IMG/VR virus record: IMGVR_UViG_3300008267_000215
Span: 1-31,745 of that record
DNA length: 31,745 nucleotides
Reading direction: 5' to 3' (one strand)
Source of the DNA: a virus
In this document: one piece after another, positions 1-31,745 of the stretch
Layout of the letters: the number at the start of each line of letters is the position of its first letter
Position numbering within the stretch: position 1 is the stretch's first letter
Position numbers and translations under genes: made by a program
Notes under the pieces: model-generated
Seen by the model: the letters and a program-made list of their open reading frames with translations, nothing else
Databases searched by the model: none
Told to the model about the DNA's origin: nothing

Positions 1-1
1 G

Positions 2-475
2 GGAGTACAAGGTGTATCAGGTTATTCTGGTTATTCTGGCGCCAAAGGCGCTACTGGTAATCAAGGCAACCAAGGCAATCAAGGTAATCAAGGAGCAGCT
101 GGATCCAATGGCGCACAAGGAGCAACTGGCGCACAAGGAGCTGCTGGAGCTCAAGGAGCACAAGGAGCTGCTGGAGCTGGTGGCGCCCAAGGGGCTTCAG
201 GTTATTCTGGTATATCTGGTTATTCTGGTATTAAAGGAGCGACTGGTGCTCAAGGTAACCAAGGTAACCAAGGCACAGGCGGTAGTACCGGTGGCACAGG
301 CGCACAAGGTGCACAAGGAGCTGGCGGTAGTACCGGTGGTACAGGCGCTCAAGGAGCACAAGGCGTACAAGGCGCAGCTGGTGGTACCGGTGGTACAGGC
401 GCTCAAGGTGCCCAAGGCGTACAAGGCGGAGCTGCTGCAGGGTCCTTTGATGCGTTTTTACTTGCAGGTATGTAA
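2..475 (+). CDS. Collagen-like Gly-X-Y repeat protein, 3' part (probable tail fibre)
   Basis: An open frame enters from the left edge and runs 157 codons to TAA at 473-475. No start codon lies in the window, so this is the 3' part of a longer gene. About 46 consecutive Gly-X-Y triplets are read, such as GYSGYSGAKGATG and GAQGAQGVQG, followed by a short tail ending in GSFDAFLLAGM. Such collagen-like triple helices are common in phage tail fibres, where they form stiff trimeric shafts; that role is inferred here. The only two lysines (GAK, GIK) sit in the Y position, the position glycosylated after hydroxylation in true collagens. There is no C-terminal globular domain beyond about 15 residues. 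The gene converges on the next gene, 8 nt away. The Gly-X-Y reading is unmistakable; the fibre role is moderately sure. Confidence 0.88.
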   Translation, partial: GVQGVSGYSGYSGAKGATGNQGNQGNQGNQGAAGSNGAQGATGAQGAAGAQGAQGAAGAGGAQGASGYSGISGYSGIKGATGAQGNQGNQGTGGSTGGTGAQGAQGAGGSTGGTGAQGAQGVQGAAGGTGGTGAQGAQGVQGGAAAGSFDAFLLAGM

Positions 476-483
476 GCTAATAA

Positions 484-819
484 TTAATCTAGCTTAATTA
501 AACCAAGTCTTGATTTAGCTATAAAATTGGCAAGTTGTTCTTTTGAAACTGTATCGCTTGCACCGAGCTTAAAATATTTTTCGCGCCATTTATTTAACTG
601 AGAATCAAATGTATCGAGTATTGTAGATAGCTCCTTTAAAGCTATTTCCGTTTGCTTACTTTCATCAGGGGTGTCTGGCTCGTATAATCCTACTTGTTTC
701 CAATCTAATTGAGTCTTTACTTCTGCAACAAAATCTCCGCCCATACCTGATACGGTATCATTATCTTCTTTTAAAAGGCTATAAATTTGAGTTAGTTTAT
801 TATGAGATATTGAACGCAT
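484..819 (-). CDS. Hypothetical 111-aa protein
   Basis: Unrecognised protein, starting MRSISHNKLTQIYSLL and rich in Lys, Asp and Leu. It is predicted to be mostly helical, with no signal peptide or membrane segment. I chose the ATG at 817-819 rather than the in-frame ATG 27 nt upstream (846) because the downstream one has the late-promoter-like box TAAATATT five nt before it, the arrangement seen at most other starts here. The gene is transcribed towards the collagen-like gene and ends 8 nt from its stop. The intervening 45 bp to the divergent gene at 867 hold the start signals for both. No function is proposed. Confidence 0.65.
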   Translation of the reverse strand: MRSISHNKLTQIYSLLKEDNDTVSGMGGDFVAEVKTQLDWKQVGLYEPDTPDESKQTEIALKELSTILDTFDSQLNKWREKYFKLGASDTVSKEQLANFIAKSRLGLIKLD

Positions 820-824
820 TTGTA

Positions 825-832
825 AATATTTA
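825..832 (-). promoter_or_regulatory. Late-promoter-like box TAAATATT before the 111-aa gene
   Basis: TAAATATT on the minus strand, followed by TACAA and then the ATG at 819. It matches the TAARTAWT consensus found before most non-overlapping genes of the window. Promoter function is inferred from similarity to the T4 late box TATAAATA. Confidence 0.5.
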
Positions 833-866
833 TTGATTTTTAGCAATATTATACTAATATATTTTT

Positions 867-1442
867 ATGGGAATGTTTGATGATATAAGTGTAGCAGAGC
901 CACTACCTTACTCTGATGAAATGATAGCTTTAGGTTTAAACACAAATGACCGAAGCTTTCAAACTAAAGACTTGGATTGCGTTATGGCTAAATACTATAT
1001 ACAGAGCCGTAAACTATTCATAGAGAAGTATAAAAAAGAAACTTACATAGAAGGTAATAAAAATTCTAAAAATATTTTTGATAGATTAGGGCATATAGTT
1101 CGAGAAGAACCCTATCTGGAAGAAGTATTTCATCATGGAGAAATATACTTTTATGACTTTACACAAGACGTAGACGGTAAATACGACTGCTGGATAGAGT
1201 TTAAAGCAGTGTTTTCTAAGGGAGAATTAGAAGAAATAGAGCTTTTTAAATTTACTAAAGAGGATAATACAGAACGTAAAGAGCAGGAAAAAGCCTGGAA
1301 AGAAGAACAGAAGAAAAAAGATTCAAAATTTATTAATAAATATTTCTTTTATACTACTGGGTATATAAAGTTCTCAAGATTTATAAGTCGCATATTGTAT
1401 AAACTAGGTAGTAGTATACAAAAGTTAAGCTATAAATTTTAA
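867..1442 (+). CDS. Hypothetical 191-aa protein with MGMFDDI N-terminus
   Basis: The protein begins MGMFDDISVAEPLPY, an opening (MGMFD-I/V) shared by a loose group of small uncharacterised phage and bacterial proteins. It contains QTKDLDCVMAKYYI at about residues 32-45 and a Lys/Glu-rich helical stretch near 136-150 (ERKEQEKAWKEEQKKK), then a basic, aromatic C-terminus. No catalytic motif is evident and no function is assigned. The start is the first of two in-frame ATGs six nt apart. An AT-rich box (TAATATAT, 855-862) lies four nt before it and no ribosome-binding site is visible. Its TAA shares its last base with the ATG of the next gene, so the two are probably translationally coupled. Confidence 0.75.
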   Translation: MGMFDDISVAEPLPYSDEMIALGLNTNDRSFQTKDLDCVMAKYYIQSRKLFIEKYKKETYIEGNKNSKNIFDRLGHIVREEPYLEEVFHHGEIYFYDFTQDVDGKYDCWIEFKAVFSKGELEEIELFKFTKEDNTERKEQEKAWKEEQKKKDSKFINKYFFYTTGYIKFSRFISRILYKLGSSIQKLSYKF

Positions 1443-2134
1443 TGAAATTTTCTATTGTTATACCCACTCTCAACCGGTGGGATCTTCTTAATAAGTGCTT
1501 AAAAAGTATTAAAGACAATACCAATCTAACCGATGGAGAAGTAATTGTAGTGTCGAACGGTTGTACGGACTTTACACCTTTTTCTTTTCATACTCAATAT
1601 AGTAACAAAAATTTTCATATAGTACATTGGCCACACCCGTTAGGTTACCCTAAAGCAGTTAATATGGGCATGTCAGCTGCTACCGGGGATTATGTTATCT
1701 TACTCAACAACGATACAGTTTTATATAACAATACTTGGTTAGATCAATTACTCGAGCCTTTTAACAATCACCCAAAAGCCGGTGTTACAGGTTTAATTAA
1801 ACGCTATCAAGGTCATAAGCCTTGGGTACTATTTTTTTGCGCGGCTATAAAAAGAGATGTAATTAATAAAATTGGTTTACTCGATGAAACATTCACACCA
1901 GGTTGCGGGGAAGATATTGATTATTGCATACGCGCTTATAGTGCTGGTTACAGTATACATCAAGTACCTGAAGTCAAATTAGACGGAGTTGAAGGCACTA
2001 ATAAAGTAGCTGGGCCGTTCCCTATATTTCATGAAGGCGGGGTAACCGTTAATAGTAACCCTAATCAGCCTGTTACGTATGCACGTAATATGAAAATTAT
2101 TGAAGAGCGATACGGCCCTGTTACTTCAGTTTAA
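1442..2134 (+). CDS. Glycosyltransferase family 2 (GT-A fold)
   Basis: 230 aa with the classic GT2 layout. The N-terminal nucleotide-binding strand is FSIVIPTLNR (residues 3-12). The metal-binding DXD-equivalent is LLNNDTVL (NND at 89-91). The acceptor-side acidic motif is GEDIDYCIRA (156-165), and a late histidine lies at 197. GT2 enzymes move a sugar from a nucleotide-sugar to an acceptor; donor and acceptor cannot be told from sequence. The start overlaps the preceding stop by one base (TAATG) and there is no ribosome-binding site, so coupling is likely. The 3' end overlaps the convergent reductase gene by 14 nt. It may act on virion proteins or on host surface glycan, together with the other five glycosyltransferases of this window. 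Confidence 0.88.
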   Translation: MKFSIVIPTLNRWDLLNKCLKSIKDNTNLTDGEVIVVSNGCTDFTPFSFHTQYSNKNFHIVHWPHPLGYPKAVNMGMSAATGDYVILLNNDTVLYNNTWLDQLLEPFNNHPKAGVTGLIKRYQGHKPWVLFFCAAIKRDVINKIGLLDETFTPGCGEDIDYCIRAYSAGYSIHQVPEVKLDGVEGTNKVAGPFPIFHEGGVTVNSNPNQPVTYARNMKIIEERYGPVTSV

Positions 2135-2873
2135 TATCAAAAGCTTGCTCAAAAGCTTCAGGAGCTTTTTTATAGCTTTCCTGAGTCTCGTCTAAGGTAT
2201 CATCAGTATACTGCCAATTAAAGCTTAGCTCGTCTGGAGTGTTAAAGCCGTAAAAATCTAATACTTTTTTTTGAGTTTGTAAAACTGTTTCTCCATTCCA
2301 ATTTTGGCCTATAACTACAATACCAGAGTCTTTACCTTCTATAATGTTATCCTCTTCTAATGTAGTGTGTCTGTTTTCTACCCAATTTAATCTTTCGATT
2401 AATTTTTGATAGACACTATTCGCTTGGCCCCAGCGTACGCTTACAAAGAATACTACAGCATCTGCTTCAAATAAAGGTTTAGATACTTTCCAGAGCTCAT
2501 CATTTTTATTGTTTATAGAAGCCCAACAACGGTGATTACCGGTTGGGTTTTTTTCTTTATCTTTTAACTCTGCATCCTTTACACCACAGTTATTACCATC
2601 CATCTTACTAACGTTACCCTCACAGCAGTGTATTGTAAGTTTGCTTACATCAATAAGCTCGACTTTATTACCCCCTACTTCTTTCTTAACAAATTCAGCA
2701 AGTTGAGTGCTTTTGGGCTGCTCTTTATCTCCTTCCCATCTATTGCTAGTAGTTATAAGCAAAACGTTTTCTTTAGACTTTAAATATTCTATTAAGGTCT
2801 CAAGCTTTTTAGTGTATATAGCTGGGTTATTAGCTATCTTTGCTTCTTCTAGCAACTTTAAAAATCGACTCAT
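2121..2873 (-). CDS. Flavodoxin-fold NAD(P)H-dependent FMN reductase-like protein
   Basis: 250 aa. After a helical N-terminal extension (1-33) comes VLLITTSNR (37-45) and an Ser/Thr-rich phosphate-binding turn ending KSTQLAEFVKKE (54-65). The segment VRWGQANSVYQKLIERLNWV (146-165) matches the pattern of the dimer/flavin-contact helix of the NADPH-dependent FMN reductase (flavodoxin-like fold) family. Four cysteines (IHCCEGN 81-87, NNCGVK 94-99, HRCWAS 114-119) lie in the loop that carries an iron-sulfur site in some iron-sulfur flavoproteins. Metal binding is only a possibility, because the spacing is not canonical. Activity would be flavin or quinone reduction in the host cytoplasm. The start ATG lies three nt from the bidirectional palindromic box at 2877-2888. 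The 3' end overlaps the GT2 gene by 14 nt. Confidence 0.75.
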   Translation of the reverse strand: MSRFLKLLEEAKIANNPAIYTKKLETLIEYLKSKENVLLITTSNRWEGDKEQPKSTQLAEFVKKEVGGNKVELIDVSKLTIHCCEGNVSKMDGNNCGVKDAELKDKEKNPTGNHRCWASINNKNDELWKVSKPLFEADAVVFFVSVRWGQANSVYQKLIERLNWVENRHTTLEEDNIIEGKDSGIVVIGQNWNGETVLQTQKKVLDFYGFNTPDELSFNWQYTDDTLDETQESYKKAPEAFEQAFDIKLK

Positions 2874-2876
2874 CTA

Positions 2877-2888
2877 GTAAATATTTAC
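2877..2888. promoter_or_regulatory. Palindromic bidirectional late-promoter-like box
   Basis: GTAAATATTTAC is a perfect 12-bp palindrome placed between two divergent starts only 20 bp apart. On - it is followed by TAG and the ATG at 2873; on + by ACTAT and the ATG at 2894. Each strand therefore reads TAAATATT a few bases before a start codon. The layout is seen directly; promoter function is inferred. Confidence 0.6.
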
Positions 2889-2893
2889 ACTAT

Positions 2894-3949
2894 ATGGCTT
2901 TGTCTGCAAAAGATTTAACTTACGAATTTCATACTGAACTAAATCCGCTGGTTTGGGTTGGTAAGAAATTGAAGCCTGAAATAAAGGAAAAGCTTTTAGA
3001 AATTGCAGAAGCATTTATAGACTTTATCGATATTGATATTGATATAGTGGATATTACTTTAACAGGGTCTTTAGCGAATTATAATTATACCAAATATAGT
3101 GATTTTGATTTGCACATTATTACCGACTTTAAGCAGTACGATGTTGATGTAGATTTATTAAAAGATTATTTTAGTGCTAAGAAAACTATATGGAATACGA
3201 CTCGTAATATTACTATTAAAGACTACGATGTAGAAGTCTATATACAAGATGAATCTGAACCTCATCATTCTACCGGCGTTTACTCTCTCAAAAATAACGA
3301 GTGGATAACAGAACCTAAACCTACTAAGGAAAAGACTGACATAGATATAGAGCAAGTAAAAAAGAAAAAACAAGCTATGTTAGATATTATAGATTTTGCA
3401 TTAAGCTCAGATTGCAATGTTGATTGCGCAGAAAAAGCTAAAGAAGGGTTTTTAAAATTACGCAAAGCCGGCCTTGAAAAAGGCGGAGAGTTTTCTCCAG
3501 AAAATCTTGCTTTTAAAGAACTTAGAAGAACTGGAGATGTAGAAAGACTGGTGAAAGGTGTTTTAGCAAAAAAAGATAAACAGCTATCGCTTGATAGTGT
3601 TAATGAGAGTTTTAAAGATTTTCTAAAAATTTCTACTAAGCGCGGACCCCATCATCGTAAGCCATTAGCGGGTATAAGAAAGCTTACAAGTCTAGAACCA
3701 AAAAAATCTGGTTTAGGTATAGTCGCGCAAATGCATAAGCTCGGAGACGATATTGATGTAGTACATAAAAAGAAAGAACAAAATAATGTAACTACACCGA
3801 TTGCTAATGCAAAAGCTCAAGAAATTATTACAAAGTATAATTTAGATATAAATAAAATCCGCTCCGGTCAACCTCGTAAACTAAGCACGAGTAATATGGA
3901 GATAGGATTTAATCCGCAAACAAACACTTATTATTTACGTAAATATTAA
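2894..3949 (+). CDS. Nucleotidyltransferase-fold protein
   Basis: I start this at MALSAKDL (351 aa), not at an ATG 54 nt upstream, because the upstream one would lie inside the divergent gene and the 2877-2888 box precedes the chosen ATG. Residues 56-74 hold a polymerase-beta-type nucleotidyltransferase signature: LTGSLANYN, then YSDFDLHI, giving GS at 58-59 and the metal-binding pair D70/D72. A third acidic position is likely in DYDVEVYI (D112/E114). The C-terminal ~200 residues are Lys-rich and unrecognised (STKRGPHHRKPLAGIRKL). Family members add nucleotides to proteins, RNA or small molecules; the target here is unknown. It sits at the head of the structural block, just before the Pro-Ala protein. 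The last codons contain the box for the next gene. Confidence 0.75.
   Translation: MALSAKDLTYEFHTELNPLVWVGKKLKPEIKEKLLEIAEAFIDFIDIDIDIVDITLTGSLANYNYTKYSDFDLHIITDFKQYDVDVDLLKDYFSAKKTIWNTTRNITIKDYDVEVYIQDESEPHHSTGVYSLKNNEWITEPKPTKEKTDIDIEQVKKKKQAMLDIIDFALSSDCNVDCAEKAKEGFLKLRKAGLEKGGEFSPENLAFKELRRTGDVERLVKGVLAKKDKQLSLDSVNESFKDFLKISTKRGPHHRKPLAGIRKLTSLEPKKSGLGIVAQMHKLGDDIDVVHKKKEQNNVTTPIANAKAQEIITKYNLDINKIRSGQPRKLSTSNMEIGFNPQTNTYYLRKY
3940..3947 (+). promoter_or_regulatory. Late-promoter-like box TAAATATT before the Pro-Ala gene
   Basis: TAAATATT lies inside the last codons of the nucleotidyltransferase gene, six nt before the ATG at 3954. No Shine-Dalgarno sequence lies between. It matches the window-wide TAARTAWT pattern. 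Confidence 0.45.
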
Positions 3950-3953
3950 ATAC

Positions 3954-5282
3954 ATGAAAAACTTGCAGGTACTTCAAACAAAATACGAGTTTTCAGCTTT
4001 ACAGAACTATCTTTGTGAGCAGCAGACTAGATACATAGGTCAGTTAATTGAACAGCTTACTGCTACGCCTGCTACTTCAGCTGCTCCTGCCCAGCAACCT
4101 CAAGCAGCCCCAGCTCCCGCCTCGGCACCTGCCCCTGCTCCGGCACCTGCCCCTGTACAACAAACAGCCGCGGCCGTTCCAGCCCCTGCTCCGGCTCCAG
4201 CAGCCCCTGCCCAGCCAGCCACCCAACAAGCACCAGCAAGTGAACCACAGACTTTACAACAGGCAGTACAACAAGTACCTAAAGAACAATTACCTTCTGT
4301 AGTTGACGAATTAGTTGCTCGTATTGCGCAAACTGACCCTAAAGGGTTTCAAGAGCTTGATGCAGCAGTGCAGGCAAATGACGTTAATAAAATTAACGAT
4401 ATTATAAAAAGACATAATCAACAGCCTGTAAAAGAAGAAACTCTAGAAGAAGCTCTTATTACTATCTGCGTAGAGCAAATATTAAAGAAAAACCCGAACG
4501 ATATAAAAACCCTCGAAGAATTTGTAACTTCAGGTGGAAATATAGAAATACTAAGACGGGTTGATGAAAATGTAGAGAGAAATATTATAAATTTATATAA
4601 AGAAAATATAGAAGAAGCTGCAAAAAAGAAAGGTGGCTTTTTCTCAACTCTCGCGTCTTTTGCTAAATCAGCTTTAAAAGGCTTAGGCAATTGGGTAGGT
4701 AAATACGGGCCCTGGGCCGCTCTTGGCGCTATTGCTACAGGGGGGCTTGGTGCTGTTGCGGTACCTTTAATTGCTAAAGCTCTTAATGCATATAAACAAA
4801 GAAACGGTGTTCCATCTGGTAAAGATGATAAGCGTAAAACTACCCCGGCTCCTAGCCCGACTCCGAAACCACGCCCTGCCCCGGCACCTGCCCCGGCACC
4901 TGCTCCGGCACCTGCTCCGGCGCCTGCCCCTGCTCCGGCGCCTGCCCCTGCCCCGGCACCTGCTCCGGCGCCTGCGCCTGCTCCGGCACCAGAGCCAACA
5001 CCGGTCCCAATTACTTCTGACGAAGCTAAAGAATTACGCGCTCTATTAAAGAAAGGTTTTGATAGAACAGCAGAGGACAATGTAAGAATAAAAGAGCTTT
5101 CAGGCAAACCTGGGGTGCCTAAGGATTTAAAACAGATGAATAAAGTAGGGGCAGCGCGTGGAAAAAGAAAAGCACCTGGCACAGCTCTGGAGAATAAATC
5201 ATTTAAAAATACCTATACAGCTTTATTAGAAGAATTTTATAAAAATTCTAAACCGGTTCCTATTGAAAAAGCAAATGGTTAA
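3954..5282 (+). CDS. Pro-Ala-repeat linker protein, probable virion-associated
   Basis: 442 aa in clear blocks. Residues 1-40 form a helical head. Residues 41-98 are the first Pro/Ala/Gln-rich stretch. Residues 99-225 form a helical domain (LPSVVDELVARIAQTD, EEALITICVEQILKKNP). A Gly-rich hydrophobic segment lies at 251-278 (GPWAALGAIATGGLGAV), possibly membrane-active. Residues 308-345 are an almost pure Pro-Ala repeat of 38 residues, followed by a basic C-terminal domain (346-442). Pro-Ala tracts form extended stiff spacers (as in TonB or acyltransferase linkers), so the protein may span a distance between two partners. Its place just before the tail genes, in the same direction, suggests a virion or assembly role. 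This is inference; the family is not recognised. The stop overlaps the next start (TAATG). Confidence 0.7.
   Translation: MKNLQVLQTKYEFSALQNYLCEQQTRYIGQLIEQLTATPATSAAPAQQPQAAPAPASAPAPAPAPAPVQQTAAAVPAPAPAPAAPAQPATQQAPASEPQTLQQAVQQVPKEQLPSVVDELVARIAQTDPKGFQELDAAVQANDVNKINDIIKRHNQQPVKEETLEEALITICVEQILKKNPNDIKTLEEFVTSGGNIEILRRVDENVERNIINLYKENIEEAAKKKGGFFSTLASFAKSALKGLGNWVGKYGPWAALGAIATGGLGAVAVPLIAKALNAYKQRNGVPSGKDDKRKTTPAPSPTPKPRPAPAPAPAPAPAPAPAPAPAPAPAPAPAPAPAPAPAPAPEPTPVPITSDEAKELRALLKKGFDRTAEDNVRIKELSGKPGVPKDLKQMNKVGAARGKRKAPGTALENKSFKNTYTALLEEFYKNSKPVPIEKANG
4875..4988 (+). repeat. GC-rich 12/18-bp tandem repeat encoding (PA)n
   Basis: Eight direct units of the form CCTGCYCCGGCR, three of them carrying an extra CCTGCN hexamer, run without interruption and encode 38 alternating Pro-Ala residues. 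The tract is very GC-rich within an AT-rich genome. A looser Pro/Ala-coding tract lies at about 4084-4221. Such units are prone to length change by slippage or recombination. Confidence 0.9.
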
Positions 5283-5857
5283 TGAGTATACAGCAATCAA
5301 TACTCAATAAAAATAGAAAGGACAAGTTCTTGCTTGTCCTTAACTTACCGGATGTATTAAAAGAAATAAACAAGATAAGCCCGGGAGACAGAAATACTTC
5401 CAATTTAAATCTGGATAGTTTACAGTATTCTGTCTATGGCAGTGTCGTACCAACGATTGCAATTCCTGAAGTTGACACTGCATTTGGCGGACAAGCTGTA
5501 AAATTTACTAGTTATTCAAGACCCGCTTACGGCGCTGTAACTGTCAATTTCACTGTAGACAACTACTACAGTAACTGGTGGGTACTCTGGAAGTGGCTAA
5601 ATCTAATTAACGATAGTAAAAACAGTACCTATAATTTTAACGATACCCCGGACCCAAACGGTAACTTAACCACAAGTTATCAATCCAATATATCTGTTTA
5701 CGGATTAGACGAATACAATAACAAAAAAATACAGTTCGATTATATTGGAGCGTTTATTACAGGCTTAGGGGAAATTAGCTATAATTATAGAGACGGGGAA
5801 CAGATAGAGTCTTCATTTACATTTGTTTTTGGCCAGCTCGACGTCAAATTGTTATAA
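5282..5857 (+). CDS. Tail-tube-fold structural protein (tube terminator/initiator-like)
   Basis: 191 aa. The central part carries VPTIAIPEVDTAFGG (56-70), then SRPAYGAVTVNFTVDNYY (79-96) and WWVLWKWLN. This resembles the LPG-loop, beta-hairpin (VTF) and LxxW-helix order of the three gp19-like tube proteins encoded downstream. I therefore place it in the beta-barrel tail-tube fold group, which also includes tube caps and terminators (T4 gp48, gp54 and related proteins). The exact role is uncertain. Lying directly before the sheath gene, it could be a tail terminator or completion protein. The ATG overlaps the previous stop by one base. After its stop, about 50 nt of AT-rich sequence hold the sheath promoter candidates; no hairpin terminator is visible. 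Confidence 0.6.
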   Translation: MSIQQSILNKNRKDKFLLVLNLPDVLKEINKISPGDRNTSNLNLDSLQYSVYGSVVPTIAIPEVDTAFGGQAVKFTSYSRPAYGAVTVNFTVDNYYSNWWVLWKWLNLINDSKNSTYNFNDTPDPNGNLTTSYQSNISVYGLDEYNNKKIQFDYIGAFITGLGEISYNYRDGEQIESSFTFVFGQLDVKLL

Positions 5858-5886
5858 AAAAAGGCAAAAATCAAGCCGCGAATTAG

Positions 5887-5902
5887 TAAATAATAGTATA
5901 AT
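5887..5902 (+). promoter_or_regulatory. Sheath gene promoter region: TAAATAAT and TATAAT
   Basis: TAAATAAT at 5887-5894 and TATAAT at 5897-5902 lie 13 and 5 nt before the sheath ATG (5908). If TATAAT works as a -10, transcription would start at or near the AUG. No Shine-Dalgarno sequence is present. Confidence 0.5.
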
Positions 5903-5907
5903 CTACT

Positions 5908-8292
5908 ATGGCAAACGTACGTACTATTAATTCCCCAGGTGTAGAAATTCGCGAAATCGATCTATCTACAAGAGCAGTCACTCCAGTTGGCACAAACGTG
6001 CTTGTCACAGGTTTTGCTCCACAGGGCCCTACCTATGAAATCGTTGACTTAAACTCTCTTTCTGATTTTGAACAGATTTACGGCACCCCCACTAATCCAG
6101 CAGAACGTTATTTTTACTATTCAGTAAGACAGTTACTTACTAATGGCGGTAATCCAACTGTAAAAGTAGCACGTTTACCGTATGGCGCCGAAGGCGGAGA
6201 AGGTACTGCGAGTGAATATAGCGCTCTTGCATTCCCGGTCATAGCAATTCCAACAGACACTACAACCTATAGCAATACACAAATGCTTGCAGGTACAATA
6301 CCTTTAAGCTCTGCTCAAGGCTATTATTTTGGAGAACCTGCTTTAGTAAAATTAACTGAAGATCAGTATCAAACTATTGCTCAAGGTAATTTTACTTGGA
6401 AAGCTACTACGGGTAATATCGGTTTAAGTAGCTTTGTAGTTTCAGGGCCTGCGGCTATTAACTCTCTTAGCGCGGCCGGCCTTATTGTTTTAAACAAAGC
6501 AAAGACTACAATTAATGAAAAGTTTGAAGGTTATTATCTAAACATTGGTGATAGCTATAGTAATAACCCTGCAACCGATTACGACGATGCGGGACATATC
6601 TGGACTGTAGGTTCTTCTTATTTTTCAGATGGCGCATTAGCCTCCCAACAAGGTTATACATTCGTACCTGATACTAGAATTGGCTTTTCATTAAGTGCTG
6701 CCTATACAGCAGGTATTAATAGCTTATCTAAGGATGTTGAAGATCTTCCGACCTTTAATATAGCCGCATCTGGTTATAGTGATACTTTAATACTATCTCT
6801 CTTTAGAGTACGCCCTTCCCCGTTCTCCCCAACCACCACAACCTTGCAATATGTATTGCAGGAAGGCTATACAGGGTCTCTTTACAGTCAACGTACTGTA
6901 CAAGACGAAAATGGTGGTCAACCAGTTTCTTTCTACCTTGAAACAAGTATAGATGATAACTCTAATAATTTACAATTACTTGTTAATCCAAATATTTCTC
7001 AATCAACTGTATGGCTTGATGCTAACGGTAACTCAACAAAGAGAGTAAGAATCTTTAAAGACAATACTCTTGCAACTATTAACAGTGCGCAGACATCAGA
7101 TCCTGACTATACTTTCTACGGTCAAGCTTCTGCGTATCTTGCAATTAGAGTACCCTCGTTCAAGCCGGCAAATAACCTATACGCTCTAGGTACATATGCA
7201 GCAACTTTACCTGCAAATCAAGATAAAACAATCGGTAACGTAAGCACTAAGCTCGATTACGTTCTTAACTTAGCCGAAAATACTGACGTAGTTGATATTG
7301 ACCTTGTAGTAGACGGTGGTTTGTCAACAATTCATGCAACTACAGTAGCCGCTGGTACAAGTGCATTCGATGATACAGTAGTAAGCACCCAGCTTCAAAC
7401 TTATATCAATGCTCTCTCAGCTTCCGATGGCAACCCAGTAACAACAAGCGTATTGCTTAATAACTGGAATACTATTACATCTCAGTTCGAAAGTTTTACA
7501 AGAAACCGTCGTAAGGATTGCTTATTCCTATCTGACCCATTACGTCAGATCTTTGTAACTGGTACCAATTACAAGACTCTTGACGATAAGAGCAAAAACT
7601 TCTCTCAAAACATTTACTGGCCACTTCGCAACAGCTATACAGCATATAATACAAGTTATGCTACAGCTTATGCAAACTGGGCTAAGATCACTGACATCTT
7701 CAGTTCTCAAAGTGTATGGGTACCATTCTCCGGTTATGCTGGAGCAATGATGACCGCAAGTGATGCTGCAACCTACCCTTGGATTGCGCCTGCTGGTTTA
7801 ACTCGTGGTATAATCAATGGTTTAACCGATCTTGGTGTAAATCCACAGCAAAAACAACGCGACCTACTTTACAAGATCTCTCTTAACCCGGTAGTGTTCT
7901 TTCCTAACGAAGGCTATACAGTATTCGGCCAAAAGACCTTACTCAAGGCTCCAAGCGCATTTGACCGTATTAATGTACGTCGTCTATTCTTATTCCTTGA
8001 AAAAGCTACATTACGTTCGATGAGATACTTCGTATTCGAGCCTAATACAACTTTTACCCGTAGCCGCGCTGTAAACACATTAGCCCCTCTCTTCGAGTTA
8101 GCTAAGAACACACAAGGTCTATACGATTATCTAATTGTATGCAATGAGACTAACAACACTGCTGATATAATCGATGATAACACAATGGTAATCGACATTT
8201 ACATTAAGCCAGTACGCACAGCAGAGTTTATCTTAGTAAACTTCTACGCTACTAAGACATCTCAAAACTTCAATGAGCTATTACAAGCTTAA
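5908..8292 (+). CDS. Contractile tail sheath protein (T4 gp18-like)
   Basis: 794 aa, longer than T4 gp18 (659 aa). The N-terminus has the sheath hallmark SPGVEIREIDLS (9-20), followed by VLVTGFAPQGP. The C-terminal domain is typical of sheath proteins: AFDRINVRRLFLFLEKATL (about 683-701), then FVFEPNT near 708 and the closing strands TAEFILVNFYATKT. Sheath subunits stack around the tube and contract to drive it through the host envelope. The extra length lies in a variable middle section (about 100-450), probably surface-exposed insertions. Codon choice in the 3' half is visibly more C-ending than in neighbours, consistent with very high expression. It precedes the tube gene, as in T4. Confidence 0.96.
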   Translation: MANVRTINSPGVEIREIDLSTRAVTPVGTNVLVTGFAPQGPTYEIVDLNSLSDFEQIYGTPTNPAERYFYYSVRQLLTNGGNPTVKVARLPYGAEGGEGTASEYSALAFPVIAIPTDTTTYSNTQMLAGTIPLSSAQGYYFGEPALVKLTEDQYQTIAQGNFTWKATTGNIGLSSFVVSGPAAINSLSAAGLIVLNKAKTTINEKFEGYYLNIGDSYSNNPATDYDDAGHIWTVGSSYFSDGALASQQGYTFVPDTRIGFSLSAAYTAGINSLSKDVEDLPTFNIAASGYSDTLILSLFRVRPSPFSPTTTTLQYVLQEGYTGSLYSQRTVQDENGGQPVSFYLETSIDDNSNNLQLLVNPNISQSTVWLDANGNSTKRVRIFKDNTLATINSAQTSDPDYTFYGQASAYLAIRVPSFKPANNLYALGTYAATLPANQDKTIGNVSTKLDYVLNLAENTDVVDIDLVVDGGLSTIHATTVAAGTSAFDDTVVSTQLQTYINALSASDGNPVTTSVLLNNWNTITSQFESFTRNRRKDCLFLSDPLRQIFVTGTNYKTLDDKSKNFSQNIYWPLRNSYTAYNTSYATAYANWAKITDIFSSQSVWVPFSGYAGAMMTASDAATYPWIAPAGLTRGIINGLTDLGVNPQQKQRDLLYKISLNPVVFFPNEGYTVFGQKTLLKAPSAFDRINVRRLFLFLEKATLRSMRYFVFEPNTTFTRSRAVNTLAPLFELAKNTQGLYDYLIVCNETNNTADIIDDNTMVIDIYIKPVRTAEFILVNFYATKTSQNFNELLQA

Positions 8293-8297
8293 TAACC

Positions 8298-8305
8298 TAA
8301 GTAAT
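8298..8305 (+). promoter_or_regulatory. Late-promoter-like box TAAGTAAT before the tube gene
   Basis: TAAGTAAT lies nine nt before the ATG at 8315. No Shine-Dalgarno sequence lies between; the spacer is TAAAACACT. Confidence 0.45.
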
Positions 8306-8314
8306 TAAAACACT

Positions 8315-8839
8315 ATGGCACAAACAATCCAAGATTTTTATAGAGTAGCTCAGGCCAGAGGTTTTTCACGTGACTTCATGTTGCGGGTAACCTCTATTGG
8401 AGAAGATACATTCACAGAAGATGATTTTGTATATATTACTACAAAGCAGCTTCCAGGCAGAAACATAACCAATCAAGCCGTGCCTTATATGGGCCTTCCT
8501 TTTAACGTACCAGGTACAGTAACCTACCCTGGTTCAGAAGGTTGGAATGTGACTTTCCGTAATGACCTTAAAGGTATAATTCGTAAAAAGTTAGAGGATT
8601 GGCAAGTTAATAAAGTTTTTGATGATAGTACAAGTATAGGGGATTTATCAGTACGTGGTATAGATAAAGTCATTCAGCTCGAACAGCTTGATGATAAGCA
8701 AAATGTAGTTAACACCTATAAGCTATTTGGTGTTTATATACAGGCTATCGGGGCAGTAGAAGGGTATGACTCTGCAGGAGCAGGCGCTCCTACAACCTTT
8801 ACTTCAGTACTGGCTTACCATTACTGGAGACACGTTTAA
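8315..8839 (+). CDS. Major tail tube protein (T4 gp19-like), paralogue 1
   Basis: 174 aa, close to the 163 aa of T4 gp19. It starts MAQTIQDFYRVAQARGFSRD, then the LPGRNI loop (47-52), the strand pair NVPGTVTYPGSEGWNVTF (64-81) and the KKLEDW helix, ending in AYHYWRHV. This order is that of the contractile-tail tube subunit. It lies immediately after the sheath gene and is closed by a strong intrinsic terminator, which fits an abundantly made monocistronic or bicistronic message. It is the shortest, most compact and cleanest of three adjacent gp19-like genes, so I take it as the main tube subunit. Confidence 0.88.
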   Translation: MAQTIQDFYRVAQARGFSRDFMLRVTSIGEDTFTEDDFVYITTKQLPGRNITNQAVPYMGLPFNVPGTVTYPGSEGWNVTFRNDLKGIIRKKLEDWQVNKVFDDSTSIGDLSVRGIDKVIQLEQLDDKQNVVNTYKLFGVYIQAIGAVEGYDSAGAGAPTTFTSVLAYHYWRHV

Positions 8840-8862
8840 GCAATAACCATAGTTAATAAAAA

Positions 8863-8886
8863 GCCTCACGGGAGTGAGGCTTTTTT
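8863..8886 (+). terminator. Intrinsic terminator after the tube gene
   Basis: A perfect 7-bp stem (GCCTCAC / GTGAGGC) closes a GGGA tetraloop of the GNRA type and is followed by six T. A preceding A-run makes it usable on the opposite strand too. It separates sheath and tube from the two further tube-like genes. Confidence 0.93.
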
Positions 8887-8899
8887 ATTGTTCCAACAT

Positions 8900-8907
8900 T
8901 AAGTATT
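8900..8907 (+). promoter_or_regulatory. Late-promoter-like box TAAGTATT before tube paralogue 2
   Basis: TAAGTATT sits directly downstream of the terminator and four nt (ACAA) before the ATG at 8912. Because it follows a terminator, this is one of the strongest arguments that the box is a promoter. Confidence 0.65.
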
Positions 8908-8911
8908 ACAA

Positions 8912-9493
8912 ATGGCCCAGTTACAAGGATACGGTATAAAAGACTTTTACCAAACAGCGGTATCCCGTGGTTTTGCCCGTTCCAATATATTCCGTATAAA
9001 AAATATAACCGGGGTATTTAACTCAGAAGATTCTGATTTATTACTTTACGCGCAAGGAGGGTCTATACCTGGAAGAACTATAGCAAGTTCTAAAGTAAGT
9101 TTTAAATCATTTGATTTCAACGTTCCTATGGGAGCCAGTTACCCGGAAAACTTAAGCTGGGCGGTAACATTTTATTGTGATCGTCAATTTGTTTTACGAG
9201 ATATACTTGAAACTTGGAGTCGTAAAATTTTTGATGAACATAAGCATATATCTACTACTGGTCTTTCAGATATTGAATTTACTTTACTAAATGCTTCTAA
9301 TCGAGGTATAGATGCAAATAACCCAACCTTAAATGAAACTAGAGAGTTAATTGAAATAAGAAACTATAAACTTATAGGCTGCTACCCCACTACCGTCGGG
9401 GCTATGAGTTTTAGCGTGGGGGATGCAGGGCAATTAGCTACATGCAACGTTACTATAGCATTTCAATATGTCACTTCAGATAATTCCAATTAA
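8912..9493 (+). CDS. Tail-tube-like protein, paralogue 2
   Basis: 193 aa, with the same plan as the tube protein: KDFYQTAVSRGFARSN near the start, an IPGRTI loop, FNVPMGASYPENLSWAVTF strands and an LETWSRKIFDE helix. It ends in a polar FQYVTSDNSN tail. Compared with paralogue 1 it carries an insertion around residues 126-150 (NASNRGIDANNPTLNETREL). Extra tube-fold proteins in contractile tails often serve as baseplate-proximal tube initiators, the tube tip, or minor ring proteins. Which of these applies cannot be told from sequence. It has its own box and no overlap with its neighbours. Confidence 0.8.
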   Translation: MAQLQGYGIKDFYQTAVSRGFARSNIFRIKNITGVFNSEDSDLLLYAQGGSIPGRTIASSKVSFKSFDFNVPMGASYPENLSWAVTFYCDRQFVLRDILETWSRKIFDEHKHISTTGLSDIEFTLLNASNRGIDANNPTLNETRELIEIRNYKLIGCYPTTVGAMSFSVGDAGQLATCNVTIAFQYVTSDNSN

Positions 9494-9500
9494 ACAATAG

Positions 9501-9508
9501 TAAGTATA
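9501..9508 (+). promoter_or_regulatory. Late-promoter-like box TAAGTATA before tube paralogue 3
   Basis: TAAGTATA is followed by TAAAAAC and the ATG at 9516. No ribosome-binding site is visible. Confidence 0.5.
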
Positions 9509-9515
9509 TAAAAAC

Positions 9516-10202
9516 ATGGCTATAAATCAAACAATTCAGGATTTCTATCAACAAGCTAGCTCCCGTAATTTTTCCAGAGATTTCCAATTGAGAATTACTA
9601 GCTTTGTTGTGAATGGTATAGATCAAATTAGAGATGAAGATTTAGTATTTTTAAAAACAGCAACTCTACCCGGTAAGTCTATTGCAGTACAAAACGCTCC
9701 TTTTATGGGGTTAAATTTTAATATACCTGGTGCGGTAGCGTATGATGGCTCTAATAGCTGGCAAACAACTTTTTATTGTACCCAAGATTTTAATTTAAGA
9801 AGTCTTTTAGAACTATCTATGGGAGATACTTTTGATCAAGAATCTTCTACGGGTAATATGGAACCGAGAGGTTTACAGCAATATAAAATAGTTTTATCAT
9901 TATTAGATGATAAATTAAACCCAATACGTTCTTATGAGCTTTTAGGCTGCTTTATAACCAATATTGGGGCAATTAATTATAATATGACCGGAAGCGGTGC
10001 AATACAAGAAATAACCGCTACTGTCGCATATCAATACTGGATAGCTGAAGGTCTAGGTGGTGGCGGTGTCGCTCGTGGTATTAGAAATACAGGTCAGAAC
10101 GTCCGTAATATTGGCGGGGTAATTTCTCAAGTAGGTGGTACAATAGGTCGTATTGGTTCTATATTCTCTCAAATAGGCGGTATATTCGGCGGTAGACGCT
10201 AA
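9516..10202 (+). CDS. Tail-tube-like protein, paralogue 3, with Gly-rich C-terminal extension
   Basis: 228 aa. Residues 1-180 follow the gp19-like pattern closely (QTIQDFYQQASSRNFSRDFQ, LPGKSI, FNIPGAVAYDGSNSWQTTF, VAYQYW) and resemble paralogue 1 more than paralogue 2. The last ~45 residues are unlike any tube subunit: Gly/Ile/Arg-rich with a quasi-repeated GGVISQVGGTIGRIG / IFSQIGGIFGGRR pattern, possibly an amphipathic or membrane-active tail. This extension could project into the tube lumen or cap a ring. A role as a specialised tube ring is inferred. The next gene starts 8 nt after the stop. Confidence 0.8.
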   Translation: MAINQTIQDFYQQASSRNFSRDFQLRITSFVVNGIDQIRDEDLVFLKTATLPGKSIAVQNAPFMGLNFNIPGAVAYDGSNSWQTTFYCTQDFNLRSLLELSMGDTFDQESSTGNMEPRGLQQYKIVLSLLDDKLNPIRSYELLGCFITNIGAINYNMTGSGAIQEITATVAYQYWIAEGLGGGGVARGIRNTGQNVRNIGGVISQVGGTIGRIGSIFSQIGGIFGGRR

Positions 10203-10210
10203 AAATTATT

Positions 10211-11035
10211 ATGCAATTACTCGGGCCGAGAGCCAATAACGATTCTCCTGAATCTGATCTATCTTTATTTCAGCAATTTCTAGCTGACCCGAGTACCACC
10301 ATACCAATTGATTCTAATTTTATTATTTTTATAGAATCTTTTCCTAACGGGCTTAAAACTTTTAGCGACGATAGAATTTCTGAATTTGAACCAAATAAAT
10401 GGAGCGTATCTCAAATGGGATCCAAGCTTACTTCAACTTTAGAAGGACCATCTTACAATTATAAATGTTTTTTTGCTAACGGAGTTACTCTACCTAATGA
10501 ATCTATAGGATCAAAAAGAGTTGGTCTGTCTGAAGAATTTGGAGAGTACGCTGGTGGTGTATTATCTGGAGTGGTCAGTAATGCGCGTAGCTCAAAACAG
10601 CCACTACGAGCAACATTTCTAGAAACTACCGATTCATTTATTGATTCGGTATTAAGACCATGGGTTGTTGCAGTTTCTCATTATGGTTTATTTGCTAGAG
10701 AGGCAGATTCAAATTATAACGTAAAAACAAATATTAAAGTTTGCCTGTATAATAACCGCGCTAGTAAATCTTCAATAGAGCGTAAAGTTTATACTTTCTT
10801 TGATTGTGCCCCTATTAGTTTTGATGAGCAGACGGTCACTTGGGGAGCGAGTGATACGAAGATTGTTGCAACGCAATGGGTATATAACTATTACACGATT
10901 AAAACTAGTTCTGGAAGTAGTAATGATACAGCAAGTAATAGACAGGTAAGTTTAACCAATGCTGCGAGTGTAATCCGTAGCAATGCAAGTTCCTTACCAA
11001 GCTTTACCGCTAATAATAGAATACCAGGCGTTTAA
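10211..11035 (+). CDS. Tube-fold baseplate/tail protein (gp48/gp54-like, tentative)
   Basis: 274 aa. It contains a spaced version of the tube core: TLPNESIG (93-100), then PLRATFLETTDSFIDSVL followed by RPWV, and later KVCLYNN, ending with a Ser/Asn-rich tail (SSGSSNDTASNRQ). In T4, gp48 and gp54 are gp19-related proteins that start tube growth on the baseplate, and this gene may encode such a protein. The similarity is by pattern only. An A-rich run (TAAAAATT) three nt before the ATG is a poor match to the box, so it may be co-transcribed with paralogue 3. Confidence 0.5.
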   Translation: MQLLGPRANNDSPESDLSLFQQFLADPSTTIPIDSNFIIFIESFPNGLKTFSDDRISEFEPNKWSVSQMGSKLTSTLEGPSYNYKCFFANGVTLPNESIGSKRVGLSEEFGEYAGGVLSGVVSNARSSKQPLRATFLETTDSFIDSVLRPWVVAVSHYGLFAREADSNYNVKTNIKVCLYNNRASKSSIERKVYTFFDCAPISFDEQTVTWGASDTKIVATQWVYNYYTIKTSSGSSNDTASNRQVSLTNAASVIRSNASSLPSFTANNRIPGV

Positions 11036-11059
11036 GGTAGAGACTTTTTTACACTATAG

Positions 11060-11067
11060 TAAATTAA
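11060..11067 (+). promoter_or_regulatory. Late-promoter-like box TAAATTAA
   Basis: TAAATTAA is followed by TTAA and the ATG at 11072, and is preceded by CACTATAG. It is a weaker match to the consensus than those at 8900 or 12835. Confidence 0.4.
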
Positions 11068-11071
11068 TTAA

Positions 11072-11992
11072 ATGGGATTTACATATAGTGTTAAGCTACC
11101 GGGATTTAATAAAACTGTATGGGCTAGAGAAATAAGCTCTAAAGATTATAAAGATTTAATTAAATCCCTTTATAACAACGACGAATCTTCCTTTATACTT
11201 CATTCAAATTACGTAGTAGAACAAATAGTACCTGGGATACTTCAAGAAGGCCTTAATGTTGTCGATAAGCTTATATTATTAGTTAATGCTAGAGCAATAA
11301 GTGTAAGTCCAGATCTTAAAGTAAAAACTGCTTGTAAGGAAACTAATAGAGAATTTGAATATACTATACAGTTAGATACTATCTTTGATAAACTTAGCGG
11401 GCTGCAATATAATTCAGTAACTGAATATAGAAATATAAAGGTTGAGCATTCTATTGTAAAGGCTAGAGATGAAAAGTATTTTCTGGAAAAAGTACCGGAA
11501 AATCTTTACATATATCAAATAGCATCTAGCATAGATAGAATAATAACAGATGATAAAGTCTTAGAATTTAATGAACTTTCCTTTGATAAAAGATGTCTTA
11601 TTGTTGAAAATTTACCTGCTAATTTAAACAATGAAATAATTAAAGCTCTTTACAAGGCTGAGATAGAATTAAGTCAAAATAAATTACTTTTTATAAAATC
11701 ACCCTTTAGCGAAATCCCGGCTGTAGATATGCCTTTATCAACAGATATAGGTATGTTACTACAAGTAAACAAACTTTTGTTTACTGATGATTTAAATAAT
11801 CTCTACAAACTTATATACAATCTAGTATCAAAATTACATTTTCAAGGGGAATATATTGATAAGCTAGCCCCAGCAGAATTGTATTTGTATTGGTCTCTGT
11901 ATTTACAGGAAACTCAACAAGCCGCGGCATCTCAAACCCCTTCAAATAATATTCCAGGGTATGCAGGAACTGAGTTTAACATGAACGGATAG
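11072..11992 (+). CDS. T4 gp26-type baseplate/tail assembly protein, copy 1
   Basis: 306 aa. The opening (YSVKLPGFNKTVWAREISSKDYKDLIKSLYNN in outline, about 5-35) has the layout of the T4 baseplate hub subunit family (gp26/gp51 type): a short beta peptide followed by a helix that begins with a request to load onto the assembly (xREIxxKDYKxLxKxL). The rest is helical, with a Gln/Ala/Ser-rich disordered C-terminus (QETQQAAASQTPSNN). Such proteins act as baseplate hub parts or assembly chaperones. It lies just upstream of a shorter relative and the tape measure gene, where tail assembly chaperones usually lie. No slippery frameshift site joins the two. Assignment is by pattern and position. Confidence 0.6.
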   Translation: MGFTYSVKLPGFNKTVWAREISSKDYKDLIKSLYNNDESSFILHSNYVVEQIVPGILQEGLNVVDKLILLVNARAISVSPDLKVKTACKETNREFEYTIQLDTIFDKLSGLQYNSVTEYRNIKVEHSIVKARDEKYFLEKVPENLYIYQIASSIDRIITDDKVLEFNELSFDKRCLIVENLPANLNNEIIKALYKAEIELSQNKLLFIKSPFSEIPAVDMPLSTDIGMLLQVNKLLFTDDLNNLYKLIYNLVSKLHFQGEYIDKLAPAELYLYWSLYLQETQQAAASQTPSNNIPGYAGTEFNMNG

Positions 11993-12014
11993 TGGACAAG
12001 CTACATCTAAAATC

Positions 12015-12022
12015 TAAATCTT
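12015..12022 (+). promoter_or_regulatory. Late-promoter-like box TAAATCTT
   Basis: TAAATCTT followed by AAT and the ATG at 12026. It is a divergent member of the box series. Confidence 0.35.
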
Positions 12023-12025
12023 AAT

Positions 12026-12811
12026 ATGAGCGATATTAATAACGTACTGTCAATACTAGATGCAATTAATAAGGAAAACACTGTTTCCTTGTATGTGCCT
12101 AGTTTAAAGAGAGAGGTTAAATTTAAAAGTATCTCTACCGGGCAGCAAAAACTTTTACTTAAGGCAGCCGTTGATAACCCTATTTTTCAAACCCGTTTTA
12201 TTATTGCTATACACAATATTATTACAGAAAACTGTACCGAAAAAGATATACTAAGTAATTTTACAACTATAGATAGTTTATGTGTTTTGCTTCAATATCG
12301 TATAGAAAACTATGGCTCTAATTATACTTTTGAACAAGATAATATAGATTATAACATAGACCTTTCTTCGTTTAAAGAGCGTGTAAAAGAAATTACCGTA
12401 CCTGCTTCTGAAACGTTTACTTTTAATAATATTACGATAAAAGTAGGTCCCCCTACTTTAAATGAGCAATATAGCTTAGAAAAGCAAATAAGAGAAAAAC
12501 GAACTGAAGATACTACTATTAATGAATCTTTAGGGGAAGCATTTATTGGGGAAATCTCTAAGTTTATTAAGGAAATTAATATTACTGTAGACAATAAAAC
12601 TCAAGACATAGGGTATAAAGATCTTTCATTCACTAAAAAATATCTAGTATTAGAAAAGTTACCTGCAGCAGTGGTAAAAGGAATAATTGCTTATCTTGAA
12701 AATGTAGCTGCAATACAGCGTAAAATAACCCGTGTTGATGGGGTAGATTCTAATGGTAATATTAGAGAACTGGATATTACTATCGATGCAAGTCTGTTCT
12801 CGATAACCTAA
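12026..12811 (+). CDS. T4 gp26-type baseplate/tail assembly protein, copy 2
   Basis: 261 aa. The segment VSLYVPSLKREVKFKSISTG followed by QQKLLLKAAVDNP (20-52) matches the T4-baseplate-protein pattern of a VPS-type strand, a basic strand and a loading helix. It shares the order of elements with the 306-aa protein upstream: entry peptide, helical middle, a LSFDKRCLIVENLPANL-like stretch there and LSFTKKYLVLEKLPAAV here. The two are therefore diverged paralogues. A role in baseplate hub formation or tape-measure chaperoning is inferred from this and from the position before the tape measure gene. No signal peptide or membrane segment. Confidence 0.65.
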   Translation: MSDINNVLSILDAINKENTVSLYVPSLKREVKFKSISTGQQKLLLKAAVDNPIFQTRFIIAIHNIITENCTEKDILSNFTTIDSLCVLLQYRIENYGSNYTFEQDNIDYNIDLSSFKERVKEITVPASETFTFNNITIKVGPPTLNEQYSLEKQIREKRTEDTTINESLGEAFIGEISKFIKEINITVDNKTQDIGYKDLSFTKKYLVLEKLPAAVVKGIIAYLENVAAIQRKITRVDGVDSNGNIRELDITIDASLFSIT

Positions 12812-12834
12812 TATACAAAGTTATGTTGCATACC

Positions 12835-12842
12835 TAAGTATT
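12835..12842 (+). promoter_or_regulatory. Late-promoter-like box TAAGTATT before the tape measure gene
   Basis: TAAGTATT, then AAAT, then the ATG at 12847. It is an exact copy of the box octamer used before tube paralogue 2 (8900-8907). Confidence 0.55.
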
Positions 12843-12846
12843 AAAT

Positions 12847-15558
12847 ATGGCTGAGGATGCAACCAAAAAAGCAGCTGAAACCCCGGACCCTTTACCTGCT
12901 GGAAAAGGGTTAGCTGATATTGTTGCAGAATTTAAAGCAAAACCAGAAAAGACTGAAAAGGCGCCAAAACTACAAATACCTCCTAACTTTTTAAAAGAGT
13001 TAAAAGGGACAAATGAAAATCTTGATAAATTAAATGAGACTTCGACTAAAACTAATAAGTCTATAGATACTTTCTATAAAAAGTTTTTAGCTTTTATTAA
13101 AGACACTAAAGATAAAAAAGAATCTAAAGCAGTAGTACAAGAAGCTAAAAAAGAAGAAGTTAAAGAAAAAGAAGTAGTACCTATACGAGTTGAACAAAAA
13201 GCTGAGCCTTTAACAGCTGCACCTGCTACAGAAACGTCAAAAGCGGACGATACTACCGGTCAAGAAGCAGCTGCTGCATTAAAAACAAAAGAACCTCAGC
13301 CTGTTTCAATAGTTAAAATAGATGATAAAGTATTGGAGGATTTAACTAAACTCTTTAAAACTTTAGGTCTTCAAAGTAAAGCAACTAAAGCTGTAACTGA
13401 ACAAGTTACAACTGGTGGAACAGGAGACAAAGATAGTATTCTTACTAAGGTTTTTGGTAGTAAATTAACACCATTGCTTACTGGACTAGCAGGCGCTCTT
13501 GCTTTAGCTATAGGTAGCTGGTTTGATTCGGGCCCATTTAAGGGGTTAATGAAAGAAGTAGGCAAACTAGGTACTCGAATTTTTGGTACTAAAGTACTCG
13601 CAGAGGCTTCTAAATTATTCCCAGCCCTAGTAAAATTTATTAAACCTATAGCTAGAAGATTACCGATTATAGGTACTATTATAGATTTTGGTTCAGCAAT
13701 TAGCCGAATCATGCAAGGAGACTTTATAGGCGGGGTAATCGATTTAGCTTCAGGGGTAGCTACCTTAGTACCAGGTATAGGCACTGCAATTTCTATAGGT
13801 CTAGGGTTTCTTAATGCTGCTAGAGACCTCTCGGGTCAAACTGAAGACGCTAAAGCAGGTAAAGCGAGTAAAGAAGGTAATATCTTTGCTTTAATGACTC
13901 AAGCAGCGGTAAAATTTGGAGGTAAATTTTTACCTAAATTAAAATTTTTACCTATCATAGGCAGTTTGTTTTCTTTCGCGAGCGCGTATAATCATTTTAA
14001 ATCAGGTAAAGTTATACAGGGTATACTAGATGTGGTAGCAGGCGTCGCAGGGTTTTTTCCAGGTGTGGGTACGGTTATTTCATTACTCACTACAGGTGCC
14101 AGCTTAATAATGGATCTTTTTGGAGAGGATAAAGCTGAAACAAAAGATCCTAAAGATGCTTTAAATATACCTAAAAGTTCAGGCGGCAGTCTTTTAAGCC
14201 GTCTAAACAAATTTCTTTCTGATAAATTTAAAGATGTAATGAAAGGAGCATTACAGTTTCTTAAAAAATTACCTTTTGTTCCTGATTTTGTTATAGAAAA
14301 AGTATCTAAGTATTTAGGTATAGACGGAGAAGGGGCAAAAGCTCAAAGCTATGCAGAAGTAAGTAGAGATAGTAATCTTCCAGCGCCTAAAGCAGGTACT
14401 AAGGATATAAGAACCTTACCGCCTATGCCGGATGCTGGTTACACTATAGAGTCCAGAATGGATTTTAATGCGGAGTATAACAGACGTCAACGTGCTGGTA
14501 TTGAATCTGGACAAATTCAAGACCCAGCTGAAGCAGCAGCTCGGCGTGCCTCTGAAAAGCTCGAAGAAATGCGACGTGTTCGTGCTCAAGAAAAAATCGC
14601 AGAAACGCCTGAATTTATAAACGACCAAGTAAAAGCCTCGAAAAAAGACTTACCAAAAGCCAGAGATGGAGGTATTTTTACGGGCCCGGTAGAAGGTTAC
14701 CCGGTAGAGCTGCATGGTACTGAAGCAGTAGTACCTTTAAATAATACGGAAAGCCCTAAAGACAAAATTGCAGCTGTACAGCAGAACAACCGTTTTGAAG
14801 ATCCGCTTGCAGGGAATCGTCAGGATTATTCAATGACTCGTTTAGTAGGTATGTTAAAAGAATTTATCTCGGACGATCGCAAGGAACGTTATGAGCCTGA
14901 AGTTTACGAACAACTGAAAACTAATTTAAAATATTTTGAGCGCCAGCTTAAATCGCAAAAAGATTTAACTGATGAACATAAAGAAATTCTTTATAAGAAT
15001 GCTGTGTTTGCTCACGAAACAGGAATGGGCAAAGATCGTAAATTTCAGAAACAAGCTTTTAGCTATACTCCTGAACTCTTAAGCAAACTCAAGTATGATA
15101 AGCAAAGAATAAATATAGTAAACGACTGGAAGACTAATAAAGATAAAAACTGGAGTGAAATTACTTCAGTAAGAGATAACGGGGTAGCTAAAAAAGCTCG
15201 TTTTGGTGGTATTTTCTCAGGCCCTGAAGACGGTTATAATGTAACCCTGCACGGGGATGAAGCAGTAATACCTTTGCAAGCAGATACTAAATCCAAAATA
15301 CCTTTAGAAGCTCCTTTAACCCAATTACCCGGAATGCCGGGTTCTAATATAATCGAAAAATTAGAAGAATTAATTCAAACCGTAAAAGAACAGGCTCAAG
15401 GACAGAATGCAAATAATGTAGCTACTGTTGGACTAAATACTGTTTCTGGTGGCTCTAATATTACCAATATATATCAAAATAGCTCTGAAAGAGATATACC
15501 ATATGTAGAACGTAATAAATATAGACAAAAATTAATTTACTCTAGAGGACTAATATAA
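12847..15558 (+). CDS. Tape measure protein (T4 gp29-like role)
   Basis: 903 aa. Residues 1-185 are charged and coiled. Residues 205-425 hold hydrophobic, Gly-rich segments arranged as an internal duplication: RRLPIIGTIIDFGSAIS to LVPGIGTAISIGLGF (270-321), then KFLPIIGSLFSFASAYN to FFPGVGTVISLL (366-414). The C-terminal half has two copies of a motif common in tape measure proteins, GGIFTGPVEGY..LHGTEAVVPL (608-631) and GGIFSGPEDGY..LHGDEAVIPL (787-810). Tape measures set tail length from inside the tube and exit ahead of the DNA; the hydrophobic parts may act at the host membrane. The place between assembly proteins and tube-cap genes fits. The stop overlaps the next ATG by one base. Confidence 0.88.
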   Translation: MAEDATKKAAETPDPLPAGKGLADIVAEFKAKPEKTEKAPKLQIPPNFLKELKGTNENLDKLNETSTKTNKSIDTFYKKFLAFIKDTKDKKESKAVVQEAKKEEVKEKEVVPIRVEQKAEPLTAAPATETSKADDTTGQEAAAALKTKEPQPVSIVKIDDKVLEDLTKLFKTLGLQSKATKAVTEQVTTGGTGDKDSILTKVFGSKLTPLLTGLAGALALAIGSWFDSGPFKGLMKEVGKLGTRIFGTKVLAEASKLFPALVKFIKPIARRLPIIGTIIDFGSAISRIMQGDFIGGVIDLASGVATLVPGIGTAISIGLGFLNAARDLSGQTEDAKAGKASKEGNIFALMTQAAVKFGGKFLPKLKFLPIIGSLFSFASAYNHFKSGKVIQGILDVVAGVAGFFPGVGTVISLLTTGASLIMDLFGEDKAETKDPKDALNIPKSSGGSLLSRLNKFLSDKFKDVMKGALQFLKKLPFVPDFVIEKVSKYLGIDGEGAKAQSYAEVSRDSNLPAPKAGTKDIRTLPPMPDAGYTIESRMDFNAEYNRRQRAGIESGQIQDPAEAAARRASEKLEEMRRVRAQEKIAETPEFINDQVKASKKDLPKARDGGIFTGPVEGYPVELHGTEAVVPLNNTESPKDKIAAVQQNNRFEDPLAGNRQDYSMTRLVGMLKEFISDDRKERYEPEVYEQLKTNLKYFERQLKSQKDLTDEHKEILYKNAVFAHETGMGKDRKFQKQAFSYTPELLSKLKYDKQRINIVNDWKTNKDKNWSEITSVRDNGVAKKARFGGIFSGPEDGYNVTLHGDEAVIPLQADTKSKIPLEAPLTQLPGMPGSNIIEKLEELIQTVKEQAQGQNANNVATVGLNTVSGGSNITNIYQNSSERDIPYVERNKYRQKLIYSRGLI

Positions 15559-16766
15559 TGGCGTACGAAGCAAATCTTTATAAAAAGGTATTTGAAAAAC
15601 TAGGAGCACCTAAGCTAGTTCCAAATACCAGCGTGCCTCAGAATGAAGGTAGTACTAGTTTTACTAGAGGTATACCTGGATTAGTAGATATACATAGAGC
15701 TTATCGCTGGACTTTATCTCAACCTGTAGCAAGAGAAATTGTACCTATGCTCCAATTAACTGAGTATAAGCTGGTACTATCAAGTGAAGTATCTGGGTTT
15801 CTTTATACTTTAAGAGGGGAAGTAGATAATTTAAACGTTATAAAACAGGAAACTGTTGGTAATATACAAAGAACCGGCACAGCTTTAGCTAATACAATAT
15901 TTAGTAATATTGAAAAAGCTGCCCAAGAAGCAGCTGATGCTTCTCAAGAAGTTGCGCAAAATACTTTAAAACAGGACTTTGCCGCTGGGGCCGATGATCA
16001 ATCTGGTTTAAAACCATACACTGGCCTTTATGCTATAGACCCAACTGGGTGGTCTTATAACCTACCATATCTTGGAGCTGCTAATATGGTTTCTCCAAAT
16101 AACACCTGGGGCGAAGGTACTGCAATAAAAGATGCTCTTAAGCAAGCTCTAGGCGGGGTAGAACAATTAGATAAAGCAGCTGGCACTGGCGCTAGTTCAA
16201 GTGGCGGGATTACAGCAGTAAAAGGCGGTGGTGCCGGTGCTGATCCGTTTGGTAGCTTAAAAGGATTATTTAATATATATCAAGGAGCTACAAAAGCAGC
16301 ATTAACCTTAGGTGGCGGCGCTTTAATCAGAGAGTCTCCACAATCTTTTACAGGTACCGGTAGTGATAAAATAGATGTTACATTTTACCTTTTAAACACT
16401 GTAAATGTAAAGGATATACAGCGTAACTGGGAATTTTGTTATCTCTTTACCTATCAAAATCTTTCAAACAGAAAAGGCATTAACCTATTAGACCCGCCAT
16501 GCTTATATGGAGCAACTATACCAGGTTATAAGCAATTACCTATTTGCTGGGTTACAGGGTTACAAATTACAAATGTGGGCACAACTCGCTTAATAGACAT
16601 ACGCACCGGAGAAGTTGACGACAGAGGGGCAGTTAGTCCCTATATAAAAATGATACCTGAAGCATATAAAGTAACTTTTACTTTAGAAAGCAGTTTAAGA
16701 AATGCTCGTAATATTTTTCAATTTGTTGAGGATCCAAGTTACAAAGTTAGCGTAACAGGAGTATAA
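15558..16766 (+). CDS. Baseplate tube-cap/junction protein (gp48/gp54-like, tentative)
   Basis: 402 aa. The N-terminal part (10-110) includes RGIPGLVDIHRAYRWTLSQP. A low-complexity Gly/Ala/Ser linker spans about 195-230. The C-terminal part has a tube-like core: RESPQSFTGTGSDKIDVTF followed by YLLNT, then a Trp-containing helix and LYGATIPGYKQLPICWVTGL. In T4 the gene after the tape measure (29) is 48, whose product joins baseplate and tube. Position and fold pattern point to the same role, but a direct family match cannot be claimed. It starts by a one-base overlap with the tape measure stop and is followed one base later by the gp53-like gene, giving a tightly coupled baseplate operon. Confidence 0.55.
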   Translation: MAYEANLYKKVFEKLGAPKLVPNTSVPQNEGSTSFTRGIPGLVDIHRAYRWTLSQPVAREIVPMLQLTEYKLVLSSEVSGFLYTLRGEVDNLNVIKQETVGNIQRTGTALANTIFSNIEKAAQEAADASQEVAQNTLKQDFAAGADDQSGLKPYTGLYAIDPTGWSYNLPYLGAANMVSPNNTWGEGTAIKDALKQALGGVEQLDKAAGTGASSSGGITAVKGGGAGADPFGSLKGLFNIYQGATKAALTLGGGALIRESPQSFTGTGSDKIDVTFYLLNTVNVKDIQRNWEFCYLFTYQNLSNRKGINLLDPPCLYGATIPGYKQLPICWVTGLQITNVGTTRLIDIRTGEVDDRGAVSPYIKMIPEAYKVTFTLESSLRNARNIFQFVEDPSYKVSVTGV

Positions 16767-16767
16767 C

Positions 16768-17130
16768 ATGACCGATACACCACAAAAACAGAATGATATT
16801 AATGAGCTACCAACTTTAGACCAGTTTAGGTACGAAAATGTATTTAATGTTTATCAAAATACTGCAGATCAATATTTTTATAATATTTTAAGAAAAGTAA
16901 ATTTTCCTGAAAATGTCGACGAAACTGTTTATTCTACATATACGGTACCTAACGACAATTTACCTTATACGTTTATATCATATAAAGTTTACGGTACCAT
17001 CTATCTTTGGTGGTTAATATGTGCTTTAAATCGTATTACTAATCCGGTATTTTACCCTGCTGCTGGAACTGAATTAAAAATATTAAAGCCTGAATATGTA
17101 CGTTCAGTGCTGCAAACCTTACAGCAATAA
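16768..17130 (+). CDS. Baseplate wedge protein gp53-like
   Basis: 120 aa, shorter than T4 gp53 (196 aa). The core YTVPNDNLPYTFISYKVYG, then LWWLICALNRITNP (58-93), carries the family pattern of a D-x-L-x-x-IS-x-x-x-YG segment followed by a WW-x-I-x-x-x-N helix. This is the LysM-like clamp fold that holds the wedge to the central hub in contractile baseplates. The truncated N-terminus suggests a minimal version. It begins one base after the previous stop, and its own stop overlaps the next ATG (TAATG). Confidence 0.82.
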   Translation: MTDTPQKQNDINELPTLDQFRYENVFNVYQNTADQYFYNILRKVNFPENVDETVYSTYTVPNDNLPYTFISYKVYGTIYLWWLICALNRITNPVFYPAAGTELKILKPEYVRSVLQTLQQ

Positions 17131-18656
17131 TGGAAAACGGAAGTGTAAAGAATAGATTAAGATTAAACAACCAAGATTATGAAGTAAGCATTACGCTTTA
17201 TAATACTCAGGGGGTCGCGTTCCCTGTTAATGCTGCTTCTATTGTATCCCTTGTTATAGAAGAAAGCACGCATCATTGGTATAAGCAAGGTAATATAGTT
17301 ATACAAAATGCTTACAATGTTTTGGAGAAAAAAGCTAATGAATTTACTCCAACAAATATAAATTATAAATTTCGTAACGACGGCCGGGATCTTTTATTTG
17401 TTAACATAAAACCAGTAGTTGAAACTGATTTTATAGAACAGGAAGCGTTTGAACCTGAATTTTGGACTATGACGTATATTTTTACCGTGTATGATACGGA
17501 AGATATACCCGGTGAAACACCAAGAGAAAAAAATTTAAAACTATATTTTTGGGAAACAGATTATCAGCTTTGTACAGAAATTAATGCAAACTGGAGTACT
17601 AATGAGGTACTATACGAATTATTTCCGGAATATAACGGTAAATCTTCTCAATTGCCAGATTTAATACGGAGAGTGCCTACTGGATTAGCTTTAAAAAGCC
17701 TAATAAATTATGCCCTTAACAACAAGACTAGTGAACAAAAATTTTCTGAAGAATGGGATATAGGTGCCAGTAAAATTTTTTATACCCCCTCAGTAGATAG
17801 CGTTGTTTCTTACGATATAGAGTTCTTAGTAAAAAGACATGTTTGCAGTACTAGAGAAGGTAATAATGCAGGAGATGTCGGTGTTTTGTTTAGAGATAGA
17901 TACGATAAGACATGGAATTTACTTTCTATTTCTTCTTTGTTAAATAAAGCTGTAAATAATTCTCGGCAGGCTGGAGACTACCAATTAGAGCAATTTTATT
18001 TAGCGACATCTGAAGCAAACAGTGTTATAATACCTTCTTTACCCTATACCCCGCCAGATCCAACTGGAAAACGAAATATAACCTTAGGACAACTAAGCAC
18101 TATAACTAACTATCAATTTGTTAATATGTCAGCAATAGATAGTAATGCCATGCTAGTTAACACTTCAGTATGTACTAATCATACCGGTCGTAAAGAGTTC
18201 GTAATGGATCTAGAGGAGAACACTATAGAAAGTGTTAAGAATTACTTCCAACAAAATTATATAAGCAAATTTAAATACGCATTAAACCCATACGCCTTAC
18301 TTGCTTTAAATAAAAATAAGACCGAATCCATAACTATAAATACAGCTTACTCTTACGGTGAATCTAAAGTAGAAAGATACCCTGAAGGGCGTAATGTAAT
18401 GCTTGAAAGTGGGTTGTTCTTAAATGAATGTATTACTTTTACAGTGCCCGGTAGTACATTGAGACAGGTTAATAAATTTATAGGCTTAGATAGAGCAACT
18501 GGTAATATTGACAATGACTTTGACGAAAAGTTTTTAGGGCAGTGGTTTGTCACTAGGGTGGTTCACGAGTTTTCTCAGAACGGGTATACAAATACAATAA
18601 CAGCAATAAAACCTTACGCAAGCCGTAATCTTAAGATTGATGATGAAGTTGCATAG
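17130..18656 (+). CDS. Baseplate hub protein (T4 gp27-like)
   Basis: 508 aa. The C-terminal segment FLGQWFVTRVVHEFSQNGYT, then NTITAIKPYAS (about 467-498), is the recurrent closing motif of contractile-tail hub proteins (G-x-W-x-V-T-x-V-x-H-x-F ... Y-T-N-x-I-T). The N-terminal beta domains (VSITLYNTQGVAFPVN, SLVIEESTHHWYKQGNIVI) fit the ring-forming domains of gp27-type hubs, on which the central spike sits. Two genes later comes the gp5-like spike, as expected. It starts inside the stop of the gp53-like gene. Function as hub: fairly sure; detailed orthology: not tested. Confidence 0.78.
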   Translation: MENGSVKNRLRLNNQDYEVSITLYNTQGVAFPVNAASIVSLVIEESTHHWYKQGNIVIQNAYNVLEKKANEFTPTNINYKFRNDGRDLLFVNIKPVVETDFIEQEAFEPEFWTMTYIFTVYDTEDIPGETPREKNLKLYFWETDYQLCTEINANWSTNEVLYELFPEYNGKSSQLPDLIRRVPTGLALKSLINYALNNKTSEQKFSEEWDIGASKIFYTPSVDSVVSYDIEFLVKRHVCSTREGNNAGDVGVLFRDRYDKTWNLLSISSLLNKAVNNSRQAGDYQLEQFYLATSEANSVIIPSLPYTPPDPTGKRNITLGQLSTITNYQFVNMSAIDSNAMLVNTSVCTNHTGRKEFVMDLEENTIESVKNYFQQNYISKFKYALNPYALLALNKNKTESITINTAYSYGESKVERYPEGRNVMLESGLFLNECITFTVPGSTLRQVNKFIGLDRATGNIDNDFDEKFLGQWFVTRVVHEFSQNGYTNTITAIKPYASRNLKIDDEVA

Positions 18657-18657
18657 G

Positions 18658-18665
18658 TAAATACA
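18658..18665 (+). promoter_or_regulatory. Late-promoter-like box TAAATACA
   Basis: TAAATACA follows the hub stop by one base and stands four nt (TAAG) before the ATG at 18670. No Shine-Dalgarno sequence. Confidence 0.4.
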
Positions 18666-18669
18666 TAAG

Positions 18670-19488
18670 ATGGCTACTATAGTAAAAACCTTCGATCTTT
18701 ATAACACTACCATATATTGGTATAGCTATAACTTTCCAGGTTTTCAGACTCAGCAACAGGTAACCCAAGCGTATTATTTTACTAAATTTTCTTCTAACCC
18801 TATTGGTTCTCAGGTAGATTTTTTTAAAGAATTAACAGGAGTACCCCAAAATAATCAAGTCTTTACAGTTACCACCACTATTGATAGGTTACCAGTACTT
18901 TGGGGCAAATTTTGGTGGGACGAGGCAATGTACTATTCTCACCCTGCAGTTTATGAAATAATTACTGAAAATAGTCCTTACTATAGAGTATTTTCAGAAA
19001 GTATTGGTTCTTTGTACTATTTAACAACATATAATACTAATAATAATAACGATACTAAGACATATAATTCTATTATAGATGATCTATTAGTACCAGGGCT
19101 ATCGAGTAGTATTGCAGCATTTTATTCTATAGCTAATAGTCTTTTTGTTAATAATATAGCAAAAATAGGGCCAGGTACCGGTACAGACGTTACCCCCGGT
19201 TCTGCGGTAAACGGCACGCTAATAATGGCTAATACAGACTATCAAAGAAGATTAGATTCTAGCCCGTCTATAATAAATTCTATAAACGATTTGTACCCTC
19301 AATTATCTAATTTCCTTCCCTTCAATAACTCACTTATAGGTAACTTATTAACCCCGTTTTCTTGGAGTGTAAGTGCTACCTGCGAAGATAATAATATACA
19401 AGTAGACTTTACTAATAGTAATATTAACAATCTTAAACAGCTTACCACTAATACGTTAATTGCAGAGAGAGAATTAATTCAATATTAA
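18670..19488 (+). CDS. Unknown baseplate-region protein, 272 aa
   Basis: Not recognised. It is rich in Tyr, Asn, Ser and Thr, with strings such as TTYNTNNNNDTKTYN (about 118-132), typical of beta-rich virion proteins. There is no catalytic motif, signal peptide or coiled coil. The N-terminal third is aromatic (YWYSYNFPG, WGKFWWDEAMYY). It lies between the hub gene and the spike gene, and its stop overlaps the spike ATG by one base, so a baseplate or hub-accessory role is likely by position only. Confidence 0.65.
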   Translation: MATIVKTFDLYNTTIYWYSYNFPGFQTQQQVTQAYYFTKFSSNPIGSQVDFFKELTGVPQNNQVFTVTTTIDRLPVLWGKFWWDEAMYYSHPAVYEIITENSPYYRVFSESIGSLYYLTTYNTNNNNDTKTYNSIIDDLLVPGLSSSIAAFYSIANSLFVNNIAKIGPGTGTDVTPGSAVNGTLIMANTDYQRRLDSSPSIINSINDLYPQLSNFLPFNNSLIGNLLTPFSWSVSATCEDNNIQVDFTNSNINNLKQLTTNTLIAERELIQY

Positions 19489-21533
19489 TGAAGACTTACG
19501 ATAATATATATCTTGGTGTATGCGTGCAGAATAATGACCCTGAATACAGAGGTCGCATCAAGGTTTGGGTACCGCATATAAGTCTTAATGTATACAATAA
19601 ATGGAACCAACTAAAACAGGATCGCCATTTTAAATTTCCTGGTTTAAATATAAATTCTGATTTAAGTCTTATTATAGATGAATTAAGAGATGAGCTGCCT
19701 TGGGCTGAATATTGTAGCCCGATTGCCGGTGGCTCGGCTTCAGGCACATACAATGCTTATTATGAAACCGCTACAGTTTCAGATGCTACTTATACTTTTA
19801 GTTTAACTGGTACTAATAGCACCACCACTGCCCCTGAATATCAGTTGAACCAAGAAAGTTTTGGAGAAAAGCCCGGGGCTGTATACGAAAAGTATAATTT
19901 CAGAGTTAGCGATGCTTTTACTGATACGCAAGGTAATAAAACTTCTAAGTTAAACCCTAACGGTAGTAGTTATAGACCATCTACATATTCTAATGCAGCT
20001 AAAGGTGTTTTTGCTATACCGAATGTAGGGGCTCATGTATGGGTATTTTTTAGAGACGGTATACCTATGTATCCTGTTTATGTAGGTACTGCTTCTGGAG
20101 AAGATGATTTTAAGAGTATTTTTACTGCTGAAGACGGTAGCGCGCAAGACTATCCCGGGGCTTTTGAAAATATAAATCCTAATATACGCGAAGAAGACGT
20201 TAGTACTCGTACCTACCGCAATAAAATGGTTATTAATCAAAGAGGCGCAGCTATAGAAATTATTAACACTATGGATAGAGAGCGCTTCAAAATAACCCAT
20301 TTTGCAGGCGGCTTTATAGAATTTAACAATACATATAATTCTTTGTTTAGCCCTAAGAACTTACAATTACTAACTTTAAGAGATAAATTTGAGACAGTAA
20401 AGGGACATAGTAATCATTACATAGCTAGAGACTATGATAATATTATTAAAGGGGATTACTTATTAAAAGTAGGAAGTTTAAATTTTGAAGCTTATAAAGA
20501 GTGGCATACAGCTTATGCTAATATAGCATCAATTTTAGCTCAGCCCGAAAATACCCCTGGAAAAACTTCTCTACAATCAGTAATAGATAGCAATATACAG
20601 ACTTTAGCTGAAGCGGAAAGAAAACTAGGCTACGGTGGAAATTATATACAGACTGTTACTAAACATCAGTTCAGTAATGTGGGTCTTATTTTTAATAATG
20701 TAGCAAGTTATAGATTCAGCAATACCCCTAAGAAAGTTAATCAGTACCGTAATGTAAATAGTTCGGGTACAATATTAACTGAAACTAATATAGATTTAGT
20801 CGAGTACACTTATGTGGATGATCCGCCTGGGGGTAATTTTACTCAAACTATAAGCAATAGATATTCTTTAATAGTCGGCTCTGGTGGGATAGATATTAAA
20901 ACTACCGGCCCAGTTAACCTTGGTGGTACTATTATGGCTGTTGCCGGCACTCAAGTTAATATAGCTTCAAAAGAAGATTTTAATATTGATGGTGGTACTA
21001 GTTTATCAGTTATTGCTGATATCATGGTTCTTAGAAGTAGAAACAGATCTCAGGTAGTTGTAGATGATAATTTAGGTATCTCTAGAAATGTGGTTATAGG
21101 TGGTGGTTCATATACTAACGGAGAAGTATATTTACAGCATATTACTGCCCCATATGAATTTCAAGCAACAGAACAAACTAAAATACAAGCATCAAGCGGT
21201 AATTGGGGTATAGCTACAGCAACTGGTACTTTAAAAATTAACCCTGGCGGGTCGGGTAATGCATTACAAAATGTACCTTATAATGTAGAAATCACTCTTA
21301 ACGCAGGTACATTAACTATAGACCAGCCTCATAATCACGTATTTAAAAATATACCTTTAACTTTATTGACAAGCCCTACCGCGGTTCGTAATGCGGCAGT
21401 TGCAGTTAATGCAACTAATACAGCAGTAGCTGCTACCACGCCGAACCAAACTTATACTTCTCCGGACTATTATGCTCCATCTCAGAGTGTATTTGCTACT
21501 TACAATGGACCAGGTAATAGTGTGAACCCGTAA
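19488..21533 (+). CDS. Baseplate central spike protein (gp5-like, no lysozyme domain)
   Basis: 681 aa. Residues 8-32 (YLGVCVQNNDPEYRGRIKVW and on) are the start of an OB-fold typical of gp5/VgrG-type spikes. The second half of the fold, FAIPNVGAHVWVFFRDGIP followed by PVYVG, is displaced to 175-200 by an inserted loop region of about 100 residues. The C-terminal half is beta-rich (ISNRYSLIVGSGGIDIKTTG, GGTIMAVAGTQVNIASKEDF), consistent with a trimeric beta-helix needle. A conserved-looking PHNHVF follows. I see no glutamate/aspartate lysozyme signature, so, unlike T4 gp5, wall digestion must be done by another protein, if at all. The gene ends the tail block. Confidence 0.8.
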   Translation: MKTYDNIYLGVCVQNNDPEYRGRIKVWVPHISLNVYNKWNQLKQDRHFKFPGLNINSDLSLIIDELRDELPWAEYCSPIAGGSASGTYNAYYETATVSDATYTFSLTGTNSTTTAPEYQLNQESFGEKPGAVYEKYNFRVSDAFTDTQGNKTSKLNPNGSSYRPSTYSNAAKGVFAIPNVGAHVWVFFRDGIPMYPVYVGTASGEDDFKSIFTAEDGSAQDYPGAFENINPNIREEDVSTRTYRNKMVINQRGAAIEIINTMDRERFKITHFAGGFIEFNNTYNSLFSPKNLQLLTLRDKFETVKGHSNHYIARDYDNIIKGDYLLKVGSLNFEAYKEWHTAYANIASILAQPENTPGKTSLQSVIDSNIQTLAEAERKLGYGGNYIQTVTKHQFSNVGLIFNNVASYRFSNTPKKVNQYRNVNSSGTILTETNIDLVEYTYVDDPPGGNFTQTISNRYSLIVGSGGIDIKTTGPVNLGGTIMAVAGTQVNIASKEDFNIDGGTSLSVIADIMVLRSRNRSQVVVDDNLGISRNVVIGGGSYTNGEVYLQHITAPYEFQATEQTKIQASSGNWGIATATGTLKINPGGSGNALQNVPYNVEITLNAGTLTIDQPHNHVFKNIPLTLLTSPTAVRNAAVAVNATNTAVAATTPNQTYTSPDYYAPSQSVFATYNGPGNSVNP

Positions 21534-21554
21534 GTTGAGTTATAAAGAAAGTTC

Positions 21555-21564
21555 TATAAATTTC
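21555..21564 (+). promoter_or_regulatory. Late-promoter-like box TATAAATT at the head of the glycosyltransferase operon
   Basis: TATAAATTTC lies five nt (TCCAT) before the ATG at 21570. It is the box closest to the T4 late form TATAAATA at the 5' half. It would drive the four overlapping glycosyltransferase genes as one unit ending at the terminator near 26086. Confidence 0.5.
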
Positions 21565-21569
21565 TCCAT

Positions 21570-22802
21570 ATGGAGGAAACCATTTTTATACAGATAGCTG
21601 CCTATAGAGACCCGCAGCTAGTACCGACAGTATTAGATTGTATTGCTAACGCAAAACACCCTGAGAGATTGCATTTCTGTATAGGTTGGCAACACAGTGA
21701 GGAGGAAAAAATTGATGAGTTAAAAAACTACCCTAATATTCAAATTTTAGATATACCTTATAGAGAGGCAAAGGGCGCCTGTTGGATTCGTAATTTAATA
21801 CAACAGCAATATAAAGGGGAAACGTATACCTTACAACTAGATTCTCACCACCGTTTTACTAAGGACTGGGATGAAATTATAATTGGTATGTTAAAGCAAC
21901 TTCAGGGAAAAGGACATCCTAAGCCTTTACTAACAGGCTATATTTCAAGCTTTGACCCTGAAAATGATCCTCAAAGAAGAGTGTCTGTGCCTTGGAAAAT
22001 GGATTTTGATCGTTTCATTCCTGAAGGAGCTATATTCTTTTTACCGGCATCTATAGATGACTACATGGAAAGAACAGAACCTGTACCGTCTAGATTTTAT
22101 TCAGCGCACTTTTGTTTTACCTTGGGTCAATTTTGCAAAGAGGTACCGCATGACCCTGAATATTATTTTCACGGGGAAGAAATTAGTATTGCAGTAAGGG
22201 CTTACACTTGGGGATACGATTTATTTCATCCTCATAAGATTATAGCATGGCATGAATACACTCGTAAGGGTAGAACAAAGCATTGGGATGACCATTCTAC
22301 CTGGATAGAAAGTAATAATAAGTGCCATTTGCGTAACCGTAAACTATTCGAGATGGATGGGGAAAAGCGGGACATTGATTTTGGACCATATGGGTTCGGT
22401 ACAGTAAGGGCTTTACATGATTACGAAAGATATGCAGGTATAAGCTTCAAGCATAGAGCGGTACAGCAATATACTCTAGATAGACTGTATCCTCCAAATC
22501 CGCCTGTAGAAGACTGGGAAAAGTCTCTTTGCAGAATATTTAAGCACTGTATTGATATAAGATACGATCAAGTACCGGAAAAAGATTATGACTTTTGGTG
22601 TGTTGCGTTTAAAGATAAAGATGGTAAAGATTTATATCGTAAAGATGCAGATGCTGCTGAAATCGAACGTATGTTTAAAGATCCCGATAAATATTGTAAA
22701 ATTTGGCGTCAATTTGATACCTCTGTTAAGCCATGTAGTTGGATAGTTTGGCCGCATAGTGTTAGTAAAGGCTGGGCAGACCCTATTACCGGTAATATAT
22801 GA
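21570..22802 (+). CDS. GlcNAc-transferase-type glycosyltransferase (Skp1/Gnt1-like family)
   Basis: 410 aa. The opening IFIQIAAYRDPQLVPTVLDC (5-24), the ANAKHPERLHFCIGWQ stretch (26-41), the metal motif LQLDSHHRF (88-96) and HGEEI further on match the family of UDP-GlcNAc transferases that includes the eukaryotic Skp1 hydroxyproline GlcNAc-transferase. In that family a nucleotide sugar is used to modify a protein side chain. The acceptor here is not known; phage virion proteins are plausible. It heads a run of four glycosyltransferase genes with overlapping ends (the next ATG lies four bases inside this gene). Donor specificity is not deduced. Confidence 0.82.
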   Translation: MEETIFIQIAAYRDPQLVPTVLDCIANAKHPERLHFCIGWQHSEEEKIDELKNYPNIQILDIPYREAKGACWIRNLIQQQYKGETYTLQLDSHHRFTKDWDEIIIGMLKQLQGKGHPKPLLTGYISSFDPENDPQRRVSVPWKMDFDRFIPEGAIFFLPASIDDYMERTEPVPSRFYSAHFCFTLGQFCKEVPHDPEYYFHGEEISIAVRAYTWGYDLFHPHKIIAWHEYTRKGRTKHWDDHSTWIESNNKCHLRNRKLFEMDGEKRDIDFGPYGFGTVRALHDYERYAGISFKHRAVQQYTLDRLYPPNPPVEDWEKSLCRIFKHCIDIRYDQVPEKDYDFWCVAFKDKDGKDLYRKDADAAEIERMFKDPDKYCKIWRQFDTSVKPCSWIVWPHSVSKGWADPITGNI

Positions 22803-23506
22803 AAAATATACAAGATTATAGCACTTACGTTATAAACTTAAAAAGAAGACCCGAGCGCTTAAAACATGCCGTTACAGAAATGCATTATATGGGCTGGAAT
22901 TATAAAGTATTTGAGGCAATCGATACCAATAGCTATGAAGGGTGTTTGTTATCCCATAAAGAAATTGCAAAAAAACTTCTAGAAAGTAATGACGATTATG
23001 TTGTTGTCTTTGAGGATGATTTGTTCTTTATGCCCTATGCAAAAGATTTTTTAATGGTGTTAAATAACGAATTACAAAATAAAGAATGCAATATTATTAA
23101 TTTAGGACCTGCATTTCATAGACCAGTAAACAAGGTAGTAGGTAATTTCCTCGATATAGCAGATTTGCCACCAAGAGATTTAAATAAACATAGAGGTATA
23201 TATGGTACAGTAGGGTTAATCTATAATAGAGTTGTGGCTAAAAAAATTATAGATTTTTATGACGATCCTAATCCTAATAATAAGCAAATACCAATTGATG
23301 TACTTTTAGATACATTTGTATACCCTGAAGGTAAGGCATATACTCCAATTTCTCCTCTGGTTACTCAAAGACCAGTGTTTTCTGATATTAATTTAACTAA
23401 TGATAATAATCATTATGTAATGACTTATAATTGGAATTTATATACCCCTCATAAACTATCTTCCCACTTTTTAGATTTTGAATACTGTCGAAAAATAAGA
23501 AAATGA
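22799..23506 (+). CDS. Glycosyltransferase family 25 (LPS / collagen galactosyltransferase type)
   Basis: 235 aa. It has the full GT25 pattern: TYVINLKRRPERLKH (9-23), GCLLSHKEIAKKLLES (48-63), VVFEDDLFF (69-77, with EDD at 72-74) and IYGTVGLIYNRVVAKKII. GT25 contains bacterial LPS galactosyl/glucosyltransferases and the collagen hydroxylysine galactosyltransferases. The acceptor cannot be read from sequence, but a collagen-like protein is encoded in the same window. ATG and previous stop overlap by four bases, and the next ATG again overlaps by four, so the genes are coupled. Confidence 0.88.
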   Translation: MKNIQDYSTYVINLKRRPERLKHAVTEMHYMGWNYKVFEAIDTNSYEGCLLSHKEIAKKLLESNDDYVVVFEDDLFFMPYAKDFLMVLNNELQNKECNIINLGPAFHRPVNKVVGNFLDIADLPPRDLNKHRGIYGTVGLIYNRVVAKKIIDFYDDPNPNNKQIPIDVLLDTFVYPEGKAYTPISPLVTQRPVFSDINLTNDNNHYVMTYNWNLYTPHKLSSHFLDFEYCRKIRK

Positions 23507-24396
23507 TCTTTGTTACAGCAATTTACGATAATAATTATACCACGGTTATAGGGGGTCGAGGTCGAGGTTTAGATTTTTTTCATCCTACTCTAATTAATAT
23601 AGGTAATTTAGGATACGATCTCGTTTTATATTGCTCTAAACTTCATGCTTCAAATTGTAGAGCAACTTTAGCCTCGCATTTTAAAAATCTGTATGTAATA
23701 GAATACGAGCTAGATCAATTTATACATTTTAAAGAATATATAGAGTGGAAACGAACATTCTTCAAAGATGTACCTAATGATCGTAACGAGATACTGTGTT
23801 TTAATAAATTGTTTTGGGTTAAAGATGCTATAGAAAGAAATCTATCTGACGATGATGTTTATATGTGGATAGATGCTGGGCTCCCACACCATGGTATTAT
23901 ACCTGAAAGAGTTGGAGGGGTAGAGCTTTTAAGAAAACACCCCAAAGAGGTTTATTACCCGGATAATTCTAAAAATATTTTTAATCCAAAATTAGGCAAA
24001 AATTTATTAAAAAGTATACAACCTGGAAAGCTTTTTTACTGTTCTTTACCGTCTCAAGGAGACAACACACAACTAGAAGCGCTGACTAAAAAAGCTTTTG
24101 ACAAAGAAATAAGAGTAGTAGACCATCTAGTCGGCGGTATTTTCGGTGGTTTTAAAACAGATTTACTACAAATGCTTCCGTACTATAAAAGCATATTAAA
24201 AGAATCTATAGATAGTAAAGTACATTGTTTTGAAGAACATCTTTTTAATTGCTTATACGCAGCTTTTCCAGACAAATTTTCTCTTCAAAAATTTGACGTA
24301 TGGTGGTTTTACTCTCCTGGAGAAGTAACTAGTTACTTAACAGAAGACGCAAATAGTTTCTATAAAATTTTCACTCGTATTCATGAGCAAGAATAA
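23503..24396 (+). CDS. HtrL/YibB-type putative glycosyltransferase
   Basis: 297 aa. It has a glycosyltransferase-like opening (FVTAIYD, 3-9), then LCFNKLFWVKDAIERN (98-113), the metal-site-like YMWIDAG (120-126), and VVDHLVGGIFGG followed later by FEEHLFNCLYAA. This is the pattern of the HtrL/YibB family, members of which are found in LPS and capsule clusters and are treated as GT-A-like transferases. Its product and the N-terminal half of the next protein are paralogous (WIDAG versus WLDGG; GGIFGG versus GGLFGG). It overlaps its neighbours at both ends (four bases upstream, 14 downstream). Confidence 0.75.
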   Translation: MIFVTAIYDNNYTTVIGGRGRGLDFFHPTLINIGNLGYDLVLYCSKLHASNCRATLASHFKNLYVIEYELDQFIHFKEYIEWKRTFFKDVPNDRNEILCFNKLFWVKDAIERNLSDDDVYMWIDAGLPHHGIIPERVGGVELLRKHPKEVYYPDNSKNIFNPKLGKNLLKSIQPGKLFYCSLPSQGDNTQLEALTKKAFDKEIRVVDHLVGGIFGGFKTDLLQMLPYYKSILKESIDSKVHCFEEHLFNCLYAAFPDKFSLQKFDVWWFYSPGEVTSYLTEDANSFYKIFTRIHEQE

Positions 24397-26065
24397 TTTA
24401 ACAGTAGTAACAGGTATATGGGATCTAAAAAGAGATCAAGCTGGGGATGGCTTTAAGCGACCCTTTCAACACTATATAGATAATTTTATAAAGCTGCTAC
24501 AGGTAGACGTAAACATGTCTATATATATTGAACAGCAATATGAAAGTATAGTCTGGCAAAATCGTAAACCTGAAAACACTAGGGTATATATTAAGGAGGT
24601 TGAAGAATTTAAAAATCGTTTTGATTTCTATCAAGATATACAAACTTTAAGAAAAGACGAAAAATGGCTTTCTCAAGCGGAATGGTTACGTAATAGTACT
24701 CAAGCAACACTAGAATATTATAACCCAATGGTTATGTCTAAGATGTTTATGTTACATGACCAAACTTGTTTTAACCCGTTCAACACTGATTATTTTATCT
24801 GGCTAGACGGGGGCATTACTAATACTGTACATCCTGGTTATTTTACGCATGATAAAATTTTAGACAAAATTACTCCTTATTTAAAGGACTTTTTATTCTT
24901 GTCTTTTCCTTACACTGGTAATGATGAAATACATGGGTTTAAAAGAGACGGAATGAATCGATACGCTAAAGCTGATTTTGTAAGATATGTTTGTAGAGGC
25001 GGTTTATTTGGTGGGCATAAAGACGTAATTAAAAAAGCTAATAGTACCTATTACCATCTTTTAGGTAATTCTCTTAAAGAAGGCTATATGGGTACAGAAG
25101 AAAGTATCTTCACTGTAATGGCTTATTTAGAGCCAGAAACCTATAGACGGTTTATGTTGCAAGATAACGGGCTGATCTCATATTTTGCAGAAGAATTAAA
25201 AAATAATAGGGTTACTTTAGAAATACCTGATATACCTGATGCCCCAATAGAACTTGCTAATACATCTACTGCTTTGTATGTAATTACTTTTAATTCTCCT
25301 AAACAATTTGAAACTCTAGTAGAAAGCTATCTAAAACATCCGAAGTTTATTTTAAATACAGCAAACTATTTATTAGATAATAGTACTGATTTAAGTACAA
25401 CGTCAGAATATATCGAGCTCTGTAGAAAATATAACTTTACCCATATAAAGAAAGATAATTTAGGTATATGTGGCGGCCGCCAGTTTATCGCTGAACACTT
25501 TGAACAGTCTTCTCATGATTTTTATATATTTCTAGAAGATGATATGCTCTTAAAAGAGGAGAATAAAGATATATGTATTAATGGTTTTCCTAGGTATACT
25601 TTTAATTTATTCGACAAAATTCATAAAATTATTGCAAAACACAAGTATGATTTTTTAAAATTTAGCTTTACAGAATTTTACGGGGACAACAAAACTCAGT
25701 GGGCTTGGTACAACGTACCTCAAAACATTAGAGAGCAGTATTGGCCTGAAAAATCTAAACTACCAGAATTTGGTTTAGATCCTAAAGCGCCTCTAACTAA
25801 ATTTAACAATATACACACAGTAGATAGTCTTAGTTATATTGATGGAGATATATACTATTGTAACTGGCCACAACTTGTTACAAGAGCGGGTAATAAAAAA
25901 ATGTTTTTACAAACAAAATGGGACCACCCCTTTGAACAGACTTGGATGTCGTATATTTTTCAAGAAACCAAAAAAGGTAAAATACGGCCTGCTGTACTTT
26001 TAGCGTCTCCTATTAATCATCATAGATTTGCTCATTACGCGGCAGAACTACGAAAAGAAAGCTGA
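24383..26065 (+). CDS. Two-domain glycosyltransferase: HtrL/YibB-type plus GT-A domain
   Basis: 560 aa, a fusion. Residues 1-275 repeat the HtrL/YibB layout (VVTGIWD 8-14, VMSKMFMLHDQ 117-127, FIWLDGG 138-144, CRGGLFGGHKD 204-213, GTEESIFTVMAY). After a short Pro/Asp linker (280-292) comes a second, GT2-like domain (297-560) with ALYVITFNSPKQFETL, a DNLGICGGRQFI segment and the metal motif IFLEDDML (382-389). Both domains keep an acidic metal-site motif, so two transfer steps or one enzyme with two specificities are possible. The stop codon lies within the stem of the terminator that ends the operon. Confidence 0.78.
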   Translation: MSKNNLTVVTGIWDLKRDQAGDGFKRPFQHYIDNFIKLLQVDVNMSIYIEQQYESIVWQNRKPENTRVYIKEVEEFKNRFDFYQDIQTLRKDEKWLSQAEWLRNSTQATLEYYNPMVMSKMFMLHDQTCFNPFNTDYFIWLDGGITNTVHPGYFTHDKILDKITPYLKDFLFLSFPYTGNDEIHGFKRDGMNRYAKADFVRYVCRGGLFGGHKDVIKKANSTYYHLLGNSLKEGYMGTEESIFTVMAYLEPETYRRFMLQDNGLISYFAEELKNNRVTLEIPDIPDAPIELANTSTALYVITFNSPKQFETLVESYLKHPKFILNTANYLLDNSTDLSTTSEYIELCRKYNFTHIKKDNLGICGGRQFIAEHFEQSSHDFYIFLEDDMLLKEENKDICINGFPRYTFNLFDKIHKIIAKHKYDFLKFSFTEFYGDNKTQWAWYNVPQNIREQYWPEKSKLPEFGLDPKAPLTKFNNIHTVDSLSYIDGDIYYCNWPQLVTRAGNKKMFLQTKWDHPFEQTWMSYIFQETKKGKIRPAVLLASPINHHRFAHYAAELRKES

Positions 26066-26086
26066 GCCTTTTGAGCTCAGCTTTTT
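26059..26086 (+). terminator. Intrinsic terminator ending the glycosyltransferase operon
   Basis: A 9-bp stem (AAGCTGAGC / GCTCAGCTT) with a seven-base loop and a T-run. The TGA stop of the fusion glycosyltransferase is part of the 5' arm. It separates the + operon from the convergent minus-strand genes. Confidence 0.9.
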
Positions 26087-26105
26087 ATTTAAGAGTTAGT
26101 AGACT

Positions 26106-26594
26106 TTAACTACGAGGCAAAACGTTGTCTGTGGTAATAACCAAGACAGGTTCCTTAGTCTTCAAGCTTACGTTATAAGGCTTAAAGAACTTATTACCCA
26201 CTCCTTCGATAGCTTGACCGATAGTATTAACTGGATACTTACGACCTTTCTTAGAAGCATTAAAATTATATGCAGCTTTCTTAATGTGCTCGATTACATC
26301 TCGGGTATCTTCGTTTTCCGGCATCTGGAATACCCAACCAACTAGATTAGTTTTAATAACCCCGTCCTTGTCGGAAACAAGAATACCGTATTGCTTCTTA
26401 AGTTTAGGCTCGTCTGAGCCTTCACTATCTGCTTCATTTTCGGTTTCTGCATCTTCAGGTTGCTTAGTTTCATCAACTTTTACAGTAGCCTCGCTAAGCA
26501 AATCGAGAACTTTTTCAATAGCGTTCTCGTCTTGTACTACTTTTTGGAGGGCTTCGCGAACAGCCTCAAGTTGGACATATTCTTCTTTTGACAT
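26106..26594 (-). CDS. Hypothetical 162-aa protein with acidic linker
   Basis: Not recognised. Residues 1-37 are helical (EAVREALQKVVQDENAIEKV in part), 38-64 form an acidic disordered linker (Glu/Asp/Thr-rich), and 66-162 look like a compact alpha/beta domain (KKQYGILVSDKDGVIKTNLV, VLVITTDNVLP). It begins 4 nt after the GMP-reductase-like gene and so probably shares its transcript. A role in nucleotide metabolism is not supported by any motif. There is no signal peptide. Nearest clue to function: the operon only. Confidence 0.7.
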   Translation of the reverse strand: MSKEEYVQLEAVREALQKVVQDENAIEKVLDLLSEATVKVDETKQPEDAETENEADSEGSDEPKLKKQYGILVSDKDGVIKTNLVGWVFQMPENEDTRDVIEHIKKAAYNFNASKKGRKYPVNTIGQAIEGVGNKFFKPYNVSLKTKEPVLVITTDNVLPRS

Positions 26595-26598
26595 AAGA

Positions 26599-27570
26599 TT
26601 AATTCATTACTATTGTATACTGTACTTTAGAAAGATCAAGAGCGGACAAGTCTCTTCCTCCGGCATAGCTAATAGCGGATTGAAGATCTTCTTGGATTTC
26701 TCTAATCTTGCTAGTAATAGTGTTAGTGGGTGTTAGATGTGTAGTGAATCCCTCGATATTCCTTACGGAACCCTTATTTCTCTCAGAAGCACTGCCATAA
26801 TATTCTTTCTTACCGTTCACCATTGTCGCGGGGGAATCCGAGCAGGCTGCAAACATTCCGCCAATCATACAGAATGTAGCGCCTGCTACCAAAGCTTTTG
26901 CAATATCTCCATTCTCTCTAAATCCGCCATCGGCAATAATAGGAACCGGAGACGCGGCCGCGCACTCTTTGATTGCAGTAAACATAGGCATATGAAACCC
27001 AGTCTTATTCTTAGTAGAGCAAACCTGACCAGGACCGATACCAACTTTAATTAAATCTGCGCCCCATTCAGCAAGATCTTTACAGGCCTGGCCGGTAGTG
27101 ACATTACCCGCAATAATAATAGTATTAGAAAACAAACTTCTAACAAACTCAATCATGTCTTTCATAGCTTTGCTATGACCGTGTGCAATATCGATGCATA
27201 CGCAAGATGGGAATAGCGATAATTGCTTACAGTTTTCAAGATCTTCTCTGTCTTGTTGTTTAACACCAACGCTAATAGCTTTCCAGTCAGTACTAATACG
27301 GCGCAGTACGTCAACGTTAGTCATATTAAATCTATGCATAATTGGAATTAATCCAAGAGTATCATAAAGATGGTAAGTTTTTAAATCTACCACTGATTTC
27401 ATATTTGACGGCATAACAGGTAATACAAATCTGTAATCTTTTATCTTAACACTTGTATCTGCCTGAGTACGAGAACTTAGATCACTATAATTAGGCACTA
27501 AATAAACATCTTTATAATTAAGAGCGTAGATATGTTCATTGCAATAGGTAACATTGTAATTGCTTGTCAT
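26599..27570 (-). CDS. guaC: GMP reductase-like (IMPDH/GMPR family) enzyme
   Basis: 323 aa, the usual length of GMP reductases. The TIM-barrel features are in order: LPVMPSNM (50-57), CIDIAHGHS (125-133), IIAGNVTTG (152-160), the catalytic loop KVGIGPGQVCSTKNKTGFH (175-193, nucleophile C184, T186), the phosphate-site IADGGFRENGDIAKAL (212-227) and YYGSASERNKG (257-267). The Glu in SASE (263) is the GMP-reductase type; IMP dehydrogenases lack it and carry a CBS insert, which is absent here. GMPR converts GMP to IMP with NADPH, recycling guanine nucleotides. The usual Ser of GPGS is Gln (182). The start follows a divergent 26-bp region shared with the 64-aa gene. Family: sure; GMPR rather than a repurposed relative: likely. 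Confidence 0.85.
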   Translation of the reverse strand: MTSNYNVTYCNEHIYALNYKDVYLVPNYSDLSSRTQADTSVKIKDYRFVLPVMPSNMKSVVDLKTYHLYDTLGLIPIMHRFNMTNVDVLRRISTDWKAISVGVKQQDREDLENCKQLSLFPSCVCIDIAHGHSKAMKDMIEFVRSLFSNTIIIAGNVTTGQACKDLAEWGADLIKVGIGPGQVCSTKNKTGFHMPMFTAIKECAAASPVPIIADGGFRENGDIAKALVAGATFCMIGGMFAACSDSPATMVNGKKEYYGSASERNKGSVRNIEGFTTHLTPTNTITSKIREIQEDLQSAISYAGGRDLSALDLSKVQYTIVMN

Positions 27571-27575
27571 ACAGA

Positions 27576-27590
27576 TAAGTATTCTATATT
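27576..27590. promoter_or_regulatory. Divergent promoter region: TAAGTATT and TATATT
   Basis: Between divergent starts at 27570 (-) and 27597 (+). On + TAAGTATT (27576-27583) and TATATT (27585-27590) stand 13 and 6 nt before the ATG. The minus-strand reading (AATACTTATC) is a poorer match. Only 26 bp serve two genes. Confidence 0.4.
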
Positions 27591-27596
27591 ACATCT

Positions 27597-27791
27597 ATGA
27601 AATTTCAAGAGTTAATGGAACAATATGGAATGATTAAAAAAGAACAACGCATGTTCTACCCTAAAAACTTTAATTTATCTAAGAGTTTTATTGAGGCTTT
27701 AAAAAGAGAAATAAAATTACAGGAAAAAGCAGGTATAGATAAAAAGCAATTCGCTAATAAGCTCAATCGAGCACTTCAGTTTCATATTTAA
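27597..27791 (+). CDS. Small 64-aa basic helical protein
   Basis: Not recognised. It starts MKFQELMEQYGMIKKEQ and is predicted almost entirely helical, with many Lys (KSFIEALKREIKLQEKAG). The opening MKFQEL resembles MKFDEL of the unknown 151-aa protein near 30.9 kb, which may be coincidence. A promoter-like box lies in the divergent gap, and a strong hairpin follows 10 nt after the stop. Support is from the well-placed start, box and terminator rather than from homology. Confidence 0.65.
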   Translation: MKFQELMEQYGMIKKEQRMFYPKNFNLSKSFIEALKREIKLQEKAGIDKKQFANKLNRALQFHI

Positions 27792-27801
27792 CAAAATAAA
27801 A

Positions 27802-27825
27802 AACCCCTCACCGAAGTGAGGGGTT
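27802..27825 (-). terminator. UUCG-tetraloop intrinsic terminator of the outer-membrane protein gene
   Basis: A perfect 10-bp stem (AACCCCTCAC / GTGAGGGGTT). On the minus strand the loop is the ultrastable C(UUCG)G and a T-rich tail follows, so it is tuned to stop the minus-strand gene. On + it ends in a weaker AGTTTT and may also stop the 64-aa gene. Confidence 0.92.
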
Positions 27826-27848
27826 AGTTTTAACCAGACTAGATTATA

Positions 27849-28562
27849 TTAGAATCTAAGACGTACGCCTGCTGCGACAGCATCTACATCCCCGCCAGAG
27901 GTGGTGAATGAATTACGACGCTGTACGTATTCAGCATATACATCAGTTGTCTTTGAATAATAACCAACGCCTACCCCTACAAGTGCATAACGCTTAGCGT
28001 TTCTAAGCGCAGCAATAGTAGCAGCTCCTGGATCGTTAAACCCAAGACCGATTGCAGGTGCGATCTTAACCCATTTAAAACCAAAAGGCAATCTTACGTT
28101 TGCCTCAAGATTATTAGTACGGTTCTTACTATCTACGGTTACCCCTGCATCCCATACAAAGAGGGTGCCCTTTACGCCGCCGTTCAAGCGCGCAACAAGT
28201 GCAGTATTACTTGAATGACCATCAGCTTGAGCAGACTTAGAGAAGCTCTTATGTACTGCGCCAAGTGTTAGGTTGGCAAGAGGGGCTGTGAAACGATAAC
28301 CAACTGTGGCGTCAACTCGCTTGAACAAACCTGAACTAGCGGTCTTACCGGCTACGTTTCTAGCCTCTACTGGGTTGAAGGTATTAACACCGAGAACGAA
28401 TCCCAGAGCTTCTGCTTCTACCCCTGCCACTACTGCATCCTCGAAGATTACGGTACCGCTATCGAATACCTTGGTCTTGTATGCAGCATCAGCAGAGAAA
28501 GTAACTGCGGAAGCAATGGAAGCCATTGCGATGCTAATAATGAATAATGTTAGTTTCTTCAT
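27849..28562 (-). CDS. Secreted outer-membrane beta-barrel-like protein
   Basis: 237 aa. A Sec signal peptide is clear: MKK, hydrophobic LTLFIISIAMASIA, and cleavage likely after SA-19 or AA-27. The mature part is a series of alternating amphipathic strands (ATVGYRFTAPLANLTLGAV, YALVGVGVGYYSKTTDVYAE) and ends in AAGVRLRF, the terminal Phe with alternating hydrophobics that is the Bam-recognised beta-signal. This is the profile of a small porin-like or OmpA-type barrel with no known domain. The gene is visibly more GC-rich than its neighbours, with C/G-ending codons, and has its own box and a UUCG terminator, consistent with strong isolated expression and a recent host origin. A role in changing the host surface (superinfection exclusion, receptor masking) is inference. 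Confidence 0.78.
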   Translation of the reverse strand: MKKLTLFIISIAMASIASAVTFSADAAYKTKVFDSGTVIFEDAVVAGVEAEALGFVLGVNTFNPVEARNVAGKTASSGLFKRVDATVGYRFTAPLANLTLGAVHKSFSKSAQADGHSSNTALVARLNGGVKGTLFVWDAGVTVDSKNRTNNLEANVRLPFGFKWVKIAPAIGLGFNDPGAATIAALRNAKRYALVGVGVGYYSKTTDVYAEYVQRRNSFTTSGGDVDAVAAGVRLRF

Positions 28563-28567
28563 ACGTT

Positions 28568-28575
28568 TATATTTA
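28568..28575 (-). promoter_or_regulatory. Late-promoter-like box TAAATATA before the outer-membrane protein gene
   Basis: On the minus strand TATAAATATA ends five nt (AACGT) before the ATG at 28562. TATAAATA itself, the exact T4 late box, is contained in it. Confidence 0.6.
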
Positions 28576-28621
28576 TATATTATAAAGTGGAATTATCAAC
28601 TTGCCTTAATTAGTACTGGAT

Positions 28622-29431
28622 ATGGTAACGATAGAATACGGGTGGGGGAATCGTTTAGGTAATTCATTATTAATGTATGTAGCCGCATACGTGTTTGCAA
28701 AAAAACACAATTTAAACTTTAATGTTACCCCTTTGTTACCGTATTTCCCTTTGAGTCCTGATCTACCTCAACCTGTATCAACAGGTTTTAATGAATTAAA
28801 CTCATCAATTAGATCTAAGCCTATACACACCACACGAAGTTTTGAAGTACCTTATATACCGGTACATGACTTAAATTTTTTAGAATTATTAAACGCTCAA
28901 AATGTACCTGATGCTCAATATCATTTTCAACATTATTTTCAGTTAAAAGATTTTGTGCTTCCTTATAAATCTCAAATTAGAGATGTATTTGATATAAATT
29001 ACTACCCTCGACCAGAAAAGGAAATATTTGTTATAGTGCGTTTAGGGGACGTAGCTAAAAGACGACAACGACTACCTTTAGATTTTTATAAAGACGCTAT
29101 TGAAAGGCTTTACCAGCAAGGATGTTACGGTGGGTATATAACTTCAGATAGCCCTAATCATCCTGATGTACAATACTTAATAGAGAAATATAATCTCACT
29201 CTGTACACTTCTACTATACCAGTAGAAACTATTAATTTCGGTAAAGACTTTAATAATATTGTCTTAAGCGAAGGAACCTACTGCTGGTGGGTTGGAGTTC
29301 TCAGTAATGCTAAAAACATATACTACAATGATCGTAGACAGTTTTTTAACTGGCACGGAGATATTTTTGTATACCCGGAGTGGAAATCTCTTTGTTACGA
29401 TAATCCAGAACTACCAGTTGATCCGGTTTGA
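28622..29431 (+). CDS. GT11-like fucosyltransferase-type protein
   Basis: 269 aa. The opening EYGWGNRLGNSLLMYVAAYV followed by FAKKHN (5-30) has the G-x-L-G-N-x-x-x-x-Y-A pattern of alpha-1,2-fucosyltransferases. IFVIVRLGDVAKRR (135-148) is the H/V-x-R-x-GD motif, here with Val-Arg-Leu. TSDSPN (174-179) and VLSEGTYCWWVGVLSNAKNI (214-233) match the SD and SEGTFSWW-type motifs of the GT11 fold. A GDP-fucose donor is the family norm but is not proven here; the His of the HxR motif is replaced. It is transcribed divergently from the outer-membrane protein gene. This is the sixth glycosyltransferase gene of the window, and converges on the tRNA cluster. Confidence 0.75.
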   Translation: MVTIEYGWGNRLGNSLLMYVAAYVFAKKHNLNFNVTPLLPYFPLSPDLPQPVSTGFNELNSSIRSKPIHTTRSFEVPYIPVHDLNFLELLNAQNVPDAQYHFQHYFQLKDFVLPYKSQIRDVFDINYYPRPEKEIFVIVRLGDVAKRRQRLPLDFYKDAIERLYQQGCYGGYITSDSPNHPDVQYLIEKYNLTLYTSTIPVETINFGKDFNNIVLSEGTYCWWVGVLSNAKNIYYNDRRQFFNWHGDIFVYPEWKSLCYDNPELPVDPV

Positions 29432-29447
29432 TCAATAAGTTATTAGA

Positions 29448-29524
29448 TGGTACCACCGAGGGGATTCGAACCCCTGTTCTCTCCGTGAAAGGGAGGCGTC
29501 CTAACCAGGCTAGACGACGGCGGC
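29448..29524 (-). tRNA. tRNA-Glu (UUC)
   Basis: 77 nt with encoded CCA (29448-29450). Acceptor stem GCCGCCG/CGGTGGT pairs throughout (two G-U). The anticodon loop CTTTCAC gives TTC, and the T-arm GGGG TTCGAAT CCCC is perfect. The D-arm begins TCGTCTAG as in bacterial tRNA-Glu. The outermost anticodon-stem pair is a C-A mismatch. Its first 15 bases are also the end of the YkgJ-like gene on the same strand. Confidence 0.95.
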
Positions 29525-29788
29525 AAGAGAATTTAAACAAATTTTATCTTCTTTCTGCACTGTTCTGCAGATAGTCGGTCTTATTTCGTATATAGAACAA
29601 TTGTTGTATTTATCCAGACAAATACAGCGCCCATCTTCAGCTTGTTTCATTGCAAAAGGTTGAATGTCTCCAGGCTGTAAAAACTCTTTCGGTATAATAA
29701 TAGAATCGGTCAAAGTGACTTCAATCCACTTTCTGTCTTTATTAATACAGCAAGCTCCACAGCCTTTACACTCAACCGGTATTTTCAT
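29510..29788 (-). CDS. YkgJ-type cysteine-cluster (CxxCxxCC) protein
   Basis: 92 aa. Cysteines follow the zinc/iron-cluster family pattern: CKGCGACC at 7-14, then GRCICLDKYNNCSIYEIRPT and C at 53-73 (ICR). Family members are small metal-binding proteins of uncertain function. The start ATG has the box TAAATATT five A before it. The reading frame ends SLAAVV-TAG, and its last six codons plus the stop are the 5' end of tRNA-Glu; the stop sits in the D-arm. Transcript processing at the tRNA 5' end by RNase P would therefore cut the mRNA inside its last codons. The gene lies inside the tRNA cluster. Confidence 0.85.
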   Translation of the reverse strand: MKIPVECKGCGACCINKDRKWIEVTLTDSIIIPKEFLQPGDIQPFAMKQAEDGRCICLDKYNNCSIYEIRPTICRTVQKEDKICLNSLAAVV

Positions 29789-29793
29789 TTTTT

Positions 29794-29801
29794 AATATTT
29801 A
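29794..29801 (-). promoter_or_regulatory. Late-promoter-like box TAAATATT before the YkgJ-like gene
   Basis: TATAAATATT on the minus strand, then AAAAA and the ATG at 29788. It contains the exact T4 late octamer TATAAATA. It lies in the 18 nt between the initiator tRNA 3' end (29807) and the gene, so the gene can be expressed apart from the tRNA transcript. Confidence 0.6.
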
Positions 29802-29806
29802 TAAAT

Positions 29807-29882
29807 TGGATGCAGAGGACGGAATTGCACGCGTCGACCTTCTGGTTATGAGCCAGACGAGCTACTACTGCTCCACTCTGCA
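29807..29882 (-). tRNA. Initiator-type tRNA-Met (CAU) with altered elbow
   Basis: 76 nt with encoded CCA. It aligns closely with bacterial tRNA-fMet: the TGGAGCAG segment, D-stem GAGC/GCTC, and the arm TCTGG CTCATAA CCAGA. Of the three G-C pairs diagnostic of initiators, two are kept and the first is U-A. The 1:72 pair is U-A. The D-loop AGTAGTA lacks the adjacent GG. The T-arm has one extra base (a bulged C in GACG-C-G / CCGTC) and the loop TGCAATT has G where U55 is expected. Partners of the elbow contact are therefore changed on both sides. Functional or decaying: open. Confidence 0.85.
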
Positions 29883-29887
29883 GAAAA

Positions 29888-30360
29888 TGGTGTCCCGCTT
29901 GCCCTTGTGCTTCTAGGTGTGATTTAAGATAGGAGCCTGCACAGCTCTTTTTCTTTTGTCACGTTTTTTATATTATCAGCGTGGGTAATTTACCCTGTAC
30001 GGGTAAACTAAGAACACTTTACGGCCGTGCACAGCCACTGACGCGAGACGATACGCCCTCAATGGGCCGCACTATGCTTAAATCCTATTTATACTCGCAT
30101 AGTCGAGATTAATGGGAGGGCTAATGATTACCTCCATTCAAGAATATCAATTTCAGTTATTCAGTCAGATGATGCCGTCGCATCTTAACAAATCGCCATA
30201 TCATGTATATTCATGCTTACGATTTGTACCTCTGGTAGCTTCGGTTAGCCGACCTAAGCCTCAGCATAGTACCTTACTTACTTTTGATTTCCGAAACTGT
30301 AAACAGGTCTTCCCTGCTCACATACGTTAACCCTATGGATAAGGTTTATTCCGTCACAAA
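29888..30360 (-). ncRNA. Large structured non-coding RNA candidate (~470 nt) in the tRNA cluster
   Basis: Between tRNA-Val and the initiator tRNA no convincing gene is present, but inverted repeats are dense: ACAAATCG/CGATTTGT (30188-30195 with 30220-30227), ACTATGC/GCATAGT (30071-30077 with 30097-30103), TTTACCC/GGGTAAA (29989-29995 with 30001-30007), AATGGGAGG with CCTCCATT (30111-30119 with 30131-30138), and GCCC/GGGC (30055-30067). On the minus strand the 3' end GCGGGAC-A-CCA (29898-29888) pairs over seven bases with GTCTCGC (30049-30043), like a tRNA acceptor with encoded CCA. The setting, length and density resemble the large ornate phage RNAs GOLLD and ROOL, which also sit next to tRNAs. 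Membership is a guess; the structure itself is seen. It shows no group I intron or RNase P core. Confidence 0.55.
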
Positions 30361-30363
30361 AAA

Positions 30364-30440
30364 TGGTGCTTAGTGTAGGACTCGAACCTACGACCTATTG
30401 AATGTAAATCAATTGCTCTAACCAACTGAGCTAACCAAGC
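30364..30440 (-). tRNA. tRNA-Val (UAC)
   Basis: 77 nt with encoded CCA. Acceptor GCTTGGT/ACTAAGC, D-arm GCTCAGTTGGTTAGAGC, anticodon arm ATTGA TTTACAT TCAAT giving TAC, and T-arm GTAGG TTCGAGT CCTAC. All arms are standard. Its 3' end lies three nt from the large structured region. Confidence 0.96.
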
Positions 30441-30506
30441 ATTATTTAAAAGAACAAAGACTATTATGGCGCATCTACTCTAAACGTCAAGTACTTTTTT
30501 AATAAA

Positions 30507-30962
30507 TTATGCGGTAAATTGTCTTTCGTATTCGTTATAAGACCACCACACATTTCTAAAAATTAGAATGCGGTTCTTACCATCAATGTCAAATCTTACT
30601 TTAATAGAAGGATGCTTTGAATTAGCATCCCATATAAATCCACCACTACGCAAACTATGCTTATGTTCGCTTTTAATAGAATTATCTCCAGATAACCACT
30701 GATTAATTAGCTGTCTTAATAAATTTTGATTGTCAGCAGGCCCCTTAACAAATTCATCAGTAAATTGCTGAGTTTGAATAACCTGGTTTAATTTTTTTGC
30801 AGCAATAGTACCACCAATTATAATAGGCCCGGAAGGCTCTAAACCCACTACAGTTTGCAATGCAAGTTCTTTTCGAGAAGGAGCGTGTTGCCAAAATACT
30901 TCTTTAGGCTTAATATCCCCTTCTAATATAAGTAAACGTTTTAATAATTCGTCAAACTTCAT
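30507..30962 (-). CDS. Hypothetical 151-aa protein
   Basis: Not recognised. It begins MKFDELLKRLLILEGDIKPK, continues through a segment with IIIGGTIAAKKLNQVI (47-62), and ends in a Trp/Tyr-rich stretch (IFRNVWWSYNEYERQF). The mixed alpha/beta pattern suggests a soluble cytoplasmic protein. The start ATG overlaps the stop of the 62-aa gene by four bases (ATGA), so they form a two-gene unit inside the tRNA cluster, followed 66 nt later by tRNA-Val. Confidence 0.72.
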   Translation of the reverse strand: MKFDELLKRLLILEGDIKPKEVFWQHAPSRKELALQTVVGLEPSGPIIIGGTIAAKKLNQVIQTQQFTDEFVKGPADNQNLLRQLINQWLSGDNSIKSEHKHSLRSGGFIWDANSKHPSIKVRFDIDGKNRILIFRNVWWSYNEYERQFTA

Positions 30963-31147
30963 TTTTCAACAAGACCTGCCTTTATCAGTTCGTCTAGTGT
31001 TGACGGCTTAATATCGCTAACTTTAGCTTTAAGTAGTTCTCCGTCTATAATCCAAGACTCCGCATCAAACAATTCACTCGGTCCAGCTTCCATAAGTGGT
31101 TGCTGTCTTACTTTTTTAGACCAAGTCTGAAAATCAGGACGTTTCAT
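30959..31147 (-). CDS. Hypothetical 62-aa protein
   Basis: Not recognised. MKRPDFQTWSKKVRQQPLME is followed by an acidic and then Lys-containing helical part ending TLDELIKAGLVEK. No signal peptide or metal site. The gene is supported by the late-promoter-like box three nt before the ATG, by the four-base ATGA overlap with the next gene, and by its consistent strand. No function is proposed. Confidence 0.65.
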   Translation of the reverse strand: MKRPDFQTWSKKVRQQPLMEAGPSELFDAESWIIDGELLKAKVSDIKPSTLDELIKAGLVEK

Positions 31148-31150
31148 ATA

Positions 31151-31158
31151 TTTACTTA
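31151..31158 (-). promoter_or_regulatory. Late-promoter-like box TAAGTAAA before the 62-aa gene
   Basis: TATAAGTAAATATATG on the minus strand: the box is three nt (TAT) before the ATG at 31147. The gap between the tRNA(CAT) 3' end (31195) and the gene is 47 nt and holds no terminator. Confidence 0.5.
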
Positions 31159-31194
31159 TAGTAAAACTGTTATATTTAAAGTCAAGTTAAAAAA

Positions 31195-31270
31195 TGGTAG
31201 GAGGGGTGGGATTTGAACCCACATGGGGGAGCTTATGAAACTCCTGTCTTACCTATCGATCCACCCTCCT
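31195..31270 (-). tRNA. tRNA with CAU anticodon (Met elongator or Ile2), weak D-stem
   Basis: 76 nt with encoded CCA. Acceptor AGGAGGG/CCCTCCT and T-arm GTGGG TTCAAAT CCCAC pair perfectly. The anticodon arm GGAGT TTCATAA GCTCC reads CAT. In the D-arm (GATC GATAGGTA AGAC) only the outer pair and a U-G form, so this arm is poor. CAT tRNAs can be elongator Met or, after lysidine change, Ile(AUA); an A1-U72 pair argues against initiator use. It ends one base before tRNA-Ile begins. Confidence 0.88.
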
Positions 31271-31271
31271 A

Positions 31272-31348
31272 TGGTAGGGCTGATAGGACTTGAACCTATG
31301 ACCCACGCGTTATCAACACGTTGCTCTAACCAGCTGAGCTACAACCCC
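31272..31348 (-). tRNA. tRNA-Ile (GAU)
   Basis: 77 nt with encoded CCA. Acceptor GGGGTTG/CAGCCCT (two wobble pairs), D-arm GCTCAGCTGGTTAGAGC, anticodon arm ACGTG TTGATAA CGCGT giving GAT, T-arm ATAGG TTCAAGT CCTAT. Standard throughout. One base separates it from the tRNA(CAT). Confidence 0.96.
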
Positions 31349-31350
31349 AT

Positions 31351-31563
31351 ATAAAACTATCCACTGGCATTTCAGTGCCCAAACGCACATTGGAGCCAAT
31401 GATTTGGTTAGTTAATGTATTCACGGTATACAATTAGACCGAACTTACTACATCACCACTCGCTACCTATCCCTATTTGGCGCGGAATTACCCGTTGCTC
31501 GCTGTACTTTAGCTTGTCGCTAACACTTTTGGGCCAAAAGCCTTGTCCGTGTGTAGTAAAAAT
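31351..31563 (-). ncRNA. Structured gene-free stretch between tRNA-Ile and the tRNA-like element
   Basis: No supportable gene. Inverted repeats are frequent: the long-range helix TTACTACA/TGTAGTAA (31445-31452 with 31552-31559), CTTTTGG/CCAAAAG (31526-31540), CATTGG/CCAATG (31388-31401) and CACTG/CAGTG (31362-31377). The long-range pair encloses most of the region. It is probably part of the polycistronic stable-RNA transcript; a separate RNA gene is possible. Confidence 0.4.
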
Positions 31564-31634
31564 TGGTGCCGGCATTTTCGGTATCAGTACACTCTAGTCT
31601 GATTTGAACCAGTCTCGCGATTGACCGTACCGGC
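31564..31634 (-). ncRNA. tRNA-like element with acceptor stem and encoded CCA but no standard T-arm
   Basis: 71 nt, starting six nt after the tmRNA 3' end. A seven-pair acceptor stem GCCGGTA/TGCCGGC is followed by A and CCA, and a GTC...GAC D-arm-like hairpin is present. An arm CTGGTT/GACTAG closes the loop CAAATCA, which lacks U33, and the 17 bases before the 3' acceptor strand do not form a T-arm. It may be a decayed tRNA or a tRNA-mimicking RNA processed like its neighbours. Confidence 0.4.
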
Positions 31635-31640
31635 ATAAAT

Positions 31641-31745
31641 TGGTGGACGTGGCGGGAGTTGAACCCGCGTGCTTGATAATTTTCTATCCAGTTTCTACAA
31701 GCTTAGTATTAATAGATAAGACCTTAACATAGTTAATACTCTATG
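31641..31745 (-). ncRNA. ssrA: tmRNA (transfer-messenger RNA), 3' part
   Basis: The minus strand ends with a tmRNA tRNA-like 3' domain: T-arm GCGGG TTCAACT CCCGC (as in E. coli tmRNA), acceptor strand CACGTCC, A and encoded CCA. Upstream, CTAAGCTTGTAGAAACTGGAT mirrors the E. coli segment beginning CUAAGCAUGUAG. The 105 nt seen cover the 3' domain only; the tag-coding frame and the 5' acceptor strand lie beyond 31745. tmRNA rescues stalled ribosomes and tags their products for decay. It is the first RNA of the minus-strand stable RNA cluster. Confidence 0.88.

Follow-up and report, generated by a model that had tools for sequence, protein, structure and literature searches.

The gap between tRNA-Val and the second tRNA-Met in the tRNA array of a T4-like myovirus, a phage known from metagenomes only, consists of three units on the minus strand: an RNA related to manA (element A), a Pistol self-cleaving ribozyme and a structured RNA that is absent from Rfam (element B). 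Computational comparison of related loci reveals the ribozyme motif, a junction between Pistol and B with no spacer, a covarying B structure, a fixed position of B before tRNA-Met and the modularity of the locus. By analogy with small RNAs of phage T4, we consider it probable that B is a stable phage noncoding RNA that is released by Pistol and RNase P and acts in trans during infection.

Genomic Context of the Gap

The window, that is, the whole stretch of DNA analysed, comprises the 31,745 bases of an IMG/VR virus record and has a minus-strand tRNA array at its right end. Its relevant features are as follows.

5908-8292: tail sheath gene
Array order, minus strand: tmRNA 3' part, tRNA-Ile, tRNA-Met, tRNA-Val, second tRNA-Met, tRNA-Glu
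31641-31745, minus strand: tmRNA, 3' part, a member of the array
30364-30440, minus strand: tRNA-Val (UAC), called by ARAGORN and Rfam (RF00005, 74.0 bits), lies upstream of element A in the array transcript
30113-30361, minus strand: element A, RNA of ~250 nt related to manA (RF01745) by model score and covariation
30049-30108, minus strand: Pistol self-cleaving ribozyme, 60 nt (RF02679, 48.1 bits against a cut-off of 34.5)
30053-30054, minus strand: predicted cleavage site G(30054)/U(30053) at the P3-P2 junction, from the Rfam alignment and the published site (PMC4604425)
29892-30049, minus strand: element B, structured RNA of 158 nt with six homologous loci and no Rfam match
30043-30049, minus strand: 5' strand (GUCUCGC) of the B closing helix P1, directly after Pistol P2
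30028-30031, minus strand: self-complementary loop UGCA of the B P2 hairpin, GAUC in the aligned L160 and L180 sequences
29919-29962, minus strand: GUGA...UCAC helix with near-invariant GACAAAA and AAAUC flanking a freely varying hairpin (helices 6 and 7 of B)
29892-29898, minus strand: 3' strand (GCGGGAC) of B P1
29883-29891, minus strand: spacer ACCAUUUUC from B to tRNA-Met, its CCA not conserved in the aligned relatives
29810-29882, minus strand: second tRNA-Met (CAU), RF00005 50.0 bits, missed by ARAGORN
29448-29524, minus strand: tRNA-Glu

The gap itself (29888-30363) is densely structured and gene-free. The original prediction had described it in these terms, leaving the relevant strand unstated and overlooking the Pistol ribozyme, and its description is borne out by folding, covariation and the lack of a kept reading frame. 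Compared with shuffled sequences, the fold of 30049-29892 has a z-score of -3.07 (1 of 200 shuffles as good) and that of 30362-30112 a z-score of -2.52 (2 of 200). Covariation across related phages, proposed at the outset as a check, is present in both B and A and is stronger evidence for structure than the shuffle z-scores. A reading frame conserved among relatives, which would have spoken for a coding region, was looked for and none is kept: the single ORF (72 aa) is encoded by the other strand and the pattern of stops varies among the homologues, and we rejected a coding interpretation of the gap.

Several other features of this part of the window are recorded here as observations. The second tRNA-Met has an odd D loop; this tRNA is also found after B in every relative and after A in several. 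Another gene-free stretch, located between tRNA-Ile and tmRNA (31349-31640, minus strand), has no Rfam match; its segment 31442-31578 is 74% identical to L131 9143-9288, immediately 3' of the L131 tmRNA, its segment 31358-31415 is 91% identical to L123 2580-2637, and L115 601-727 also carries parts of it. The stretch probably represents further unclassified array RNAs. Within it lies a segment of ~70 nt (31567-31636, minus strand) bounded by an acceptor-like 7-bp helix (GCCGGUA/UGCCGGC) with ACCA after it; neither ARAGORN nor Rfam makes a tRNA call here, and the segment is possibly a degenerate tRNA. A gene for a small CxxCxxCC putative zinc- or iron-chelating protein (29510-29788, minus strand; PF03692, 43.7 bits) lies between tRNA-Glu and tRNA-Met, and a gene for an IMP dehydrogenase/GMP reductase-like enzyme (Pfam PF00478, 179 bits) is found at 26599-27570 (minus strand).

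A Pistol Ribozyme in the tRNA Array

Positions 30108-30049 are identified as a Pistol ribozyme by model score, pseudoknot, junction length and catalytic elements, and self-cleavage is predicted on this basis. The copies in the window (48.1 bits), L002 (35.0), L003 (39.8) and L131 (43.8) score above the cut-off, and those in L160 and L180 (32.3 and 33.6 bits) fall slightly below 34.5. P3 and the pseudoknot are paired in the five distinct copies with compensatory changes, that of the pseudoknot in L003. P2 comprises 3 bp only, with compensatory changes in relatives and one mismatch in L003. The junction that holds the cleavage site may vary in its dinucleotide and may not vary in length (PMC4604425), and its length of two nucleotides is constant across the five distinct copies (GU in the window; AA, AU, GA and AA elsewhere). 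All copies have the catalytic elements AAGC and UGCG; the roles of the catalytic purine 32, G40 and G42 have been described (PMC6154101).

The position of a Pistol inside a tRNA array is unusual. A pattern search of newly fetched loci yielded 81 phage Pistol sites, of which only five lie within 1 kb of a tRNA; L160 and L180 account for two of the five. The literature searched, with incomplete coverage, contained no report of Pistol in tRNA arrays. The present case departs from other members of RF02679 both in this setting and in being tied to one particular downstream RNA. Elsewhere, two or three Pistol cores occur within ~0.5-1.5 kb of one another in the phage contigs L173 (12554-14075), L166 (9365-10630), L184 (10121-11494) and L211 (4094-4592).

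Structure and Distribution of Element B

No Rfam model matches B in a scan of the window. Its ends are brought together by the 7-bp helix P1, within which lie, in order, the P2 hairpin, a variable arm, the GACAAAA/AAAUC domain and a small hairpin beside the P1 3' strand. The lettered pairs of P1 form in all six copies, with double changes at four of the seven (GUCUCGC/GCGGGAC in the window, GUCUCGC/GCGAGAC in L002 and L003, GCCUCGC/GCGGGGC in L131 and GGCCGC/GCGGUC in L160).

A model of B built from three copies recovered three loci that had not gone into it, L131 (58.9 bits), L160 (32.6) and L180 (32.1). In the six-copy alignment, pairing is formed in 92.4% of cells, and double changes are seen at 27 of 49 pairs, compared with a mean of 15.4 in shuffles (none of 500 as high) and with 1-6 pairs when the pairing partner is slid. 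These figures come from five distinct sequences (L160 and L180 are near-identical) in a model-fitted alignment, and the shuffle control takes no account of relatedness. These caveats are partly answered by the sliding of the partner and by the out-of-sample copies.

The six-copy model matched 5 of 50 further records, of which one (G032; 16.9 bits, E 0.05) is sub-significant and the other four all carry Pistol. For most relatives, which are contig fragments, absence of B says little. Other candidates were set aside. The pattern GTGACAAAA...ACAAATCAC recovered 27 new loci, none with an upstream Pistol core and none with a convincing B. L247 was dismissed as a B copy (17.1 bits, E 0.03), L006 has only the 18-base pattern in common and lacks both an Rfam match and a tRNA-array context, and L089-L092 match the tRNA-Met pattern and are devoid of B. 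Blast searches returned no named relative of A or B beyond a Pistol core in the phage collection, and nothing for either element in plasmids.

Linkage of Pistol to B and Modularity of the Locus

Pistol P2 and B P1 are directly adjacent in each of the six copies, with no base between them, and no record had a significant B match without a Pistol match as well. Since B always occurs with Pistol and their junction has zero spacer, we regard Pistol and B as a linked unit. tRNA-Met starts 9-13 nt past B in each of the six copies (five distinct); in L131 this tRNA was read by eye, as ARAGORN misses it there just as it does in the window.

The order A, Pistol, B is found in the window, L002 and L131. 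L003, from a contig of 119.8 kb, has tRNA-Val, Pistol, B and tRNA-Met without A, Pistol beginning 9 nt past tRNA-Val, and L115 has tRNA-Val, A and tRNA-Met without Pistol or B. In L160 and L180, tRNA-Gly is followed by ~290 nt, Pistol, B and tRNA-Met, and A was not seen by eye. Because A and Pistol+B each occur apart in relatives, they are modules, which runs against the proposal of one large RNA of ~470 nt. The broader idea of a new or divergent structured phage RNA beside tRNAs holds for the parts, in that B is absent from Rfam and A is weakly recognised, and fails for a single ~470-nt molecule. The earlier guess of a species of ~160 nt was apt, B being 158 nt. The gap is therefore more interesting than first stated, in harbouring a ribozyme-linked new RNA, yet less so in not being one large ornate RNA.

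Element A Is Related to manA

Element A starts 2 nt past the CCA of tRNA-Val. In the window the manA model scores a weak 21.7-23.7 bits (21.7 bits, E 0.0015, for 30364-30105) against a curated cut-off of 55.2 bits. A manA search of 18 IMG/VR records picked by a conserved 21-base pattern gave matches in 14 at E <= 0.1, the best relative reaching 34.8 bits (E 5e-9), and all copies (17-35 bits) remain below 55.2. On account of these scores, we call A manA-related rather than a member of the family. Double changes occur in 21 of 54 pairs among nine aligned sequences. A near full-length model alignment and the consensus fold indicate that A has the helix order and end motifs of manA, from which it differs by its sub-cut-off scores, an extra middle domain and a position in tRNA arrays rather than ahead of protein genes. 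The copies of A have a tRNA nearby on at least one side, and what follows A in the window, L115, L126 and L133 is Pistol or a tRNA rather than the protein gene expected of a 5'-UTR element.

manA is a riboswitch candidate (PMC2864571). True manA matches in four named cyanophages abut tRNAs in two cases and precede protein genes in the other two; full-score examples lie between tRNA-Leu and tRNA-Asn in S-CREM1 (L141 816-1030) and before tRNA-Gly in S-SSM7 (151363-151563). The tRNA-abutting cases sit badly with a purely 5'-UTR role.

Proposed Release and Function of B

We infer the transcription, cleavage, stability and trans function of B as follows. The minus-strand array transcript would carry tRNA-Val, A, Pistol, B and tRNA-Met in that order, and Pistol would cleave itself co-transcriptionally between 30054 and 30053. 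The upstream part (tRNA-Val and A) would come away carrying a terminal 2',3'-cyclic phosphate, and B would be left with a 5'-OH end 4 nt ahead of its closing helix. Cleavage by RNase P at the 5' end of tRNA-Met (29883/29882) would free the 3' end of B. The predicted product is a discrete RNA of ~171 nt (30053-29883) with both ends joined by the 7-bp P1, closure of which may protect it from exonucleases. This RNA would act in trans in infection as an analogue of T4 rnaC and rnaD, its role in trans being argued purely by that analogy.

A more ambitious version, in which B represents a novel class of noncoding RNA in phages, excised by Pistol, closed by P1, forming homodimers through its UGCA/GAUC loop and acting on the host in trans, strikes us as quite doubtful. 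Switches from one palindromic loop to another (GGCC, GAUC and AGCU in OLE) support symmetric chain contacts in work on OLE and GOLLD (PMC12286853). B presents one such switch, UGCA to GAUC, and multimer formation is a long shot because a single loop switch is weak evidence. The idea that the UGCA loop touches the UGC(A/G) loop of the variable hairpin was dropped, as it agrees with four copies but not with L160.

Alternative Explanations

The rival to which we give most weight, while thinking it unlikely, is that Pistol and B serve tRNA processing only, the ribozyme parting upstream array RNAs from tRNA-Met and B being a structured leader or spacer. The constant position of Pistol+B directly before tRNA-Met would suit such a device, as would the L003 Pistol so close behind tRNA-Val, and theta ribozymes of gut phages, for which trimming of tRNA 3' trailers has been proposed, offer a precedent (PMC10879173). 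However, many tRNA junctions of the same arrays do without such a device, and a spacer would not require 130-160 nt in which helices covary and loop motifs are nearly invariant. Still less probable is a natural aptazyme, in which B or A would sense a ligand and control Pistol cleavage and hence release of the flanking tRNAs. The riboswitch candidacy of manA (PMC2864571), the place of A directly upstream of Pistol here, and the abutting of Pistol P2 and B P1, which could stack, all lend themselves to this reading, but the Pistol of L003 has no A next to it, nor was A seen by eye in L160 and L180, and the Pistol motif is complete by itself.

The two remaining readings take up points of the original prediction and seem to us very improbable. 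An acceptor-style helix had been noted there, and it is present: GUCUCGC (30049-30043) pairs with GCGGGAC (29898-29892) and is followed by A-CCA (29891-29888), five nucleotides before the tRNA. This arrangement would be expected of a tRNA-like or tmRNA-like RNA that receives an amino acid at its encoded CCA. Compensatory changes preserve the helix, but CCA occurs in one of six copies (the other five having ACCC, GCCC, AAUU, GCCC and GCCC), there is no T arm, and B draws no tRNA or tmRNA call; since the encoded CCA is confined to this phage, B is not a tRNA mimic. The least credible of all is one ~470-nt RNA of the GOLLD/ROOL kind. The phage origin, the tRNA array and the dense structure all recall these RNAs, but the kinship is not upheld by the Rfam GOLLD and ROOL models, which, like those for RNase P and the group I intron that had been suggested as checks, give no match in the gap even at E <= 1 to 5; moreover, the two modules are found apart and the intervening ribozyme would split such an RNA.

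Comparison with Known Systems

A parallel to B as a free-standing RNA exists in T4, whose tRNA region encodes two small noncoding RNAs, rnaC and rnaD (species 1 and 2 RNAs; ~140 and ~120 nt), in a setting like that of B. They are late RNAs confirmed by northern blot and of unknown function (PMC9697503), and serve as precedent for a stable RNA encoded among phage tRNAs. Models of B have no significant match to rnaC or rnaD, so homology was rejected, and no Pistol was found in T4. Theta (HDV-like) ribozymes of gut phages resemble the present case in placing a self-cleaving ribozyme in a phage tRNA transcript (PMC10879173); they belong to another class, and their proposed task is the trimming of tRNA 3' trailers, whereas the Pistol of this locus would define the start of a separate RNA. 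GOLLD and ROOL are likewise structured phage RNAs of unknown function near tRNA islands (PMC12286853), but they are far larger (GOLLD often >800 nt; PMC12286853), have no model match here and are not joined to a ribozyme. Unexplained small RNAs of phage tRNA regions are already known; unlike B, none that we found is linked to its own Pistol ribozyme.

Structured RNAs without an assigned role in phage tRNA regions, exemplified by T4 rnaC and rnaD, have long been a puzzle. The relationship of element A to manA suggests that manA-type RNAs, classed as gene-control elements, include a tRNA-array branch. The Pistol ribozyme, for its part, acquires a plausible biological role together with a natural RNA partner, and, being built in, it predicts the exact 5' end of B, making the transcript, its processing and its function directly testable.
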